From [Clostridium] citroniae WAL-17108 (GTDB lineage: Bacteria; Bacillota; Clostridia; Lachnospirales; Lachnospiraceae), in contig NZ_JH376420.1 of assembly GCF_000233455.1 (NCBI RefSeq), forward strand, positions 763,829 to 827,828: DNA of 64,000 nt. The letters run 5' to 3'. A program made the position numbers and the translations under genes. The notes under the pieces were generated by a model, which saw only the letters and a list, made by a program, of their open reading frames with translations, ran no database searches and had not been told where the DNA came from. Shown piece by piece: positions 1 to 64,000 of the stretch (the first letter of the stretch is position 1; each line of letters begins with the position of its first letter).

Positions 1-2055
1 GGTGAATCAAATCCCGTGGAAAAATATGCCCGGATTCCTTCCGCCAAAGAGGACGCGCTGACCGACCTTCAGGATATTGGTTTTATGGGGAGTAACATGG
101 TAAGCGGCAGCGCCACAGGTATGGTTCTGGCAACAGGCAATGAGACTTACTTTGGCTCTATGGCAAAATCCCTTTCCGGCGACCGGGCAAAGAACAGCTT
201 TGAACGGGGCGTGGATTCCGTCAGTTCCCTTTTGATCCGCTTAATGCTCGTGATGGTCCCCATCGTCCTGCTGATCAATGGTCTTACCAAGGGGGACTGG
301 GGCGATGCGCTTTTATTTTCCATTACCATTGCAGTGGGTCTGACCCCGGAAATGCTGCCGGTGATCATGACCTCCACCCTGGCCAAGGGGGCGGTCCTCA
401 TGTCAAAGCACCAGGTCATCATAAAGACTCTGGGGGCCATTCAGACCTTTGGGGAAATGGATGTGCTCTGTACGGACAAAACCGGTACCCTGACTGAGGA
501 CAGGATTATTTTGGAAAAATATATGAATGCGTCCGGGGATGAGGACAACCGGATCCTGCGCCATGCGTTTCTCAACAGCTACTTTCAGACCGGCCTTAAA
601 AACCTCCTTGACCTGGCTGTCATTAACAGGGCCCATGAAAACGGCATTGACCCGATCCTGCAAAATTATTCACGGCTGGACGAGATCCCCTTTGACTTTT
701 CACGGCGCAGGATGAGTGTCCTGTTACAGGATGGACAAGGCAAACAGCAGCTTGTGACAAAAGGCGCAGTGGAGGAGATCCTGTCCATCTGTTCCTATGT
801 GGAGTGGAACGGTGAACTGTCAAACCTGGACCAGGAGATTTTGCAAAAAGTACGGGCCGTATATGAGCGGCACAACAGGGACGGTCTCCGGATGATCGCC
901 GTGGCCCAGAAAAATGACGTTCCCGCCGTGGAATTGCGTGTGGAGGATGAGCGTGATATGGTGCTCATCGGTTTTATAGGATTTCTCGATCCGCCAAAGG
1001 AGAGTGCCAAGGCAGCTGTCACCGCACTGTCCAGCCATGGGGTCCGTACCGTGGTCCTCACCGGGGACAGCGAAGGTGTGGCGGTTAAAGTCTGCGGCAA
1101 AGTGGGCGTGGACGTGTCACATTATCTCACAGGAAGGGAAGTCGAGGCCATGGACAACGCTGCTTTGTCGGAGGCAGTGGAAAAATGCAGTCTTTTTGCC
1201 AAACTGTCCCCCTCCCAAAAAGCACGTGTGGTCCAGGCGATCCAGGCCAATGGCCACACCGTGGGTTACATGGGCGATGGGATCAACGATGCTCCGCCCT
1301 TACACCAGGCGGATGTGGGCATTTCCGTGGACACGGCTGTTGACATTGCCAAGGAGACAGCGGATATCATCCTGCTGAAAAAAGACCTGATGGTACTGGA
1401 GGAAGGCGTGGTGGCAGGGCGCAGGACCTTTGGAAATATTGTAAAATATATTAAAATGGCTGCCTCAGGCAACTTTGGCAACATCATTTCCGTGATCATT
1501 GCCTCCCTTTTCCTCCCCTTCCTGCCCATGCTGCCCGTTCAGATTCTGACCCAGAACCTGCTCTGCGATTTTTCACAGATGGGGATTCCATTTGACCATG
1601 TGGACCAGGATTATCTGTTGAAACCCAGAAAATGGGAAACCCGGTCCATCAAATCCTTTATGGCATTCATGGGACCCTTAAGCTCCGTGTTTGATATCCT
1701 GTGTTTTGCTGTTATGTGGAAGATCATGGGCGCTGATACAATGCAGCAGGCTCCCCTTTTCCAATGCGGATGGTTTGTGTTTGGAACCGTATCCCAGGTT
1801 TTAGTCATCCACATGATCCGAAGCGGTAAAATCCCCTTTGTGCAGAGCCTGGCGGCAAAACCGCTGCTTGTGTCCACCACCATGGTAGCATTTTCAGCAT
1901 TACTGATCGGCTTCTCACCATTGGCATCCGGGCTGGATATGGCCGCCCTTCCCTTTAGGTTCCTTCCCTGGCTGATCCTCCTTCTTGTGGGTTACTGCGT
2001 TTCAACCCAACTGTGCAAACAGCTCTACATCCGGCATTTTGGCGAATGGCTGTGA
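1..2055 (+). CDS. mgtA: Mg2+-transporting P-type ATPase (MgtA/MgtB type), 5' end cut by the window
   Basis: The frame is open to base 1, where it encodes GESNPVEK, the TGES-like loop of the actuator domain, so the N-terminal part lies outside the window (684 codons here; the family is about 900 aa). The phosphorylation motif DKTGTLTED has its Asp at 474-476, and the GDGINDAPP hinge lies near 1273-1300. Hydrophobic segments follow in the C-terminal third, and the LCDFSQMGIPFDHVD stretch is typical of MgtA/MgtB rather than Ca2+ pumps. It is a membrane pump expected to import Mg2+ using ATP. No partner gene follows; a terminator hairpin starts 26 bp after the stop. The usual Mg2+ sensing leader would lie upstream, out of view. 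Confidence 0.93.
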   Translation, partial: GESNPVEKYARIPSAKEDALTDLQDIGFMGSNMVSGSATGMVLATGNETYFGSMAKSLSGDRAKNSFERGVDSVSSLLIRLMLVMVPIVLLINGLTKGDWGDALLFSITIAVGLTPEMLPVIMTSTLAKGAVLMSKHQVIIKTLGAIQTFGEMDVLCTDKTGTLTEDRIILEKYMNASGDEDNRILRHAFLNSYFQTGLKNLLDLAVINRAHENGIDPILQNYSRLDEIPFDFSRRRMSVLLQDGQGKQQLVTKGAVEEILSICSYVEWNGELSNLDQEILQKVRAVYERHNRDGLRMIAVAQKNDVPAVELRVEDERDMVLIGFIGFLDPPKESAKAAVTALSSHGVRTVVLTGDSEGVAVKVCGKVGVDVSHYLTGREVEAMDNAALSEAVEKCSLFAKLSPSQKARVVQAIQANGHTVGYMGDGINDAPPLHQADVGISVDTAVDIAKETADIILLKKDLMVLEEGVVAGRRTFGNIVKYIKMAASGNFGNIISVIIASLFLPFLPMLPVQILTQNLLCDFSQMGIPFDHVDQDYLLKPRKWETRSIKSFMAFMGPLSSVFDILCFAVMWKIMGADTMQQAPLFQCGWFVFGTVSQVLVIHMIRSGKIPFVQSLAAKPLLVSTTMVAFSALLIGFSPLASGLDMAALPFRFLPWLILLLVGYCVSTQLCKQLYIRHFGEWL

Positions 2056-2080
2056 TCAAACCATAAAACAGGATATAAAA

Positions 2081-2120
2081 ACGGCAGGGCTGGTCGGTTT
2101 CCAGATCCCTGCCGTTTCGT
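2081..2120. terminator. Bidirectional intrinsic terminator after mgtA
   Basis: ACGGCAGGG (2081-2089) pairs perfectly with CCCTGCCGT (2107-2115). A short T-rich run follows on the plus strand, and a TTTTTATAT run on the minus strand. It can therefore end both the ATPase transcript and transcripts arriving from the minus-strand genes at 2127-3193. Confidence 0.75.
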
Positions 2121-2126
2121 TTGATC

Positions 2127-2303
2127 TTACTGTATCCAGACTCCCTGCTCATTTACCGGGTATCCGTCCGGTGTCACGGTGTTCTTTAGCATCATTCCCT
2201 GCTTTGCACCGTCCTCCGTGTTAAAATAATACCACTTCCCATCGATTTGATGCCATCCGGTGTACATACTGTCCCATGGATCTGCTGGCGCCCATACCTG
2301 ACA
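2127..2303 (-). pseudogene. Remnant of a cell-wall-binding (choline-binding-like) repeat protein
   Basis: The last about 58 codons of this frame encode GWHQIDGKWYYFN followed by a GAKQGMML...YPVNEQGVWIQ tail. That is the aromatic/glycine pattern of cell wall/choline-binding repeats, which occur in long tandem arrays at the ends of secreted hydrolases. Only about 1.5 repeats remain. No signal peptide or start is attached; the codons before it (to 2450) look random and overlap the YdcF-like gene. I read it as the 3' scar of a deleted surface protein gene. An alternative is a short peptide of unknown use, which is less likely without a ribosome site. Confidence 0.6.
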
Positions 2304-2374
2304 CGGAGTAAATAATAGCAAAAAATCCAAAAAAGGGAGAGACTGTAAAAAGGTCAATCTATTAGATACAAATG

Positions 2375-3193
2375 TCAGCTGAAATTTTTCCAGAATCCGG
2401 CTCCTGTATGAAAACGGCCGAACACAAAGTCCACGGTAAATGCCAGACACTCCCGCACCATGTAATGGGGCAGCAGGATCCCGGAAAAAGGAGCCGCGAT
2501 CCCGGTGACATCCTCCCCACCGGCAGCCCTTGCCGTCACCACTGCCCGGAACACATGAAAGTTGCTGGTTACAATCCCCACTTTCAGGTCCGTGCTGCCA
2601 ATGATCTCATAGCTGTTCTTAATATTTTCCACCGTGGTGGTGGAATGTTCTTCTTTTATAATACGCGCCTCACTGATCCCGGATTCTCTCATCAGGCGGG
2701 CCATGCATTCCGCCTCGCTGATATCCTCCCCCGGGCCCTGCCCTCCGGACAGCACTGCCTTTGTGTCAGGATTTTCATTAAGGTAACGGATGGCGGTCTC
2801 TGTTCTGGACCGCAGGGCCGGGCTTGGCTCCTCCCCATAGACACCGGCTCCCAGAACAATGAGATAATGTAACCCCGGATCTCCCCGGGACACCACGCCG
2901 GTGAACACCATGGCCTCCACCACCCCAAAATACAGCAGCACAAAAGCCGCCAAAATACAGGCAGCCCTCCTGGATCTCCTGCCCTTAAACCATGTTCTGC
3001 CAGTCTGCGCCATTTTCCTGTCCAAAAATCCCAGGGCCATCAAAGCCACGCCGGCTGCCAGCCAGATCCAGAAAGCGGAAAGCTTAAAACTCCTGAGTAT
3101 TCCTCCCAGGAGATAATAAAGGATACACAAACCGCCCGCTCCCAGCAGGAGCAGGGATCTCAATCGTATCCCCCCATTTCTTTTGTCTCTCAT
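2375..3193 (-). CDS. YdcF/SanA/ElyC-family membrane protein (DUF218)
   Basis: A 272-aa protein. The start at 3193 is chosen because AAAGGAG sits 5 nt before it; an in-frame ATG at 3217 lacks such a site. The N-terminal about 100 residues hold three hydrophobic segments. The rest is a DUF218 domain: LIVLGAGVYGEEPSPALRSR, then VLSGGQGPGEDISEAECMA, then IIKEEHSTTTVENIKNS and VGIVTSNFHVFRA. These are the conserved motifs of the YdcF/SanA group, membrane proteins linked to envelope integrity and lipid carrier metabolism in other bacteria. The exact reaction is not known. Monocistronic, followed by the cell-wall-binding remnant. Confidence 0.85.
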   Translation of the reverse strand: MRDKRNGGIRLRSLLLLGAGGLCILYYLLGGILRSFKLSAFWIWLAAGVALMALGFLDRKMAQTGRTWFKGRRSRRAACILAAFVLLYFGVVEAMVFTGVVSRGDPGLHYLIVLGAGVYGEEPSPALRSRTETAIRYLNENPDTKAVLSGGQGPGEDISEAECMARLMRESGISEARIIKEEHSTTTVENIKNSYEIIGSTDLKVGIVTSNFHVFRAVVTARAAGGEDVTGIAAPFSGILLPHYMVRECLAFTVDFVFGRFHTGAGFWKNFS

Positions 3194-3340
3194 TTTTACT
3201 CCTTTTGTCACATCCATCTGAATGCTGCCTCCATTATATCATCTGGACCAAGGTAATCCCAGAGCGTATTTGTAAAAATGGGATTGCAATTCTTCCTCAG
3301 ATATGTTAACATATCACATCTTTTCGCATAAAAATAATGT

Positions 3341-3369
3341 GTGTACTCCTGGAGATTCCGAGAGTACAC
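3341..3369. repeat. Solo palindrome related to the end of the 165-bp hairpin element
   Basis: GTGTACTC (3341-3348) and GAGTACAC (3362-3369) form a perfect 8-bp inverted repeat around 13 bases. Its reverse complement shares about 19 bases with the terminus of the long hairpin at 4894-5058 (GTGTACTCTCGGAATCTCC). The pair thus brackets the GH1 gene in opposite orientation. It could be a terminal fragment of the same miniature element or a downstream hairpin of the operon. Confidence 0.6.
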
Positions 3370-3431
3370 ATGTATCATTAGGAGAAACGTTTATGTATCC
3401 AAAAGGAATCATCATTGAATGCTGCTGCGTT

Positions 3432-4883
<1,452 letters not shown>

Positions 4884-4893
4884 TTATAAATGT

Positions 4894-5058
4894 AGTGTAC
4901 TCTCGGAATCTCCCGGTACTCAGATTTGTGAGATGATTTTTTGTCAGTTGTGCACCAATTTATGAGGCGTACACGGTGTGTACGTTGAGTAAATTGGTGT
5001 GCGACTGGCGGAAAATCAGCCGCAAAGATGGGTGCCGAGGAGACTTCGAGAGTGCACT
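4894..5058. repeat. 165-bp symmetric long inverted repeat (MITE-like hairpin)
   Basis: The two halves are imperfect inverted repeats about exact centre 4976. The outer ends are AGTGTACTCTCGG (4894) and its counterpart CGAGAGTGCACT (ending 5058). The inner stem is CGTACAC (4968-4974) with GTGTACG (4978-4984). Matching blocks such as CACCAATTTA occur in both arms. It fills the gap between the PTS IIA stop (5067) and the GH1 ribosome site. No transposase is encoded. A related solo end lies at 3341-3369. In RNA it would form a long hairpin separating PTS from glycosidase expression. Confidence 0.75.
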
Positions 5059-5066
5059 GTATTGTT

Positions 5067-5447
5067 TTAAGCCTTGTCCTTATGGATCTCCCTGTAAAGG
5101 ATCTTATACAGTTCTATGATCTCCCTGGTAAGGCTGCACTGGGTCATGGCTGTCATCATGGTGTCCTGAGCATGGTTAAAAATAAAGGAATTTTCATACC
5201 TGGTCCCCGCCGCCTCATTTTGGATCACCTCTGTCTGAGCGTCATGAGCCTTCTGAAGCTGGGCAAATGCCTGCTCCATCAGTTCCTCGGCCCCGGTAAA
5301 ATCAAAGGTGTGAAGCTTTTTCAGCGCCTGTTCCGCCGCAATTTTGGCATCCCCTGCGTCAATTACCACCCTCATGGCAACCTGGGCAAGTTCAGGAAGC
5401 CCCTCTTCCTCTTCATACTGTTTGACTGTGTTTTCCTGTTCGTTCAC
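5067..5447 (-). CDS. PTS lactose/cellobiose-family IIA component
   Basis: A 126-aa protein starting at a GTG (5447) with AGGAGAAAC just upstream. The longer in-frame ORF to 5555 overlaps IIC and is unlikely. The core QVAMRVVIDAGDAKIAAEQALKKL and FNHAQDTMMTA match the all-helical Lac-family IIA; the His in NHAQD is the phosphoryl acceptor. It relays phosphate from HPr to IIB. Fourth product of the IIB-IIC-IIA-GH1 transcript. Charged and slightly longer at the N terminus than usual. Confidence 0.92.
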   Translation of the reverse strand: MNEQENTVKQYEEEEGLPELAQVAMRVVIDAGDAKIAAEQALKKLHTFDFTGAEELMEQAFAQLQKAHDAQTEVIQNEAAGTRYENSFIFNHAQDTMMTAMTQCSLTREIIELYKILYREIHKDKA

Positions 5448-5460
5448 TTTGTTTCTCCTC

Positions 5461-6702
5461 CTATGCGGCTGCCGCCTCTTTCTCAATCTCTTCTTTTTCA
5501 TAAACCTTAAAGAATGGATACCAAATAACCAGATAAACAACCAATAAGACAACAAACCAAAGCAGACCTCTCATATCCTGTGTCACGATCACTGTTGAGA
5601 TAGGTGCAGGTATCTGGCTTACCTGCAGGGACATGGCCGGTATCTTAAGGAATCCCAGACTCATGGCAGCCCACACCATAACCGGTCCCAAAAGTGCGTT
5701 GATCCACATGGGAACCATGAGCATTGGATTAAATACCACCGGGGTTCCGTACATCAGCGGTTCGCTGATATTAAAGATGGAGGGACCGATACAGATGCGT
5801 CCCATGGTTTTAAGCCTCTTGGACTTGGACCTGCACATCAGCAGGTTGAGGGGAAGGGGGGCTCCCTGTCCGCCCATTGTGATCAGTCCTATGGCAAACA
5901 TGGTCTCATAAGTGACAATGTACTCCGGGTTCTGCCCGGCTGCCACGGCCGCGATATTGGCCGCAAGAGCGGTTGCAAACACCGGGTTTCTGATTGCTCC
6001 CCATACCCAGGGAGAGATGCCAAGGCTGAAAAAGAACACCTGTACAAAGGAAAGTGTCAGCATGCCGGGCAGGCTTAAAAGGAAATTCTGAATGGGCATA
6101 AATGCATTGATAATGACCTGGTAAATGTCAATTCCCGCCTTAAATACCAGTACGGCTGATATGGCGACTGATGCAAGAATGGGGAAAATATTGTTGAACC
6201 ACTCGGAGACAAAGTCCGGAAGGGTGTCGTTATTTTCAAGGAAATGCAGCTTGGAATACATATGGTAGATAAATCCCACCATAATGCCCGCCACGATCGC
6301 CACAAACATGGCCGCCGGACCAAACCGCGCATAGGTGAACATGATTGTTGCTCCGGTCTCATCATAAGAAGGCACGATAAAAACCATAAATACCAGTATA
6401 GCGGTAAGCCCTGCATTGACCAGATATTTCTGGAGGTCCAGTTTTTCCATGAGCTGCGCTGCCACAACAAAGGCAACGATCAATGCCAGAAACCGGAAGG
6501 TATAGTTGATGATCACATCAAAGTTGGGCAGTGCCGGAATAAATGCCCGGAATACATTGTATATGTAGATGACCGAGCCTGTCAGGATAAAGGGAAGTAT
6601 TTTCTGCATGGCACTTGATACAGCCGCAATATACGGAAGCGAAAAAACCTTTTTGGTGGCAGGAGCAAGGACACAGCTCAGCCAGTCCATGAATTTATTC
6701 AT
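5461..6702 (-). CDS. PTS lactose/cellobiose-family IIC permease
   Basis: A 413-aa integral membrane protein with about ten hydrophobic segments. The start at 6702 (MNKFMDWLSCVLAPATKKVFSLPYI) overlaps the end of IIB by 8 bp and has a G-rich ribosome site; the longer frame to 6768 lies inside IIB. GGQGAPLPLNLLMCRSKSKRLK and FNISEPLMYGTPVVFNPMLMVP are hallmark IIC motifs of the cellobiose/lichenan/lactose family that bind sugar during translocation. It transports a beta-linked disaccharide or beta-glucoside as the phosphate, together with the IIB and IIA neighbours. Confidence 0.93.
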   Translation of the reverse strand: MNKFMDWLSCVLAPATKKVFSLPYIAAVSSAMQKILPFILTGSVIYIYNVFRAFIPALPNFDVIINYTFRFLALIVAFVVAAQLMEKLDLQKYLVNAGLTAILVFMVFIVPSYDETGATIMFTYARFGPAAMFVAIVAGIMVGFIYHMYSKLHFLENNDTLPDFVSEWFNNIFPILASVAISAVLVFKAGIDIYQVIINAFMPIQNFLLSLPGMLTLSFVQVFFFSLGISPWVWGAIRNPVFATALAANIAAVAAGQNPEYIVTYETMFAIGLITMGGQGAPLPLNLLMCRSKSKRLKTMGRICIGPSIFNISEPLMYGTPVVFNPMLMVPMWINALLGPVMVWAAMSLGFLKIPAMSLQVSQIPAPISTVIVTQDMRGLLWFVVLLVVYLVIWYPFFKVYEKEEIEKEAAAA

Positions 6703-7033
6703 CCCCGGTTCCCCCCTTCCCTGATGCAGCCATGTCCTGAGCCAGCTCCACCAGACGTTTTCCGTCAATCTGGCCGTATATATCCTGTGGGATTACTCCC
6801 ACCGAAATCTCATAGGAAGCGCACATGTTCTTAAAATTCTCAAGCTGATTTGCATAATGAGGTCCTAACAGCAGCACATCAATTTTACCAAGGTACCCAT
6901 TTACCTGGCTTTCACTTCTTGCTTCAACCGTCATACTGATCCCGTTTTTCTTGGCATACTTTCTCCCCTGCTGTGCCAGAAGTCCGCTGGAAAATCCCGC
7001 TCCGCAGCAAAGCAATACACGTAATTCACTCAT
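6695..7033 (-). CDS. PTS lactose/cellobiose-family IIB component
   Basis: A 112-aa cytosolic protein, first gene of the operon. VLLCCGAGFSSGLLA holds the phospho-accepting Cys at residue 9 or 10, followed by the P-loop-like turn. DVLLLGPHYANQLENFK and GVIPQDIYGQIDGKRLVELAQD are typical of cellobiose IIB. AAAGGAGC precedes the ATG. It takes phosphate from IIA and gives it to the incoming sugar. Transcription starts in the divergent region shared with the PRD regulator at 7242. Confidence 0.92.
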   Translation of the reverse strand: MSELRVLLCCGAGFSSGLLAQQGRKYAKKNGISMTVEARSESQVNGYLGKIDVLLLGPHYANQLENFKNMCASYEISVGVIPQDIYGQIDGKRLVELAQDMAASGKGGTGDE

Positions 7034-7107
7034 ACTATAAAGCTCCTTTCTATCCTACAATACTCCCAATATTTCGTTCAAACCGCAATTGCAATTTTAG
7101 ATTAATC

Positions 7108-7183
7108 TGCTGTGATTATAGTATAATGTCTTCTCACAATTCAACCAGATATTTTCATCCCGCAGTGAAAATTTTTGGTTGAA
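7108..7183. promoter_or_regulatory. Divergent promoter region and 18-bp inverted-repeat operator
   Basis: TTCAACCAGATATTTTCA (7140-7157) and TGAAAATTTTTGGTTGAA (7166-7183) are inverted repeats matching at 15 of 18 positions around 8 bases. This is a likely site for the adjacent PRD activator. A nearly palindromic TATAGTATAAT around 7117-7127 offers -10 elements in both directions, toward the PTS operon (minus) and the regulator (plus). Confidence 0.6.
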
Positions 7184-7241
7184 GCCCTGTATCTACAATG
7201 ATATCATAACATCAGACAACAGATGAAAGGAGACTGAACCT

Positions 7242-9167
7242 ATGCAGGAAAAACAGATTTCCATGATCAGGATGATTTCCAAAAGTTCCAAGCCGGTTCC
7301 CTGTAAACAGCTGGCTTCCTGTCTTAATATATCCACACGCACTGTTATCAACTATATGAATGATATTAACGGCATGTACCCGGAACCGGTCATCATTTCC
7401 ACCCCAAACGGCTATGTCATTGACCGTACCAGGACGGCCGGCCTTTTAGACCAGGTCAACTCCATACCGGACGGGTACAGGGAACGTTCCTTCTATATCT
7501 GTAAGCAGCTTTTGCTTGGAAGCGTAAAGGAGCTGGATGCATTTGAACTAAGTGATGAGATGTGTATAAGCTACTCTCTCTTAAAAAATGACTTGCAGAA
7601 AATGAACCAGTCCTATGCCTACCTGAATGTAAAATTCGTCATTAAAAACAACAATGTGTCCGTATCAGGAACAGAGAAGGATAAGCGCAAGCTTATGAAC
7701 CATATGCTTACCCAGTCCCAGGAAGCCAATCTCCTGGACATCGCCACATTAAAACAGTTTTTTCCCCAGGACGTGGTTGACACCATACAGATCATTCTGG
7801 ATGAGGTGTATCAGAAAACAGGCTATTACCTCAATGATTTCTCAAAGATCAATATGCTTTTGCATGTCCTGATCATGGTCGTCCGGGTGATCAACGGCAA
7901 TACCATCCATATGGACGGCGGCCAGGATTTAAAGATTGATGAGACATCAGATGGGGATTACAATCTGGCAGATATGCTATGTGATGAATTACAGAAACGG
8001 TTCTCCATTGAGATCAGCCCTGCGGACAAGCTCCAGCTTTACTTTTTGATCAAATCCAATTCAACGGTGCTGGAAGCAAAAACAGAGGAATCCCTGGCCG
8101 GATATGTGGGCAGCCAGCTGCTGGATCACATCAGGGAGATTGTGTCCGGCACGGAGCGCCGGTTCTGTATACGACTTGACAGCAGCGAGTTTTTTGTGCG
8201 CTTTGCCCTGCATGTGAACTGTATGCGGGTGAGAAGCCTTAACCACATTCAGATCGTGAATCCGCTTAAGACTTCCCTTCGCAGTTCCTCACCCTTTCTG
8301 TATGATATTGCCATCTACATGGTTCAGCAGCTGCGGGCAAAAAACATTATCAGCAGCAGTATTTCAGAGGATGAGATCTCTTTTATTGTGCTTCACATTG
8401 GTGCGGAGATCGAAAGGCAGAATGTGACGGACAGCACCATCAGCTGCGTGCTCATGATTCCGGAATATCTGAACATGGGACAGACCATTGCACGAAAGAT
8501 CATGCGCCGCTTCAGCGACCAGATAACCATCAAGCAGACCATCACCCTGGAGGAACCAAAGCCGGATGCTTCCTGCGATCTGGCCATCTCTGTTATTGAC
8601 AAGAATAATACCTCCGGCGGCCAGTGCGTCTATATAAGCCCGTTTTTGACTTCTGCCGATTACGCCGGGATCAGCAATGCCATTGATAAGGTCCAGATCC
8701 AAAAGTCCCTGGAATATCTGCACAGGAATTTTGATTTTTATTTTTCATCCGGCAACTTTATCATTGACCGATCCAGAAGGATGGAGCGTGATGCAGCCAT
8801 TGACAAGCTGTGCAATCTTCTCATTGACAACCAGTTTGTTACCAGGGAGTACAGGGACAATGTCTTAAAACGTGAAAATGCAGCTTCAACCGCTTATTTT
8901 GATTTTGCCATTCCTCACTCCGTCTGCATGGAGGCCACGATCAATACCATCGGCGTCCTGGTTGCGCCGGGCGGGATCCAGTGGAATGAGCACCTGGTTT
9001 ATGTTGTATTTATGATGGCCATTTCCCCTGATTCATTAAATGACTTTCAGACACTGTACCGCATCCTTGCCCAAATACTGACCGATACCAGCATTATAAC
9101 ATCCATAAGGGACTGCGAATCCTTTGGGGCCTTTAAAAAACTGCTCCTCAACCCGGGATTCTATTAA
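7242..9167 (+). CDS. PRD-domain PTS-regulated transcriptional activator (BglG/MtlR/LicR type)
   Basis: A 641-aa regulator with AAAGGAGACTGA before the ATG. Residues 1-65 are a helix-turn-helix (CKQLASCLNISTRTVINYMNDIN). A second Mga-like helix-turn-helix and two PRDs follow (about 180-400; the second holds DEISFIVLHIGAEIERQ). A IIB-like segment follows, and the C-terminal 140 residues are an EIIA(Fru/Mtl)-like domain with the phosphorylatable His in FAIPHSVC. DNA-binding activators of this type are tuned by PTS phosphorylation and switch on sugar operons. It faces the lactose/cellobiose PTS across the operator at 7140-7183 and leads a second operon (9191-11428). A target RNA antiterminator site was not seen, supporting a DNA-binding role. 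Confidence 0.88.
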   Translation: MQEKQISMIRMISKSSKPVPCKQLASCLNISTRTVINYMNDINGMYPEPVIISTPNGYVIDRTRTAGLLDQVNSIPDGYRERSFYICKQLLLGSVKELDAFELSDEMCISYSLLKNDLQKMNQSYAYLNVKFVIKNNNVSVSGTEKDKRKLMNHMLTQSQEANLLDIATLKQFFPQDVVDTIQIILDEVYQKTGYYLNDFSKINMLLHVLIMVVRVINGNTIHMDGGQDLKIDETSDGDYNLADMLCDELQKRFSIEISPADKLQLYFLIKSNSTVLEAKTEESLAGYVGSQLLDHIREIVSGTERRFCIRLDSSEFFVRFALHVNCMRVRSLNHIQIVNPLKTSLRSSSPFLYDIAIYMVQQLRAKNIISSSISEDEISFIVLHIGAEIERQNVTDSTISCVLMIPEYLNMGQTIARKIMRRFSDQITIKQTITLEEPKPDASCDLAISVIDKNNTSGGQCVYISPFLTSADYAGISNAIDKVQIQKSLEYLHRNFDFYFSSGNFIIDRSRRMERDAAIDKLCNLLIDNQFVTREYRDNVLKRENAASTAYFDFAIPHSVCMEATINTIGVLVAPGGIQWNEHLVYVVFMMAISPDSLNDFQTLYRILAQILTDTSIITSIRDCESFGAFKKLLLNPGFY

Positions 9168-9190
9168 ACACATATAAGGAGGCACTTTAA

Positions 9191-9841
9191 ATGGCTGTTT
9201 ACTATTACCCCAGCTGTAAATTCACTGCATTTTCACCGGAAACCAGCAACCGGATCTGCGCCTATCTGGACAGGAGGTTCGGCATGACCATACAGGGCTG
9301 CTGCCGCCCGTCCCACTCCCTTATGACAGAGGACGACACTGCCGTATGTGTGTGCAATACCTGCGCCGCGATCTGCTCAGAGGATTCCAAAGCCCATGTA
9401 AAATCCCTGTGGGAAGTTTTACAGGATGACCGGGAATTTCCCTTTCCGGATCTTCACCGCGAGGCCATGACCCTGCAGGACTGCTGGCGCTGCTATGACC
9501 GCAGGGCTGAACAGGACGCTGTGCGCAGGATCCTGCACAGAATGAATGTTTCTGTGGTTGAACTGGAAGAAAATTATGAAAGGACACGGTTCTGCGGAAC
9601 CAGCCTGCATCAGCCCCTGGTCCGGGCCAATGCTGATTTTGCTCCCAGACGCTTTGTGAAAGAAGCCCAGGGCATGTTCATCCCAAAAGCAGAGGAGGAA
9701 CAAAAAGCCCTGATGCGGGAACACTGCAGCAACATACACACCGACAAAGTGGTATGTTACTGCGTCCCATGCACCAAGGGAATCCGGGCAGGCGGCAAGC
9801 AGGGGATCCATCTGCTGGACCTGTTGTTTGAAAATGTGTAA
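9191..9841 (+). CDS. Cysteine-rich CCG-domain-like protein, possible redox/Fe-S protein
   Basis: A 216-aa protein 23 bp after the regulator with AAGGAGG. It opens YYPSCKFTAFSPETSNRICAYL and continues with GCCRPSH and CNTCAAIC, a pattern like the CCG domain of heterodisulfide-reductase-type subunits. Later clusters are CWRCYDRR, CG, and CYCVPCTKGI near the C terminus (Cys total about 14). No membrane segment or signal. The family role in electron transfer is known for HdrB relatives; the function of this stand-alone protein is not. Its place between a PTS regulator and RidA/aspartate-dehydrogenase-like genes suggests a redox step in the same catabolic route. Confidence 0.6.
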   Translation: MAVYYYPSCKFTAFSPETSNRICAYLDRRFGMTIQGCCRPSHSLMTEDDTAVCVCNTCAAICSEDSKAHVKSLWEVLQDDREFPFPDLHREAMTLQDCWRCYDRRAEQDAVRRILHRMNVSVVELEENYERTRFCGTSLHQPLVRANADFAPRRFVKEAQGMFIPKAEEEQKALMREHCSNIHTDKVVCYCVPCTKGIRAGGKQGIHLLDLLFENV

Positions 9842-9919
9842 CTTCAGTAGACAAGGGCACACACGCCCCTGATTCGCTGAGGATAACCGCATCATATAGA
9901 AATGAAAGCGAGGAAAACT

Positions 9920-10303
9920 ATGAAACACACTTATTACAAATCCACTACTTCTTCATCCCCCTTAAGCGCTGCTGTAAAAGCAGGAGAAACCCTGTATCTT
10001 TCCGGTCAGCTGGGAATCTCTCCTGAGACCGGAAAAATAGTAAGCCATGATGCCGGTGAACAGACTGTTCAGGTGTTAAAGAATATGGAAGACGTGTTGA
10101 CACAGGCCGGGTATTCCTTTGAAGATGTGGTTAAAACCATGATCTTTGTGGCTGACAGAGGAGATATGCCGGCTGTCAACAATGCCTACTCCTCTGTCTG
10201 GGGCGAGGACAAGCCAGCCAGATCCGCTGTCCAGGTGGTCTTCCCCAATCCGGCAGTGAAAGTGGAGATCGAGGCCATCGCAGTGAAGCAGACGGCTGAC
10301 TAA
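9920..10303 (+). CDS. ridA: RidA/YjgF/YER057c-family reactive enamine/imine deaminase
   Basis: A 127-aa protein. The start at 9920 is preferred over 9902 because GCGAGG lies 6 nt before it. GETLYLSGQLGISPETGK, TLTQAGYSFEDVVKTMIFVAD and PARSAVQVVFPNPAVKVEIEAIAV are the standard RidA motifs, with the substrate-binding Arg in PARSAV and the Glu near the end. RidA hydrolyses enamine/imine intermediates released by PLP enzymes or amino-acid dehydrogenases. Here it precedes an aspartate-dehydrogenase-like gene that would itself produce an imine (iminoaspartate), so the pairing makes biochemical sense. Confidence 0.93.
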   Translation: MKHTYYKSTTSSSPLSAAVKAGETLYLSGQLGISPETGKIVSHDAGEQTVQVLKNMEDVLTQAGYSFEDVVKTMIFVADRGDMPAVNNAYSSVWGEDKPARSAVQVVFPNPAVKVEIEAIAVKQTAD

Positions 10304-10321
10304 ATAAATGGAGGGCCTAAA

Positions 10322-11128
10322 ATGAAACCCAAACGGATTGCCCTGGTGGGCTGCGGAGGCCTGGGACATGAGATCGCCGCCGGTATTAAAGCCGGACAGG
10401 CCGGAAACTACACGCTCTGCGGAATCTACACGGACCAGCCAAAGCTGACAGCCGCATGCTCAGAGACATTCGGCTGTGCCGCTTACCTTACCAGTAAAAT
10501 GATGTTTCTTGACAAACCTGATCTCATGATCGAAGCAGCCGGAGCCGCTGCACTGAAAGAGCTTTTAGAACCAGCGGTCAAAAACCAGGTGGATGTGATT
10601 CCCCTCTCTGTGGGAGTGTTTTCCCATCGGGCGTATATGGATCATATCCGCCAAATGGCCGAAACACATGGGACCCATGTATACCTGCCCTCAGGAGCTG
10701 TGGGTGGATTTGATCTCATGGAAGCAGCTGCCCTGGACCGGGAATTATCCGTATCCATACACACGGAAAAACCTCCCCAGGCGCTGGCGGACGCTCCCTG
10801 TCTAGCGGGCCGCATCCTCCCTGACCACGAAACCCAGCTGGTCTTTTCCGGCAATGCAGTTGAGGCAATTGAGGTATTTCCACAAAATGTAAATGTTGCA
10901 GTAGCGGTAGGTCTTGCCACTGTGGGTGCCGACAATCTTTCCGTAACCGTTGCCGCCAACCCCGATCTTCACTCCAACAGGCATACCATTGACCTTAAGG
11001 GGGAATTTGGCCATGCAAGGATCCAGATATCCGCCGCCCCCTCTTCCAATGTCCACTCCAGTAAGCTGGCTGCCCATAGCGTCATAAGTCTTTTAAAGCG
11101 GCTGGACTCCTGGATTTGCTTTATGTGA
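10322..11128 (+). CDS. Aspartate-dehydrogenase-family NAD(P)-dependent oxidoreductase
   Basis: A 268-aa protein, the normal length of the family, 18 bp after ridA. The Rossmann start is RIALVGCGGLGHEIA; DLMIEAAGAAALKELLEPAVK and LPSGAVGGFDLMEAAA match the AspDH/NadX family, as does the C-terminal HSSKLAAHSVISLLKRL. These enzymes convert aspartate to iminoaspartate/oxaloacetate or act on related amino acids. In this operon it is with RidA and a CCG protein under a PTS regulator, so the real substrate may be an amino-sugar- or amino-acid-linked compound rather than aspartate. Substrate is uncertain; family assignment is firm. Confidence 0.8.
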   Translation: MKPKRIALVGCGGLGHEIAAGIKAGQAGNYTLCGIYTDQPKLTAACSETFGCAAYLTSKMMFLDKPDLMIEAAGAAALKELLEPAVKNQVDVIPLSVGVFSHRAYMDHIRQMAETHGTHVYLPSGAVGGFDLMEAAALDRELSVSIHTEKPPQALADAPCLAGRILPDHETQLVFSGNAVEAIEVFPQNVNVAVAVGLATVGADNLSVTVAANPDLHSNRHTIDLKGEFGHARIQISAAPSSNVHSSKLAAHSVISLLKRLDSWICFM

Positions 11129-11170
11129 TCTGTTTTAAATGATCTGTTTTAATGGAAAGGTAAGTCCGAA

Positions 11171-11428
11171 ATGAAACAATTTTCCTATACGATCAAAGCA
11201 GCCCATGGGATCCATGCCATCCCTGCCGCGCTTCTGGCTCAGGAAGCCAACAAATATGACAGTTTCATCTCCATCATAAAAAGCTCCATAGAAACAGATA
11301 TGGCCAGACCCGTCAAGGTCATGGCCATGTCGATCAAACAGGGTGATACTGTCACTATCCATATAGAAGGGGAGGATGAGGATCTGGCCGCCATGGAACT
11401 GGAGGCTTTTTTCCGCCGATTTCTTTAA
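11171..11428 (+). CDS. HPr-like phosphocarrier, non-canonical
   Basis: An 85-aa protein with GGAAAGG upstream, last gene of the plus-strand operon. The fold pattern and HGIHAIPAALLAQEA identify an HPr-family protein with the phosphorylatable His, but the usual Arg two residues after the active His (GIHARPA) is Ile here. The region of the regulatory Ser46 reads MARPVKVMAMSIKQGD without the normal KSIMG motif. It may be a dedicated or regulatory HPr paralogue not subject to HPr kinase. Its stop is only 3 bp from the stop of the convergent DUF512 gene. Confidence 0.82.
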   Translation: MKQFSYTIKAAHGIHAIPAALLAQEANKYDSFISIIKSSIETDMARPVKVMAMSIKQGDTVTIHIEGEDEDLAAMELEAFFRRFL

Positions 11429-11431
11429 TTC

Positions 11432-12859
11432 TTAACGTCTCTCCTTCTCCCTATCATATGCCTGAATATAAACAAAATTATCGTTTTTTCGCTCCATCCT
11501 GTACTCAGGGTCCAGAACAGCTTCAATGAACTCTCGTCCTCCTGATTCCACTGCCACAACGTTCATCCCCAGTTCCCGCTCCACATCCTCCACAGTCAGG
11601 TCGTCTAAGAAAACCTGTTCCCCCATCCGAAGCATGTTGGAGGGGATCTGCAGCACATCTCCCAGATACTCTCCCCTGTCCTTGCGCTCTTTCAGCTGCT
11701 TGATCAGGTCCTGCCCTGTGATCAGACCGGACACCGTTATGGTTTCCCCAAAGAAATCATTGCGGATAGAGAAAACATGGATGGTAAGCATTGGAAATGC
11801 CTCCATGAGCTGAGCTGCAAACTCACAAATGGTGGGGTATGTCAGCTTTCCGGTTGCAATGGTCAGGGTACGGCTTACCGCCCCTTTAAGGGCGCTGTAT
11901 TCCGAACTAACTGTAACATCACTTAGGGCTTCCCGGAACTCATTGATGAACAAACGCATCATGCCAACGCCATTCTCCAGCTGGATATAGCCGTCATACC
12001 GGTCTTCCTCCGGAAACTCCCTTTCTGCTGTTATATACCACTCGTCACTGGCATGGATAAAGTGAAGCCCATACTGCCGGTAATACCCCTCCTGGAAGCT
12101 TTCTATCAGATCAATGATCTCCCCTGCCTCCTCCTTGGTGTACAGCCCAATGGGAAATAATCCCTCCCTATATTTTGTGATACCTGCCGGAACCACGGAA
12201 ACGCTTCTTAAAAACGGAAGATATTCAGCCAGGTCACGGATGGAGCGCTCCAGCTCCGATCCGTCATTTACACCTTTGCAGCACACAATCTGCCCGTTCA
12301 TCTCCACATGGCCATCGTACAGCATTTTCAGATATTTCAATTTTTCCCCTGCAAAGCGGTTATGGAGCATCTTGCATCTAAGCTCCGGATTTGTCGTCTG
12401 GACAGAAATATTAATGGGTGCCAACTGCATCCGTATAATCCGCTCTATGTCCTTCTCCTTCATATTGGTCAGGGTGATATAGTTGCCCTGCAGAAAAGAT
12501 AGACGGGAATCATCATCCTTAAAATACAATGTATCCCGCATTCCGGGCGGCATCTGGTCAATGAAACAGAAAATGCATTGATTGCTGCAAGAACGGTAAT
12601 CACTCATCAGGCTATTCTCAAACTCCACGCCCAGGTCATCATCATACTCCTTGTCGATCTCCAGCAGCCACTCCTCTCCGTCCGGTTTTCGGATGACCAC
12701 CTCAACATACTCATCTTTGATCATGTACCTGTAGTCAAATACGTCCTCTATTTCCTCATTATTGATCAAAAGTAGTGTATCTCCCGGTTCGATCTCCATC
12801 TCCTCTGCGATCGAATCAGGATACACTTCTTTTATTATATGTCCGCTCTTCTTTTTCAT
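11432..12859 (-). CDS. DUF512 radical-SAM protein with N-terminal PDZ-like domain
   Basis: A 475-aa protein of normal family length. Residues 1-75 look PDZ-like (IIKEVYPDSIAEEMEIEPGDTLLLINNEEI). RSCSNQCIFCFIDQMPPGMRDTL has the C-x3-C-x2-C signature for a 4Fe-4S radical SAM cluster. DDSRLSFLQGNYITLTN and INISVQTTNPELRCKML are conserved in DUF512 proteins. The C terminus holds the DUF512 domain. It is widely conserved in Clostridia, often beside the GTPase gene der (not so here), and its reaction is unknown. It has its own consensus promoter (12911-12939). Confidence 0.9.
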   Translation of the reverse strand: MKKKSGHIIKEVYPDSIAEEMEIEPGDTLLLINNEEIEDVFDYRYMIKDEYVEVVIRKPDGEEWLLEIDKEYDDDLGVEFENSLMSDYRSCSNQCIFCFIDQMPPGMRDTLYFKDDDSRLSFLQGNYITLTNMKEKDIERIIRMQLAPINISVQTTNPELRCKMLHNRFAGEKLKYLKMLYDGHVEMNGQIVCCKGVNDGSELERSIRDLAEYLPFLRSVSVVPAGITKYREGLFPIGLYTKEEAGEIIDLIESFQEGYYRQYGLHFIHASDEWYITAEREFPEEDRYDGYIQLENGVGMMRLFINEFREALSDVTVSSEYSALKGAVSRTLTIATGKLTYPTICEFAAQLMEAFPMLTIHVFSIRNDFFGETITVSGLITGQDLIKQLKERKDRGEYLGDVLQIPSNMLRMGEQVFLDDLTVEDVERELGMNVVAVESGGREFIEAVLDPEYRMERKNDNFVYIQAYDREKERR

Positions 12860-12910
12860 CCAATTGTACTCCCTGTTCCAGCTGACGCCATTCCTTTATG
12901 TTCGTATCCG

Positions 12911-12939
12911 AATATAACAAAGATGATGCCGGCTGTCAA
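12911..12939 (-). promoter_or_regulatory. Sigma-A promoter for the DUF512 gene
   Basis: On the minus strand TTGACA (12939-12934), a 17-bp spacer and TATATT (12916-12911) lie about 50 bp upstream of the DUF512 start. It separates this gene from the long operon ending at 12983. Confidence 0.8.
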
Positions 12940-12982
12940 GGGGCATGGGCTGGGTTCCCGGGTTAGAGAATTGAATTTGGAT

Positions 12983-13366
12983 TTAATTGGATATAGAATA
13001 TAAAAAACTGCACACCCGTGACGGAGCACATGCTATTATATCCTCACCGCTCCCTTTTGCATTTGGCAACACCACATCCCCCATCTCAACACTATGATCA
13101 ATTCTCACCTTTTTCAGAACATCCATGATTTCCATGTGTTGTTTCAGAGGAATGGCGTTCCGGCTTCTGACCGGGACAAGGACCCATCCTCCCGTCTCCG
13201 CTCCAAGAACAGTGGAGGTAAGTACACGCACGGGGCACACCGTCTCCTGCTTCGCAAAATCCAGTCCTCTTGCACACCGGTTCCCTTTGACCATTATCTC
13301 CTTCTCCTGTGTGCTGACTTCCATCAGGCACTGATTCGGGCATACCGTACAATACAATTGATCCAT
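12983..13366 (-). CDS. DUF1667 Cys-rich protein of the GlpA/GlpB-like trio
   Basis: A 127-aa protein with GGGGAGGTGAAG right before the ATG at 13366; the longer ORF to 13510 lies inside the upstream gene. It begins MDQLYCTVCPNQCLMEV and continues GNRCARGLDFAKQE and CPVRVLTSTV, four Cys-containing motifs typical of DUF1667. Such proteins occur next to anaerobic glycerol-3-phosphate-dehydrogenase-like flavoproteins and probably carry electrons. Last gene of the 23959-12983 operon, 5 bp after the FAD/NAD oxidoreductase. The last residues are Cys/Ser-rich and unlike the family. Confidence 0.85.
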   Translation of the reverse strand: MDQLYCTVCPNQCLMEVSTQEKEIMVKGNRCARGLDFAKQETVCPVRVLTSTVLGAETGGWVLVPVRSRNAIPLKQHMEIMDVLKKVRIDHSVEMGDVVLPNAKGSGEDIIACAPSRVCSFLYSISN

Positions 13367-13370
13367 AACT

Positions 13371-14363
13371 TCACCTCCCCGATGCTGCATAGTCAGCTGC
13401 GAAATCTCCCACACGTTTGGCATCCATAACAACGCGGTCCACCGTATCATAAACATGCAGTACATTCCCACATGCAAAAATTCCGGGGATTGTTGTCTCA
13501 AATTGTTCATTTACCACCGGTCCTCCGGTTTTATCATCCAGTTGGGCTCCTGCGCCAAAGGTCAATTCATTTTCCGGGATCAGGCCCACGGCCAGTACCA
13601 GACTGTCACAGGGAACCCTGGTCTCTGTTCCCGGTATGATCTGTAGATGTTCATCCACCTTCCCAACCATAACAGCCTCCACTCTCTTTTTTCCAATCAC
13701 TCTTGTAACCGTAGTGGAACGATACAAGGGAATCCCGAAATCCTCCAGACAATTTTTCACATTCCGCCGCAACCCTCCCGGCTCGGGCATGATTTCATAT
13801 ACGCCCAGGACGTCCATGCCCTCCAGTGTCAGCCTTCGTGCCATGATCAGCCCAATATCACCCGACCCTAATATGACAAACCTTTTTCCGGGAATACAAT
13901 TTGCAATATTTACATAGTACTGAACCTGGCCGGCAGTGTAGATTCCGGCTGTCCTGGCCCCTGGAAGCAGGATGGCGTCCCTTGTCTTCTCCCTGCATCC
14001 CATAGCAAGGATTATGGATTTTGCATCCACGTGTAATAGACCTGCCTCATTTACGGCAGCCAAGGTCCTGTCCCTGTTTAAATGTGTAACAAAGGTGTTT
14101 TTTATCACTCTTATCCCGGATGTCTGAAGTTCCTCCCTCTGGCATTGGGCAAACTCCGGACCGGTCATATCCTTCCCATAATACTCCAATCCGAATCCAT
14201 TATGGATACACTGGTTCAGGATACCTCCCAATTCAAAATTGCGCTCCATCACCACCACCTCGGCCCCCTTTTTTCTGGCGGCAAGCGCTGATGCAAGTCC
14301 CGCCGGTCCTCCGCCGATCACGGCAATGTCACACTTAATTCCATTTTTCAAATCTTTAAACAT
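13371..14363 (-). CDS. FAD/NAD(P)-dependent oxidoreductase (GlpB-like / pyridine nucleotide-disulfide family)
   Basis: A 330-aa flavoprotein. The start ATG at 14363 is 1 bp from the stop of the upstream gene, with AGGGTGGTGA in front. CDIAVIGGGPAGLASALAA is the FAD-binding Rossmann motif; FVILGSGDIGLIMARRLTLEG is the NAD-binding one. ILAMGCREKTRDAILLPGARTAG and VNEQFETTIPGIFACGNVLHVYDTVD are typical of the oxidoreductase paired with GlpA-like enzymes. It probably passes electrons from the partner flavoenzyme (14365-15810) to NAD or another carrier, with the DUF1667 protein. Confidence 0.9.
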   Translation of the reverse strand: MFKDLKNGIKCDIAVIGGGPAGLASALAARKKGAEVVVMERNFELGGILNQCIHNGFGLEYYGKDMTGPEFAQCQREELQTSGIRVIKNTFVTHLNRDRTLAAVNEAGLLHVDAKSIILAMGCREKTRDAILLPGARTAGIYTAGQVQYYVNIANCIPGKRFVILGSGDIGLIMARRLTLEGMDVLGVYEIMPEPGGLRRNVKNCLEDFGIPLYRSTTVTRVIGKKRVEAVMVGKVDEHLQIIPGTETRVPCDSLVLAVGLIPENELTFGAGAQLDDKTGGPVVNEQFETTIPGIFACGNVLHVYDTVDRVVMDAKRVGDFAADYAASGR

Positions 14364-14364
14364 T

Positions 14365-15810
14365 TCAATCACCACCCTTTAATACAAAAATCAGAGGGTT
14401 GCTCCCATCCTCCTCCATCATTACCTGCCATGGTTCCACCCCCAGTTCCCGGGCCAGAAGTTCTATCACCTTCTGCTGACAAAATCCGCCCTGGCATCGT
14501 CCCATCCCCGCACGTGTCCGGCGCTTTATCCCTCCAATATTTACCGCTCCTACCGGTCTGCGGAATGCTTCCAGTATTTCACCCTCAGTTACCATCTCGC
14601 ACCGGCATACCATACGTCCAAAAGCCGGATTTGATCGTATCTTTTCTTCCTGTTCTTCCTGCGTCAGATCTGCAAATCTCCGTGACATCTTTGTGGGAAG
14701 ACAATAATTCTCATTCCGGATCAGTTCCAGGCCCTGTTCTTTTAGGAGATTCGTCACATAGACTGCAATTGCCGGCGCCGATGCTACACCTGGGGACTGT
14801 ATTCCCACAACCTGAATAAAATGTTTGATTTTTTCTGAGGGACGTATGTAAAAATCGTGCGGACTTTGTTCCATCACAGCCCTCTCTCCCGAAAACATCC
14901 GGATCACCTTGCAGCTACCAATATCAGGTACCGACCGTTCAGCGCCTTTAAGCAGTTCATGGATCCCCTTTCTGGTGTTTTCTCCAAACTCTTTCTCCAT
15001 CAGTACTGAGGTGGATCCCAGACTGGGATTCCCGGAAATTTTAGTTCCAATTGTAATCCCCTTTGATTCTGGCGTAGGAATAGGGAAAAGAGACATATTC
15101 ATATGGATCCCATACTTTTTATCAAATATGATCAGCTCCCCATGACGGCTGAGGAGGCGGAACGCTTCCGCCCCTGCCATGGCGGAAATCTCATCCCCCT
15201 TAATACCGGCTGCGTTTACAACAAACCTGGCGCCGTATTCTCCTTTTTCTGTGTGCAGTATATACATATCACTGGTTGTAATCCCTTTTACCCCGCAGCT
15301 TCGGAATAACTCCGCTCCATTTTTCATAGCATGCTCCATAAAGGCAATTGAAGTCAGATATGGCTCTGTCACCGCAGCATCTGGAGCATACAATGCGTAC
15401 TTGATATTCCTGTCAGCATGGGGTTCCAGCTGGAATATCCGTTGTCCTGAAATGATCTCCAAATTGGGAACGCCATTTTTTTGCCCCTTTTCATATAATT
15501 TCTCGATGTAGGATAAGTCTCTTTCATCAAATCCCACTACCATGGCTCCTGTTTTTTGATAAGGAAAACCCAGTTCTTCTGCCAGGGCTGGATACATGGC
15601 ACTCCCCTGTACATTCAGCTTCGCCTTCAGAGTGCCTGGCTCAGGATCATAACCGCAGTGTATAAATCCGCCATTTCCTCTTGTAGCGCCAGCACCTATG
15701 TCTGCCTTTTCTTCAAATACCGCGATCCGAAGTTTATATTTTGACAGTTCCCTGGCAATGGCACAGCCCACAATTCCTCCTCCTATGATCCCTACATCAT
15801 ATTCCTTCAT
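14365..15810 (-). CDS. FAD-dependent oxidoreductase with BFD-like [2Fe-2S] domain (GlpA/LhgO-like)
   Basis: A 481-aa protein. ATG at 15810 overlaps the TGA of the serine hydrolase (ATGA) and follows GGGAGG. N-terminal KEYDVGIIGGGIVGCAIAREL binds FAD, followed by a DAO fold with RGNGGFIHCGYDPEPGTL. From about residue 400 the BFD-like part CRCEMVTEGEI...GMGRCQGGFC gives the C-x-C and C-x4-C ligands of a [2Fe-2S] site. Relatives oxidise glycerol 3-phosphate or 2-hydroxy acids. In this operon it likely oxidises an intermediate of the imported polyol. Substrate not determined. Confidence 0.88.
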   Translation of the reverse strand: MKEYDVGIIGGGIVGCAIARELSKYKLRIAVFEEKADIGAGATRGNGGFIHCGYDPEPGTLKAKLNVQGSAMYPALAEELGFPYQKTGAMVVGFDERDLSYIEKLYEKGQKNGVPNLEIISGQRIFQLEPHADRNIKYALYAPDAAVTEPYLTSIAFMEHAMKNGAELFRSCGVKGITTSDMYILHTEKGEYGARFVVNAAGIKGDEISAMAGAEAFRLLSRHGELIIFDKKYGIHMNMSLFPIPTPESKGITIGTKISGNPSLGSTSVLMEKEFGENTRKGIHELLKGAERSVPDIGSCKVIRMFSGERAVMEQSPHDFYIRPSEKIKHFIQVVGIQSPGVASAPAIAVYVTNLLKEQGLELIRNENYCLPTKMSRRFADLTQEEQEEKIRSNPAFGRMVCRCEMVTEGEILEAFRRPVGAVNIGGIKRRTRAGMGRCQGGFCQQKVIELLARELGVEPWQVMMEEDGSNPLIFVLKGGD

Positions 15811-17258
15811 ATTTTTCCTCCCAAGCAATATGCCATTCCAAATAAACTGATCCGGTTAAAATCTCTCCATCCCACAGAATATAAGTCAATGGAAAGGCTG
15901 TTATCATCATCTGCGTATATGATCAGGTGATACGTCCCCAGTTTTTCCCTCAGCAAGATCACGCATTCCATCACATGTCTATTCCTCCATACATAACGCG
16001 CCCAGCCGCGGTCCTGGGTAACCGTGATATCCTGTTCCTTCCACCCGTCACGCCATGCCTCTACGCACCACTTATCTTCCTTAATCCCCAATGAAAAGAT
16101 AAAGCTTAATCCTTTTTCAGTCTTATTTATGGTTAGGTCATGGATCTGGGCATTGTTTTTTGCCACCACATACGTTTTCCCTGCTATGGCATTTTCCATT
16201 TCATCATTATGGTCCAGTCCATCCGGCATAGGGATATGAAGTCTGCTTTCCGTTTTTCTCAGCTCCTTTAATGCCGGTTCGTTTTCCGGCAAAGAACCGT
16301 CAGATACGGCATGAAACAACAGTGGCCAGGCCAGATGGACAACCTCGGTCAAATTTCCATACCCATCTTCAAGATTCGCCTGAAACGCCCAGATACTGTC
16401 GTACTCCGGACAAATAATAAACATCTGTCCTCCATGTCCTTTGGAACCGTAAGCACCATTCCGGTAGCGCCAGAACTGGTATCCATATCCCGGATTCCCA
16501 TCCACATAGCTGGTAAAATGAGTCACCTCCACATGGCTCTCGATTGCCTCTTTCAGCCACTCCCTGGAAATAAGCTGCCTTCCTTCCCAGCTGCCCTTCT
16601 GGTGAATCAACAGGGCGATCTTTGCAATATCCTGGATCTTACAGTGAAATCCCCTGCTTCCAGTATTGATTCCCATCTGTTCCTCCCAATAAGCCCCCTT
16701 GATTCCCATGGGAACAAACAATTTCTCATTGAGATAATCCATCATCTTCTTCCCGGTCACTTTTTGGACGATCGCCGACAGCGTATGAGTTCCGGCATTA
16801 TCATATCCATATAAAGTACCTGGCTTTACCCTGGGAGGTGTATTCAGATATGTTTTCAACCAGTTGGGATAGCTTCTGTCAATGGAAGATGCATCACCGG
16901 TTTCTCCGCCCTGCATGGTAAGAAGATGGCGTACCGTACGCATCTGATTAAATGGATGCAGAGGGCCGGTGATATACTCTGGAAAAAGATCCACAATATG
17001 GGTTTCAAGATTCAGAAGTCCGTCATCCACACACAATCCCACAGCCAGGCTTGTGACCGTCTTGCTGGTGGAATACATGATGTGGTTCATCTGTTCCGTG
17101 TAAGGATGCCATGATCCCATGGATGCTATTTTTCCATGGCGCAAAAATATAAAATGGTGCAACGGCAGTTTATTGATTGACAGCTGCCTATAAAATTCCA
17201 GGAAATTTTCGCTTGGAATGCCAAGACTTTCCGGTGATGCCATCTCAAGTTCACCCAT
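15807..17258 (-). CDS. Class C beta-lactamase-fold serine hydrolase (PF00144)
   Basis: A 483-aa protein. The stop of the VOC gene and this ATG overlap (TAATG), with GGAGG upstream. Catalytic motifs: STSK (S-x-x-K, about residue 64), YDN (Y-x-N) and GHGG in place of KTG. There is no signal peptide, so it should be cytosolic, unlike penicillin-binding proteins or secreted beta-lactamases. The C-terminal about 130 residues form an extra domain after the hydrolase. Family members include esterases and peptidases. Its place in a sugar-alcohol PTS operon suggests it removes an ester or amide group from the substrate. Function is inference. Confidence 0.85.
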   Translation of the reverse strand: MGELEMASPESLGIPSENFLEFYRQLSINKLPLHHFIFLRHGKIASMGSWHPYTEQMNHIMYSTSKTVTSLAVGLCVDDGLLNLETHIVDLFPEYITGPLHPFNQMRTVRHLLTMQGGETGDASSIDRSYPNWLKTYLNTPPRVKPGTLYGYDNAGTHTLSAIVQKVTGKKMMDYLNEKLFVPMGIKGAYWEEQMGINTGSRGFHCKIQDIAKIALLIHQKGSWEGRQLISREWLKEAIESHVEVTHFTSYVDGNPGYGYQFWRYRNGAYGSKGHGGQMFIICPEYDSIWAFQANLEDGYGNLTEVVHLAWPLLFHAVSDGSLPENEPALKELRKTESRLHIPMPDGLDHNDEMENAIAGKTYVVAKNNAQIHDLTINKTEKGLSFIFSLGIKEDKWCVEAWRDGWKEQDITVTQDRGWARYVWRNRHVMECVILLREKLGTYHLIIYADDDNSLSIDLYSVGWRDFNRISLFGMAYCLGGKI

Positions 17259-17995
17259 TACATTTCCTCCTGATTCTCTTTATATTGCATGAATTCAATT
17301 TCATTTCCTTCCGGGTCATATATCATAAATGTGCCTGCTTTATCCGGATCCGGTCTGTAAACATACGGATTGATACATTTTGCAGTACCTGTCTTTATAG
17401 AAATCCCTCTTGCTTCTAATTCATGGGCTGCCTGCAGTATATCCTCCACCACAAAACACATGTGCCGATAACTGTCACGGCGGTTGACGTCACATTTCCT
17501 ATCTCCTGTAAATTCCACATATGCACCAACTTCCAGCACTTCTCTGTAAAAATACGAGAGTGATTTTATATCCGCACATTGGAGTATGCCTTTTGAAAGT
17601 TCTGCATGCTCCGTTGTTATGCCGTTGCTTCGTATCCATATATCGTTTCCTTCCGGATCCTTTGTATGGATATCCCCCAGCATCAGGCCCGCCTCTTCAT
17701 ACCAATATCCTCTTTGCTTAAGACGTTCAGTCATATTCCCAATTTCCCCCACAAGCATGGTCATTCCACAAAAGGCACGGTCAGTCTTATTATTATCAGA
17801 TGCATATCCCTTTGGGAACAGTTCAATATACTGCCCTTCCCCAATCTTTACATAGGTAAGTCTTAGAATACCTTCCTTGTCTTTTAAATCACAGGCCCTT
17901 GAAAAGCCCAGGCCGTTTTCATAAAAATCCAGCGTATCCTCATAGTGGTTACAATAAAAACATACATGGCCAAAGTAGCGGTATTTAAAATCCAT
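17258..17995 (-). CDS. Two-domain VOC (glyoxalase/dioxygenase fold) protein
   Basis: A 245-aa protein starting at the ATG at 17995 behind AAAGGAGACTT. Two VOC modules are visible: residues 1-120 (FGHVCFYCNHYEDTLDFYENGLGF ... IHTKDPEGNDIWI) and 125-245 (LQCADIKSLSYFYREVLEVGA ... FMIYDPEGNEIEFMQY). His/Glu metal ligands are plausible in both. VOC enzymes isomerise, epimerise or cleave small metabolites. The gene follows an attenuator hairpin after gatA and is translationally coupled to the serine hydrolase. Specific reaction unknown. Confidence 0.85.
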   Translation of the reverse strand: MDFKYRYFGHVCFYCNHYEDTLDFYENGLGFSRACDLKDKEGILRLTYVKIGEGQYIELFPKGYASDNNKTDRAFCGMTMLVGEIGNMTERLKQRGYWYEEAGLMLGDIHTKDPEGNDIWIRSNGITTEHAELSKGILQCADIKSLSYFYREVLEVGAYVEFTGDRKCDVNRRDSYRHMCFVVEDILQAAHELEARGISIKTGTAKCINPYVYRPDPDKAGTFMIYDPEGNEIEFMQYKENQEEM

Positions 17996-18014
17996 AAGTC
18001 TCCTTTCCCTGGAC

Positions 18015-18050
18015 AAAAAAGAGGAGAAACCAACCGCTCTCCCCTTTTTT
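18015..18050 (-). terminator. Intra-operon attenuator between the PTS IIA gene and the VOC gene
   Basis: AAAAAAGAGGAGA (18015-18027) pairs with TCTCCCCTTTTTT (18038-18050) with one G-U. On the minus strand it ends in TTTTTTG. It lies 3 bp after the IIA stop and only about 20 bp before the next start, leaving no room for a promoter, so it should reduce rather than abolish downstream expression. Confidence 0.7.
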
Positions 18051-18052
18051 CT

Positions 18053-18493
18053 TTATTTATTCAGTTGTTTGTAAACCATATCATAAAGCTGTTCCAACGG
18101 CACATCCATATAATCCTTTAAAATTTGTCCGCTATGTATGGATTCCATTAGCTTTTTTAGGATATCTATGTGGCCTTCAGACTCTGATGTGGCCAAATTA
18201 TATACAAAGTTAACCGGTACTGTTTCCTCCGGCACATCCAATCTCTGAAATAATACAGGATGTTTCAAACGCAAAAGGCATATCCCATTTTCATAAACAT
18301 GCTCATTTCCTGCATGCGGAATTGCAACTCCCGGAGCTGTGGGCAGCCCCGTGGGAAAGGCCTGCTCCCGCTTCAGACATGCCTCCTTAAAGGATGGTTT
18401 GACAACCCCCTCCTCAATCAGGCGCTCCGTACATATTTGGATCGCATCCTCCCAGGAATCTGCGCTTCCATCCATTACAAATATATTTTCCAT
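18053..18493 (-). CDS. gatA: PTS fructose/galactitol-family IIA component
   Basis: A 146-aa cytosolic protein. FPTGLPTAPGVAIPHAGNEHVYENG holds the phosphorylatable His (AIPHAG) of the EIIA(Fru/Mtl/Gat) fold, and the FVYNLATSESEGHIDILKKLM stretch matches the galactitol-type IIA. It passes phosphate from HPr to the IIB at 19816-20112. Part of the IIB-IIC-IIA set. The symbol follows the family and does not prove galactitol as substrate. Confidence 0.9.
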   Translation of the reverse strand: MENIFVMDGSADSWEDAIQICTERLIEEGVVKPSFKEACLKREQAFPTGLPTAPGVAIPHAGNEHVYENGICLLRLKHPVLFQRLDVPEETVPVNFVYNLATSESEGHIDILKKLMESIHSGQILKDYMDVPLEQLYDMVYKQLNK

Positions 18494-18520
18494 CTGTTTC
18501 TTTCAACTCCCAATTACTTT

Positions 18521-19789
18521 TTACCATTTTCCCATCAGCTTACCCACAATTCCCAGTAAGACCGCAAAGAAATTTGCAGAACCGCCGGCTGTCACCATAC
18601 TGCCGCCAATATCAATTCCAGCCCACACCATCATGTCGGTCACCAGAGGAGCCATAAATGTCTGTGCGTACAGCAGGAAAATGACAAGCACTGTGGATCC
18701 TATGACAAGTCTGAAAATATTGCCCTTGGTAGCCATTGCCCCCACACAGGTATAAACAATCAGGTTGGCCAACAATGTAATGGGGAAGAATTTATTCCCA
18801 GGAAGAATCAGTCCCAGGAAAACCGTTATGGGGATCATCAGGATTCCGGCTGAAATGGCGGCATTATCCCCCTGGCCCAATGCATAATCCATACCAAGAT
18901 AGATCTCCTCCCCTTCCCCTAGAAACTTATTGGCCCACTCCCTTGCACCGTTGCTGAACTGGGTCAATCCGGTCATCATAACAGATACCATGCGGCCTGT
19001 GAGTATCATAACCGCTGAAATCCCCACTGCAATTGACAGAATGGTTGGAATATCCTGCTTTGTCATAATGCCCATAAGAGCGCCTACCAGCAATCCGATC
19101 ACAGCCGGATCTCCAAGAATCCCATACTTTTGTGCAATCTTTTCAATGTTGATATCGATTTTCCGTATTCCAGGTATCTTATCAATGATCCAGTTAACTC
19201 CCCAATAGATTGGAAGCATGGTGGTGGAATGAAAGACAATAGCACCCGTAGTACCCTCAAAGCCAAAATATTCCTGCCATGGCTTGGCAACGATGTCTCC
19301 CATTTTCTCTGTAATGACACTGAGAAGCAGGGCAATAACAATGCCCAATATATAACTGTCGAATATCACGTACGCAATTGCCGAGATAGTCAGTATATGC
19401 CAGTAATCCCAGATGTCTACATTCAATGTCTTTGTGAATTTCACCTTGAGCAGTATGATATTCAGTATAAATCCAAGAGGCACTACCAGTGCGGCAAAGG
19501 GGGTGGCCCATGCAGCTGCCGCGAGGGTCTGCCATCCGACATCCACAATTGTAAACCCTTCCCCTGCCCCCTGATAATAGGCAACCACAGGTGCAAGTGT
19601 TGTTGTCATGAAACTCACCACAAGTTTAAGTCCCTGAAATCCGATTCCCACCATCAATCCGGCTTTTAATGCCTGCCCGGCCTTCATGCGGAAAATAAGG
19701 CCCAGGCCAAAAATCATGAACGGTAATAAAACCACTGCGTTAATGTTCAATATGTAACGAACCGCATTATATAAAACTGTCATCCCCAT
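18521..19789 (-). CDS. gatC: PTS galactitol-family IIC permease
   Basis: A 422-aa protein with about ten membrane segments. It opens with AVRYILNINAVVLLPFMIFGLGLIFRMKAGQALKAGLMVGIGFQGL, the GatC N-terminal signature. WPFAA-like stretches, GTTGAIVFHSTTMLPIYWGVNWIIDKIPG and MDYALGQGDNAAISAGILMIPI are also typical. It imports a sugar alcohol (galactitol, arabinitol or similar) or related compound with phosphorylation. Neighbouring dehydrogenase and class II aldolase genes indicate the imported phosphate is oxidised and then cleaved. Confidence 0.92.
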   Translation of the reverse strand: MGMTVLYNAVRYILNINAVVLLPFMIFGLGLIFRMKAGQALKAGLMVGIGFQGLKLVVSFMTTTLAPVVAYYQGAGEGFTIVDVGWQTLAAAAWATPFAALVVPLGFILNIILLKVKFTKTLNVDIWDYWHILTISAIAYVIFDSYILGIVIALLLSVITEKMGDIVAKPWQEYFGFEGTTGAIVFHSTTMLPIYWGVNWIIDKIPGIRKIDINIEKIAQKYGILGDPAVIGLLVGALMGIMTKQDIPTILSIAVGISAVMILTGRMVSVMMTGLTQFSNGAREWANKFLGEGEEIYLGMDYALGQGDNAAISAGILMIPITVFLGLILPGNKFFPITLLANLIVYTCVGAMATKGNIFRLVIGSTVLVIFLLYAQTFMAPLVTDMMVWAGIDIGGSMVTAGGSANFFAVLLGIVGKLMGKW

Positions 19790-19815
19790 CCTCCAATATA
19801 ATTAAAAACTTTACC

Positions 19816-20112
19816 TTATTCCCCTGCCAGTTCCCTCAGCTTTTCAACCAATATCGCTGCCTTTTTCTCTTTTCCAATACCTGTAACAAATTCCACCAGA
19901 CTTAGGACAGGTTTATTGATCTCCTGCCTGTATGCGTTGGCGGGGCAGACAAGATCCACCATATCAGCATTTAGCGGTATTTCATTTGTACTGCAATGAA
20001 TGATATCCACAGGTATCCCTGCTTTTGCACATATATCCTTAACTTCTTCACAGACAATCGTGGACGTATTGATCCCTGTTCCGCACGCGACTAAAATTTT
20101 AACTTTCTTCAT
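19816..20112 (-). CDS. gatB: PTS galactitol-family IIB component
   Basis: A 98-aa cytosolic protein. VKILVACGTGINTSTIVCEEVKDIC has the phospho-Cys at residue 10 and the glycine-rich anion loop. VDIIHCSTNEIPLNADMVDLVCPA fits the GatB fold. It accepts phosphate from the IIA at 18053 and gives it to the sugar alcohol bound by IIC. GGAGGGTTACC precedes the ATG. Confidence 0.92.
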   Translation of the reverse strand: MKKVKILVACGTGINTSTIVCEEVKDICAKAGIPVDIIHCSTNEIPLNADMVDLVCPANAYRQEINKPVLSLVEFVTGIGKEKKAAILVEKLRELAGE

Positions 20113-20132
20113 GGTAACCCTCCTATAATGGT

Positions 20133-21161
20133 CTATGGATGTATAACTACTTTTAATTGCTTTTTACTTTTTATCTCTTCCAGAGCCTTGTCGATCTCCT
20201 TTAGTCCGGCCTCCTTTGTGACAAGCCATTTTAAAGTCAGCTTTCTTCTGCTGGCCAGATCAAGTACGGCTGTCAGATGCCTTTTCTCGTAACCCTCTGT
20301 ACCACAGATCTGTATTTCCTTATGCTGCACAGCGGCAAGATCCACCAGTGCCTCCTGGTATTCAAATCTTGAAAACAGGATAATCCTCCCCTTATGGGCC
20401 ATAACAGGCAGCACCTGTTCCATGACCCGTGCATCAGGCGAAGTGATTACTGCTATATCTATCCCCTTGCCCCTTGTTTCTTTTGTGACGATTTCAGAAA
20501 GATCTTCCTTTTCACTGTCCACAAGACAGTCTGCCCTGAAAGGTCTTGCCATTTCCAACCGGCCCGCAAAGCAGTCTGTCTGTATGATAAGATCTGCCCC
20601 GCGCAGCTTTGCAATCTGTGTATGCATACATCCTGCCGGTCCGCTGCCTATGATCAGAAGTCTTTTCCCCGGACCGATCCCATATTGTTCCTGGCACTTA
20701 TAAACAGCACTGGCTACATCCGCTACAGCAGCTTCATGGCAGGACACATTATCCGGAATCTTTACGATCCATCCATGTTTTAAAAAATCCTTTGAAAGAG
20801 ATACATATTCTGCCATACCCCCAGGCAATCCCTTTAATTCCCCGGGCATATCCATACAGAAACGCTGGTCTCCCATCTCACATGCATGACAACTCCCGCA
20901 GGCCCACATCCTGCTTACAGCCAGGCGGTCTCCGGCTTTATAACAGCTGCAGCCTTCTGATACAGCTGTTACCGTGCCTGCAAAATGTGTTCCCGGTATC
21001 ATACCTTCTCCGTCAGTTTCCGCCCCAGAAAACACCTTTATATCCAGATCACTTACCCCACATGATTCCACCTTCAGCAGAACACCTCCCGGCAAAAGTT
21101 CCGGCATTTCCACATCTTCCAGGACAACCCCCTCGCTGCCCCAATATCTAAGAGCCTTCAC
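20133..21161 (-). CDS. Zinc-type MDR polyol/alcohol dehydrogenase
   Basis: A 342-aa protein with a GTG start and AAGGAGG upstream. VLLKVESCGVSDLDIKVFSG gives the first Zn-binding Cys. GTHFAGTVTAVSEGCSCYKAGDR and CGSCHACEMGDQRFC hold the structural zinc site. GKRLLIIGSGPAGCMHTQIAKLRGADLI is the NAD(P) Rossmann part. It resembles sorbitol dehydrogenase / galactitol-1-phosphate dehydrogenase and should oxidise the polyol phosphate made by the PTS to a keto-sugar phosphate. 18 bp after the regulator. Confidence 0.88.
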   Translation of the reverse strand: MKALRYWGSEGVVLEDVEMPELLPGGVLLKVESCGVSDLDIKVFSGAETDGEGMIPGTHFAGTVTAVSEGCSCYKAGDRLAVSRMWACGSCHACEMGDQRFCMDMPGELKGLPGGMAEYVSLSKDFLKHGWIVKIPDNVSCHEAAVADVASAVYKCQEQYGIGPGKRLLIIGSGPAGCMHTQIAKLRGADLIIQTDCFAGRLEMARPFRADCLVDSEKEDLSEIVTKETRGKGIDIAVITSPDARVMEQVLPVMAHKGRIILFSRFEYQEALVDLAAVQHKEIQICGTEGYEKRHLTAVLDLASRRKLTLKWLVTKEAGLKEIDKALEEIKSKKQLKVVIHP

Positions 21162-21178
21162 TCCCCCTCACCCTCCTT

Positions 21179-23266
21179 TTATAAATCCTCTGCAATGATC
21201 TTCAGGATTCCTTCATACATTCTTTGGCAATCCTGTGCCGCAATCTCCCCACACTTAACATTGTCCTCTGCCAGAGAGATCAATGAGCGGAGTATCTTCA
21301 GATTCCACTGGCCTGATTCCCTGAAACACGTATAAAACAGCATATGAACAGGGCCAAAAAATTCATGCCCAAAATCCACTCCTTCCTGTATAAACAGCAG
21401 TCCCAGACAGGGTTTGATCAATCCCTTATCCGGCAATGCGTGGGCAATACAAAACCCCTCCCTCAGGATAAAGTATGGTCCATTAATCTTACAGTTTTCA
21501 ATGGTGGCGTCCACATATTCCCGGCTTAACCTGTGATCCTGTATTAAAGGCTCTGCTGCCAGTTTTAAAGCTTGTTCCCAATTGTCACATCTGGTAACTT
21601 TCTGAACATATTCCGGCTTAAACACACTCCTGAGACCATCCAGTCCATCCTGCCTTGGATTACCAAACGCCTGATTCAGTGACCTGATGGCTGTCTCAAG
21701 TTTTTCCCTATCAGATGGTTCCTGGCGTTCCCATACTGTCTTTTGAAGTTTTTCCAATTCCTGTTCCAGCTTGTTTACTGAATCATTGGGTGGTTTCTGC
21801 CTGTTAAGGATCGCATAGGACACTTCATAAATATTGATTATGTCCTCCCGGCTCAACATGGGGTCCACTACCACCACGGGTTTATCCGTTCTGGCTATGT
21901 TAATGGCCGATATCACAAAATCGGCCTCCTTCATCCTTTCATCATAATAAAGGCTGCCTGCCGAACAGATGCCCACTATATGAAAATTAAATACCCGTCT
22001 GACCCTGGAGGCCAGAAGCTGGCCAACCGCTACACCACCCGGACAGGCAATCAGAATATTCAGCTTTTTTTCCGACAGGCCAATCCGTTCTATGGCAGCT
22101 GCCAGATACATTACAATATAGGTAATCTCCTCAAGATCATCATACCGTATATCGTCTGTAAGCAGATCCAGGGTTTCTGACACCGCCTGGTAAATTTGGA
22201 AGTAATCCTCTCTCATTTGCAGAATCAGCTGGTCATCCAGTTTTTCATTCATTTTCCTTTCATTCACAAAATACTGGATCAGCAGTTCCAACAGAACCTC
22301 ATCCGAGTACAGGTTTACCCCCAACTGTTTGGATATACTGCCAAGGAAATCAATCACTCGTGTCTTGATCTTCTGGTATTCATATGGGTTCTCTTCACAG
22401 GGTGCACATACCTGAAAAAGCCTGGCGTCATTGTGAAGTACCGCAAGTTCCTCCTGCCTTATTTCAATACTGCATTCTTTTGCAATGCTTCTGTATAGAT
22501 TTTTAAGGTTCCAGTCATCCAGTTCTGTTTCCGTCTCCACCTCCGCTTCCGTTATATAAAAATCCTTAAGGCATCGGTTCATTGCAACGAAAAAATACAG
22601 TGTGATGATCTTTAAGTCATCCTCAGATAAATTAAGCTTTGATTGCCTTTCATAATAGTTCACCTTTGTCCAGAACCAATCCAAGGGATATGAAAAATCC
22701 AACTGGCCTAATACAATATTTTGAAACACATTATAATTTCCGTCAAACTGCTCGAATATCCTTGTCATCAGGCTGATCAGCACGTGCCTTACGGACCGTT
22801 CCGTATATATCAGGCATATCCCTCTGCCCGGACTGGATTTTATCTGTATCCCTTGGGTCAGAAACTGGTCCCTCAGCCTGGATATGTCATTAATGGCAGT
22901 GACCTGGCTGATATCCATCTTTGCGGCAATTTCACCCATGGTGACATAGTTCCCGGCATTTAAAAGAAAGATGAATTGGATCATCTCCCGCTCACGGGGC
23001 AACATGGTATACACCTTAAGAGCCTGATCCCCCAGGGACTCCAACATAAACATCCTGTCCGCCTTAGGGGGAAGCAGGATTTTCCCCTCAGCCATAATCC
23101 GCAGCGGGGACTGTCCCAGGGAGATGAGGTATTCATTGATCTGTTTCAGATCGTTGCGTAAAGTCCTGTCGCCAATCTGATACATCTCCATCAGCTGTCC
23201 TGTGAAAACTTTTCCATCCGCGCTGCGCATGATATCCATTAGAATCTCTACAGCCCTGTGTTTCAT
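21179..23266 (-). CDS. PRD-domain PTS regulator for the galactitol-type operon
   Basis: A 695-aa protein. N-terminal helix-turn-helix (FTGQLMEMYQIGDRTLRNDLKQIN), second Mga-type helix-turn-helix (MGEIAAKMDISQVTAINDISRLRDQF), PRDs around residues 190-400 (YDDLEEITYIVMYLAAAIERIG), a IIB(Gat)-like domain (LNILIACPGGVAVGQLLASRV) and a C-terminal EIIA-like domain with the His in FCIAHALPD. It is an activator controlled by PTS phosphorylation. Second gene of the operon, so it is probably self-regulated. It may act at the palindrome near 23984-23997. Confidence 0.88.
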   Translation of the reverse strand: MKHRAVEILMDIMRSADGKVFTGQLMEMYQIGDRTLRNDLKQINEYLISLGQSPLRIMAEGKILLPPKADRMFMLESLGDQALKVYTMLPREREMIQFIFLLNAGNYVTMGEIAAKMDISQVTAINDISRLRDQFLTQGIQIKSSPGRGICLIYTERSVRHVLISLMTRIFEQFDGNYNVFQNIVLGQLDFSYPLDWFWTKVNYYERQSKLNLSEDDLKIITLYFFVAMNRCLKDFYITEAEVETETELDDWNLKNLYRSIAKECSIEIRQEELAVLHNDARLFQVCAPCEENPYEYQKIKTRVIDFLGSISKQLGVNLYSDEVLLELLIQYFVNERKMNEKLDDQLILQMREDYFQIYQAVSETLDLLTDDIRYDDLEEITYIVMYLAAAIERIGLSEKKLNILIACPGGVAVGQLLASRVRRVFNFHIVGICSAGSLYYDERMKEADFVISAINIARTDKPVVVVDPMLSREDIINIYEVSYAILNRQKPPNDSVNKLEQELEKLQKTVWERQEPSDREKLETAIRSLNQAFGNPRQDGLDGLRSVFKPEYVQKVTRCDNWEQALKLAAEPLIQDHRLSREYVDATIENCKINGPYFILREGFCIAHALPDKGLIKPCLGLLFIQEGVDFGHEFFGPVHMLFYTCFRESGQWNLKILRSLISLAEDNVKCGEIAAQDCQRMYEGILKIIAEDL

Positions 23267-23299
23267 TCCCTTCCCCCATTTTCAGAATGACTATCTAAA

Positions 23300-23959
23300 T
23301 CAGTCGCCCTTTTGTCCGTACCTCACCTTATACCGCTCCAGCACACCTGCTGCCGCTTCCGCTGAAAGTGTTTCCGGTTCGCCCAGATTCATGCACTTTG
23401 CGATCCAGTATACCTTCGCCGTATCCTCCACCATCTCGGCTACAAACAATGCCCGCTTTAATGTGGGACCAACAGCAATGACCCCATGGTTCTTTAAGAG
23501 TACTGCATTTTTTTCCTTCATTGTATCCAAAGCTACAATTCCCAATTTTTCCTGTCCGCCTGTTGTATATGGTGCAATTGGCACATTTCCCCCGACTGCC
23601 TCGCCTAACTGGATCATAACCGGTGGAATCTCCTGGTTGACCAGGGTCATGGCTGTTGCATAGGGAGAATGGGTATGTACAATTGCATTGATATCATCCC
23701 GCTCCCTCAAAATATAAGCATGCACAGGCAGTTCCGTGGATGGATTGCGTTCCCCTTCTTCTATATTGCCAAACAGGTCTGTCACAACGACATCCTCGGC
23801 CCTTATTTCATCATAATTCATACCGCTTGGAGTAATAGCCATTAAACCAAGATTTCTGTCAACAATGGATATATTTCCCTGGGTTGACTGTACCAACCCG
23901 CTTTTAGCGATCCGCAGTCCGGTTTTTACAGCCTCTTCCCGCAATTCTTTTAGTAACAT
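23300..23959 (-). CDS. Class II aldolase (fuculose-1-phosphate aldolase family)
   Basis: A 219-aa protein, normal length. QSTQGNISIVDR and ITPSGMNYDEI bind the phosphate of DHAP. STELPVH (catalytic Glu), VHTHSPYATAM and LLKNHGVIAVG give the Zn-binding His residues. It cleaves a ketose 1-phosphate to DHAP and an aldehyde, or acts as an epimerase. As first gene of the operon with MDR dehydrogenase and galactitol-type PTS it probably performs the final cleavage of the imported polyol. AAAGGAAG precedes the ATG. Confidence 0.92.
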   Translation of the reverse strand: MLLKELREEAVKTGLRIAKSGLVQSTQGNISIVDRNLGLMAITPSGMNYDEIRAEDVVVTDLFGNIEEGERNPSTELPVHAYILRERDDINAIVHTHSPYATAMTLVNQEIPPVMIQLGEAVGGNVPIAPYTTGGQEKLGIVALDTMKEKNAVLLKNHGVIAVGPTLKRALFVAEMVEDTAKVYWIAKCMNLGEPETLSAEAAAGVLERYKVRYGQKGD

Positions 23960-23983
23960 CGTACACTTCCTTTCACAAATCCT

Positions 23984-23997
23984 GTATATGCATATAC
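23984..23997. promoter_or_regulatory. Palindromic candidate operator before the aldolase operon
   Basis: GTATATGCATATAC is a perfect 14-bp palindrome 25 bp upstream of the aldolase start. AT-rich TTGTTA and TATTATAGT-like sequences at about 24020-24045 on the minus strand could be the promoter. A binding factor is not proven; the PRD regulator at 21179 is the obvious candidate. Confidence 0.45.
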
Positions 23998-24116
23998 GTT
24001 TTTGATAGATACATCATAACCTCCATCACTATAATAATCAATAACAAGACTCTTCCGTATAGTGGTAAGGTTTTTTAGTAACCATGCTTTTTAGGTAACT
24101 TTACTGTAACAGAAAA

Positions 24117-24156
24117 ATGCTGTTGTTTACATAGAATATCACGTAAACAACAGCAT
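24117..24156 (-). terminator. Intrinsic terminator of the ABC/aldolase/carboligase operon
   Basis: ATGCTGTTGTTTAC (24117-24130) and GTAAACAACAGCAT (24143-24156) are perfect 14-bp inverted repeats around 12 bases. Read on the minus strand it is followed by TTTTTCTG. It lies after the remnants at 24178-25258 and so marks the original 3' end of that operon. Confidence 0.85.
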
Positions 24157-24177
24157 CCATTACATTATTTACAATTA

Positions 24178-24297
24178 TTACTTTTCTCCTTTTGGCGTTC
24201 CGGCTCTCTTTGCCATGGCTCCATTAACCTGTTTGATCACAGTCCAGATTACCATAAATACACCCGCTTCATTTACCAGACGGACAATGGCTCTCAT
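24178..24297 (-). pseudogene. C-terminal remnant of an unidentified membrane protein
   Basis: 39 codons from ATG (24297) to TAA: MRAIVRLVNEAGVFMVIWTV is followed by a basic tail ending GTPKGEK. The mix of one amphipathic/hydrophobic segment and a basic end looks like the tail of a permease. It abuts the aminotransferase remnant without a ribosome site, so I read it as the 3' scrap of a deleted gene. Family not identified. Confidence 0.4.
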
Positions 24298-24555
24298 AAT
24301 CCGTACGTAACCTGCCCAGACTTTGAGGGTTCTTGAAATCTCAGAATCAGATTTGCAAAATAATCAGGTTCAACGATCGCTGCTTTGCCACCCCTGCCCA
24401 CAAGGGCTCCCATGGCCAAGGAAAGTGCACCTTGTGTTCCTGGGGTTAAAATAAGATTCCTGTCCGCATCAATGTCCGTACCGGTAAAAGCAGAGAGTTT
24501 TTCTGCCACATCCTCTCTTATATCACCTTTTCCCCGGTATTCCGTATAAGCCTGG
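24294..24555 (-). pseudogene. Remnant of a PLP-dependent class I/II aminotransferase
   Basis: The frame reads QAYTEYRGKGDIREDVAEKL, then an FTGTDIDADRNLILTPGTQGAL stretch, then VGRGGKAAIVEPDYFAN. That is the N-terminal third of an aspartate/alanine-type aminotransferase up to the start of the large PLP domain. The catalytic Lys part is missing, the frame ends after an unrelated tail, and the upstream end runs into the hydroxyacid-dehydrogenase remnant by a frame change. Inactive. It points to a transamination step once encoded in this operon. Confidence 0.7.
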
Positions 24556-25258
24556 CATCATCCGCTACTAAACCCTTCCTCCCCAATTTTCTGAATTCCT
24601 CTGATAATAAATCCGATATCATCCCTCCGGCATATTCTATTGATTCACCACATTCACCATCTACAAAAGCCCTAAGATTCGATACGGCAATATCCATCAG
24701 ACTCTGCCTGCTCTCCTTTGGTGCCCACGCAATATGGGGTGTGATAATACAGTTCTTTGCCTGTAGCAACGGATTTTCACCCCTGATGGGTTCAGTGGAA
24801 ACCACATCCAAACCGGCGGCAGCTACCTTCCCGCGATCCAGGGCCTCTCTTAAGTCCTCCTCCACGATCAGAGGTCCCCTGGAATCATTGAGGATGATAA
24901 CCCCATCCTTCATCTTTGCTATGGAGTTCCTGTTAACGACCCCCTCTATGTCAGGGAACAGAGGACAATGAAGGGCGATCACATCCGACAAGGCATATAA
25001 TTCGTCCAGTTCTGTATATCTACAGGTGTCTGATACAAGGCTGTCGATCTTGTATGCATCGTATACCAGCACCTTCATGCCCATGGTCTTTCCCGAGAGT
25101 TCGATCAGGGGATGATCCCAGAAACACCAGTCCGGATTACACTGCCAATCAGAGAGGGCGGTCCTGCCATAGACAGTCAGATCCCCCAGTTCCCTCATCC
25201 CAGCTCAGCTTAAATCACCCGGATTTTCCGTATAACCGTCTAATATAACAATTTTCAC
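24518..25258 (-). pseudogene. D-2-hydroxyacid dehydrogenase (hydroxypyruvate-reductase-like), internally deleted
   Basis: Starting at GTG 25258 the frame gives MKIVILDGYTENPGDLS and then a TGA stop at a position normally Trp. It continues as MRELGDLTVYGRT and jumps to NPDWCFWDHPLIELSGKTMG, missing about 90 residues. The GxGxxG NAD loop is also missing: GKTMG runs directly into MKVLVYDAYK. The rest is normal (DVIALHCPLFPD, LNDSRGPLIVEEDL, ITPHIAWAP). So one nonsense change and two internal deletions: an inactivated gene. Full-length relatives reduce hydroxypyruvate or glyoxylate, matching the carboligase next door. Confidence 0.85.
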
Positions 25259-25282
25259 GTGTTCTGCCTATCTTCCTTATAG

Positions 25283-26959
25283 CTATACATTAAACTCCCT
25301 TATGTGGGCAATATCATTCCCCATGGAGCAATGGGCCTGTGGCTCACACACGATATCGATCACATATGGCTTCTCAGAAGCCTTTGCCCGTTCAAAGGCT
25401 CCTGCTATCTCTTCCGGCCTGAACACACGTTCTGCTTCGCAGTTAAATCCCTTTGCGACCATCACATAGTCAATCTCTCCCTGGTTCTCCGGCATGGCCA
25501 CGCCGTATTCATAATCATAGGCAAACTTCTGGTTCTGCCTGATCAGTCCAAGGTAGGCATTGTTGACAATACATACGATCAAGGGCACCTGGTTGGTGGC
25601 TGCGGTGGCAAGCTCCTGGGCATGGAAGGTGAATCCAAAGTCTCCCATCACGCATACGCATTTGGCCTTCTTTTCATCTCCCACCATGGCTCCGATGGCT
25701 CCCGGGATATCCCAGCCCAGGCACCCGGCTCCCCCTGAGGGGAAGTATCTTCTGGCCCTGTGGATCTCCTGCATCTGTCCCGACCAGATTTGAGTAATGC
25801 CGCAGCCGGTGGTGAACATGGTGTCCTCCCCAAATGCCCGGTTCAGCTCACCGAACACACGGTGGGGATTGATGGGGACACAGTCATGGTCTGTCTTCCT
25901 CTTTAACCGCTCCCTCTCAGCCGGTATCCCGGCCACCCGGGAAGCCCCTTTCTGCTGACCCAGCCTTCCGGCAGCCGCCAGCAGCTGGCCCACCGCATCC
26001 TTTGCGTCTGCCACGATCCCCAGGTCGGGCTGGAATATCTTTCCGATCTCCTTTGGCTCCACATTGATATGGATAAACCGGCGGTCCCCTCTGTACACAT
26101 CGAGAGCTCCTGTATGCCTGTCTGTAAAACGGTTTCCTATGGCCAAAACCACGTCCGATTCCAGAAATGTCTTATTTCCCATGGGGTTCCCGCACTGGAT
26201 CCCCGGCATCCCTGCGTATAACGGATGATCAGTGGAAACAGCTCCCTTGGCCATGTATGTGATCACAACCGGGATATCCATGATCCGGGCAAACTCCATC
26301 AGTTCTTTTTCAGCTCCGGCCAGCACAACGCCTCCGCCCATAAGAATCACCGGGTTTTCGGCTGACTGTAACAGATCCATTGCGGCTGCAATGGCTGCCG
26401 GGGAGGCCTTTGGGTTCTCAACCTTTACTGGCACATATGTATCCGGATCAAAATCCACCTCTGCCTTCTGCATATCTAAAGGGATATCAAGGACCACCGG
26501 TCCGGGCTTACCGCTCTTGGCCAGGCGGAAGGCCTGGATGACCTCATCCACTGCTGTCTTGGGGTTCGTGATGCAGACCGCATGCTTTGCAACCGGCCTT
26601 ACAATGTCCGCCATGTCAACACACTGGAACGAGTCCTTTCCCAGCTGTGCCCTTACAGCCTGACCTGTGATGGCAATGAGGGGGATACTGTCAATGTTAG
26701 CCGTGTACACGCCTGTGACAAAGTTAGTGGCTCCCGGCCCTGATGTGCAGACTGCCAGCGCCATGCGGCCGCTGGCGCGGAAATATCCGTCTGCGGCATG
26801 GACACAGCACTCCTCATGGCGCATGGTGATGTGATGGATCTTCTCCTTTACATCCTTAAGGGCATCGTAGAACGCATTGCATCCCGCTCCGGGAATGCCG
26901 AACGCATCTGTGATCCCTTCCTTTAAACAGATCTCAATTATGGCCTGTGATAAATTCAT
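25283..26959 (-). CDS. TPP-dependent enzyme, glyoxylate-carboligase / acetolactate-synthase family
   Basis: A 558-aa protein of normal length with GGAGG before the ATG. It holds N-terminal pyrimidine-binding, central and C-terminal PP domains. GDFGF...VNNAYLGLIRQNQKF is the TPP/Mg2+ motif. NRFTDRHTGALDVYRGDRRFIHI-type and PDLGIVADAKDA stretches, plus the SMGNDI end, match glyoxylate carboligase (tartronate-semialdehyde synthase) better than catabolic acetolactate synthase. Unlike E. coli Gcl, which has Val, the catalytic Glu is present (RHEE, about residue 49). It follows a DapA-family aldolase by 12 bp. Activity on glyoxylate or pyruvate is undecided. Confidence 0.82.
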   Translation of the reverse strand: MNLSQAIIEICLKEGITDAFGIPGAGCNAFYDALKDVKEKIHHITMRHEECCVHAADGYFRASGRMALAVCTSGPGATNFVTGVYTANIDSIPLIAITGQAVRAQLGKDSFQCVDMADIVRPVAKHAVCITNPKTAVDEVIQAFRLAKSGKPGPVVLDIPLDMQKAEVDFDPDTYVPVKVENPKASPAAIAAAMDLLQSAENPVILMGGGVVLAGAEKELMEFARIMDIPVVITYMAKGAVSTDHPLYAGMPGIQCGNPMGNKTFLESDVVLAIGNRFTDRHTGALDVYRGDRRFIHINVEPKEIGKIFQPDLGIVADAKDAVGQLLAAAGRLGQQKGASRVAGIPAERERLKRKTDHDCVPINPHRVFGELNRAFGEDTMFTTGCGITQIWSGQMQEIHRARRYFPSGGAGCLGWDIPGAIGAMVGDEKKAKCVCVMGDFGFTFHAQELATAATNQVPLIVCIVNNAYLGLIRQNQKFAYDYEYGVAMPENQGEIDYVMVAKGFNCEAERVFRPEEIAGAFERAKASEKPYVIDIVCEPQAHCSMGNDIAHIREFNV

Positions 26960-26971
26960 GTTTTCCTCCTT

Positions 26972-27859
26972 TTATTCCGGTCTTTTTGCCGTACTGAGTA
27001 TTTCCTCAACGGCCCTCTTGTTTTCGTTTGCTAATTCCATCAAAGGCTTGCGCACAAAACCGCCGCAGTACCCCTGTACCGTGCAGGCGTGTTTTAGGCC
27101 GGCTATGCCATAGGTTGCTGTGACCGCCGTATTGATGGGGAACACTCTCTGGAATGTCTTAAGCGCCCCTTCCATATCCCCCTTCCCGTATTTTTTATAC
27201 ACCTCCACACATTCTTCGGGATTACAGTTTGCCAATGCCAGGATTCCTCCCGCTGCCCCAAGTGCCAGGGCCGGATACAATGCGGAAGCTGTTCCCACAA
27301 AGATGGAGAAGTCCTCACCTGCCGTCACCCGTTTAAAGGTGGCAAATTGGGGCATATCCCCTGAACTGTCTTTCATTCCTATGATATTGGGATGTTTTGC
27401 AAGCTGGGAGATCAGGTCGGCTCCCACGTTTACATGGGTAAATTTAGGTACATTATATACCAGGATCGGTATGCTTACATGGTCGGCAACCGTGGTGTAA
27501 TATTCAAGCAAAGCAGGCGTCTTCATGGCAGCGTCATAAAAACAGGGAGTCAATATCAGAGCACAGTCAGCCCCCAGATCAGCCGCACGGTTTGTCAGGT
27601 CAATGGTGTCTTTTGCAGTCTCCATCCCGGTGCCGCACATCACCACCTTATCCCCGGCATACTTTACGGTCAATTCGATCAGCTTCAGTTTCTCATCTTC
27701 CCTTAAAAATGGTGTTTCGCTGTTAGACCCCAAGACAAGGAGGCCATCCATGTCCGTCTTCTCCCATTTTTTTACATTGTAGGTAAATGCCTCGTAGTCA
27801 ACTTCCCCATTTTCCTTAAAGGGGGTGATCATTGGCGGGAAAATTCCTTTTAATCTCAT
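26972..27859 (-). CDS. DapA/NAL-family Schiff-base aldolase
   Basis: A 295-aa TIM-barrel protein. FPPMITPFKENGEVDYEAF and GLLVLGSNSETPFL are the substrate-loop motifs. VYNVPKFTHVNV holds the catalytic Tyr and IIGMKDSSGD the Schiff-base Lys. Genuine dapA in this phylum normally has GTTGE; here GSNSE, suggesting another substrate such as 4-hydroxy-2-oxoglutarate or a keto-deoxy acid. Beside a glyoxylate-carboligase-like gene, a 4-hydroxy-2-oxoglutarate aldolase making glyoxylate and pyruvate would fit. Not a lysine-synthesis gene by context. Confidence 0.85.
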   Translation of the reverse strand: MRLKGIFPPMITPFKENGEVDYEAFTYNVKKWEKTDMDGLLVLGSNSETPFLREDEKLKLIELTVKYAGDKVVMCGTGMETAKDTIDLTNRAADLGADCALILTPCFYDAAMKTPALLEYYTTVADHVSIPILVYNVPKFTHVNVGADLISQLAKHPNIIGMKDSSGDMPQFATFKRVTAGEDFSIFVGTASALYPALALGAAGGILALANCNPEECVEVYKKYGKGDMEGALKTFQRVFPINTAVTATYGIAGLKHACTVQGYCGGFVRKPLMELANENKRAVEEILSTAKRPE

Positions 27860-27864
27860 ATTAT

Positions 27865-28845
27865 TTATCCTCTCTCTTTCAGATTTAACATTCCGGCGTC
27901 ACAGCGGTGGCAGGCCACAAAGTGGTTGGGGGTAACCTCGACCAGCGGCGGCTCCTCCTGCCCGCAAATATCCTGTGCATAGGGGCATCGGTTGGCAAAG
28001 CGGCAGATGGGCCTGGGATTGATGGGCGATGAAAGCTCCCCTCTCAGCAGGATCCGCTTGGGGCGGTCATGGATCCTGGGAACGGGGATCGCGCTTAGCA
28101 AAGCCTCTGTGTAGGGATGGAGCGGATTTTTAAACAGCTCCTCTGAGGGCGCCTTTTCCACCAGCCGACCCAGGTACATGACAGCGATATCATCTGAGAA
28201 ATAATTGACAACCGACAGATCATGGGTGATAAAAATATACGTGATCTCCATTTCACGCTGTATTTTTTTCATCAGATTCAAGATCTGGGCCTGTATTGAC
28301 ACATCAAGAGCCGATACAGGTTCATCGCAGACAATAAACTTAGGGTTCATGGCCAATGCACGTGCGATCCCGATCCTCTGCCTGCGGCCTCCATCTAACT
28401 CATGTGGATATGTATTCACCAGGCGCTCTGCCAGTCCCACACGCTCCATGAGTTCCAGGACCCGCATAAAGCGTTTATTCTTGTCAGTGATCATCTTTGA
28501 TAAGATAAGGGGTTCCTCAATGGTTTCCGCAACGGTTTTTCTTGGATTTAATGATGAAAACGGATCCTGGAAGATGAGCTGCATTTCCCTTCTCATCTTT
28601 CTCATCTCGGCATTGTTCAGCTTGGCAATATCAACACCGTTAAAAATGATCTGGCCGCTGGTAGGTTCGATCAGTCTGAGGATCGCCCGCCCTGTGGTGG
28701 ACTTCCCGCACCCGGACTCCCCCACCAGCCCCAATGTTTTTCCATCCTCGATCTTAAAACTCACGTCATCTACCGCATGGAGGGTGCCTGCTGCAACATT
28801 AAAATATTTCTTTAAATTTTTAACCTCTAATACTGTTTTTCCCAA
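27865..28845 (-). CDS. Oligopeptide/dipeptide ABC transporter ATP-binding protein (OppF/DppF type)
   Basis: A 326-aa protein. Walker A GESGCGKST, Q-loop FQDPFSSLNPR, and the signature region, normally LSGGQ, reading LDGGRRQRIGIARAL. Walker B FIVCDEP. Near the C terminus the oligopeptide-transporter C-terminal domain has Cys-rich CRFANRCPYAQDIC. The change of SGG to DGG in the signature is unusual. It forms the ATPase pair with the gene at 28858. Peptide or other small-molecule import. Confidence 0.92.
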   Translation of the reverse strand: MGKTVLEVKNLKKYFNVAAGTLHAVDDVSFKIEDGKTLGLVGESGCGKSTTGRAILRLIEPTSGQIIFNGVDIAKLNNAEMRKMRREMQLIFQDPFSSLNPRKTVAETIEEPLILSKMITDKNKRFMRVLELMERVGLAERLVNTYPHELDGGRRQRIGIARALAMNPKFIVCDEPVSALDVSIQAQILNLMKKIQREMEITYIFITHDLSVVNYFSDDIAVMYLGRLVEKAPSEELFKNPLHPYTEALLSAIPVPRIHDRPKRILLRGELSSPINPRPICRFANRCPYAQDICGQEEPPLVEVTPNHFVACHRCDAGMLNLKERG

Positions 28846-28857
28846 TAGCTTTCCCTC

Positions 28858-29859
28858 CTAAAGCATATTTTCATCTGTGTTATCATACAGATGGCAGCTT
28901 ACATAATGGGTGCTGCTGATCCATTTATGCATTGGCTCTGTTTTCCTGCATTCATCCGTGGCATACTCACATCTTGGATGGAATGAACAGCCGGACGGCA
29001 GGTTCGTTGGATCCGGTATCAGGCCCTTTATGGGCTTTAACTCTTCATCCCGCTTATCTATATCCGGCAGGGAATCAAACAAGCCCTTTGTATATGGGTG
29101 ATACAGATGATCAAAAATATCCTCCAATGTGCCATGTTCTATGATTTTACCCGCATACATAATACACACCGTGTCACATACCTCTGCCACAACCCCCAGA
29201 TCATGGGTGATGATCAGCATGGATGTGTTATATTTTTGTTTTAATTCATTGATCAGTTTTAAAACCTGGGCTTGTATGGTAACGTCCAAAGCCGTGGTGG
29301 CTTCATCTGCGATCAGCAGGTCCGGACTGCAGGCCAGGGCCATTGCGATCACTACCCTCTGCTTCATCCCTCCGGAAAACTGGTGCGGGAATTCCGATGC
29401 GCGGCTTGCCGGTATCCCCACCATTTCCAACATATCCTGGGCACGCTTAAATGCCTCCTTGTGGTCCACCTTCTGGTGGATGCGGATCCCCTCCGCGATC
29501 TGATCACCCACGGTTTTGATCGGGTTTAAGGATGTCATTGGGTCCTGGAAAATAATGGCCACCTGGTTTCCCCGTATGGCATGGAGTTCATGGGGAGACA
29601 TTTTCAGAACGTCCTTTCCTTCCAGCAGGACTTCCCCGGAAATAACCTTTCCCTGCGGCTCCGGAACCAGGTTTAATATTGAAAGCGCAGTGGTTGTCTT
29701 ACCGGCTCCTGTTTCTCCTACCAGCCCCACTGTCTTTCCCCTGGGAATCGTTATATCAATCCCATTCACCGCGTATACGGTTTCATCATCGGATATATAT
29801 CGTATAATTAGATTTTTAATTTCAAGCGTATTGTCTGACTGACGTTTCTCTTCCATCAT
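28858..29859 (-). CDS. Oligopeptide/dipeptide ABC transporter ATP-binding protein (OppD/DppD type)
   Basis: A 333-aa protein. Walker [25 protein letters not shown], signature [15 protein letters not shown], Walker [13 protein letters not shown], and the C-terminal oligo_HPY part [17 protein letters not shown] preceded by GGAGAG; 8 bp after OppC. Works with the OppF-type subunit. Confidence 0.93.
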
Positions 29860-29867
29860 TTGCTCTC

Positions 29868-30773
29868 CTAATGTTTAAGCCTTGGGTCTAAGGTATCCCT
29901 CAATCCATCTCCCAAAAGGTTCAAAGACAGAATGGTAAAAAAGATAGCCAGGCCCGGAGCCATTACGATATAAGCCTCATCCCGCATAAATGCCCGGCCT
30001 GACGCCAGCATATTGCCCCACTCGGGAGCGGGAGCCTGAATGCCCAGTCCAAGAAAGCTCAGACCCGAGATCGTCAATATGGCGCTGGCCACATACAGGG
30101 TGACCTGTACGATAATGGGTCCCATGCAGTTGACAAGGGCGTGGTGAAGGATGATATGTCCGTCCTTTGCCCCAATTGACCGGGCCGCCTCAATATACTC
30201 GCTCCCACGCACCCCCAGCACGACCGAACGCACGATCCTGGAGAATTTGGGTGTAAATGACAAACCGATGGATATGACAAGATTCACCTTGCTGACCCCG
30301 AAGGTGGCAATGATCGCCAAGGCCAAAAGAACATCCGGAAGGCACAGGAACACATCCATGATCCTCATGATAACACTGTCAATGATCCCTCCGTAAAAAC
30401 CGGAGATCGCCCCCAATGTTCCTCCGATCAAAAGCGCAACGGCAACTGATGAGATACCGACCACAAGGGAGATCCTTGCGCCAAATACCAGCCGGGCGAA
30501 TATATCCCGCCCCATCTCATCCGTCCCCAGTAAATGCCCGTTTCCCGGCGACTGGAGTCTGTTAGCCACATCCAAACGGATCACATCATTCTCATAACTG
30601 GCCAGCAGAGGAGCCCCTATTGCCAGAAGGACGATGGCGCAGAATATAAACAGACCCAGGAGCGCTGTTTTATTCTTCATAAACCGGAGCCACAATTCAT
30701 ACGCATTGCTTTTTTTCTTAAATTGGCGGTAAAACTCCTTCTTATTTGTATATTTCTTAGCCGGATTTTCCAT
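29868..30773 (-). CDS. ABC transporter permease (OppC/DppC type)
   Basis: A 301-aa membrane protein with an N-terminal OppC_N segment, about six membrane helices and the binding-protein-dependent EAA loop ([25 protein letters not shown]). The ATG overlaps the OppB stop. It pairs with OppB to form the channel. Confidence 0.93.
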
Positions 30774-31717
30774 TAGCGTTTGCCTCCTTTACTGTACTGT
30801 GCCTTGATCCTGGGATCGATATAGGCATAGATCAGATCCACGATCAGATTTGAAACAGCAACGCAGACAGCCATGATCACCAGGCATCCCAGTACACATG
30901 GTGCATCACGTTTGTTGATGGATTCCACCAGAAGACGTCCGGTTCCCGGAATGGAGAACACGGTCTCACAATATACAAGTCCGCCTAATAATGCTCCCAC
31001 GTTTAACCCAATAACGGTTATAGTGGGCATCAGGGCGTTCCCCAGCGCATGGTCATATATCACATCCCGCTCACTGACTCCCTTAGCCCTGGCCGTCCGT
31101 ATGTAATCCTGCCGGATCGACTCCATCATGGAGGACCTTGTGGTCCTCATGGTGTTTGCCATATAGTTGGCACCAACCGTCACCGCAGGCAGGATGATGC
31201 TCTTAAAGCCATTATCCATACCGCTGGATGGCAGCCACCCAAGATGAACGGAAAAGAGCAGGACCAGTAAAAGCCCCAGCCAGAAAACCGGCATAGATAC
31301 CCCCATCAGGCCCACCACCATGCTGATCTTTGAGGAAAGGGAGTTTGGTTTGGTGGCTGAGCGTATTCCAATGGGCATTCCAACCACCACACAAAAGACC
31401 ATAGCAGCGATCACGATCTTAAAAGTATTTGGAAAACGGGCAAGCAGCTGTTCGGAAACAGGCGCCCTGGTAATATAGGAAATACCAAAATCGCCTTTTG
31501 CAAGGTTCAGCACATAATTAACATACCTGACAATAAAAGGCTTATCCAGGCCAAGTTCCTGCTTTAGCTGGATACTGGCCTGCTCCGTGTAATCATTTCC
31601 CAATATGATCTCTGTGGGATCTCCGGGAGTCATATATAAAATAGTAAATACAAAAAATGTTAAAGCCAATATAATGGGTATCAATGTGATCAGTCTTTTT
31701 AAAACATATTTTATCAT
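30773..31717 (-). CDS. ABC transporter permease (OppB/DppB type)
   Basis: A 314-aa membrane protein. ITLIPIILALTFFVFTILYMTPGDPTEIILG is the OppB N terminus. The EAA loop is QDYIRTARAKGVSERDVIYDHALGNALMP. It ends one base into the OppC start. A hairpin at 31739-31766 separates it from the binding protein gene. Confidence 0.93.
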   Translation of the reverse strand: MIKYVLKRLITLIPIILALTFFVFTILYMTPGDPTEIILGNDYTEQASIQLKQELGLDKPFIVRYVNYVLNLAKGDFGISYITRAPVSEQLLARFPNTFKIVIAAMVFCVVVGMPIGIRSATKPNSLSSKISMVVGLMGVSMPVFWLGLLLVLLFSVHLGWLPSSGMDNGFKSIILPAVTVGANYMANTMRTTRSSMMESIRQDYIRTARAKGVSERDVIYDHALGNALMPTITVIGLNVGALLGGLVYCETVFSIPGTGRLLVESINKRDAPCVLGCLVIMAVCVAVSNLIVDLIYAYIDPRIKAQYSKGGKR

Positions 31718-31738
31718 GTAATTCCCCCATATCTAAAA

Positions 31739-31766
31739 TATGCCTCCCGACTCACCGGGAGGCATA
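31739..31766 (-). terminator. Attenuating hairpin between the binding protein and permease genes
   Basis: TATGCCTCCC (31739-31748) and GGGAGGCATA (31757-31766) pair perfectly; on the minus strand TTTTAGA follows. Such partial terminators allow more binding protein than permease to be made. Confidence 0.75.
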
Positions 31767-31773
31767 ATTACCA

Positions 31774-33345
31774 TTAATAGTGCAGCTTATAGTAATTCGA
31801 TGCCCTCTCCGCATTCAGTTCGACACCTTTCAGCCGGTTATTGCTCAGAGCCAGGGTTTTGCTGACAAACAGATCCGCCTCCGGAGCTTCTACTGCCATA
31901 AACTCCTGGATCTTCTGGTATACAGGGATCCGTTCCGCCTCCTCAAAATGGCTTCTGCCTTCCACTATCATTGCATCCAGTTCCGGATTCGTATACCATA
32001 CCCGGTTCACGCCCCCGTATCCTGCCTCTGTAAAACGGCGCCCCAGGAACAGATCCGGATCCCCATAACAGCCCCAGCTTGTAATAAACATAGGTGCTTT
32101 ATGCTCTGCTATATAGGATGGAAATACCGCATTTTCGATACGGGTGATCTCCGCACTGATCCCGATATCAGCCAGATTGGCCTGCACTACAGTGGCCATC
32201 CGTTCTGCCTCGTCACGGAATACAATGAGCTGGGTACTGAAACCCGGACATCCCGCTTCTTCCATAAGGGCTTTCGCCTTAGCCGGATCATAGGAGTACA
32301 TATCCAAGGGATTCTCTACCGCTCCCATTACAGTAGGCGCAAAGGTAGCACAGTTATATACCACTTTCCCCAGACCTTCGTATCCCACCTGCAGGCAGGA
32401 ATCTCTGTCCACCGCATAGTTGACCGCCTGCCGCACAAGATTATTGTCAAACCACTGGGCGGTATTATCCATACCCAGGTGCCATACCATCTGGGAATCC
32501 TTTTCCCAAAGCTTTAGGTCCTGATTGTCAACCACCCGGGCATAATCCGCTGCCGCAAACTCAGCATTAAAGTCTGCCGCTCCTGTTTCGATCGCAATGG
32601 TCCTGGCGGTTCCTTCCGGAATGACTTTAATGGTCAGGGATTGATTTAACGCCATGTCATCCGGGTCAAAATATTCGTCAAAGCGGCTGAATTTTATGGT
32701 GTCCCCTATGACCCTGCTCTCAAACCTGTATCTGCCGCTGCCGATGGGCTTAGACCAGTCGTTTGAAGCCATGGCCTGTTCGCAATATGCTTTGGGCACG
32801 ATCGAGGTCGCCACATTTGTCAATGCGGTTGGAAGTGATGGATAAGGGCTGCTGGTGGTAATGGAAATGGTCACATCATCCAGCTTTTCTATGGATTCTA
32901 CCGGAGCAAATAAGGCGGTCATGATGGATGATTCCTTTGCTCTTTGAAGGCAATACACCACATCATCCGTGGTCAGTATGGAGCCGTCATGGCATTTTAC
33001 ATTTTCCCAAATTTTGAAATGCCACTCCGTATCACTGACACGCTCATACTCCTTACATAATTCATTATCTGCTCCAAGGTTTTCACTGTAGCGGAACAAA
33101 CGGCTGTATAGGTTGGCAAGGGTGTATACGTTTGACATATCCGATGACTGGACCGGATCAAAACTCACCATATCCAGTGCCTGGACCACTGTAATATCAG
33201 CATTAAAATTGTCTTCTCCCTGTGCCAGGGTCTCTCCGGTATTACTTGCAGCTTTGGATGTATCCACCTGTTTTCCCGAAGAGCATCCAGTTACCACTGC
33301 TACACAAAAAGCAGTCAGCAAAATTGAATTTATTATATGTTTCAT
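31774..33345 (-). CDS. Extracellular solute-binding lipoprotein, family 5 (peptide/nickel/opine type)
   Basis: A 523-aa protein with signal peptide and lipobox VVTGCSS (Cys about residue 21). The family 5 signature appears in MVSFDPVQSSDMSNVYTLANLYSRLF and VKCHDGSILTTDDVVYCLQRAKE. It is tethered outside the membrane and delivers substrate to OppB/OppC. The substrate is unknown; downstream enzymes suggest an amino-acid derivative rather than general peptides. Confidence 0.92.
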   Translation of the reverse strand: MKHIINSILLTAFCVAVVTGCSSGKQVDTSKAASNTGETLAQGEDNFNADITVVQALDMVSFDPVQSSDMSNVYTLANLYSRLFRYSENLGADNELCKEYERVSDTEWHFKIWENVKCHDGSILTTDDVVYCLQRAKESSIMTALFAPVESIEKLDDVTISITTSSPYPSLPTALTNVATSIVPKAYCEQAMASNDWSKPIGSGRYRFESRVIGDTIKFSRFDEYFDPDDMALNQSLTIKVIPEGTARTIAIETGAADFNAEFAAADYARVVDNQDLKLWEKDSQMVWHLGMDNTAQWFDNNLVRQAVNYAVDRDSCLQVGYEGLGKVVYNCATFAPTVMGAVENPLDMYSYDPAKAKALMEEAGCPGFSTQLIVFRDEAERMATVVQANLADIGISAEITRIENAVFPSYIAEHKAPMFITSWGCYGDPDLFLGRRFTEAGYGGVNRVWYTNPELDAMIVEGRSHFEEAERIPVYQKIQEFMAVEAPEADLFVSKTLALSNNRLKGVELNAERASNYYKLHY

Positions 33346-33428
33346 CTCATGTACTGCCCACCGTTATATCAGGTGAACACTCCTTTCCACTTTATTTTCA
33401 AGTTATTTACATCATCAATATCCATACT

Positions 33429-34559
33429 CTATTTCAGCCAATACTGTTTTTCCCAGAAGGTCAGCATCTGGCCAATATTCTTTTCCTCTGCTTTTTCAAG
33501 GATCTTCTTTCCCCATGCAAGATCCTCCACCGCCATGCCGCTTGTGATGAATATGATCTTGTCATCCTGATGCTCTCTGGCCGGACTCTTTCCAATCACA
33601 ACATCTCCCAGGTTCTTTACCTTGCTTCCCTGGAATTTTCCCTGATATGCCGCATCAATAACAGGAGCTGACGGAGCCCAGGATAAGATCTCGTCCCTGA
33701 TTCCCTCTCTTGGATAATCCATTTCATGGAGAAATGCCTCATGCAGTTTCCAGTTATCTGCATAAATCTGGCAGTCTTTAATCCAGTCATCTGTGGTAAA
33801 ATCTGCAGCACCTGTCAGACACAGCAGTGCCCCCTTCTTTAACAGGTTGGTATCAATTGCGGGTAGTACTTCACCGGATGCTGCAATATGTACAATATCC
33901 ATATCCTTTACCGCATCTTCCAGGGTGTTTACTATAACGGGTTCCAGTCCAAGCTCCTCTTTGGCATAGGTTGCGAAGCGTTCTGAGGCAGACATGAAAA
34001 CATCATAGATATATACCTTTTTTATTGACTTCACAGCTGTCTTAACCCCTAATAAAGCTGTCTTTCCCACCATTCCGGCTCCAATGATTCCAACCGTTTC
34101 CGCTCCCTCTCTGGCTAAAAATTTTGCCCCGATCCCCGGAACCGCGCCGGTCCTCATCTGACTCAGCAAATTGCCCGACATAAAGGCAAGAGGCTTAATA
34201 TTGTCAGGATCATTAAGTATAATAGAGTGGATGGATCTTGGAAGACCAATATTCCTGTTGGCAATATTGGAACCATACCATTTTTCACCGCAAATGTGGT
34301 AATCTCCGCCAAGGTACGCAACCATTGCCATGAACCTTCTGTCAGGGCCGGCCTCCGGCATTCTGGGGCCCTTCTTTTTTGCCGGGAACCAAATCAAATG
34401 CCCATGGTCATTCTCACTTGGTCCTCCCATCAGATAGTCCCCTTCTGCCAGCAGGGCAAAGGCATCCTGCACCGCATTAAGACAGCCTTCCATATCCAGA
34501 ACACCTGCCTCAATCATGTCCGGCTCCGACATAAATCTTACACGTACACTCTGATCCAT
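33429..34559 (-). CDS. Ornithine cyclodeaminase / mu-crystallin family NAD(P)-dependent enzyme
   Basis: A 376-aa protein, first gene of the operon, with AAGGAGG before the ATG. SGNLLSQMRTGAVPGIGAKFLAREGAETVGIIGAGMVG shows the MRTGA substrate motif and NAD-binding GAGMVG loop. DIVHIAASGEVLPAIDTNLLKKGALLCLTGAADF fits the family. It is longer than typical OCD (about 330 aa). Members cyclise ornithine or reduce cyclic imino acids. With aldolase and carboligase in the operon, an imino-acid or opine catabolic role is likely but unproven. Confidence 0.82.
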   Translation of the reverse strand: MDQSVRVRFMSEPDMIEAGVLDMEGCLNAVQDAFALLAEGDYLMGGPSENDHGHLIWFPAKKKGPRMPEAGPDRRFMAMVAYLGGDYHICGEKWYGSNIANRNIGLPRSIHSIILNDPDNIKPLAFMSGNLLSQMRTGAVPGIGAKFLAREGAETVGIIGAGMVGKTALLGVKTAVKSIKKVYIYDVFMSASERFATYAKEELGLEPVIVNTLEDAVKDMDIVHIAASGEVLPAIDTNLLKKGALLCLTGAADFTTDDWIKDCQIYADNWKLHEAFLHEMDYPREGIRDEILSWAPSAPVIDAAYQGKFQGSKVKNLGDVVIGKSPAREHQDDKIIFITSGMAVEDLAWGKKILEKAEEKNIGQMLTFWEKQYWLK

Positions 34560-34641
34560 AACAAATCCTCCTTATAATATTGATTGTGTTTTCAAATCCT
34601 TTATGTATTTTTATTATAAGGGTAATGGGTTGGGATTTCTC

Positions 34642-34717
34642 AGCATTTTTTGTGCAAAAAATGCTTTTTATTGATAATATATCTAATTTTATATGCTATT
34701 TATACATATTTTATCAA
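34642..34717. promoter_or_regulatory. Two inverted repeats in the leader of the OCD/ABC operon
   Basis: AGCATTTTTT (34642-34651), loop GTGC, AAAAAATGCT (34656-34665), a perfect 10-bp repeat; and TTGATAATATAT (34671) with its near-perfect inverse ending TTATCAA (34717). AT-rich sequence within could hold a minus-strand promoter about 100-150 bp before the OCD start. Candidate sites for the AraC regulator next door. The remainder of 34560-34877 shows nothing else. Confidence 0.5.
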
Positions 34718-34877
34718 TTCTCCGCAATTTTTATTGTTAAGATTTTACTATTTTAAATATTATTTTTGCTTGTTTTAGGGCGGATTTTCCACGGATTCAT
34801 TCTCGAACGGTAGCTTTGAACGGTCATTGAGTCAAGAAAAATCTTGCGCATCCGGAAAGGACTTGTGAATAGGAAAA

Positions 34878-34921
34878 CCGCTGTTATTGATTAACAATCA
34901 AATGTTATTCAATAACAGCGG
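34878..34921 (-). terminator. Intrinsic terminator of the AraC-type gene
   Basis: CCGCTGTTATTGA (34878-34890) pairs with TCAATAACAGCGG (34909-34921), perfect over 13 bp; on the minus strand GGTTTTCC follows. It begins 9 bp after the AraC stop. Confidence 0.8.
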
Positions 34922-34929
34922 CTTATTGA

Positions 34930-35805
34930 TTAATTTTTATGTATCTTTTCTGCTGTTTTGCGAAACTGAAGCGCGTACTGTTTTGGTGAAATGCCCACAT
35001 GTTTTTTAAACGTTCTGATAAAATGTCCATAATCATAAAATCCCGACTGCTCACACACCTGAAAAACCGGCTGGTTGTTTTTAAGAAGCTCACATGCCTG
35101 ATAGATCCTTCGGGAAATAATATACTGGTTTACAGTGACACCACAGTATTCTTTAAAAATGCGGCTCAGGGAAAATTTATTTATAAAAAACTTTTCACTC
35201 AATAGGTCCAAATTCAAATCCATGGTTATATTTTCAGTAATATAATCCATGATATTTTTTGCTAAAATGCCGTACTCATCATTATAGATCTGAATCTCAT
35301 CCGAATTGCTCTCATGCTTCACCTTCTCCAGATAAAACAGCAATTCAGATAAAACAAGCTTCCGGTAAACACTTGCACCATAAAAATCATGGTTTAAACA
35401 CTCGCTTTCCCGATCTAATAACTTTTCAAAAATGGTTATATCCTTTTCCCTCAATTTAATATGGCAGGCCGGAAACTCACTAGATTGAAACAACTCCAAC
35501 AGATTAAATCCCTCATAGCAGTTGATTTCCTTTAATATCTGAGGGTCTATATGAACTGTATAACGCTCAAACCAGGCCTCGTCCGGCACAACTGTCATAT
35601 GGGGTACATACGGCTTGATCGCAAAAACAGACCCCTTGGGCACATGAAAGATCGTATTTTCAATAATAAATTTAAGATTATACGACAATGTAAAATGTAA
35701 TTCATAGTGACTGTGAAAATGTGGAAACTCCATTACATTAAAGCTGTTTATATTGTGGATCACACGTATATCCTCTGAAATTGACTGGTAATATTTCTCC
35801 TCCAT
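34930..35805 (-). CDS. AraC-family transcriptional regulator
   Basis: A 291-aa protein starting at 35805 with GGGAGGAAGG in front; an upstream ATG (35871) lacks a good site. The N-terminal cupin-like sensing domain (FPHFHSHYELHFTLSYNLKFIIENTIFHVPKGSVFAIKPYVPHM) is followed by two helix-turn-helices in the last 100 residues (LDLLSEKFFINKFSLSRIFKEYCGVTVNQYII; VCEQSGFYDYGHFIRTFKKHVGISPKQY). It likely senses a small molecule and controls the adjacent OCD/ABC operon downstream. Confidence 0.92.
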   Translation of the reverse strand: MEEKYYQSISEDIRVIHNINSFNVMEFPHFHSHYELHFTLSYNLKFIIENTIFHVPKGSVFAIKPYVPHMTVVPDEAWFERYTVHIDPQILKEINCYEGFNLLELFQSSEFPACHIKLREKDITIFEKLLDRESECLNHDFYGASVYRKLVLSELLFYLEKVKHESNSDEIQIYNDEYGILAKNIMDYITENITMDLNLDLLSEKFFINKFSLSRIFKEYCGVTVNQYIISRRIYQACELLKNNQPVFQVCEQSGFYDYGHFIRTFKKHVGISPKQYALQFRKTAEKIHKN

Positions 35806-35991
35806 AACCTTCCTCCCGTCATGCATCGGTTGCTCCATGCCATATGATGAAACTATGATGTCTGTTACCATTTTCCCATCCCTCCAAATAGCAGATGGAA
35901 AAAGCCCCTGTTATATAGTTTAAACGACATCACTATAGATGGCAATCAATATTTTATGGGGTGATCATGGATCACAAATACAACCAAAAAC

Positions 35992-36051
35992 AAAACATTT
36001 GACATATAGTGTCCGCTGCAATATCAGCTATTACCATATATCAAATGTTTT
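35992..36051 (-). terminator. Hairpin downstream of the L,D-transpeptidase gene
   Basis: AAAACATTTGACATAT (35992-36007) and ATATATCAAATGTTTT (36036-36051) pair with one mismatch. The minus strand continues into a TTTTGTTTTTGG run. Probable terminator for the gene ending at 36096; the large loop makes it less certain. The rest of 35806-36095 contains no gene. Confidence 0.55.
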
Positions 36052-36095
36052 TAGGTTTTCTTTAATTTGGATATGATTATGATCTGGTTTCAAGA

Positions 36096-38105
36096 TCATG
36101 GTCCAGTGGACACTGTTTCTTCGATTCCATTAGGGATAAGGCCGGAATCGGTGTTTGGTACCACCACGACAGTCATATCCGTCCCAAATTCTTTGTCACC
36201 GCCAGGCCCAATTTTGCTGCCGGTACCGGGAACAATCCCGGCATCCACACCCGAACCAGGGGTTATATCCGGCCCGGATTCCATACCCGAACCTATGCCA
36301 GGTTCGATTGAAGGCTGGGAATTTGATTGTGGGGTCCCATTTTCCACTGACTCATTCCCCGCCTCATTTCCTGCCCCATCTACTGCCCCATTCTCTGCCT
36401 CATTCTCTGCCTCATTACTAGTCTCATTCCCCAGTCCCTTCCCAGTCTCATCCCCCTGTCCCTTCCCTGTCCCTTCCCCTGTCTGCATCTGAACGTCCTG
36501 GGCTGTCGGCATATCCGCCGATGTGGGCTTTGTGTCTTCTTTTTGGCCGGATGGGGATGTTTTTCCGGAGGATATATTGGTTGTCTTTTCCTCCTCTGTC
36601 CCTTCCATGTGATAGCAGAGCACCGGGATCCCGGCTTCAATGTTCTCAAATATGGTTTTTGCAACAGCCGGAGGAAGATTGATACAGCCGTGGGATCCAT
36701 TTTTCTTATAGATCGTCCCCCCAAAGCTGGAACGCCAGTAACCGTCATGCATTCCTATATTCCCGTTAAACGGCATCCAATATGTGACCGGCGTATTGTA
36801 ATTCTTTCCTCTCAAAACTGCATTTCTCTGCTTATAGGTCAAATCGTAAGCGCCTGCCGGAGTGCTCCATCCCTTTGCCTCATTACCGGAGACAAAATCA
36901 GATTCGACCAGCAGCCTTCCGTCTTTATAATAGTATAAATGCTGGGCTGTAAGATTCATTTCCACATAAGTGGTTCCGTAATCAGGGCCGTCATGGCTGG
37001 CCGCTGTCTGAAGATACACTGGCTCCCGCTCCCGGCTTTTGCCGGACAGGATGATTGCTGTCAATTCATCTGTTTCCTTCTGTTGGTCGATCATCCAGCC
37101 ATAATGCCCTTTTGTAATGGCCACCGTGGGACCATAGGCGGTCTTAAGTTCCTTTGCTTTATAGGCTGTATTGTACTTCTTTGCCAGCCCCTGGACATAT
37201 GCCTCTGCCTTTGACCTGTCTATCACCACTGTTCCGTTTCCGTCATCGGACAGCCACCACATAATGGCAGTTCCATCCAACACCTCGCTGCGGCTTCCAA
37301 ACCGGTAGGTCACAACCGTATCCGCATATGGTTTCCAGCGCTCCAGCCTGGATTTAAGATCCGGATCATGTTCCAGGATTTCCGGGCTTTTATAAACGCC
37401 TGCCTGTTCCAGTGAGATCCGTTGCTGTAAACCGGCAACTGCTTTTTCTGTCTCTTCCAAAAGCAGCTGAGGATCCGGACAATTTCCATATTCCTCCGGA
37501 ATGATCTGAAGTCCCTCTCCGCTGACATAGGCCAAGTGTGCGTCCTCCGGTTCCCTGGTCTGCTCCGGCTTCAGGCATGCCAGACTAAGAACCTCCTGTT
37601 CAAACTTCCCTTTATCAAAGGAAACCATATAATCCTGCCCGTACTCCTCCCCCTTAATGCATCGGATTCCCCATAACAGTGGATTCTGATATTCCAGTAT
37701 TGTCTCCAGGCATCCGTCAAAGACCGGTGCAAGACCAATGTCCCTGCCCAGGATACGCTCCTCTTTTCCGTCCCTCTCCTCCACCACCAGTTCATAGCCG
37801 CTGATACCTTCGGTGATCTTTGACTTGACCTCCTCCAGATCCATCCCTGATACAGAGATCCCCCCTATCACGGTATTAGGAAGAAACACTTTGTTATATT
37901 TCAGGCTGAATAGCAAATAAACAACCACTGCTGCAATCACTAAAACCTGTATCATACGTCTGATGCATCTCTGCCGCTTTCTACTGCGGCGTTTCCGTTT
38001 CCCAGATGTGTATGGTTTCCGCTCTCCGCCCACGCTCTGTTTTCCCCGTCTTGGGCTGCCCTGGCCCTTAGCCGCGCTCCTGGATCTTTCCAACCGTTCA
38101 TTCAT
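36096..38105 (-). CDS. Membrane-anchored L,D-transpeptidase (YkuD) with VanW/PG-binding-type domain
   Basis: 669 aa from ATG 38105 (AGAGAGGG upstream, TATAAT just before it); an upstream ATG at 38174 precedes that promoter-like sequence. A highly basic N terminus (RKRRSRKRQRC) leads to one membrane helix (VLVIAAVVVYLLFSL). Then come two putative peptidoglycan-binding modules, and a YkuD domain with HDGYWRSSFGG...GSHGCINLPP (catalytic Cys about residue 470). After about residue 500 the tail is low-complexity, with NEAENEAENG and GNEAGNES runs followed by Pro/Gly/Asp-rich sequence. It cross-links peptidoglycan (3-3 bonds) or attaches proteins at the outer membrane face. The long extension is unusual. 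Confidence 0.9.
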   Translation of the reverse strand: MNERLERSRSAAKGQGSPRRGKQSVGGERKPYTSGKRKRRSRKRQRCIRRMIQVLVIAAVVVYLLFSLKYNKVFLPNTVIGGISVSGMDLEEVKSKITEGISGYELVVEERDGKEERILGRDIGLAPVFDGCLETILEYQNPLLWGIRCIKGEEYGQDYMVSFDKGKFEQEVLSLACLKPEQTREPEDAHLAYVSGEGLQIIPEEYGNCPDPQLLLEETEKAVAGLQQRISLEQAGVYKSPEILEHDPDLKSRLERWKPYADTVVTYRFGSRSEVLDGTAIMWWLSDDGNGTVVIDRSKAEAYVQGLAKKYNTAYKAKELKTAYGPTVAITKGHYGWMIDQQKETDELTAIILSGKSREREPVYLQTAASHDGPDYGTTYVEMNLTAQHLYYYKDGRLLVESDFVSGNEAKGWSTPAGAYDLTYKQRNAVLRGKNYNTPVTYWMPFNGNIGMHDGYWRSSFGGTIYKKNGSHGCINLPPAVAKTIFENIEAGIPVLCYHMEGTEEEKTTNISSGKTSPSGQKEDTKPTSADMPTAQDVQMQTGEGTGKGQGDETGKGLGNETSNEAENEAENGAVDGAGNEAGNESVENGTPQSNSQPSIEPGIGSGMESGPDITPGSGVDAGIVPGTGSKIGPGGDKEFGTDMTVVVVPNTDSGLIPNGIEETVSTGP

Positions 38106-38231
38106 GTTGCTGATATCCCTCTCTATTATAAACTGACGCTTTTCTGCTGCATTTTCATAGCAATATTGTAGCATTAACTTTGTATTGCGAGAACCGGAGA
38201 ATTGTATGGCGTATAATTTCGGTCAGCAAGC

Positions 38232-38267
38232 AAAGAGGGACCGGCGCATGGCGCACGGTCCTTCTTT
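38232..38267. terminator. Hairpin between the GntR-like and L,D-transpeptidase genes
   Basis: AAAGAGGGACCG (38232-38243) pairs with CGGTCCTTCTTT (38256-38267), one G-U, loop 12. It follows the minus-strand GntR-like gene by 20 bp. T-tract weak. Confidence 0.5.
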
Positions 38268-38286
38268 GGTATGATCATTCAAATTA

Positions 38287-39690
38287 TCAGCGGGATATTG
38301 GTCTCGGCTTTACATCGGATACGAATTTACGGGCCTCCCGTTCCTCCTGCTCCATGATCCGCCTCCAGGCATCCGAAAACTCTTCCAGCCTGTTTTCGCA
38401 CAGCAATGTGCTTATCTCCTTTGCGAATCCTGTATATCTCGCCTGAATGTTTTGGTTTCTGATCCGATACAGCATCACCGGGTATCCCCAGGTCAGCAGT
38501 CTTTGCAGCTTATGATAGCATTCACGTACGGTTGCCAGAGGGCAATACTGATCAATCCATTTAAAATACGCTTCAAAACATAGATGCACTCTTTTTTCCT
38601 GAATGAGTTGGGTAAATTTTCCGGTCAGGCGCTTCAGCTCCTCCGCCGTACATTCCTTAATGGTATACATTGTAATATCACGTATCGTCAGCGCAAAAAT
38701 CTGAAGGCTTTCCAGATATAGGCTCATTCCTTCCAGGATACCGGGCATCCCGAAATTCAGTTTGGCTGTTCTCATAACCACCAGGGTTCCCTTTCCATGG
38801 AATGACTGGGTAACTCCCATTTGTGACAAAAGTTCCAGGGTGCGCCGTACCGTGGCCACGGATACATGATACTTTTGGGCAATCTGGGGCAGGGAGGGAA
38901 GATAGGTGCCAATCTGATATTCCCCTTTTACCACTTCCCAGATGAGATGGCCTGCAAGGGAATATTTGATCTGAGGCCTGCGGCGGTAAATATTCCACTG
39001 AAAGGGAATCCTGCTGCTGCCAATTAAATATTTAGTTCCTTCCTCCCTGATAAAGCGGGACAGGTCATCCATCAATTCTTTGTATGAGCCAAAAAAGATC
39101 TCCCTCAATAGCTCAATGATCTCATGATTGGACATCCCCGTGTTCATCGGTTCCTGGTTTTCCAGCCGATTATCCGTAAGATATGGGAAACGCAGATAGC
39201 GGATTTCTTCCCAAAACAGGTTCAGGATCAGCTTATTATTCAGCGTTCCCAAAGTCAGGCTGTAAAGTTCCACCAATACTGATATGACCCCCAGTGAGGG
39301 AAAGGCAAGGGCATTCCGTATCTTATCCCAGTCCTGCTGCGTCCCTTTCCTAAGTCCCTCCAGCCACAATGGCCCCATAAGCAGCGGGGCCGATTGGATC
39401 ATATCTTTGATCCCTTCTTCACGGAGGGCAAAATACTTTGCTGCATGTTCCTTTACATCGCCTGATTTGGCCGCATATGTAACCACCGCTGTCTGATTGC
39501 CGGTCATTTTTATATGGCCCTTTCGCACCAGCAGTTCCAGGGCCGAATGAACGGCGGCAGGACTCATATGGAAAAACCGCCCTGTCTCCGGGATAGACGG
39601 CAGGCATTCGCCGCATTTATATACCGCAAAAAGGATTCTGGATTCAAAATATTCGTAAATCACACGGTATAGCCCGTCATCTGTATACAT
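38287..39690 (-). CDS. Tandem-GntR transcriptional regulator (duplicated winged-helix architecture)
   Basis: A 467-aa protein with two GntR-type winged helices. The first is at residues 5-72 (LPSIPETGRFFHMSPAAVHSALELLVRKGHIKMTG). The second is at about 245-312 (LPSLPQIAQKYHVSVATVRRTLELLSQMGVTQSFHGKGTLVV). Each is followed by a helical stretch of about 150 residues that resembles the other only loosely. Ordinary GntR proteins have one winged helix and are 220-250 aa. The target is unknown. Direct repeats at 39703-39740 before its start suggest autoregulation. It lies between the L,D-transpeptidase and the fibre operon and could control either. Confidence 0.8.
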   Translation of the reverse strand: MYTDDGLYRVIYEYFESRILFAVYKCGECLPSIPETGRFFHMSPAAVHSALELLVRKGHIKMTGNQTAVVTYAAKSGDVKEHAAKYFALREEGIKDMIQSAPLLMGPLWLEGLRKGTQQDWDKIRNALAFPSLGVISVLVELYSLTLGTLNNKLILNLFWEEIRYLRFPYLTDNRLENQEPMNTGMSNHEIIELLREIFFGSYKELMDDLSRFIREEGTKYLIGSSRIPFQWNIYRRRPQIKYSLAGHLIWEVVKGEYQIGTYLPSLPQIAQKYHVSVATVRRTLELLSQMGVTQSFHGKGTLVVMRTAKLNFGMPGILEGMSLYLESLQIFALTIRDITMYTIKECTAEELKRLTGKFTQLIQEKRVHLCFEAYFKWIDQYCPLATVRECYHKLQRLLTWGYPVMLYRIRNQNIQARYTGFAKEISTLLCENRLEEFSDAWRRIMEQEEREARKFVSDVKPRPISR

Positions 39691-39702
39691 ATCGTTTCAC
39701 CG

Positions 39703-39740
39703 GGCCGGCATTTTCATGTCATTTGGCCAGCATTATCATG
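39703..39740. promoter_or_regulatory. Two 16-bp direct repeats, 22 bp apart, upstream of the tandem-GntR gene
   Basis: GGCCGGCATTTTCATG (39703-39718) and GGCCAGCATTATCATG (39725-39740) match at 14 of 16 positions, spaced 22 bp (two helical turns). A protein with two winged helices could bind both on one DNA face. Confidence 0.6.
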
Positions 39741-39809
39741 ACCGGACCAATCCTATGCGGCGCGTTCCCTTCTTTTGCAGTTGTTTTAATGTATTGTAAA
39801 TTCTTGTTT

Positions 39810-42800
39810 TTATTTTTGCACGATTATATTATACAACGCGCTTTGATCTCCCAAAATAAAGATAAGTCGATAGGTCCCGTCCTGTGCATTTTGAGGAACA
39901 GCAATTGTAACAGAAGCATTATCCTCTGTCATTTGATTCTCTCCCGGGTCGATTTTTGTATTGCCCTTTATCTCCCAGCCTTCAACTCCAATATATGTAC
40001 CGTTTTCTTTTTTCCTGACCTCAACCTGAATCTTTGTGGGCTGTTCCACGTATTCCATTAAATATGATACCGTAAATGGGATAACTGTTCCCGGTGCAGC
40101 CACACGTCCCTCTTTTTCGTCTGCTTCCACACTAAGGTTATATACGGGATCAGCCTTTACTTCATAGGATACCCCGGTACTGCTGATAAGGCTTTTACCG
40201 GCATTTATACCTACTGCGAAAAGTTGAGCCTCCATACGATTGCCTTCCAAAGATAAACCCGTTGTATGGGTCGTATCCATAATAACCGTTTGGTCCTGGT
40301 TTTCATTCAGGATCAGGTACACATTTCCATTAATTGGATAGTAGTTTTTGTCTCCGTAAATAAATACGGTCCCCTTGGGGAACTCTTTCCCCGCCTGCGA
40401 TGAGAGCACCACTGCGGTTTTGTCTGATAGACGTGCATCCTGCTGTACGGAAACGGATATGCTTATGCTGTGTTCTCCTCTGGAAAAACCGCCCTGGCTG
40501 CCCAGTGTTATTGCAGCCATTGAATTATTGACTGTAAAATCCCCTCCTTTGGAGTCAGCTCCCGTGTCATTGCGCAGTCTGAGACTATATTCATCCGGTT
40601 TCAGGCCGCTTGTTCCGTCAAATGATACTATGACTGTAATGGTTTTAGAGGCAACGTTTTCTGTGAATTTATTGCTCTCCCACATCTGTGTAAAATGATT
40701 CAGCGGGATTTTCCCGTCCTGTTCCGTTCCCATTACAGTATAGAGATAGCATTGGCTTCCGCTCAGAAGTGTAAGCTTTGTACCGGCCGGCAGCTCATGT
40801 TTTGATCCATCTCCATTCTGCAGCTCCAGCCACACGCCGGAAGCGCCAATGACAGAATCCTGATTTTGAAGGGTAAAGGCCGCTGTAACAGAACTCTCCC
40901 GGGATATCACCACCGGTCCGGTATCCATCATGCCATTATATTGTTTTCCTGGCGCCATCCCGATAGCCGAAACAATGGATTCCTTCCAATGTATATTCAG
41001 TGTGACAGGCACCTGATTTCCATCCCCGTCCGTCAGGGTCAAAATAATCTCATCCGTGTCCTTAGGCGTAAAATCACCATTATTGTATAGCACAAAATCC
41101 ATTGGCGCCTCATACCGGCTGTCCGTGGTGCCGAGAAAGACCGCGCCCAATGATTTGTCATATGTGTACAGATCATATGGTTCACTCATCAGATTTGCAG
41201 TATTCCACCCCTGGCTCTGAACAGGCTGCAATGTAATTGCCACATCATAACCTTCCAGATCAGCTTTCACTGCTTTTAAGGCAATCCCGCTTTCAGGTAC
41301 CTTTATTCCGGCCAGGCTCAGGCTTCTGCTGGAATCCGCCGGGATCACCATTCTTCCCGTATAGCTTCCGCTCTCTGTTGCATAGAGATCAACGGTCTGT
41401 TCTGACAGCGCACTTGCTCTGGTGACGATCTCCACATTCAAGGTTACCACTTCCATCAGGTTGTTTCCCGCATAGCGTTCCACCACCACGGTCACAGTTC
41501 CCAGGTTCTGGCTTACCCGGATGCCGTCATTGTAATAGGTCAGATTAAATTCAATTTTGGGGATACCTGTACTATCCTGGACCGGCGCCGTGTAATCCCA
41601 ATCCTTTCCAATAACAGAGTTACTGCCGTTCTTAAGCGCCGTTTTATCGGAAATGACTCTGGACATCACATCCCCGTCTCCCAGCTCCTGCCGCATCATC
41701 AACCCAAAAGTGGTTGCCGGTGTGTTTTGTATCCTCTCTTTTTCCTGTGTTTCATCAATATCCACACCTGATGTAATCCATGTCCCTGTCTCCTGGTCCA
41801 GCCCTGCATCCACCAAAGCCAGTTTATCCGACAGCGTAATCTCACTGATAACATATCTGGAATCCTGCGCATCATCTATGGGAGGAAGCTCGATGGTACC
41901 TTCTGCAACAGCAAATCCATCCTCGCCCTGACCCGCATCCCCCAAATTCCGGGCAGTCAGAACCACATGGCGTGTAGCGCTGGCATTTTCCCCGGCCACT
42001 TTCCAGTAGCGGTACAATGTTCCTATATTGGTGTACCCCAGTTCCATATCTTCTCCGGGCACTACAAACCCTCCATCCGCTGGATTCAGGTCTGAGGTCT
42101 TTACTCTGGCAAATGCATATGCCTCTGCCGTATCTCCCGCGATCATATAAAAATATCCTGTAACAGCACCGTATTCCTCAGAGCCGTCCTGGGCTGTGCT
42201 GGAAATACGAAATACCGTTCCTGTGGCAAGGACCACTGTATTGGGAATATCCGCAAGGGTATCTTTAGTCACCGCATGATCCTCAGTTTGATCCATACTT
42301 TTCAGGTTTGCCACCCCATTGGATGCTGAATCCAATACCAATGTGCTTCCATCTTCTAAAACCAGGCTGTTCCCTAGTTTACCCAGGTTCTCGAAATTCC
42401 CCTTGTCTCCAATCCTGTTTAATGAATAAAGGGCCGTCTGGTTGGAATTGGCAACATCCGACTGGCCGGCCAGCCGGACATGGGACTGGATCAGACGTAC
42501 CTGGTCTGCTCTTTGTATTGACGTGACTGCGCCGCTAACCTGCTCCGGCTGACCCGTGTCAGGGGCAGCCGTGCCAAAATGATCCAGCGTTACCAGACGC
42601 ACGTCACCTGCATCACAGGATGCACCGCTGCCAAACACGCCTCCCCCTATCTCCATCTTTCCGGCACCGGCCCCATTAAAGCCATATCCGGTTCCGTCAA
42701 TATAAATATGGGAAAAACCGTTCACTGTTATAGTGTCATAGTCCAGATCAGCGCCGTCACCTCCGTAATCTCCTCCCGCATAGACCGAACCTCCCACAAC

Positions 42801-45800
42801 CAGGTCAGATGCACCCAAAACCGGCTTTTCGTCTGCATGGGATTTATAATAATTACATTTATCAACGGCCCCTGATCCAATGTGGACATGAGTGGATCCA
42901 TTGACAATCCCCTGAAATCCTCCGCCAAAGACCTTTCCTGTAACCGTACCGCCTGTCAGATTCACAAACACAAGACCGGCTGCGGAAGTCTCGTCCTGGA
43001 CTCCGCTTTTGCCGTCATTACTCAGTTCGCTTCCTCCATAGATATTTCCCCGCACCCATCCGCCTTCCATATTAACGGTGGAGCCTCCGTAAACAAAGCG
43101 GTCATCTGTCTTTCCCAGAGCCCCTCCATATATGGAGCCGTTTACCGTCCCGTTGGTCATATGTACAGCAGTCCTCCCATATGTGAGTCCTTCCTCCCCG
43201 CCTCCGTAAACATTTCCTTTGACGGTTCCCCCATTGATCATTACTTTTGTTGAACCCCGGACCTGGGCTGTCTTTCCTCCCCCGTAGATATAGCCTTCCA
43301 CAACTCCGTCCTTTATTTCAACCGTTACTTTGGTATCCTCACATACACGGGCACATGTTTCATACCCTGTCTTGCTGACGCCTTGGCCTCCGCCGTAGAT
43401 ATTGCCCCGGATCGTGCCTCCGCACACCGTGATATTGGCTTCCCCATTGAGATATGCGTTTTCCTTGCCGTACTCTTTGTCAATATAGCCTTTACCGCTT
43501 GCATATATACTGCCTGTTATAACAGCGTCATTGTCTATGGTAATGTTCGCTTGTCCGGTTAAGCTTCCAAACTCAGATGCCGGGGTACCGTTTTCTTCAT
43601 TGCCGCCGCTCACCTCCGAATCTCCGCCTATGCCTGCGGCATATATATTTCCCACAGTCCCCCCTGATACCTCTATATTTACCACTGACGGCTCTCCGCC
43701 GCTTACCACATATGCGGCGGAACCGGAACCATAGATGTTTGCGACATTTCCTCCCGTTACATGAATATCCAGTTTTCCCTGATAGGTTGGAATCCCTGTG
43801 TTCCTTCCCGAACCAGCACCATAGACATCCGTAACAGACCCGCCTGAAATATTTATCATTGTATTACCGCTATAGGGAGCTTTCACTTTATCGTAACCCT
43901 GGCATCCGCCGATCAGTTTTACTACTGTTCCTCCTTTAATATTGACGCTCACATTTCCATTCTTAATTTCCCCGCTGGCGCTTCCGGCTACGATACTGCT
44001 GACAACTGCGGTTCCGTCCACTGTGATAACCGCCTCGTTATCATTTGCGTCAACTGACGTTTTACTCCGTATATACCCGATGATCCTGTTAATCCGGCCA
44101 CTGCGGACTTCAATTCTGCCCGGTTTGACTGTCAAAGTCCCGTCTTTTGATGCTCCGTACAAATACAATCCGTTACATGTAACATCATCTCCAATGAGTA
44201 TACTATATCCATTGCCGTATATATGGCCCATGTCCCCCAAGGTCAGTGACTCAAAAGCGATATCTCCATATAGATAGAAGTCACTTGTTGCTGTTGCTGT
44301 GGTGCTGAAAAATTCAGTATTCTTTGTGATTCCTTTAATGGTCACAGGAACCGGAACATCCTTTAAAAAATGGGACACAGCGTCATAGTCATAATTTTGG
44401 AGTAAAATAATCTGGTTGTTATCCGCAGTTCCGCCCTCATCAGCGGGCTTTAATTTTGCAGCAGCCGCCTCAATTGTTTTAACCGGGGCACTCTCTATGC
44501 CTGGATTACTGTCGTTTCCATTGGTCTGGTCCACATAGACTGTTTCAAGCACAGCCACACCGTTTGCAGGTTCCGAGTACAGTGTATCAGGATTCTCTGC
44601 TCCAAAAGTCCTGGCCAGCTGAAGGAGCGTCACCGCACAGCGGAACCGCTTTGTGATATCTCCCGCTTCTACCAGACGCTCATATACAGGAGAGTCCGCG
44701 CCGGTGATGTCTTCCCATCCCCCATCCTCCCGGATATCCCCATCCTGTTCAGAACATTGCCACTGATACAAAAAGGCATATCCGTCCAGGCTTTTTACAG
44801 CTTCTTCTGTATCCTTATTGATCAAGGTGTAGACCGCGCGCTCCCCTTCCCGGTCCGCCTTAACACCCAGTTGGCATGTTCCAATGGCCTTCCATGCGGA
44901 ATACAGGCTTAGATAAACGTCCTCTCCCACATCCATATACGCTCCGGGCGCCAATGCTTCCTCCGGTCCTGTCCCCGGCGCCAAGGTCCACCCGGCAAAC
45001 TCTGTGGAAAAAAGGGCATTATCATCCCATGGGGACGTTATTTCTTCCGGGCATTCCGGCAGACAGATCTGACCTTCACGGGCCGGAAGTTCCATTTCCG
45101 CCACATCATCCAGGGCCACTGTAATATAACTGTCCGCCATCATATAACCGGCACATTCCGCTGCTTCAATAAATGTATCATTATCCGGAGAGCAGATGAC
45201 CATACCGGTCTGTCCCTCATAGAAAATTGTTTCCGGATTCTCTATCTTCTGCTGTGAAATATATTCAATGTCATAATCCGGATCTTTATCCTTATGGGTA
45301 TTGGAATCCTTTTTGGTGTTACTCCCTTTATCTTCCTTTCCTGCCTCAATCCCGGAAGGAAAATCCTGGGTTTGGCCATCCTCCTTGTCAGGGTTACCCG
45401 TATCAGGATTCACCGTATCATCTTCTGATGTCCCTGTTATATCCCCGGCCGTGGAATTGGTTTCATTGCCAGAACTGTCGTCCTTGGATGAGCCATTATC
45501 CTGCTCCTTGCCGCTGCTGTTCTGGGAAGAATCATCTCCCGGTAAATCCGGGGCGGTATCGGATGAGCCGGAGTTGTCTTCAGAATTATCTTCGGTGTTG
45601 TCTTCTGAGTTATCTTCAGAATTATCTCCGGAATTGTCTTTAGAATTGTCTTCGGAATTATCTCCACCAGTGTCTGAATTACCCTTGCCGGTATCGGTGT
45701 TTTCCCCGGAGTTGTCCGGAGTACCATCACTTGTACCGGCGTTTTCTCCGGCAGCGTCTGAACTGCCGCCATTTGTATCAACATTCTCTATGCCGCTGTC

Positions 45801-46808
45801 TGATTTTCCTTCAGAGGAATCGCCTCCCCCTGAAGTATCTGGATTTTCTTCCGCCATTCCCTCCCCCACACGGGGAACCTGATAATTTTCTATCCTGGCA
45901 GTGACTGAAAACAGCTTCTCCGGCTCTGTCTGGTCCGGCTCTGTCTGGTCCCGCTCTGTCTGGTCCGGTTCTTCCTGCCCTGTTTTCTCCTGGTCCGGCT
46001 CCTCTTTCCGGGTTTCTGCTTTCTTTGATTCCTCTTTTTTAGTTTCACCTTTCGTGGTCTGGTCTGTTTCTTCCTGATCCGGCTTATCCGCTGCGATCCG
46101 GTCCGGTTCTTCCTGATCCGGCTTATCCGCTGCGGTCTGGTCCGGTTCTTCCTGATCCGGCTTATCCGCTGCGGTCTGGTCCGGTTCTTCCTGGTCCGGT
46201 TCCTTATTCGTGGTTTGATCCAGTTCTTCCTTCGCTGAAGGGTCTGACTCTTTCTGGTCCGGCTGGTCCTTTTCCTCTGCCTGAGATGGGGTGGCCGGTT
46301 GGACAGGTTCACATTCTTCCGGCTCTGCCTTTTTCCATTCTGTGATCTCTCCTCCCTCAAATTCATTGCGGATCACAGTAAATCCCGGTGCCCGGTCCAG
46401 GCTTTCTCCTGAAAACGCATAATCACCGATCCCCACAATGCTTTCAGGAAGTATCAGCTCTCCCTGCAGTCCACCTAATCCATAGAATAAATAATCGCCG
46501 ATATAGGTGATCCCATCCTCAATGACCAATGCATGGATTTCATCCGCATATTCCGAAAAGGGGGCGGTATCTCCGGTAAAATCTCTTGTATCACCATATC
46601 CTCTAACGGTCAGCACGCCGTCTTTCAGGACTGCCTTCACATCACCGCCAATGTCAAAGGATTTTTTATTTCCTTCTGTCGCATATGCCAGCATGGACCC
46701 AAAGTTCAGATTGCTCAATATAAGGCATAAAGCAAGACACAACGCCAGCATACGCTGCCCATCGTATCTTTGCCTCCTCAATTGATGTTTCCGGCTTTTC
46801 CTATCCAT
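39810..46808 (-). CDS. Giant repeat-rich secreted surface protein (2332 aa)
   Basis: ATG 46808 behind GGAGGGAATGAG. Signal peptide with hydrophobic LALCLALCLILSNL and a probable cut after AYA. Residues about 60-150 resemble BspA-type leucine-rich repeats (ITYIGDYLFYGLGGLQGELILPESIVGIGDYAF). Residues 165-300 are Glu/Asp/Gln/Lys/Pro-rich with 13-residue EEPDQTAADKPDQ repeats; 325-520 are Asp/Ser/Asn/Gly-rich (DNSEDNSGDNS). About 850-1420 form a beta-helix-like array of GGTVxGNVYGGG units. Beyond this lie Ig-like/beta-rich modules to the end (YNIIVQK). No LPXTG, SLH or cell-wall-binding end is visible, so attachment may depend on the fibre proteins of the same operon. Probably an adhesin or fibre-tip/matrix protein. 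Confidence 0.85.
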   Translation of the reverse strand: MDRKSRKHQLRRQRYDGQRMLALCLALCLILSNLNFGSMLAYATEGNKKSFDIGGDVKAVLKDGVLTVRGYGDTRDFTGDTAPFSEYADEIHALVIEDGITYIGDYLFYGLGGLQGELILPESIVGIGDYAFSGESLDRAPGFTVIRNEFEGGEITEWKKAEPEECEPVQPATPSQAEEKDQPDQKESDPSAKEELDQTTNKEPDQEEPDQTAADKPDQEEPDQTAADKPDQEEPDRIAADKPDQEETDQTTKGETKKEESKKAETRKEEPDQEKTGQEEPDQTERDQTEPDQTEPEKLFSVTARIENYQVPRVGEGMAEENPDTSGGGDSSEGKSDSGIENVDTNGGSSDAAGENAGTSDGTPDNSGENTDTGKGNSDTGGDNSEDNSKDNSGDNSEDNSEDNTEDNSEDNSGSSDTAPDLPGDDSSQNSSGKEQDNGSSKDDSSGNETNSTAGDITGTSEDDTVNPDTGNPDKEDGQTQDFPSGIEAGKEDKGSNTKKDSNTHKDKDPDYDIEYISQQKIENPETIFYEGQTGMVICSPDNDTFIEAAECAGYMMADSYITVALDDVAEMELPAREGQICLPECPEEITSPWDDNALFSTEFAGWTLAPGTGPEEALAPGAYMDVGEDVYLSLYSAWKAIGTCQLGVKADREGERAVYTLINKDTEEAVKSLDGYAFLYQWQCSEQDGDIREDGGWEDITGADSPVYERLVEAGDITKRFRCAVTLLQLARTFGAENPDTLYSEPANGVAVLETVYVDQTNGNDSNPGIESAPVKTIEAAAAKLKPADEGGTADNNQIILLQNYDYDAVSHFLKDVPVPVTIKGITKNTEFFSTTATATSDFYLYGDIAFESLTLGDMGHIYGNGYSILIGDDVTCNGLYLYGASKDGTLTVKPGRIEVRSGRINRIIGYIRSKTSVDANDNEAVITVDGTAVVSSIVAGSASGEIKNGNVSVNIKGGTVVKLIGGCQGYDKVKAPYSGNTMINISGGSVTDVYGAGSGRNTGIPTYQGKLDIHVTGGNVANIYGSGSAAYVVSGGEPSVVNIEVSGGTVGNIYAAGIGGDSEVSGGNEENGTPASEFGSLTGQANITIDNDAVITGSIYASGKGYIDKEYGKENAYLNGEANITVCGGTIRGNIYGGGQGVSKTGYETCARVCEDTKVTVEIKDGVVEGYIYGGGKTAQVRGSTKVMINGGTVKGNVYGGGEEGLTYGRTAVHMTNGTVNGSIYGGALGKTDDRFVYGGSTVNMEGGWVRGNIYGGSELSNDGKSGVQDETSAAGLVFVNLTGGTVTGKVFGGGFQGIVNGSTHVHIGSGAVDKCNYYKSHADEKPVLGASDLVVGGSVYAGGDYGGDGADLDYDTITVNGFSHIYIDGTGYGFNGAGAGKMEIGGGVFGSGASCDAGDVRLVTLDHFGTAAPDTGQPEQVSGAVTSIQRADQVRLIQSHVRLAGQSDVANSNQTALYSLNRIGDKGNFENLGKLGNSLVLEDGSTLVLDSASNGVANLKSMDQTEDHAVTKDTLADIPNTVVLATGTVFRISSTAQDGSEEYGAVTGYFYMIAGDTAEAYAFARVKTSDLNPADGGFVVPGEDMELGYTNIGTLYRYWKVAGENASATRHVVLTARNLGDAGQGEDGFAVAEGTIELPPIDDAQDSRYVISEITLSDKLALVDAGLDQETGTWITSGVDIDETQEKERIQNTPATTFGLMMRQELGDGDVMSRVISDKTALKNGSNSVIGKDWDYTAPVQDSTGIPKIEFNLTYYNDGIRVSQNLGTVTVVVERYAGNNLMEVVTLNVEIVTRASALSEQTVDLYATESGSYTGRMVIPADSSRSLSLAGIKVPESGIALKAVKADLEGYDVAITLQPVQSQGWNTANLMSEPYDLYTYDKSLGAVFLGTTDSRYEAPMDFVLYNNGDFTPKDTDEIILTLTDGDGNQVPVTLNIHWKESIVSAIGMAPGKQYNGMMDTGPVVISRESSVTAAFTLQNQDSVIGASGVWLELQNGDGSKHELPAGTKLTLLSGSQCYLYTVMGTEQDGKIPLNHFTQMWESNKFTENVASKTITVIVSFDGTSGLKPDEYSLRLRNDTGADSKGGDFTVNNSMAAITLGSQGGFSRGEHSISISVSVQQDARLSDKTAVVLSSQAGKEFPKGTVFIYGDKNYYPINGNVYLILNENQDQTVIMDTTHTTGLSLEGNRMEAQLFAVGINAGKSLISSTGVSYEVKADPVYNLSVEADEKEGRVAAPGTVIPFTVSYLMEYVEQPTKIQVEVRKKENGTYIGVEGWEIKGNTKIDPGENQMTEDNASVTIAVPQNAQDGTYRLIFILGDQSALYNIIVQK
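46071..46190. repeat. 39-bp tandem repeats inside the giant surface gene
   Basis: Three near-identical 39-bp units start at 46071, 46110 and 46149 and encode EEPDQTAADKPDQ. A few third-position differences separate the copies. Slippage here would change the stalk length in steps of 13 residues without breaking the frame. Confidence 0.85.
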
Positions 46809-46861
46809 CTCATTCCCTCCGCTGCAAAAAAATGACTGTTATACTTATTTGGCCACGGACA

Positions 46862-47638
46862 TCACCCGTCCGTTCTGCTTAGATCAATGGCATCTGCAAA
46901 TGAACCCTGACCCGACAATATTATATCGTCCTCTGATTTCAGCAATACCAATGAATAGATTCCATATCCGGGCGAACGAAACGTACATTGATCATCTTTA
47001 TAATCCTTAATACGGATGTCAGCTTCATCCGGTATCACACCTGACGGCAATGTGATCCTTATATCTTTTTCACCATCCCCGCAGACCATGGTCAGCACCG
47101 CTGCAATATGGCCGGCCTCATCCTCCACCATATACTGGTTACCCAGCTGCCTTTTAAATACGCCTGTAAGCGTCTTTTTATAAGGCGATTCTGATTCTGC
47201 AACTACCTTTATTTCTTCTAATTCCAATGGTCCCCCACTGTTTTCAGGTTTGGTTGTGGGCGTAACCACAAGCGGCACAGGAGTCTTTTCACCTGCATTC
47301 ATTGTCCCGCTTATCACGGCAGTATCGCCGTTAACAGTGCCTCCTGTCACACTCACTCTATACGTAATATCCGCGGATGTTACTCGCTGTGAATCCGCAA
47401 AATTACAGAGCTGGATTGTTAAGGATTCCGCCATAGGATCAATAAAATATACAGCCAGGCCTTCGTCTTCATTTAACAGGTCACTGGCAAAGTAAAATGT
47501 CTGTGCCTCTACAACACCGCTTTGACTCTCCTCTTTCATATAACGTGCAGCCGCTATTCCTGCCAGAAACAGAAGGAGCATAAAAGCAATGGCCAATATC
47601 AGAACCGTTCTTTTCCCATTTCTGCCCATTTTCCTCAT
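46862..47638 (-). CDS. SipW-cognate / camelysin-like secreted protein
   Basis: A 258-aa protein. The basic N terminus RKMGRNGKR and hydrophobic VLILAIAFMLLLFLAGIAAARYM are followed by an EESQSGVVEAQTFYFASDLL stretch, the arrangement seen in SipW-processed TasA/CalY-type proteins (membrane segment, then a short A-R-Y/F stretch and a beta-rich body). The rest is beta-rich with no catalytic motif. It lies directly upstream of the giant protein gene and downstream of a second similar gene. Probably a minor fibre subunit or anchoring protein. Confidence 0.65.
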   Translation of the reverse strand: MRKMGRNGKRTVLILAIAFMLLLFLAGIAAARYMKEESQSGVVEAQTFYFASDLLNEDEGLAVYFIDPMAESLTIQLCNFADSQRVTSADITYRVSVTGGTVNGDTAVISGTMNAGEKTPVPLVVTPTTKPENSGGPLELEEIKVVAESESPYKKTLTGVFKRQLGNQYMVEDEAGHIAAVLTMVCGDGEKDIRITLPSGVIPDEADIRIKDYKDDQCTFRSPGYGIYSLVLLKSEDDIILSGQGSFADAIDLSRTDG

Positions 47639-47650
47639 CTCAGACGCCTC

Positions 47651-48214
47651 CTATTGCTGCTCAACCGGAATGGTCTGTTCCGAGCTGACCGTCAGTGTCA
47701 CCAAATCAATCTCATCCGCATATTCAGTGCCCGTCTGTTCCTCCGGCCATGTAACAGCCAGCGTATATGTATGAATAACAGAAACAGAATGGGGCAGATA
47801 ACCGCCCTTTACAACCGCCATTCCGTTATTTAAAGTTAATTTTCCATTTTCTCCGGTCTCCGCAAATGTTCCGCCATGATCGGGGCTGCTGATCTCAGGG
47901 GTGAGCGCAAATTCCAAAGGAAGATTGCCGGTGGTCTCCACCCCGATGGAATAGTCCTGCCCAACTTCACTTATCACTCCATCTTCCATGTTCGTAACTG
48001 AAAATATGTAATCCTTCGTTTTACCGGGGCGCAGCCCGTTTACATGAATATCAATGGCAGTGCTGCTGTTGCCCCAGGCTGCCACAGAAGCGGCGGCCGT
48101 TCCATCCGCCTGTGCCGTAAACCGCGCATAGGACAGAGACCAGGCAGATATGCCTGCTGCGGCAAGCAGCAAACCATATCCCACAATTCTGGATTTTGTC
48201 AAATGTTTTCTCAT
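47651..48214 (-). CDS. TasA/camelysin-like SipW-cognate subunit
   Basis: A 187-aa protein whose ATG overlaps the stop of the signal peptidase gene. RIVGYGLLLAAAGISAWSLSYARFTAQADGTAAASVAAW closely parallels the start of the TasA-like protein at 50569 (TLAKFVTEVEGTATATVAAW): a hydrophobic segment, then A-[RK]-F and SVAAW/TVAAW. The body contains LRPGKTKDYIFSVTNMEDG and a C-terminal LAVTWPEE strand typical of the family. Likely secreted after cleavage by the adjacent peptidase and incorporated in fibres. Confidence 0.75.
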   Translation of the reverse strand: MRKHLTKSRIVGYGLLLAAAGISAWSLSYARFTAQADGTAAASVAAWGNSSTAIDIHVNGLRPGKTKDYIFSVTNMEDGVISEVGQDYSIGVETTGNLPLEFALTPEISSPDHGGTFAETGENGKLTLNNGMAVVKGGYLPHSVSVIHTYTLAVTWPEEQTGTEYADEIDLVTLTVSSEQTIPVEQQ

Positions 48215-48702
48215 TCTGATAGATCCCCTCCTGGCCCCTTAACCATCCTGACCACATCCGCCCCCCAAATAAGCCATATGGCAAGCATCATGATCAACAT
48301 CATTCCTGCTGGATTTTTCAAAAATAGTACAGCCTTCCCAACCATAGGAATCACAACAGCCACCCTTCCTATGATATGATTTTCAGAAAGCAGTTCCTTG
48401 TCCGGAACATTATTGGCATCCCCTTTTGTCACAAATCCTTCCTGTGCCTTTTCCAAAATCCGATGAGTGACTGACAAGCCTCCGCTGTCAAACACAACAA
48501 TGTCTCCCACCCTGTATTCCTTCTCACGATGAACAATGACCAGATCACCGATTGACATTGACGGCTCCATACTGCCGGAAAGAATGACTGCCCGGGACCA
48601 CCCAAACAGCTCAGGCCGTATAAAGAAGCAAAGGTTCAGCAGTACTGCTATAACCAATGAGGCCAAAACCGCTGTGCGTAAACATTTTCCCATGCATCCC
48701 AT
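48211..48702 (-). CDS. sipW: SipW-type (ER-type) signal peptidase I, copy 1
   Basis: A 163-aa protein with two membrane segments (near residues 8-28 and 128-150). AVILSGSMEPSMSIGDLVIV carries the catalytic Ser (SGSMEP) and LSVTHRIL the His, giving the Ser-His dyad of archaeal/eukaryotic-type peptidases rather than the Ser-Lys of common SipS. AAAGGAGATGTC precedes the ATG. In Bacillus, SipW processes TasA and TapA; here the flanking genes encode similar substrates. One of two such enzymes in this operon. Confidence 0.9.
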   Translation of the reverse strand: MGCMGKCLRTAVLASLVIAVLLNLCFFIRPELFGWSRAVILSGSMEPSMSIGDLVIVHREKEYRVGDIVVFDSGGLSVTHRILEKAQEGFVTKGDANNVPDKELLSENHIIGRVAVVIPMVGKAVLFLKNPAGMMLIMMLAIWLIWGADVVRMVKGPGGDLSE

Positions 48703-48729
48703 TCAGACATCTCCTTTCCCGCCCTCAGA

Positions 48730-50436
48730 TTAAGGTGCTTCCTGCTGGGCTGATATTTTAAGCCTGACCCTATAAGACTCACCTGCTTCGCCCGCCGCCG
48801 TGTCGATCCCATCATTTCCGCTCTCATACGGCCACTTCCACTCCAGAACATAGGAATGGCTCTCACCTGCACCCAGGCGCAGGGTATCACTTTTTACAGC
48901 GCTGCCTTTCTGCGTATCCCACCAGCCGGTAAGGGGCTTTTTGTCCCCTTCGGTTACGATCCGGAAACGCATGGGAATATGAATACTTCCTTCCTGAATT
49001 GACAGGTTACATGTAACATTAAAATCATTTTTATTTTCCAGTTTAAAAGGATAGCTGCCCTCCACCCCGGGCAAAAGAGTCTGATCATCTCCGGCCGGAC
49101 CGGAAAACAATTGGATTTCCTGGCCCTGTGTCCAGCTCACATAAAAATTCGGGATCGGTCCTTCATCTTCATGATCACCGGTGTTTCCGCTGTTTCCGCC
49201 ATCTCCGTTGGTGTCCCCGCTGTTTCCGCCGCCGCTGCCCCCGTTGGTATCTCCGTTACTTCCGCTGCTTCCTCCGTTGGTATTTCCGTTATTTCCACCA
49301 CCGCTGTCTCCGCTGGTATTTCCGTTATTTCCACCACTGCTGTCTCCGCTCGCCGCTCCGTTACTTCCGCCGCCGCCATTCATTTCCCCATTGTTTCCTT
49401 CGCCGTGTTCTTCCCTTTTTTCCGGCTTTTCCCCGTTTCCATCTGCATCATATATGCTTCCTGATATGCTTTCATCCGGATCCCCTTGTGCATTTGTACC
49501 TGATCCAATGGGAGACACCTGATTATCCCCGGATATAACAACGCCGCCTGCTCCCGGCTGCCCGCGCTGTCCGTCCGGGGTCAGGATTTCTGTGCCACTA
49601 TTATTTCTCTCTATGACCGTTCCGCCCGGCAGTATGATGTTCCCGTTTTCCATTATCCTGGTCCCATCGGGCAGTGATTGATCCTGATCCGGATAAACCA
49701 CTTCATTTTCAGGGGTCAGAAGAGCAATGCCCAAAGGACCTTCGCTTGCCGGCGCAATCACAGTTCCGTCTGCGCTGACCACCGCACCTCCGGGTGTTAC
49801 AAGGGTCCCCTCCCTTCTATGCGCTTCTCCTGTGGGGGTCACTATACGGCCCTCCTCTGTCAGGTAGGTCAGTTTCTCCGGATCAATATACAATGTGCTG
49901 TTCTCTTCATCCAGCTCAATCACCACTTCCAGCATCCTGACATCCACGGCAACTTCTATGGTGTACTTCCCGCTTTCCTTCAGGCTTACATTGACTCCCG
50001 AATCCGCCTGAGCCGCAAAAAGGTCAATGCTCCGCTCTCCCAAGACATTGCCTGCCGGGTCTAAAATCCGGACCTGATGTTCTCCGCCTTCCACATGGAA
50101 AAATGAAAAACCTCCAGCCGCATCCGTAACCGTTTCCCTGGGCTCACTGTGGAGCTGGACCCGCCCCCGTGCATAGGGCCGGCCATTGGTATAATTGATC
50201 TTTCCGGTCAAATGGAATATCTGCTGTATTGCAGACTCTCCTTCGGTTCCGTCAGGCGTGAGGAGTATCGTATCAATCCTCTGACCGGATGATCCCGGAA
50301 ATGCAGACCTGCCAAGAATATATCCAGCCGCACAGGATGACAAAAGCATAAGCAGAAATAACAGCAGTACGGGGATCCATTTATGATCCCCTGCCTTCTT
50401 TTCAGGAACAAAACTGTTCGGATGTTTTTTGATCAT
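48730..50436 (-). CDS. Anchored TasA-like protein with carboxypeptidase-regulatory-like domain and Gly/Asn/Ser stalk
   Basis: 568 aa from ATG 50436 (AGGAGAGGG upstream). One N-terminal membrane helix (VLLLFLLMLLSSCAAGYILG) is followed by a regulatory-like beta domain (FHLTGKINYTNGRPYARGRV ... GEHQVRILDPAGN). Then come imperfect TPGG/ADGT repeats (about 170-300), a Gly/Asn/Ser-rich stalk at about 350-425 (GNNGNTSGDSGG) and a C-terminal TasA-like domain (LPGVEGSYPFKLENKNDFNVTCNL ... YVLEWKWPYESGNDGIDTAAGEAG). The WxWP-E-GND motif is common to SipW-dependent proteins. No catalytic site. Plausible base or anchor of the fibre; a lipoprotein is possible (SSCAAG). Confidence 0.75.
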   Translation of the reverse strand: MIKKHPNSFVPEKKAGDHKWIPVLLLFLLMLLSSCAAGYILGRSAFPGSSGQRIDTILLTPDGTEGESAIQQIFHLTGKINYTNGRPYARGRVQLHSEPRETVTDAAGGFSFFHVEGGEHQVRILDPAGNVLGERSIDLFAAQADSGVNVSLKESGKYTIEVAVDVRMLEVVIELDEENSTLYIDPEKLTYLTEEGRIVTPTGEAHRREGTLVTPGGAVVSADGTVIAPASEGPLGIALLTPENEVVYPDQDQSLPDGTRIMENGNIILPGGTVIERNNSGTEILTPDGQRGQPGAGGVVISGDNQVSPIGSGTNAQGDPDESISGSIYDADGNGEKPEKREEHGEGNNGEMNGGGGSNGAASGDSSGGNNGNTSGDSGGGNNGNTNGGSSGSNGDTNGGSGGGNSGDTNGDGGNSGNTGDHEDEGPIPNFYVSWTQGQEIQLFSGPAGDDQTLLPGVEGSYPFKLENKNDFNVTCNLSIQEGSIHIPMRFRIVTEGDKKPLTGWWDTQKGSAVKSDTLRLGAGESHSYVLEWKWPYESGNDGIDTAAGEAGESYRVRLKISAQQEAP

Positions 50437-50476
50437 AATCCCTCTCCTCTGCCGGCAGACACGGCTGATATTCGGT

Positions 50477-50519
50477 CTAAGAGAAAAAACGCGGCGGCTT
50501 GCCACGTTCTTTCTCTTAG
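50477..50519 (-). terminator. Strong 19-bp hairpin after the main TasA-like gene
   Basis: CTAAGAGAAAAAACGCGGC (50477-50495) pairs with the 19 bases at 50501-50519 with two G-U pairs; the loop is 5 nt. A smaller GCCTCC/GGAGGC hairpin lies just after the stop (near 50545-50565). Without a trailing T run it may act mainly as an RNA-stabilising or attenuating structure that raises subunit over anchor expression. Confidence 0.7.
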
Positions 50520-50568
50520 GCTGAATGCGCTAAGACACCCTGCCTCCGGCACAGGGAGGCGGGGGTGG

Positions 50569-51138
50569 TTAAGCTGTTGTGGATGTCGGTTCCACCTGGG
50601 TTCCGGTAGCTTTAATATCCAGTGTCCAGGACTTACCGGCATAGTCATTATCGTTACGTGCCGCGCCATAATCCCATTCCCAGTTAACGGTAATGGTCTT
50701 TTTCATGGCGTCAGCTCCATCTGCATAATTAATTGTTCCGGTTATGTCGCCCCCCAGATTATATGTTGTATCACCTACATTGAATATCAGATCATCCGGC
50801 AGGTCCACATCTGATGCCGCAGTAATCGTCACACTATAATCAATACCAACCTCACTGCCTGACCCGTCTAGCACAATATCAAATGATCCTTTTGTCCCTG
50901 GAGCAAGTACTGTATCTTTGATGGTGTCCCCCTCATAAGCGGTTCTTCCCATATCGATTCCGGTGAATTCGGTTCCGTTTCCAGCTGCCTCAAAATTCCA
51001 GGCCGCCACCGTTGCCGTTGCCGTCCCTTCTACCTCGGTTACAAACTTTGCCAATGTCCCTCCTGTCAGACAGGTTGTCATCAGAGTCAATACCAAGGCT
51101 AATGCACCAAGACGCGCTACATAAGATTTTTCTTTCAT
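50569..51138 (-). CDS. TasA/camelysin-like major fibre subunit candidate
   Basis: A 189-aa protein. The ATG at 51138 has GAGAGGA upstream. The signal region ARLGALALVLTLMTTCLTGGTLAKF is followed by a VTEVEGTATATVAAW stretch, then a beta-rich body with APGTKGSFDIVLDGSGSEVGIDYSVTI and TVNWEWDYGAARNDNDYAG, the typical SipW-cognate fold (Camelysin/TasA, Pfam M73-like). It is the simplest protein in the operon and precedes a stable hairpin, as expected for a major subunit. Probably exported by Sec, cleaved by one of the two SipW-type peptidases and polymerised outside the cell. Confidence 0.82.
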   Translation of the reverse strand: MKEKSYVARLGALALVLTLMTTCLTGGTLAKFVTEVEGTATATVAAWNFEAAGNGTEFTGIDMGRTAYEGDTIKDTVLAPGTKGSFDIVLDGSGSEVGIDYSVTITAASDVDLPDDLIFNVGDTTYNLGGDITGTINYADGADAMKKTITVNWEWDYGAARNDNDYAGKSWTLDIKATGTQVEPTSTTA

Positions 51139-51187
51139 ATGTATTGTCCTCTCTTTCATTTCAAACTGGGAACCATGTATGACCGCC

Positions 51188-51282
51188 CAGACACGGCTCC
51201 CATGTGTCTGAGGCACTGCACCCAGGTATTACTCCTGGCTTATATAACAGCTTTTATCACACTGTGCCTGTGATATTCAGCC
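51188..51282 (-). promoter_or_regulatory. Structured leader of the TasA-like gene
   Basis: CAGACAC/GTGTCTG (51188-51210), CCAGG/CCTGG (about 51222-51238) and TATCACA/TGTGATA (near 51262-51282) are small inverted repeats in the 160-bp gap between peptidase copy 2 and the TasA-like gene. They could be RNA hairpins or protein sites; no clear internal promoter was found. Confidence 0.35.
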
Positions 51283-51300
51283 GGTGCATTCGTTTTTCAC

Positions 51301-51933
51301 TTACAATCCAGGCTCTTTTTCTTCCTGTCCCATCTTCTCCCTGGCCCTGTAGCTGTACAATTCCGCCTCCAGATCAGCCCTATGCTTAGCCTCTTTCCTG
51401 TCAAGCTCCCTTCTTCTCCAGATGTCCCACAGGATAAACAGGCAAAGAGGGCATATCATAAACAAGATCATTCCTGTTGTGGACTGCATAAACATGATCC
51501 CATTGCCCAGTCCTGTAATCTTTCCTCCCCGCCAGATTCCCTGCACCTGGTCCGCTCTCACAGCTTTCCGGTCTGCCGTGTTGTTCCCATCGCCCTGTGT
51601 AATGTACCGCACCTGACCGTCTTCCCCCTCCCGGACCGCCACAATCCTATGGGTGATGGCCTGGCCGGAGTCCAGATAACAGATCACGTCCCCTGTTTGA
51701 AGCAGGTCCGGATCTGTTTTATGTAAAAATATCATATCCCCTGTCAGAATCTCCGGCTCCATGGAACCGGATAGGACAATGGCCGGTTTTACTCCAAATA
51801 CCCCCGGCATCTCGCCCGGCTTTGTGTAGGTACTGATGATCAATGTCAGGTTTATAACGATCACAGGAATAAAGATCATACACAATATCCCGCCTATCAC
51901 AGACCCAATTGAACATTTCTTTTGTTTGCTCAT
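51301..51933 (-). CDS. sipW: SipW-type (ER-type) signal peptidase I, copy 2
   Basis: 210 aa from ATG 51933 behind AAAGGAGG; the longer ORF to 51999 overlaps the small ORF upstream. IGSVIGGILCMIFIPVIVINLTLII is the first membrane helix. AIVLSGSMEPEILTGDMIFL has the catalytic Ser and SGQAITHRIVAV the His. A second hydrophobic segment (TTGMILFMICPLCLFILWDIW) precedes a charged tail (RRRELDRKEAKHRADLEAELYSYRAREK). First large gene of the operon. Two peptidases suggest division of labour between substrates. Confidence 0.9.
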   Translation of the reverse strand: MSKQKKCSIGSVIGGILCMIFIPVIVINLTLIISTYTKPGEMPGVFGVKPAIVLSGSMEPEILTGDMIFLHKTDPDLLQTGDVICYLDSGQAITHRIVAVREGEDGQVRYITQGDGNNTADRKAVRADQVQGIWRGGKITGLGNGIMFMQSTTGMILFMICPLCLFILWDIWRRRELDRKEAKHRADLEAELYSYRAREKMGQEEKEPGL

Positions 51934-51935
51934 TT

Positions 51936-52106
51936 CTATTCCTCCTTTGGGGAGATGTTTTGCTGCATCTTCTGCCGGATTCGGAATACCTCCCGGCAAA
52001 ACTCTATATAATCCATGTCAGTCTCTTGTGTATCCCGTCTTTCCCATTCCGGATCAGCCCCATTTGTAAATACATTGACAACAAACTGGTTTTTATCATG
52101 CTTCAT
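51936..52106 (-). CDS. 56-aa leader ORF at the head of the fibre operon
   Basis: ATG 52106 with AGAGGAAA upstream; the TAG at 51936 is 2 bp from the peptidase start, a coupling arrangement. The product begins MKHDKNQFVVNVFTNGADPE and ends QQNISPKEE. It is rich in charged residues with a central VNVFTNGADPEWERR stretch and a helical MDYIEFCREVFRIRQKM end. No signal peptide. No family recognised. It might regulate the operon or simply couple translation. Confidence 0.6.
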   Translation of the reverse strand: MKHDKNQFVVNVFTNGADPEWERRDTQETDMDYIEFCREVFRIRQKMQQNISPKEE

Positions 52107-52192
52107 TTTCCTCTGTACCTCCCGAACGCTCAGCTCATCCGCCCCACGGTCCCGAATCCTTGGATTTACATACTCAGATTAGACAAACAGGC

Positions 52193-52229
52193 AAAATAAA
52201 AAGCCGATGCTGCATGCGTCAGCCGGCTT
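52193..52229 (-). terminator. Riboswitch expression platform: intrinsic terminator
   Basis: On the minus strand AAGCCGGCTG (52229-52220) pairs with CAGC-AT-CGGCTT (52212-52201) with a 2-base bulge and 7-nt loop. TTTATTTTG follows (52200-52192). It is 87 bp before the 56-aa ORF and 10 bp after the aptamer. GGCTGA of its first arm can alternatively pair with TCAGCC at the aptamer 3' end (52246-52251), the usual antiterminator logic. Confidence 0.85.
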
Positions 52230-52237
52230 ACTAAATC

Positions 52238-52316
52238 CTGCAGCTGGCTGACATCCCTGTTAAAAGGGGAAATCCCTGTAGCTTTGCGTCACTAGCTTTC
52301 GCTAGTTTTGCTGATC
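52238..52316 (-). ncRNA. GEMM-I (c-di-GMP-I family) riboswitch aptamer
   Basis: Minus-strand RNA contains GCAAAA, then the CTAGC-GAAA-GCTAG tetraloop stem, TGACGCAAAGCTACAGGG (the diagnostic core), a second stem GGG...CCC, and the closing ATGTCAGCCAGCTGC. These are the conserved elements of the GEMM-I aptamer, including the GNRA loop and ACGCAAAGC. It lies between the invertible segment and a terminator in the leader of the fibre operon, so a cyclic dinucleotide should set read-through. Aligned by hand to the Vibrio Vc2 aptamer, the ligand-contacting base G20 appears to be A here, a feature of GEMM-Ib variants that can prefer 3',3'-cGAMP. Confidence 0.88.
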
Positions 52317-52352
52317 GATCATTTATATTATGGGGTATTTCTAAAGGAAGCA

Positions 52353-52364
52353 TCTCATATGAGA
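52353..52364. promoter_or_regulatory. Perfect palindrome beside the left inverted repeat
   Basis: TCTCATATGAGA is a perfect 12-bp palindrome ending 2 bp before the left inversion repeat region. It may bind an accessory or regulatory protein. Between it and the aptamer, CATAATATAAAT (minus strand, near 52320-52331) resembles a -10 element without a convincing -35. Confidence 0.4.
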
Positions 52365-52365
52365 G

Positions 52366-52389
52366 ATTACATAATATACATTATGTAAT
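52366..52389. repeat. Left inverted repeat (recombination site) of the invertible segment
   Basis: ATTACATAAT (52366) and ATTATGTAAT (ending 52389) form an internal palindrome around ATAC. The 21 bases 52369-52389 are the exact reverse complement of 52574-52594. Such internally symmetric sites are typical of tyrosine recombinase targets. Confidence 0.85.
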
Positions 52390-52573
52390 AGAATTCCGAC
52401 TGAAAGCATAGCAACACTTTCGTGGGGAACATTCGCCATATCCAAATTCAACTCTGCTCATGTGTTTTGGAAAAAATAGTGAAAAGTAAGAGGCCGGAAT
52501 CCGGAAAAGTATTGAAAAAAACAGGTTTTAGATGCATAATAAAAACAGGATTAGGAAAACACATTTATTGGCC
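52390..52573. other. Invertible DNA segment (phase switch) carrying an outward promoter
   Basis: 184 bp bounded by perfect 21-bp inverted repeats, directly beside a tyrosine recombinase gene and upstream of the riboswitch and fibre operon. It contains no gene. Its best promoter (52512-52540) reads to the right, away from the operon; inversion would place it about 100 bp upstream of the riboswitch reading into it. Therefore the sequenced orientation is predicted OFF. Confidence 0.8.
52512..52540 (+). promoter_or_regulatory. Sigma-A-type promoter inside the invertible segment
   Basis: TTGAAA (52512-52517), exactly 17 bp, CATAAT (52535-52540). No comparable promoter reads in the other direction. 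In the present orientation transcription would enter the 3' end of the recombinase gene antisense. After inversion the elements would fall near 52446-52451 and 52423-52428 and drive the minus-strand operon. Confidence 0.75.
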
Positions 52574-52594
52574 ATTACATAATGTATATTATGT
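52574..52594. repeat. Right inverted repeat (recombination site) of the invertible segment
   Basis: ATTACATAATGTATATTATG plus one T, the exact reverse complement of 52369-52389. It ends 10 bp before the last base of the recombinase stop codon. Confidence 0.85.
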
Positions 52595-52604
52595 TCTGGT
52601 CTTT

Positions 52605-53450
52605 TTATATTAGAAGGCACATCCTTGATAAAACACGGGCATGTTCTTCTTCACTGGTAAATGTATAGATCCTGGTATACTCAATATTGGAATGTCCTAA
52701 TATATCGGCCAGATGCACGATATCCTTCTGCATCCGGTAATATGTGACTGCAAACAGGTGGCGCAGATTGTGGGGAAAGACTTTTTCAGGGCTGACTCTT
52801 GCGGTTTTGCACAATGCTTTCATTTCCGCCCATACATTGCACCGGTTGACCGGAGTCCCATTTTTAGTAATAAAAACAGGCCCTGAATGGATCTCATTCT
52901 GGCGGCAGTATTGGATCAGGCTTTTTTTCAGCTTCTTTGGCAAAAAGACCGCCCGCTCCTTGCCTTTGTTGTAAATGGTAACATTTCCCCTTTCCAATGC
53001 CTCCCTTGTGATAAACCGGTGTTCACTGACCCGGATGCCGGTACTGCAGATTGCCTGGATCATCAGGAACAAACGGCTGCTGGATTTCGCCTTTGCCGCC
53101 AGAGCCAGCCTGTTGTACTCTTCTTTTGTCAGTTCCTTGTCCTTTTTGCGGAACGGGCTTCTCTGTATTTTAAACAGCTTTACCTGGCAGTCCTTTTTTT
53201 GGATAAAATCCAAAAAACGGTTCACTGACACCAGCATACTGTTGGCGCTGGTGGTCTTGTATCCCTCTATGATCGCCTGTTTATAGCCGATCACCACCTC
53301 TTTTGAGATTTCCCCACCGTCAGGCAGCCATGAAAGAAACGCCCGCACATCTCTTCCGTATTTCTCAATGGTTGCACCGGAGCGCTCTTCCTCCAATAAA
53401 TAATTTCTAAACCGGTATAGCTTATCCTCTAATTCACCATGGATTTTCAT
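52605..53450 (-). CDS. Tyrosine recombinase (predicted DNA invertase of the fibre switch)
   Basis: 281 aa from ATG 53450 behind AGGAGGAAGC. An N-terminal SAM-like DNA-binding core (about 10-95: YLLEEERSGATIEKYGRDVRAFLSWL) and a catalytic domain. All catalytic residues are present: Arg140 (STGIRVSE), Lys about 162-164 (NKGKERAVFL), His227 and Arg230 (HNLRHLFA), His253 (LGHSNIEY), Tyr262 (TRIYT). It is a compact stand-alone integrase-like protein without phage genes around. It is next to the inverted repeats it would act on, like RecV and other phase-variation invertases of Clostridia. Transcribed toward the switch. Confidence 0.9.
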   Translation of the reverse strand: MKIHGELEDKLYRFRNYLLEEERSGATIEKYGRDVRAFLSWLPDGGEISKEVVIGYKQAIIEGYKTTSANSMLVSVNRFLDFIQKKDCQVKLFKIQRSPFRKKDKELTKEEYNRLALAAKAKSSSRLFLMIQAICSTGIRVSEHRFITREALERGNVTIYNKGKERAVFLPKKLKKSLIQYCRQNEIHSGPVFITKNGTPVNRCNVWAEMKALCKTARVSPEKVFPHNLRHLFAVTYYRMQKDIVHLADILGHSNIEYTRIYTFTSEEEHARVLSRMCLLI

Positions 53451-53492
53451 GGATTGCTTCCTCCTGTCATCAATCGGCATCAACTGGTATAT

Positions 53493-53508
53493 ATACATTA
53501 AAATGTAT
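53493..53508. promoter_or_regulatory. Palindrome in the recombinase promoter region, similar to the inversion sites
   Basis: ATACATT-AA-AATGTAT is a perfect palindrome 42 bp upstream of the recombinase start. It shares ATATACATTA with the left inversion repeat, so the recombinase might bind here and repress itself. The region to 53627 shows no gene. Confidence 0.45.
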
Positions 53509-53627
53509 GTCTTTTACTATCCTAACACAGACAGATACCGCGGGGAAGGTAGGGGTATTTTACAATTTTTAACTTTTTCATGATACTTCTATGACAGTAA
53601 TGGTGAGTGTGGAAAGGTGCGCAAAAA

Positions 53628-53662
53628 AGCTGAACACTCGGATGTTTACGAAGTGTTCAGCT
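53628..53662 (-). terminator. Intrinsic terminator after the symporter remnant
   Basis: AGCTGAACACT (53628-53638) pairs perfectly with AGTGTTCAGCT (53652-53662), followed on the minus strand by TTTTTTGCGC. It insulates the recombinase gene from genes further upstream. Confidence 0.85.
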
Positions 53663-53676
53663 AATATCATTTTTAT

Positions 53677-54030
53677 TCAGATATGCATATGTATCTGTTG
53701 GGGCATTGTCAGGGTTATCCCATATGCCTGTGCGACAAAATTGGAAACAATCGCCATGTACATGGCTGCACCGGCCATATTGATGGTGTTGCCCAGGGGC
53801 ACCAGAAAGCTGCTGACTTCCGGTGTCAATCCCAATTTCTCGGAAGCCCGCATATTAGACGGAAGCACTGCCATATTTGAAGTGGTACTAAAAACAATGA
53901 GCAGCGGTTCCTGCATCGCGTCCAGAAATTGTTTAGGTGTAATCTTGCAGATAAAAAACAGCATTGGGGCATAAACTACCAATATAAATACAATAATGCA
54001 TCCATATACAGGATCATTTTTCCAAGGGGC
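53677..54030 (-). pseudogene. C-terminal remnant of a dicarboxylate/amino acid:cation (DAACS) symporter
   Basis: The frame reads DPVYGCIIVFILVVYAPMLF, then ITPKQFLDAMQEPLLIVFSTTSNMAVLPSN and SSFLVPLGNTINMAGAAMYMAI. These are the hairpin 2 / TM7-8 motifs (serine-rich STTSN and NTINMAGAA) of the GltP/DctA family. The first about 250 residues and the normal C terminus are missing and a stop lies just upstream. A truncated gene with its terminator left. Confidence 0.85.
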
Positions 54031-54123
54031 GGAAGGCTATCCAATATAGATTGCTAAAGCGCTTTACCAATCAATGCTTACATTGCTAACCTTCTTCGTC
54101 TCTCTGCCCTGAAATGCTGTGTT

Positions 54124-54528
54124 TCATGCTTCACAGTTCTTACCGTTATGCTTTTCTTTGAGAAGCTGTTCTTTTTTCATCAATCCCTGCTCATATTTCC
54201 GGATTTTGAGATTCAATGTGTCCAAAGACCTCTGCATGTCGGCCATGCGCTCCTCAAGGCGCCTGCGCTGCTCGATCAGGATCCCCTTTCTTGCGTCAAT
54301 GGTTTCATCCCCCTGTTTAAACAGGGCCACGTATTCGATCAGGGCTTCAATCTCCACACCGGCCTTACGCATACATTTCATCAATTCGATCCATCCGCAG
54401 GACTCTTCATCATAGTCCCGGATTCCCCCGGAAGTCCGGGGTACTCTGGGAATCAGGCCGATCCGCTCATAATACCGCAATGTGTCAGCCGTTATATCAT
54501 ACTTTTTACAAACCTCTGCTATGGTCAT
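54124..54528 (-). CDS. MerR-family transcriptional regulator (aldehyde/stress type)
   Basis: 134 aa: MTIAEVCKKYDITADTLRYYERIGLIPRVPRTSGGIRDYDEE is the MerR winged helix. A coiled-coil dimerisation helix follows (about 75-120). There is one Cys in the binding helix region (ESCGWIELMKCM). It ends the cupin-dehydrogenase-merR operon and most likely acts on the 19-bp-spacer promoter at 56203-56233. Resembles AdhR-like regulators that respond to aldehydes. Confidence 0.9.
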   Translation of the reverse strand: MTIAEVCKKYDITADTLRYYERIGLIPRVPRTSGGIRDYDEESCGWIELMKCMRKAGVEIEALIEYVALFKQGDETIDARKGILIEQRRRLEERMADMQRSLDTLNLKIRKYEQGLMKKEQLLKEKHNGKNCEA

Positions 54529-54538
54529 GGCATACTCC

Positions 54539-55708
54539 TTACAGGCACATGGTCAGTATCTTTCTGATATCCTCACGGTTCAAAGGTTTATATCCCTGAA
54601 GGATCCCTCCGCCGCAGGCTTTTTCAGCCATAATATCAAAATTGCTGTCATCAATGCCGATCTCAGTCAATGTGGAGGCTAAGCCCAGCTTGCCAAACAG
54701 GAAGTCCGCTGTCATCTCAATACTCTTTTCGGCTACCTCCATTTCCGGAAGGGATGGGTCAATGCCAAACACATTCACACCGTATTGATAGAACCGGTGG
54801 GCCGTAGTCACATCCAGGACATATCTCATCCAGCGGGGTGTTACAATCGCCAGTCCAAGTCCATGGGTGATGTCATAGATAGCAGACAGCTCATGTTCAA
54901 TAGGATGGCAGGTCCACTCACAGTTCTGCAATGCTCCGGCAAATCCATTGATCGCCCATGAACTGGTCCACATCAGGTTTGCCCTGGCCTCATAATGATC
55001 CGGCTGTTCCATTGCAATGGGCGCATACTTCATCACTGTTTTGATCATACCTTCCATAAAGCAGTCCAGCATATACATGCTGCCGCCTTCCGGAACAAAA
55101 TAGATTTCCAGCAAATGAGACAATATATCGGAGGAGCCGCAGGCTGTCTGATACTTGCTCACAGAATAGGTCTCCGTGGGGTCTAAGAAGGATACCTTTG
55201 GCTGCATGGGCGGGAACATGCGGCCGATCTTGTCTTTTGTTTCCGGATTGCTGATCACACCGCCGGAATCCATCTCAGAACCGGTTGCCGCCAAGGTGAG
55301 CACGGTTACAATAGGAAGGCATTGTTCCACCGGCACCTTATCCAGGAGAATGTCCCATCCATCCCCGTCATAATAAGCTGCAGCACCAATGTACTTGGTA
55401 CAGTCAAGGACTGATCCCCCGCCCACTGCCAAAAGCACGTCTATCTTTTCTTTTTTACAGATATCCGCACCTGCATTTACGGAGGATACCCTTGGATTGG
55501 GATCAATGCCGGAAAGCTCAAACACTTCCATTCCGGCTGCTTTTAACTGTGCCATCACACGGTCATAGAGACCGCTTTTCTTAATGGAACCGCCGCCGTA
55601 GCACAACAGGGCCTTCTTTCCCAAAGCAGATACTTCTTTGCCCAGATTATCCAACTGGTCCGGGCCAAAGTATACTCTTGTAGGGATGTCATAAACAAAT
55701 GAATTCAT
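54539..55708 (-). CDS. Iron-containing (group III) alcohol dehydrogenase
   Basis: 389 aa from ATG 55708 (GGAAAGGTGATC); the ORF to 55855 has an implausible N terminus and overlaps the cupin gene. KALLCYGGGSIKKSGLYDRV, then DVLLAVGGGSVLDCTKYIGAAA give the NAD(P) and metal motifs, and CEWTCHPIEHELSAIYDITHGLGLAIVTPRWM holds the Fe-binding His residues. Similar to butanol dehydrogenase/aldehyde reductase YqhD. Reduces aldehydes with NADPH. Between the cupin and MerR genes. Confidence 0.92.
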   Translation of the reverse strand: MNSFVYDIPTRVYFGPDQLDNLGKEVSALGKKALLCYGGGSIKKSGLYDRVMAQLKAAGMEVFELSGIDPNPRVSSVNAGADICKKEKIDVLLAVGGGSVLDCTKYIGAAAYYDGDGWDILLDKVPVEQCLPIVTVLTLAATGSEMDSGGVISNPETKDKIGRMFPPMQPKVSFLDPTETYSVSKYQTACGSSDILSHLLEIYFVPEGGSMYMLDCFMEGMIKTVMKYAPIAMEQPDHYEARANLMWTSSWAINGFAGALQNCEWTCHPIEHELSAIYDITHGLGLAIVTPRWMRYVLDVTTAHRFYQYGVNVFGIDPSLPEMEVAEKSIEMTADFLFGKLGLASTLTEIGIDDSNFDIMAEKACGGGILQGYKPLNREDIRKILTMCL

Positions 55709-55739
55709 ATAGATCACCTTTCCTTTCCAAAAACATATT

Positions 55740-56177
55740 TTATGGTAATTTTTCATATTCCCGGTCAGTAACCGGTTCACACCATTCATTACCTGTATTG
55801 GTTCCCGGCACCTCCACTGCAATATGGCTGAACCAGGAGTCGGCTTTTGCACCATGCCAGTGTTTTACCTCTGCCGGAATTGTGATCACCGTCCCCGGCT
55901 CCAGGCTGACCGCATCCTTTCCCTCCTCCTGGTACCAGCCGCTTCCCGCCGTGCACACCAGAATCTGGCCGCCGCCCTCATCTGCGTGGTGTATGTGCCA
56001 GTTATTCCGGCAGCCCGGCTCAAAGGTCACATTTGCCAGAAACACAGATGACTCTCCCGGTTTTGTCAGCGGGTTCAAATACGAGTTTCCTGTAAAATAG
56101 CGGGCAAACCCAGTATTAGGCGTTCCGATGCCAAACATGTTGACTTGTTCAAATTCCTCTTTTTCCTGAATTTCCAT
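55740..56177 (-). CDS. Cupin-domain protein (carboxymuconolactone/cupin-2 type)
   Basis: 145 aa from ATG 56177 behind AAGGAGG. WHIHHADEGGGQILVCTAGSGWYQEEGK and VITIPAEVKHWHGAKADS give the two cupin motifs with His/Glu metal ligands. It is the first gene after the MerR promoter. Such cupins accompany aldehyde/quinone stress dehydrogenases; reaction unknown. Confidence 0.88.
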   Translation of the reverse strand: MEIQEKEEFEQVNMFGIGTPNTGFARYFTGNSYLNPLTKPGESSVFLANVTFEPGCRNNWHIHHADEGGGQILVCTAGSGWYQEEGKDAVSLEPGTVITIPAEVKHWHGAKADSWFSHIAVEVPGTNTGNEWCEPVTDREYEKLP

Positions 56178-56202
56178 GGATCTACCTCCTTGTGATATGG
56201 TC

Positions 56203-56233
56203 ATTATAAGTGTTGGAGTCAACTCCAAGTCAA
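56203..56233 (-). promoter_or_regulatory. MerR-type promoter with palindromic 19-bp spacer
   Basis: Minus strand TTGACT (56233-56228), 19-bp spacer, TATAAT (56208-56203). The spacer holds TTGGAGT-TG-ACTCCAA (56228-56213), a perfect palindrome. Over-long spacer plus operator is the hallmark of MerR activation by DNA twisting. Confidence 0.88.
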
Positions 56234-56503
56234 GAGGTTTTTTAAATTTTTTCCTAAAATGTAATATTAACTTCTTGTTTCACCAACTAAATTCGTGATT
56301 GACGATTTCAGTCTTACACAGAATGTGATATGATTCTCTTGGTAAGTGGATTCCTCCAGTCAAGGAGGATTATTAATGCCTAAGAAAAAAGAATATGATC
56401 ACAAACAATGATATAGACCAGGGCGTTTTTACTGCATTCAATCAACCATATAAAAACGTTAACGTTAAATGGGTCAGCTGGGAAACGCAGCAAAAGCAGC
56501 CAT
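56234..56503. other. Gap with short plus-strand remnants, no assigned gene
   Basis: AT-rich. On the plus strand an AAGGAGG site (with CCTCC/GGAGG able to mask it) leads an 11-codon ORF (56376-56411, MPKKKEYDHKQ). A later frame reads AFNQPYKNVNVKWVSWETQQ before a stop near 56510. It looks like the debris of a small gene running toward the lipoprotein gene. No family recognised. Confidence 0.35.
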
Positions 56504-57049
56504 TCAATAGTTAATTCCCTTTACAGCCAGTCTCCCCTCGCTGACTCCGAATATAATGTTTGGGATCCCTTCTTTTGTCATGGAAAAACCTGCCATACTG
56601 GGTGACATTCCTTCCTCGTCCGCACCTTCTATTGACTCCAGCATTTCCGGCGTAAAAATACGGTCCCGCCCCAATGCGGTCAGCTCCTGCGCGGTATCAA
56701 TGGAAATGCCGCCGTCTTTGAATCCAATATAAAGGGGATAGGAGGCCAGGGACGCTAATGTGTCCAGGTCCTTTGATGCCACTGCGGCTTTTATCTCTTT
56801 TGCAAAATCTGATACATCGGACTTTGGAACAGTGAAATTGTCTTCGTAGGAGCGGATGTCTGAGCCTGACACATGTTCCTCCCCTGCCCCGGCCTGCGGC
56901 AGTTCCCCGGTATGGATCTCTGCCGATACCTCAGCCCCTGTCATCTGTCCACAGGCAGTCATTGTCATTCCTGCCATTGTAATATAAAGTCCGCACACCA
57001 TATTCCTTTTCATGATTTTTATGATCTTCATAAATTTCATAACCTCCAT
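56504..57049 (-). CDS. Small lipoprotein of the ECF sigma operon
   Basis: About 181 aa; the start is uncertain (57049 chosen; in-frame ATGs at 57040 and 57028). The N terminus KIMKRNMVCGLYITMAGMTMTACGQ is a signal peptide with lipobox MTAC. The mature part (FAKEIKAAVASKDLDTLASLASYPLYIGF ... FGVSEGRLAVKGINY) resembles small secreted NTF2-like/uncharacterised lipoproteins. It follows the anti-sigma gene and probably belongs to its stress regulon. Function unknown. Confidence 0.75.
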   Translation of the reverse strand: MEVMKFMKIIKIMKRNMVCGLYITMAGMTMTACGQMTGAEVSAEIHTGELPQAGAGEEHVSGSDIRSYEDNFTVPKSDVSDFAKEIKAAVASKDLDTLASLASYPLYIGFKDGGISIDTAQELTALGRDRIFTPEMLESIEGADEEGMSPSMAGFSMTKEGIPNIIFGVSEGRLAVKGINY

Positions 57050-57059
57050 GATCTTATTC

Positions 57060-57947
57060 TCACCTTTCCACCTCAAACTCCATTGCCCCATAAGCTCCGG
57101 GAGCGATCTCATACTTGTCAAACACAATGACCGGATTTCCCTTCTCATTGACATAAAATTTTGTGTTCTCATCAATACCGGAAAATCCCCCCTCATCCTG
57201 TGCCCGGAATTCGATCCCCTCCGTTTCCTGCCGTTCCCTCATGGCAGTTTGAATGCTCTCATCCGCTTTCCGGACATACTCGTCTCCCAGAAGCGTCTGA
57301 AGGGTGGCAAGCTTTCCGTTCTTCAGATCAATGGAGTAATATCTGGCCTCACTGTAAGCAGAAGTCCAGCTCTCAGTCCCCATGACTGCAAAGGAAAGGT
57401 AATCTTCGGTCTGGGATTTGATCTCATACCACACATTGATCTCAATGTTGTGGGCCGTCCACTCTTCCTCGGTTCCCCCTGTCTCCATAAATGCTTTCTT
57501 GTATTCCATTGCCCGCTGCTGCGCCTCCTCCCCATAGCGGATGCACAGTTCGTGTATCTCCTGATTCAGGGAATCGTCCAGCCCGTTGGTGTCGGCAGCG
57601 ATCATTTCCACGCTGGGGATCTTCACCGATATCTTCCAGTCCCCCTCATCCTTTTCATAGGAGCGGAAGGTGAGAAGCCGCGCAACGCCTCCAACCACCG
57701 GAAGCCGGGCCGCCATATCTGCAAACGCGGTATTGGTGTTCAAAGCTGTGGTAAACACGATTGCCAGCCCGGCAGCCACTCCGGCGCATTTTCCCGCAAG
57801 TACCTTTCTTCTGCGGATCCTCACCACTTTTTCCCGTTTCCTCTTCCTGGCCCCGGACTCTTCCACCGCTGCCTGCACCCGTTTAGAAAGTTCCTTTGGA
57901 ATCTCGGTCTTATCATATTTTTTCTTAGCATCTTCTAACCGGCTCAT
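57060..57947 (-). CDS. RsiV-like anti-sigma factor (DUF3298/DUF4179)
   Basis: A 295-aa protein: cytosolic N terminus (about 1-45), one membrane helix (LAGKCAGVAAGLAIVFTTAL), then an outer domain with DUF4179-like start and DUF3298 (YYSIDLKNGKLATLQTLLGDEY ... FYVNEKGNPVIVFDKYEIAPGAYG). That order is as in Bacillus RsiV, which is the lysozyme sensor of SigV. ATG overlaps the sigma factor stop (ATGA). Probably releases sigma when cleaved in envelope stress. Confidence 0.88.
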   Translation of the reverse strand: MSRLEDAKKKYDKTEIPKELSKRVQAAVEESGARKRKREKVVRIRRRKVLAGKCAGVAAGLAIVFTTALNTNTAFADMAARLPVVGGVARLLTFRSYEKDEGDWKISVKIPSVEMIAADTNGLDDSLNQEIHELCIRYGEEAQQRAMEYKKAFMETGGTEEEWTAHNIEINVWYEIKSQTEDYLSFAVMGTESWTSAYSEARYYSIDLKNGKLATLQTLLGDEYVRKADESIQTAMRERQETEGIEFRAQDEGGFSGIDENTKFYVNEKGNPVIVFDKYEIAPGAYGAMEFEVER

Positions 57948-58435
57948 ACCTCCACCTCCTGGATACTCTGCTTTAACTGTTTTAATCCACGGTATAGCTT
58001 TGTTTTTACCGTATTCAGATTGGATTTAGTGACATAGGCAATTTCCTTCAGGGACAGTTCCTCAAAATACCGCAGCTTAATAATGGTCTGCACATCCGTT
58101 TCCAGACAGTTTAGCTGGTCATAAAGATCATCCTCCGAATCATAGCCGGTTTCGTAATAAGGCACATCCTCATCCATACCATCCTCTGTCAGGGTTTCCC
58201 GCTTTCGCTGTTTGATAAGCCCTATGCTCTCATTGACAAGAATGCGGTAAAACCATGTTCTAACGGCATTTTCATCCCGCAGCGCCTGATAATGGTCCAG
58301 CGCTTTTAAGACCGCGCTCTGGACAATATCCAGGGCATCCTCCTTGTTGTGGACGTAACTGTAGGCCAGACGGTAAAACTTATCCTGGTTTTCCACAATA
58401 TAGTCCACGATCCTGTCATATAAATCCTGTCTCAT
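57944..58435 (-). CDS. ECF-type RNA polymerase sigma factor (SigV-like)
   Basis: A 163-aa protein. Region 2: FYRLAYSYVHNKEDALDIVQSAVLKALDHYQAL. Region 4: LRYFEELSLKEIAYVTKSNLNTVKTKLYRGLKQLK. It is the first gene of the sigma / anti-sigma / lipoprotein operon, and a TGAAAC -35-like element upstream (about 58500 on the minus strand) fits autoregulation. By analogy with its anti-sigma neighbour it controls cell-envelope or lysozyme resistance genes. Confidence 0.92.
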   Translation of the reverse strand: MRQDLYDRIVDYIVENQDKFYRLAYSYVHNKEDALDIVQSAVLKALDHYQALRDENAVRTWFYRILVNESIGLIKQRKRETLTEDGMDEDVPYYETGYDSEDDLYDQLNCLETDVQTIIKLRYFEELSLKEIAYVTKSNLNTVKTKLYRGLKQLKQSIQEVEV

Positions 58436-58503
58436 GGGTCATTTCCCTCTCCGTTTTGTAATTTGCTATCTGATCTATAGATTCTTATTTGAGCGAAAAA
58501 GTT

Positions 58504-58540
58504 TCAGGGCAGGATCATCTTTTCTGATTTCCCGCCCTGA
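58504..58540 (-). terminator. Intrinsic terminator of the TetR/MATE/kinase operon
   Basis: TCAGGGC-AGGA (58504-58514) pairs with TCCCGCCCTGA (58530-58540) with one mismatch; the minus strand continues with AAACTTTTTCG. It lies 20 bp after the kinase-like gene. Confidence 0.7.
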
Positions 58541-58559
58541 CTTCAGCCAATCTATATTT

Positions 58560-59162
58560 TTACATTTTGGTACTCTCATCCGCCAAATATAACGCCTGAA
58601 TGATCTTCACCCCGTTTTCAATCCCCGTATAGCCGCTGTCAATACACAAATGATAATTGCGGGGATCTCCCCAAACCTGCTCCGTATAATTGAGGAGATA
58701 GGACTTTCTCTTTTTGTCCAGCTGCCTGATCAGCCGGTCCGCGTCCGGTTCCGGCACGCCGTATAATTCAACAATACGGCGTTTTCTGTACGCTTCTTTT
58801 GCGTAGATGAATACGTGAAGCGCCCCTGGAAGATCCCAGAGGATCTTATTGCCTCCCCGCCCCACGATAATACACGGCGACTCCTCTGCCAGCCTGCGGA
58901 TGGTTTTGGACTGTTCCAGGAAAATCCGGTCGCTTAAGGTGGTATGCCCGGCTGTCACGGAACCATACATATAGGAAAAGCGGTCCTGCCCCCGCTTCTC
59001 GGCATTCTCAAAAAAGTCCCGGTGGATGCCGCTTTGACAGGCCGCCTCCATAAAAAGCTGTTTATCATACAGCGGAATGCCCAGGTTCCCGGAGAGCTGC
59101 TCCCCGATTTCCCCGCCGCCGCTTCCATATTGCCGGCTGATGGTTATGACCGTTTTTCTCAT
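58560..59162 (-). CDS. Cytidylate-kinase-like family protein
   Basis: A 200-aa protein. VITISRQYGSGGGEIGEQLSGNLGIPLYDKQLFMEAA is the P-loop variant (GSGGGEIG) of cytidylate kinase-like proteins. CIIVGRGGNKILW and the FIYAKEAYRKRRIVELYG LID-like stretch follow. Common in Firmicutes beside transporters; the substrate is not known (not housekeeping Cmk). The ATG overlaps the MATE gene stop. Confidence 0.88.
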   Translation of the reverse strand: MRKTVITISRQYGSGGGEIGEQLSGNLGIPLYDKQLFMEAACQSGIHRDFFENAEKRGQDRFSYMYGSVTAGHTTLSDRIFLEQSKTIRRLAEESPCIIVGRGGNKILWDLPGALHVFIYAKEAYRKRRIVELYGVPEPDADRLIRQLDKKRKSYLLNYTEQVWGDPRNYHLCIDSGYTGIENGVKIIQALYLADESTKM

Positions 59163-60613
59163 GTATTTTCTCCTCTGTATGGGTTGTTTCCACCCGGGGG
59201 ATTTCCTCCCGGTGATGTTCCGTTCACCGCAGCCGCCATATTCTCCGATGCGGTCCGCTTCATGGGCCTGACAGAGAACAGGCAGACCAGAATAGTCAGT
59301 ATGTCAGCGGCCGGCTGGGCCAGATAGATGCCCGTCACGCCCAATGCCCGGGGCAGAATCAGGATAAAGGGAACATAGAACAATCCCTGCCTTATCACGG
59401 ACAGGAACAGTCCGTACCTGGATGCACCGATGGTCTGAAATGTGATGGTCATCATGTAGCAAAGTCCAAAAGCCGGATAGAGCGCCACCTGGGAAATCAG
59501 CAGCTTTGCGCCGTAACCAATGACCGCCGGATTTTGGTTGAACAGCATGATCAGCGGCCTAGCCAAAAGTATGTAGACCCCGGCCACCAACACCGTAAGG
59601 ACCAGGGAAGCCCGCAGGGCAAACCGGACGCACTCATGGAACCGTTCCTCCTTATTGGCGCCAAAGGAAAATGATGCCACGGGCTGATATCCCTGCATAA
59701 ACCCCATGATCACATAACAGCCGATCAGGATCAGCCGCTGGACCACGCCGTACGCCGCAATGATCAGATCCGCATCCGCCATGGGCTTGGCGGCTATATT
59801 GGTCAGTGATGTGGCGACTGCAAGGCAGATCTGAATCACAGCCGTAGGAATCCCGATCACAGTAACCGCTTCTATCAGCCTCCAATGGGGCCTGAAAAAA
59901 TCCTTTTTGATCTTTATAACAGAGCGTCCGCTCATATAGAACCATCCCAGAATGAAAAATGTAACAAACTGGGAAACCGTGGTGGCAAGGGACGCGCCTC
60001 CCACGCCCATCCCAAAGCCCCATTCAAACATGAATATGGGGTCCAGAACAACATTGAGGGCCGCCCCGGTGATCACTGCAACGGATGAGATCTTGACCGA
60101 GGATTCCGCCCTGGCCGCACAGTTCATGCTCTGGGCCGGAAGATTGGCAATGGCTGCGATAAACATCCAGAACGCATAGTCCTTTGCCTGGGGCAGCACG
60201 GCCTCGGAGGCCCCAAAGGATCGCAGCAGAGGTTCCATGAAAATGATGCCCGCCACACACAGGAAAAATCCAATCCCCACAGAGATCCCCACCACGGATG
60301 TAACGGTGCGGTTGGCTCCATTCTTATCTCCCGCTCCCAGCTGGCGTCCTGCCAGCACCGCTGCTCCGGCTGCAAAGATATTCTCCACCGATACCATGAT
60401 CAGCAGCAGCGGCAGGGTCACTCCCACGGCAGCCAGTGCGATATCCGATCCCAGCATACCGATGTAGGCTGTGTCCACAATGTTATAGACCGCCTTGGCC
60501 AGCAGCGCCAGGGTTGCAGGAACCGCCAGCTTTGTGATCGCCCTTGAGGGTTTCAGCTCCCCCAATATGGATTCCTGGGGTTTGTTTTCCTGGGGTTTGT
60601 TTTCCTGGGTCAT
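59159..60613 (-). CDS. MATE-family multidrug efflux transporter
   Basis: A 484-aa protein with about 12 membrane helices. The N-terminal cytosolic tail is a repeat of QENKPQ. LAVPATLALLAKAVYNIVDTAYIGMLG and QSMNCAARAESSVKISSVAVITGAALNVVLDPIFMF are MATE motifs. Exports cationic drugs by Na+ or H+ antiport. Middle gene of a three-gene operon under a TetR repressor. Confidence 0.93.
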   Translation of the reverse strand: MTQENKPQENKPQESILGELKPSRAITKLAVPATLALLAKAVYNIVDTAYIGMLGSDIALAAVGVTLPLLLIMVSVENIFAAGAAVLAGRQLGAGDKNGANRTVTSVVGISVGIGFFLCVAGIIFMEPLLRSFGASEAVLPQAKDYAFWMFIAAIANLPAQSMNCAARAESSVKISSVAVITGAALNVVLDPIFMFEWGFGMGVGGASLATTVSQFVTFFILGWFYMSGRSVIKIKKDFFRPHWRLIEAVTVIGIPTAVIQICLAVATSLTNIAAKPMADADLIIAAYGVVQRLILIGCYVIMGFMQGYQPVASFSFGANKEERFHECVRFALRASLVLTVLVAGVYILLARPLIMLFNQNPAVIGYGAKLLISQVALYPAFGLCYMMTITFQTIGASRYGLFLSVIRQGLFYVPFILILPRALGVTGIYLAQPAADILTILVCLFSVRPMKRTASENMAAAVNGTSPGGNPPGGNNPYRGENT

Positions 60614-61233
60614 TGCGCCACTTCCTTTCGCTCCACCACACCGTAAAGCAATACGTCCAATGCCCTGCGGCAGTCCTCCTCATGTGTCTTAAAATCAATG
60701 TCCTGTTCCCTCATATTCTGGTATCGCACATTCACATAATCCTGGAACTGGACAAAGAGGTCCACCACCTTTTCCCGGGAGATCCCCGGACGCAGCCTAA
60801 GAGGCGCCAGGATCCGCTCCAATATGGAGAGATTCAGGGCGTCAAACTCAGCCTTTTGCTCCCGTACCGCTGCCTCCAGGTGGCGGGGCGGCATGATGAC
60901 AGACTCACAAAATATCCGCTGGTACATGGGAAATGCCTGAAAGAAATCAAACCTGGCATTAAAATATGCCTGGAGCTGCCGGTGCACCGGCTCATTGTCG
61001 AGGATCAGCGCCTCCCGCAAAAATCCCGTCAGCGTTCGGAAACATTCCTCCACACAGGCCAGATACAGCTCATCCTTGGTCTGGAAATAGTGGAAAATAA
61101 TTCCTTTTGAAAATCCTTCCCCCTCACAGATATGGTTCACCGAACTGCCCCCATATCCCTGTTCCGTAAATTCCTTCAATGCACTGTCCATAATCCGGCG
61201 CTTTGTCTGCTGATTCTTTTCTTCCCGCTTCAT
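60610..61233 (-). CDS. TetR-family repressor of the MATE operon
   Basis: 207 aa from ATG 61233 (AAGGATGG); the frame to 61287 would overlap the operators. The helix-turn-helix is ALKEFTEQGYGGSSVNHICEGEGFSKGIIFHYFQTKDELYL; a ligand-binding helical domain follows. Its stop overlaps the MATE start. It should bind the two palindromes at 61254-61306 and control its own operon. Confidence 0.93.
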   Translation of the reverse strand: MKREEKNQQTKRRIMDSALKEFTEQGYGGSSVNHICEGEGFSKGIIFHYFQTKDELYLACVEECFRTLTGFLREALILDNEPVHRQLQAYFNARFDFFQAFPMYQRIFCESVIMPPRHLEAAVREQKAEFDALNLSILERILAPLRLRPGISREKVVDLFVQFQDYVNVRYQNMREQDIDFKTHEEDCRRALDVLLYGVVERKEVAQ

Positions 61234-61253
61234 GGAACCCATCCTTTCAATTA

Positions 61254-61306
61254 TTGACCTATTGGTCAATTTCTTATAGGATAGCATATATTGACCTGGT
61301 GGTCAA
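61254..61306 (-). promoter_or_regulatory. Twin TetR operators overlapping a promoter
   Basis: TTGACCTATTGGTCAA (61254-61269) and TTGACCTGGTGGTCAA (61291-61306) are near-identical palindromes 37 bp apart. The second overlaps a minus-strand -35 (TTGACC at 61306-61301) with TATCCT 17 bp on (61283-61278). Confidence 0.85.
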
Positions 61307-61356
61307 TATTATTGATTATGAAAAATGTATAAAGCCATTGAAGATGACAAAAGAAA

Positions 61357-61391
61357 ATACGCCTGCGCGGCAAATTACCGCGCAAGCGCAT
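61357..61391 (-). terminator. Intrinsic terminator after the nitroreductase remnant
   Basis: ATACGCCTGCGCGG (61357-61370) pairs with CCGCGCAAGCGCAT (61378-61391) with two G-U pairs; the minus strand continues with TATTTTCTTTT. Confidence 0.8.
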
Positions 61392-61398
61392 AAACCAT

Positions 61399-61936
61399 CT
61401 ACTTATATGTGACATCTAACTTCTCACGCTGTACGGAACGGTAAAATCTCACATCCGGATAACCGAGGACCAATGTCATTGCTGCACGTTTCCCCCGGGG
61501 TACGCTCATTGCGTTTTTGATTTTGTGTGAAGCATTGGCGGCCATTGTAAAATATCCGCTGTACAGTACGCCAAGTCCATGTGCTTCTGCTACAAATTCC
61601 ATGTTTTGCGCGGCAAGTATACCGTTTGTTTGATTCTTAGCCAGGATCACGATCACGGCGGGAGCGTTAAAAAAGAAAAAGTGGTCATCTATCTCATGAT
61701 TCCTTGCCATGGGGTTTAACAGATCCGCCAAGGGCTTTATCTTTTTAAACAGGCTAACCGCTATTTTCTCAATACGGTCCTTTTCCTGATCCAACACGAC
61801 ATAGGACACATCCTGCATATTCTTTGCCGTGTGGGTAAGCCTGCCTGCAATACTGTCTCCGCTTTTTTATTATTTAATACCAAATTATGCGCAACGCACA
61901 CTTTAACGCACATGCCGCAGCCGACACATTTACTTC
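61399..61936 (-). pseudogene. Ferredoxin-nitroreductase fusion, internally deleted
   Basis: The 5' remnant (about 61936-61860) encodes KCVGCGMCVKVCVAHNLVL, a C-x2-C-x2-C-x3-C ferredoxin motif. The frame then shifts into AGRLTHTAKNMQDVSYVVLD and the C-terminal nitroreductase half to the stop at 61399. The second ferredoxin cluster and the FMN-binding N-terminal half are missing. The 139-residue frame at 61399-61818 lacks a proper start. Degraded. Confidence 0.7.
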
Positions 61937-61940
61937 CATC

Positions 61941-62546
61941 CTACAGCATCAGCCGCAAAGCAGGACGGACACCGCCTCTGCACCTGCCCTCATCCAGATT
62001 GCCTTTTAAAATATTGTTGCCCTGGATGCCTATATTGCCGTCAGTCCCCCAGATATAGGCCGCTTTTATGCCAACACGGCCAGGTGAGCGGAGCCACCAC
62101 CACCAGCCCCGTCCATTTTCAAGATGGTGCGCGATCCGCCTGCTGTTATTCATATCTTTTCTTTCAAACCAGTATCTTTGATTTTTTCCGGGGTGATAAA
62201 GCTTTGAACTGCTGTCGCCAAAATAGTTGCACGCAGCCTCCTCAAGGCTTAACAAAAAGATTCTGTCCCATGTGTCTGCTCCGCCTTTTGTGCCATACCA
62301 CTGGTTGTCCATATTTTGATTCAGCACGGAAATGATCCTTGACCGGTCCCTTTCGCTGAACTTATTATAAAATTCCCCGTTAAGATATGTTCGCAGGGAG
62401 CATTCCTCCCATGTTATATCTTTGTAGACATCATGGTAAGACCGCTCCTCTATCACATATTCAGTTATGATCAATGCAGTATTGTCCTGTACGTCAAGCA
62501 CGCGCCATTCATAATCTCCAAAGGATATCTTATCTCCTGCCTGCAT
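61941..62546 (-). CDS. DUF6273 domain protein
   Basis: A 201-aa protein behind GGGAGGTAAGG. ISFGDYEWRVLDVQDNTALIITEYVIEERSYHD and WEECSLRTYLNGEFYNKF, then WWWWLRSPGRVGIKAAYIWGTDGNIG and GGVRPALRL are the motifs of DUF6273, a formylglycine/lectin-like surface fold frequent in Lachnospiraceae. No signal peptide. Function unknown. Confidence 0.85.
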   Translation of the reverse strand: MQAGDKISFGDYEWRVLDVQDNTALIITEYVIEERSYHDVYKDITWEECSLRTYLNGEFYNKFSERDRSRIISVLNQNMDNQWYGTKGGADTWDRIFLLSLEEAACNYFGDSSSKLYHPGKNQRYWFERKDMNNSRRIAHHLENGRGWWWWLRSPGRVGIKAAYIWGTDGNIGIQGNNILKGNLDEGRCRGGVRPALRLML

Positions 62547-62610
62547 CCTTACCTCCCATATTTGTTACAATGTATTTTGTTCCATTCGCCATTTGATCAC
62601 GCTTAAGGAG

Positions 62611-62619
62611 ATTATACCA
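62611..62619 (-). promoter_or_regulatory. Extended -10 promoter for the DUF6273 gene
   Basis: Minus strand TGGTATAAT (TGn-TATAAT) about 65-75 bp before the start; no strong -35 is needed for such promoters. Confidence 0.65.
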
Positions 62620-62675
62620 TGATTTGTGTCGGATACCTATTGGATATAAGGCGTTTTCATAAGTAATATACTTGT

Positions 62676-63782
62676 TCATTCTTCCCGATCTACCTTGCAT
62701 TGTTCGATATAAGCTTTGTAAACCTTCTGCAATGTTACTAGAAAATCATCTAAATCTCCCGCTATTTTGGGTGAATGATAAAGAGAATCCTCATAATAAC
62801 CCGGATTTATATCAAATGGTATCTTTTCCCCTTCTGCAATTCTCCTAAGTTCATACAAAAGGAGTGCACGTGTATCATTCATCGCCCTGCAAAATATCAT
62901 CTCGCAATCCACATAGATTGCTTTTTTATCATTTACCTTTACCATATGCGCTTTATCCTGCATGTACAGGTATAATTTTCGGATCATGTTCAATCCGTCA
63001 ACTATTTTTCTAAATCCATTCTTTAAGGTCTGTGAGCTGAAATCTTCAACCGTAAAACTATATCGCCCTGTTCTATGATCACTTTTTCCCACATTAATAA
63101 AAGCAATTGTTTCAGTAATAGCCCGTTCAAAATTTTCCATACTGCATTCATATTCAAAATCCGTTGTAAAGGCTGGCCTGTTAAAGCAATGCAGCAGCTC
63201 CTCCAGTACCCGTTGATCCGTTACCGGTTCCGGCAGAGTATCAATATTTTCAGATATACATTTATATGCCTTCATAAACCGTTTATGGTCATCATCAAAT
63301 AACCTTTCAATTTCCGAAATCAAATCCCTCATATCAACAATATCAGAAGACTGAAATCTACCATGTGAAATCCTTTTTATTTCCTCCTGGCTTTTCTTTT
63401 GAAATTTAACTTTTTTATCAATTGAAACGCACACAAATATTATCTGCTTACCGTATAATTCAGCGATCAATGTTCCATCTATTGCATTATCCGGATGATA
63501 GATCTTAGTATAAGCATCCACTACCTTATCAAAACCGCAAGCAGAAGTTACCTGAATCCCTATTCCGGCAGCGTCATCGCCCAAGTCTATCCCTGGATAA
63601 TTCAACCGTACGCTATTTAAATCTTTACAACTATATCCATATACAATATTAATTATGTTACGAATAAATCCCTCCGATATCCTGTTTATATCTGTATAAT
63701 TTTTGAAATTACAATATTGAATATAATTACATAAATGACACAAACGTTCTTCCAGATACGCAAATTGCTCCTGCCGCTTCAT
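62676..63782 (-). CDS. SMEK-domain-like protein, possible defence nuclease
   Basis: A 368-aa protein. The N-terminal 150 residues (YLEERLCHLCNYIQYCNFKNYTDINRISEGFIRNIINIVYGY...NYPGIDLGDDAAGIGIQVTS) match what I recall of the SMEK domain. The GIDLGD...IGIQVTS stretch resembles a PD-(D/E)xK-like core with Gln in place of Glu. The C-terminal helical half has no recognised motif. It has its own promoter and lower GC than its neighbours, as expected for an acquired gene. Role in phage defence is inference. Confidence 0.6.
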   Translation of the reverse strand: MKRQEQFAYLEERLCHLCNYIQYCNFKNYTDINRISEGFIRNIINIVYGYSCKDLNSVRLNYPGIDLGDDAAGIGIQVTSACGFDKVVDAYTKIYHPDNAIDGTLIAELYGKQIIFVCVSIDKKVKFQKKSQEEIKRISHGRFQSSDIVDMRDLISEIERLFDDDHKRFMKAYKCISENIDTLPEPVTDQRVLEELLHCFNRPAFTTDFEYECSMENFERAITETIAFINVGKSDHRTGRYSFTVEDFSSQTLKNGFRKIVDGLNMIRKLYLYMQDKAHMVKVNDKKAIYVDCEMIFCRAMNDTRALLLYELRRIAEGEKIPFDINPGYYEDSLYHSPKIAGDLDDFLVTLQKVYKAYIEQCKVDREE

Positions 63783-63844
63783 TTTTCACCATGCTTCCTC
63801 TTAAATTCACTTTCCTGCTTCCACGTAGATACATTTTCTGTCTT

Positions 63845-63873
63845 ATTTTACCATACTGAGGAATATGCAACAA
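63845..63873 (-). promoter_or_regulatory. Promoter for the SMEK-like gene
   Basis: Minus strand TTGTTG (63873-63868), 17-bp spacer, TAAAAT (63850-63845), about 63 bp before the ATG. The remaining 63874-64000 shows nothing recognisable. Confidence 0.6.
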
Positions 63874-64000
63874 GAAAAGTTCACAATATAAATGATAGAA
63901 AAGATTGTATACATTAACCTATTACATCCCCTGTGAAAATCTGGTATATTAAATACTGCAATATGGCTGTAGCTTCTGTCGTGAAGGTCATTCACAGAAG

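Follow-up and report, generated by a model that had tools for sequence, protein, structure and literature searches.

In Bacillus subtilis, the TasA-SipW pair consists of a SipW-type peptidase and, encoded beside it, a small secreted protein rich in beta structure. The same gene pairing is found in the stretch of [Clostridium] citroniae DNA analysed here (64,000 nucleotides, hereafter the window), but the window gives no match to the TasA family models and its regulation differs from that of B. subtilis. For Clostridium perfringens, the bimodality of the sipW-bsaA operon requires a two-component system and pilA2 (PMC7395162). That operon resembles the one in the window as a SipW-dependent operon for matrix fibres, expressed there by an ON subpopulation; unlike for the window, DNA inversion is nowhere mentioned in the accessible part of that account (PMC7395162). 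In Clostridioides difficile, an activating riboswitch of class II, transcribed from a promoter of its own (P1), stands 5' of the cmrRST switch (PMC8844915, PMC6837544); P1 works independently of P2, the promoter of the switch (PMC8844915). In the C. difficile flagellar (flg) switch (see also PMC5386303), the invertible element acts after initiation of transcription, by a mechanism called uncharacterised (PMC6837544). Among gut invertons, group 139, which is linked to an invertase group of Clostridia (group 35), has repeats of about 26 nt around about 205 bp, and its orientation shifts in culture (PMC11892184).

As judged from its sequence, the window probably carries a recombinase-linked promoter switch ahead of a SipW/TasA-type fibre operon and the c-di-GMP-I riboswitch in its leader. 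As far as the accessible text of the cited reports goes, it would share with C. difficile cmr the control of one operon by a c-di-GMP riboswitch together with an invertible element that carries a promoter. Unlike in cmr, however, the segment lies 5' of a c-di-GMP-I aptamer, the aptamer precedes the operon, and the recombinase gene is adjacent. A cmr-type arrangement, in which the invertible element comes after the riboswitch, was rejected, the order in the window being reversed. Since the aptamer is situated between switch and operon, both layers would act in series, in contrast to the parallel arrangement of cmrRST. With C. difficile flg it would share a class I c-di-GMP riboswitch that terminates transcription and, ahead of a single surface operon, an invertible element, but the segment of the window holds a promoter-like site and precedes the riboswitch. 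It resembles group 139/35 in the position of a tyrosine recombinase gene beside inverted repeats in Clostridia, and the recombinase family of the window may be that very group; the accessible part of the text mentions neither "signal peptidase" nor "flagell" (PMC11892184).

Among the papers listed from the literature searched (subscription papers and preprints lay outside it), there was no apparent report of an invertible or phase-variable SipW or TasA operon, and the combination of an invertible promoter with a c-di-GMP riboswitch was reported there for C. difficile only. The statement of an earlier note on this DNA, that no invertible switch of a SipW/TasA-type operon is described, thus stood; the same genome holds a second such operon (L042, below). 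The interest lies in the proposed wiring of two controls in series and in a fibre operon as their target, recombinase-linked promoter inversion being already known, and the series arrangement with a riboswitch is more unusual than an inverton before a SipW/TasA operon.

Organization of the locus

Along the minus strand, the recombinase gene is followed by one repeat, the 184-bp segment, the other repeat, the aptamer, a hairpin and the operon (Table 1). The arms of the repeat are 21 nt long, 100% complementary and 184 nt apart. Across the 64-kb window, no other inverted repeat of at least 14 nt had its arms spaced by 80-700 bp, and in 20 dinucleotide shuffles of the window the longest inverted repeat was 11-14 nt each time. 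Each 21-bp arm is in addition internally symmetric (ACATAAT-ATAC-ATTATGT). Such symmetry around ATAC is what a site for two recombinase subunits should show. The perfect repeats around 184 bp, their internal symmetry and the complete tyrosine recombinase gene ending 10 bp away, all described in the earlier note, were borne out by the repeat search, by reading of the arms and by the open reading frame, respectively.

Table 1. Features of the locus in window coordinates (strand "." where a feature has no direction).
Feature	Position	Strand	Basis or remark
Tyrosine recombinase (297 aa), predicted to invert the segment	52605..53498	-	PF00589, PF02899, XerA alignment
Recombinase-proximal inverted repeat (predicted crossover site)	52574..52594	.	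sequence, repeat search
Predicted invertible segment, 184 bp	52390..52573	.	enclosed by both repeats
Promoter-like TTGAAA-17-CATAAT within the segment	52512..52540	+	faces away from operon, predicted OFF
Operon-proximal inverted repeat (predicted crossover site)	52369..52389	.	sequence, repeat search
c-di-GMP-I riboswitch aptamer	52236..52322	-	RF01051, full length 1-87
Predicted intrinsic terminator of riboswitch (hairpin, then U-tract)	52200..52232	-	folding
Small ORF, 55 aa, first of operon	51939..52106	-	similar reading frame in L009; no NCBIfam match
SipW-like (ER-type) signal peptidase	51301..51933	-	TIGR02228, 95.1 bits (cut-off 51.85)
Predicted TasA-like fibre subunit, secreted (189 aa)	50569..51138	-	homologues, weak TasA fold match
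Large secreted protein	48730..50505	-	weak CarboxypepD_reg match, below cut-off
Second SipW-like signal peptidase	48211..48702	-	PF00717 36.6 and PF10502 29.9 bits, both over cut-off
Secreted protein, 187 aa	47651..48214	-	kept in same operon of G002, G007, G009
Secreted protein, 258 aa	46862..47638	-	kept in same operon of G002, G007, G009
Giant surface protein, 2332 aa (predicted adhesin)	39810..46808	-	homologues in same place in G002, G007

The promoter-like site of the segment was scored with weights that we set ourselves, derived from the promoter consensus. With these weights, the score of TTGAAA-17-CATAAT was equalled in 1.8% of 1000 shuffled segments, and a simple promoter scan over 801 bp listed two promoter-like sites, where shuffles gave 2.6 (sd 2.0). 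The site noted earlier as facing away from the operon was thus found in its place, but the scan was no richer than the shuffles; as a consensus match only, it is by itself within chance and is weak evidence. The best promoter score toward the operon rose from 6.9 as sequenced to 13.8 after inversion in silico, which would leave about 100 bp from the -10 element to the aptamer. In the sequenced orientation, the stretch that separates the operon-side repeat from the aptamer held no site above 6.9 toward the operon.

The recombinase matched PF00589 with 84.6 bits (cut-off 27.1) and PF02899 with 30.6 bits (cut-off 22.3), and was aligned to XerA (5hxy) across 21-283 with an E-value of 1.7e-15. In this alignment it keeps the R, K, H-x-x-R, H and Y positions, which we take to be the catalytic residues. 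A housekeeping XerC or XerD was rejected as its identity, the scores of 110.4 and 103.9 being below the respective equivalog cut-offs of 329.6 and 335.15. Named Enterocloster proteins are at most 90% identical to it (Enterocloster bolteae, 90%). As inferred from position and sequence, this recombinase would act on the two 21-bp sites. A short open reading frame adjoins the recombinase gene (53677-53982, minus strand), presumably a fragment of a dicarboxylate symporter.

Recombinase-linked repeats throughout the genus

Matches to the recombinase numbered 19 in the source genome, and at least one was detected in each of the 17 genomes of the genus. A set of 46 loci was then compiled from 40 fetched regions and six further loci, the window included. 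A repeat pair was located directly behind the recombinase gene in 39 of the 46 (38 of 45 without the window); 38 of these pairs have arms of at least 16 nt within 100 bp of the end of the tblastn match, and the 39th (L043) is split by a run of N. The pair was missing from seven loci (L010, L011, L030, L045, L047, L053 and L060), among which L010 ends after 66 bp at a contig end and L047 has N in that place. L053 and L060 each retain one palindromic site, and these single leftover palindromes indicate that such switches do decay. At five loci with distant recombinases (L007, L008, L025, L026 and L027; 28-35% identical), no repeat pair was found. According to our reading, the site motifs fall into about three classes, ACATAAT/ATTATGT, ACCACAGAAT/ATTCTGTGGT and TACAACAGAAT/TTTGTTGTA. 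By consensus promoter score, the 39 segments were assigned as 27 OFF, 9 ON and 3 unclear.

Genes behind the switches are of various kinds. A Pfam scan of 20 proteins encoded there gave three CpsB/CapC capsule proteins and one each of FliF, Cna_B and choline-binding type, together with five others (HisRS-like, BTAD, two AP2 and one transposase-like); nine were without match. Rfam scans of 37 paralogous or related loci detected two tRNAs only, and thus no c-di-GMP riboswitch beside these other switches. In the same genome as the window, L042 (G000:C8:167000-183000) holds a second repeat-flanked segment behind a recombinase gene, followed by an operon whose products include a Cna_B protein, a SipW-dependent protein of the BsaA family and a SipW-like peptidase; loci similar to L042 were observed in two other species (L063 and L066). 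Flagellar regions follow the recombinase gene at L065 (G004:C6, FliF), with a full repeat pair, and at L060 (G001:C1), with its one palindromic site. Two or three copies of the site stand on one side at L044, L059, L067, L071 and L073, which include capsule-type and other switches. The recombinase of L011 (CAOKVX010000021.1), a locus without repeat pair, is more distant, and the gene after it presumably encodes an antiterminator of NusG/LoaP type.

Orientation of the segment

The orientation of the segment was compared for 14 pairs of loci, which we picked from a comparison of the segments. In four pairs belonging to three groups (L061/L062, L075/L076, L015/L054 and L015/L055), the segment was reversed between co-linear flanks; in a fifth (L058/L059) it was reversed and the operon side was without match. 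The remaining nine pairs, among them the window and L009, showed the same orientation. Within the source genome, the closest paralogue (L040, G000:C2:385000-399000; 53% identical) carries its 246-bp segment in both orientations across a run of 175 N: a recombinase end, a site and the segment are followed by the N run, and then by a recombinase end, a site, the exactly reversed segment and the far site. The repeated recombinase end is identical except for one inserted base near its start. The simplest reading of this sequence would be two overlapping contigs from a culture containing both orientations; the N run could instead stand for a withheld stretch or a real duplication. The opposite orientations in three orthologous groups, together with this paralogue, indicate that the family inverts.

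A contig search returned three loci, of which L009 in genome G012 is the orthologous one; none was found in viral contigs. The L009 segment is 81% identical to that of the window over 173 nt and has the same, predicted OFF, orientation. Identity is 81% for SipW, 76% for TasA and 64% for the recombinase. Both promoter hexamers and their spacing of 17 are identical in L009, which keeps both sites as well. The earlier note had proposed a comparison of orientation across genomes and conservation of the repeats in relatives as checks. Sister loci were observed in both orientations, the window and L009 being alike, both sites are kept in L009, and a repeat pair follows the recombinase gene in 39 of the 46 loci. 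Its proposal that inversion aims the promoter at the riboswitch and operon is favoured by the promoter scores in silico and by inversion within the family; against this stands L009, the single orthologue compared, in which the reversed orientation of this very locus was not seen.

In the L061/L062 segments, a promoter-like site and a strong terminator face opposite ways, so that flipping would exchange promoter for terminator in front of the operon. The idea that a segment always carries a terminator opposing its promoter was rejected, since this arrangement, clear in L061/L062, was not found in the window, where the search of the segment gave no terminator.

Riboswitch and fibre operon

The aptamer matched RF01051 with 62.4 bits (cut-off 35) and is the sole such match in the genome. 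The terminator hairpin gave -12.4 kcal/mol when folded alone and is missing from the list of the simple terminator scan. For the whole leader, the free minimum of -38.4 kcal/mol contains an antiterminator, in which GUCAGCC pairs with GGCUGAC. When the aptamer was enforced in folding, the terminator formed at -33.2 kcal/mol, the two folds being 5.2 kcal/mol apart. This energy model, which sets the direction of the riboswitch (ligand = OFF), predicts that binding of c-di-GMP permits the terminator and that the riboswitch is of OFF type. This fits what the accessible text describes for riboswitches of class I in C. difficile (PMC9286219).

The operon is formed by co-directional reading frames from 52106 down to 39810, and the recombinase gene runs in that direction too. 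The first peptidase matched SEC11C among PDB entries (E 1.9e-12), and the second scored 102.8 bits with TIGR02228 (cut-off 51.85). Both fall within this ER/archaeal-type signal peptidase I family, the wider clade of SipW; with the equivalog model of B. subtilis SipW (NF046067, cut-off 190) they score 107.7 and 69.7. The TasA-like protein has 161 homologues, mostly unnamed, and is 53-54% identical to those of E. lavalensis and E. asparagiformis. Together with the named relatives of the recombinase, these homologues point to Enterocloster as the probable genus of the source. It gave a weak fold match to B. subtilis TasA and no match in Pfam or NCBIfam. The TasA and BsaA models (TIGR04090 and TIGR04088) did not match this protein at E-values up to 1, nor did a profile of the TasA relatives match any PDB sequence.

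Among the 17 genomes of the genus, five matched the TasA profile and five the c-di-GMP-I model. The riboswitch lies directly before a SipW/TasA operon at two places in G002 and at one in G007. A fixed promoter-like site stands in front of it in G002 (L096) and in G007 (score 10.4 in L096 and L098). For these operons, neither a recombinase match in the 18-kb stretch nor a repeat pair of at least 14 nt in the 3 kb upstream was found. In G012, the inverton occurs with a terminator-like hairpin but no aptamer; in G009 the operon is present, and neither inverton nor riboswitch was found beside it. The window alone of these carries inverton and riboswitch in series, the inverton occupying the place of the fixed promoter of G002 and G007. 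The inverton may have been gained first, or the fixed promoter lost first.

In the bacterial family, 90 of 250 genomes gave c-di-GMP-I matches. We scanned 101 riboswitch loci, which are part of the listed matches and include some places twice or overlapping and one shortened; an inverted repeat of at least 13 nt was present at 8 of these 101, and at two directly behind a recombinase gene, the window (L080) and G146 (L159/L193). G146 is thus the one further case outside the genus, among these loci, of the order recombinase, repeats and c-di-GMP-I aptamer. There, a fixed TTGACA-17-TAAAAT lies between repeats and aptamer, just before the aptamer. This locus (L193, G146:C14:20000-32000), from another genus of the family, has a 17-nt repeat pair and is followed by an ABC-transporter-like cluster. 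Elsewhere, at L102 (G002:C1:1857000-1872000), a tandem pair of c-di-GMP-I aptamers precedes a repeat-rich surface protein.

Discussion

The tyrosine recombinase, whose gene ends 10 bp from the nearer 21-bp repeat, is the likely invertase of the 184-bp segment. Inversion would turn the segment's one strong promoter-like site toward the riboswitch and the fibre operon; the present orientation would be OFF. Transcripts started at the switched promoter in ON cells would all still run through the riboswitch, and the two controls, DNA orientation and c-di-GMP, would thus act in series. As c-di-GMP is predicted by folding to let the terminator form, fibres would be expected only from ON cells with low c-di-GMP. 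A fuller scheme, possible but on balance doubtful, is a two-key series switch, in which the module was placed before an operon already controlled by a riboswitch and the OFF promoter, by antisense transcription through its own recombinase gene, steadies the OFF state.

The copy in the window might have become locked, the family still switching and the operon being silent or otherwise driven. The shared orientation of the window and L009 and the single leftover palindromes at L053 and L060 are in line with such a relic, which is nevertheless unlikely: the recombinase is complete with its catalytic positions kept, both arms are perfect over 21 nt, and recombinase, both sites and promoter hexamers are kept in another species although the segment is only 81% identical. 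Transcription of the operon could also be independent of the segment, by read-through from the recombinase gene or from a fixed promoter, leaving the riboswitch as sole control as in G002 and G007. Co-directionality of recombinase and operon, the failure to find a terminator inside the segment, the fixed promoter-like sites of the relatives (L096 and L098) and that of G146 would all suit this reading. We consider it very unlikely, as the stretch from repeat to aptamer holds nothing above 6.9 toward the operon as sequenced and the inverton sits where G002 and G007 have their fixed promoter. Finally, the flipping promoter might mainly serve the recombinase, running antisense through its gene at present and setting the rate of switching. 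The site does face the 3' end of the recombinase gene, 65 bp away with no terminator found between, and the same geometry recurs in the 27 of 39 segments scored OFF; yet members of the family precede varied surface operons, which suggests those operons as the target and makes a service to the recombinase highly improbable. The reading as a promoter switch for the fibre operon is therefore preferred.

If this promoter switch operates as proposed, the output of SipW/TasA-type fibres in a gut commensal would be heritable yet reversible, with an additional check by a second messenger. The locus would also join a family spread through the genus, whose surface operons, be they for capsule, flagella, surface proteins or fibres, each have a recombinase and sites of their own. 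G002 and G007 with the riboswitch only, G012 with the inverton only and the window with both provide a natural test of the gain and loss of a switch in an existing leader. The same comparison bears on AND-type logic as against the parallel logic reported for cmrRST of C. difficile.
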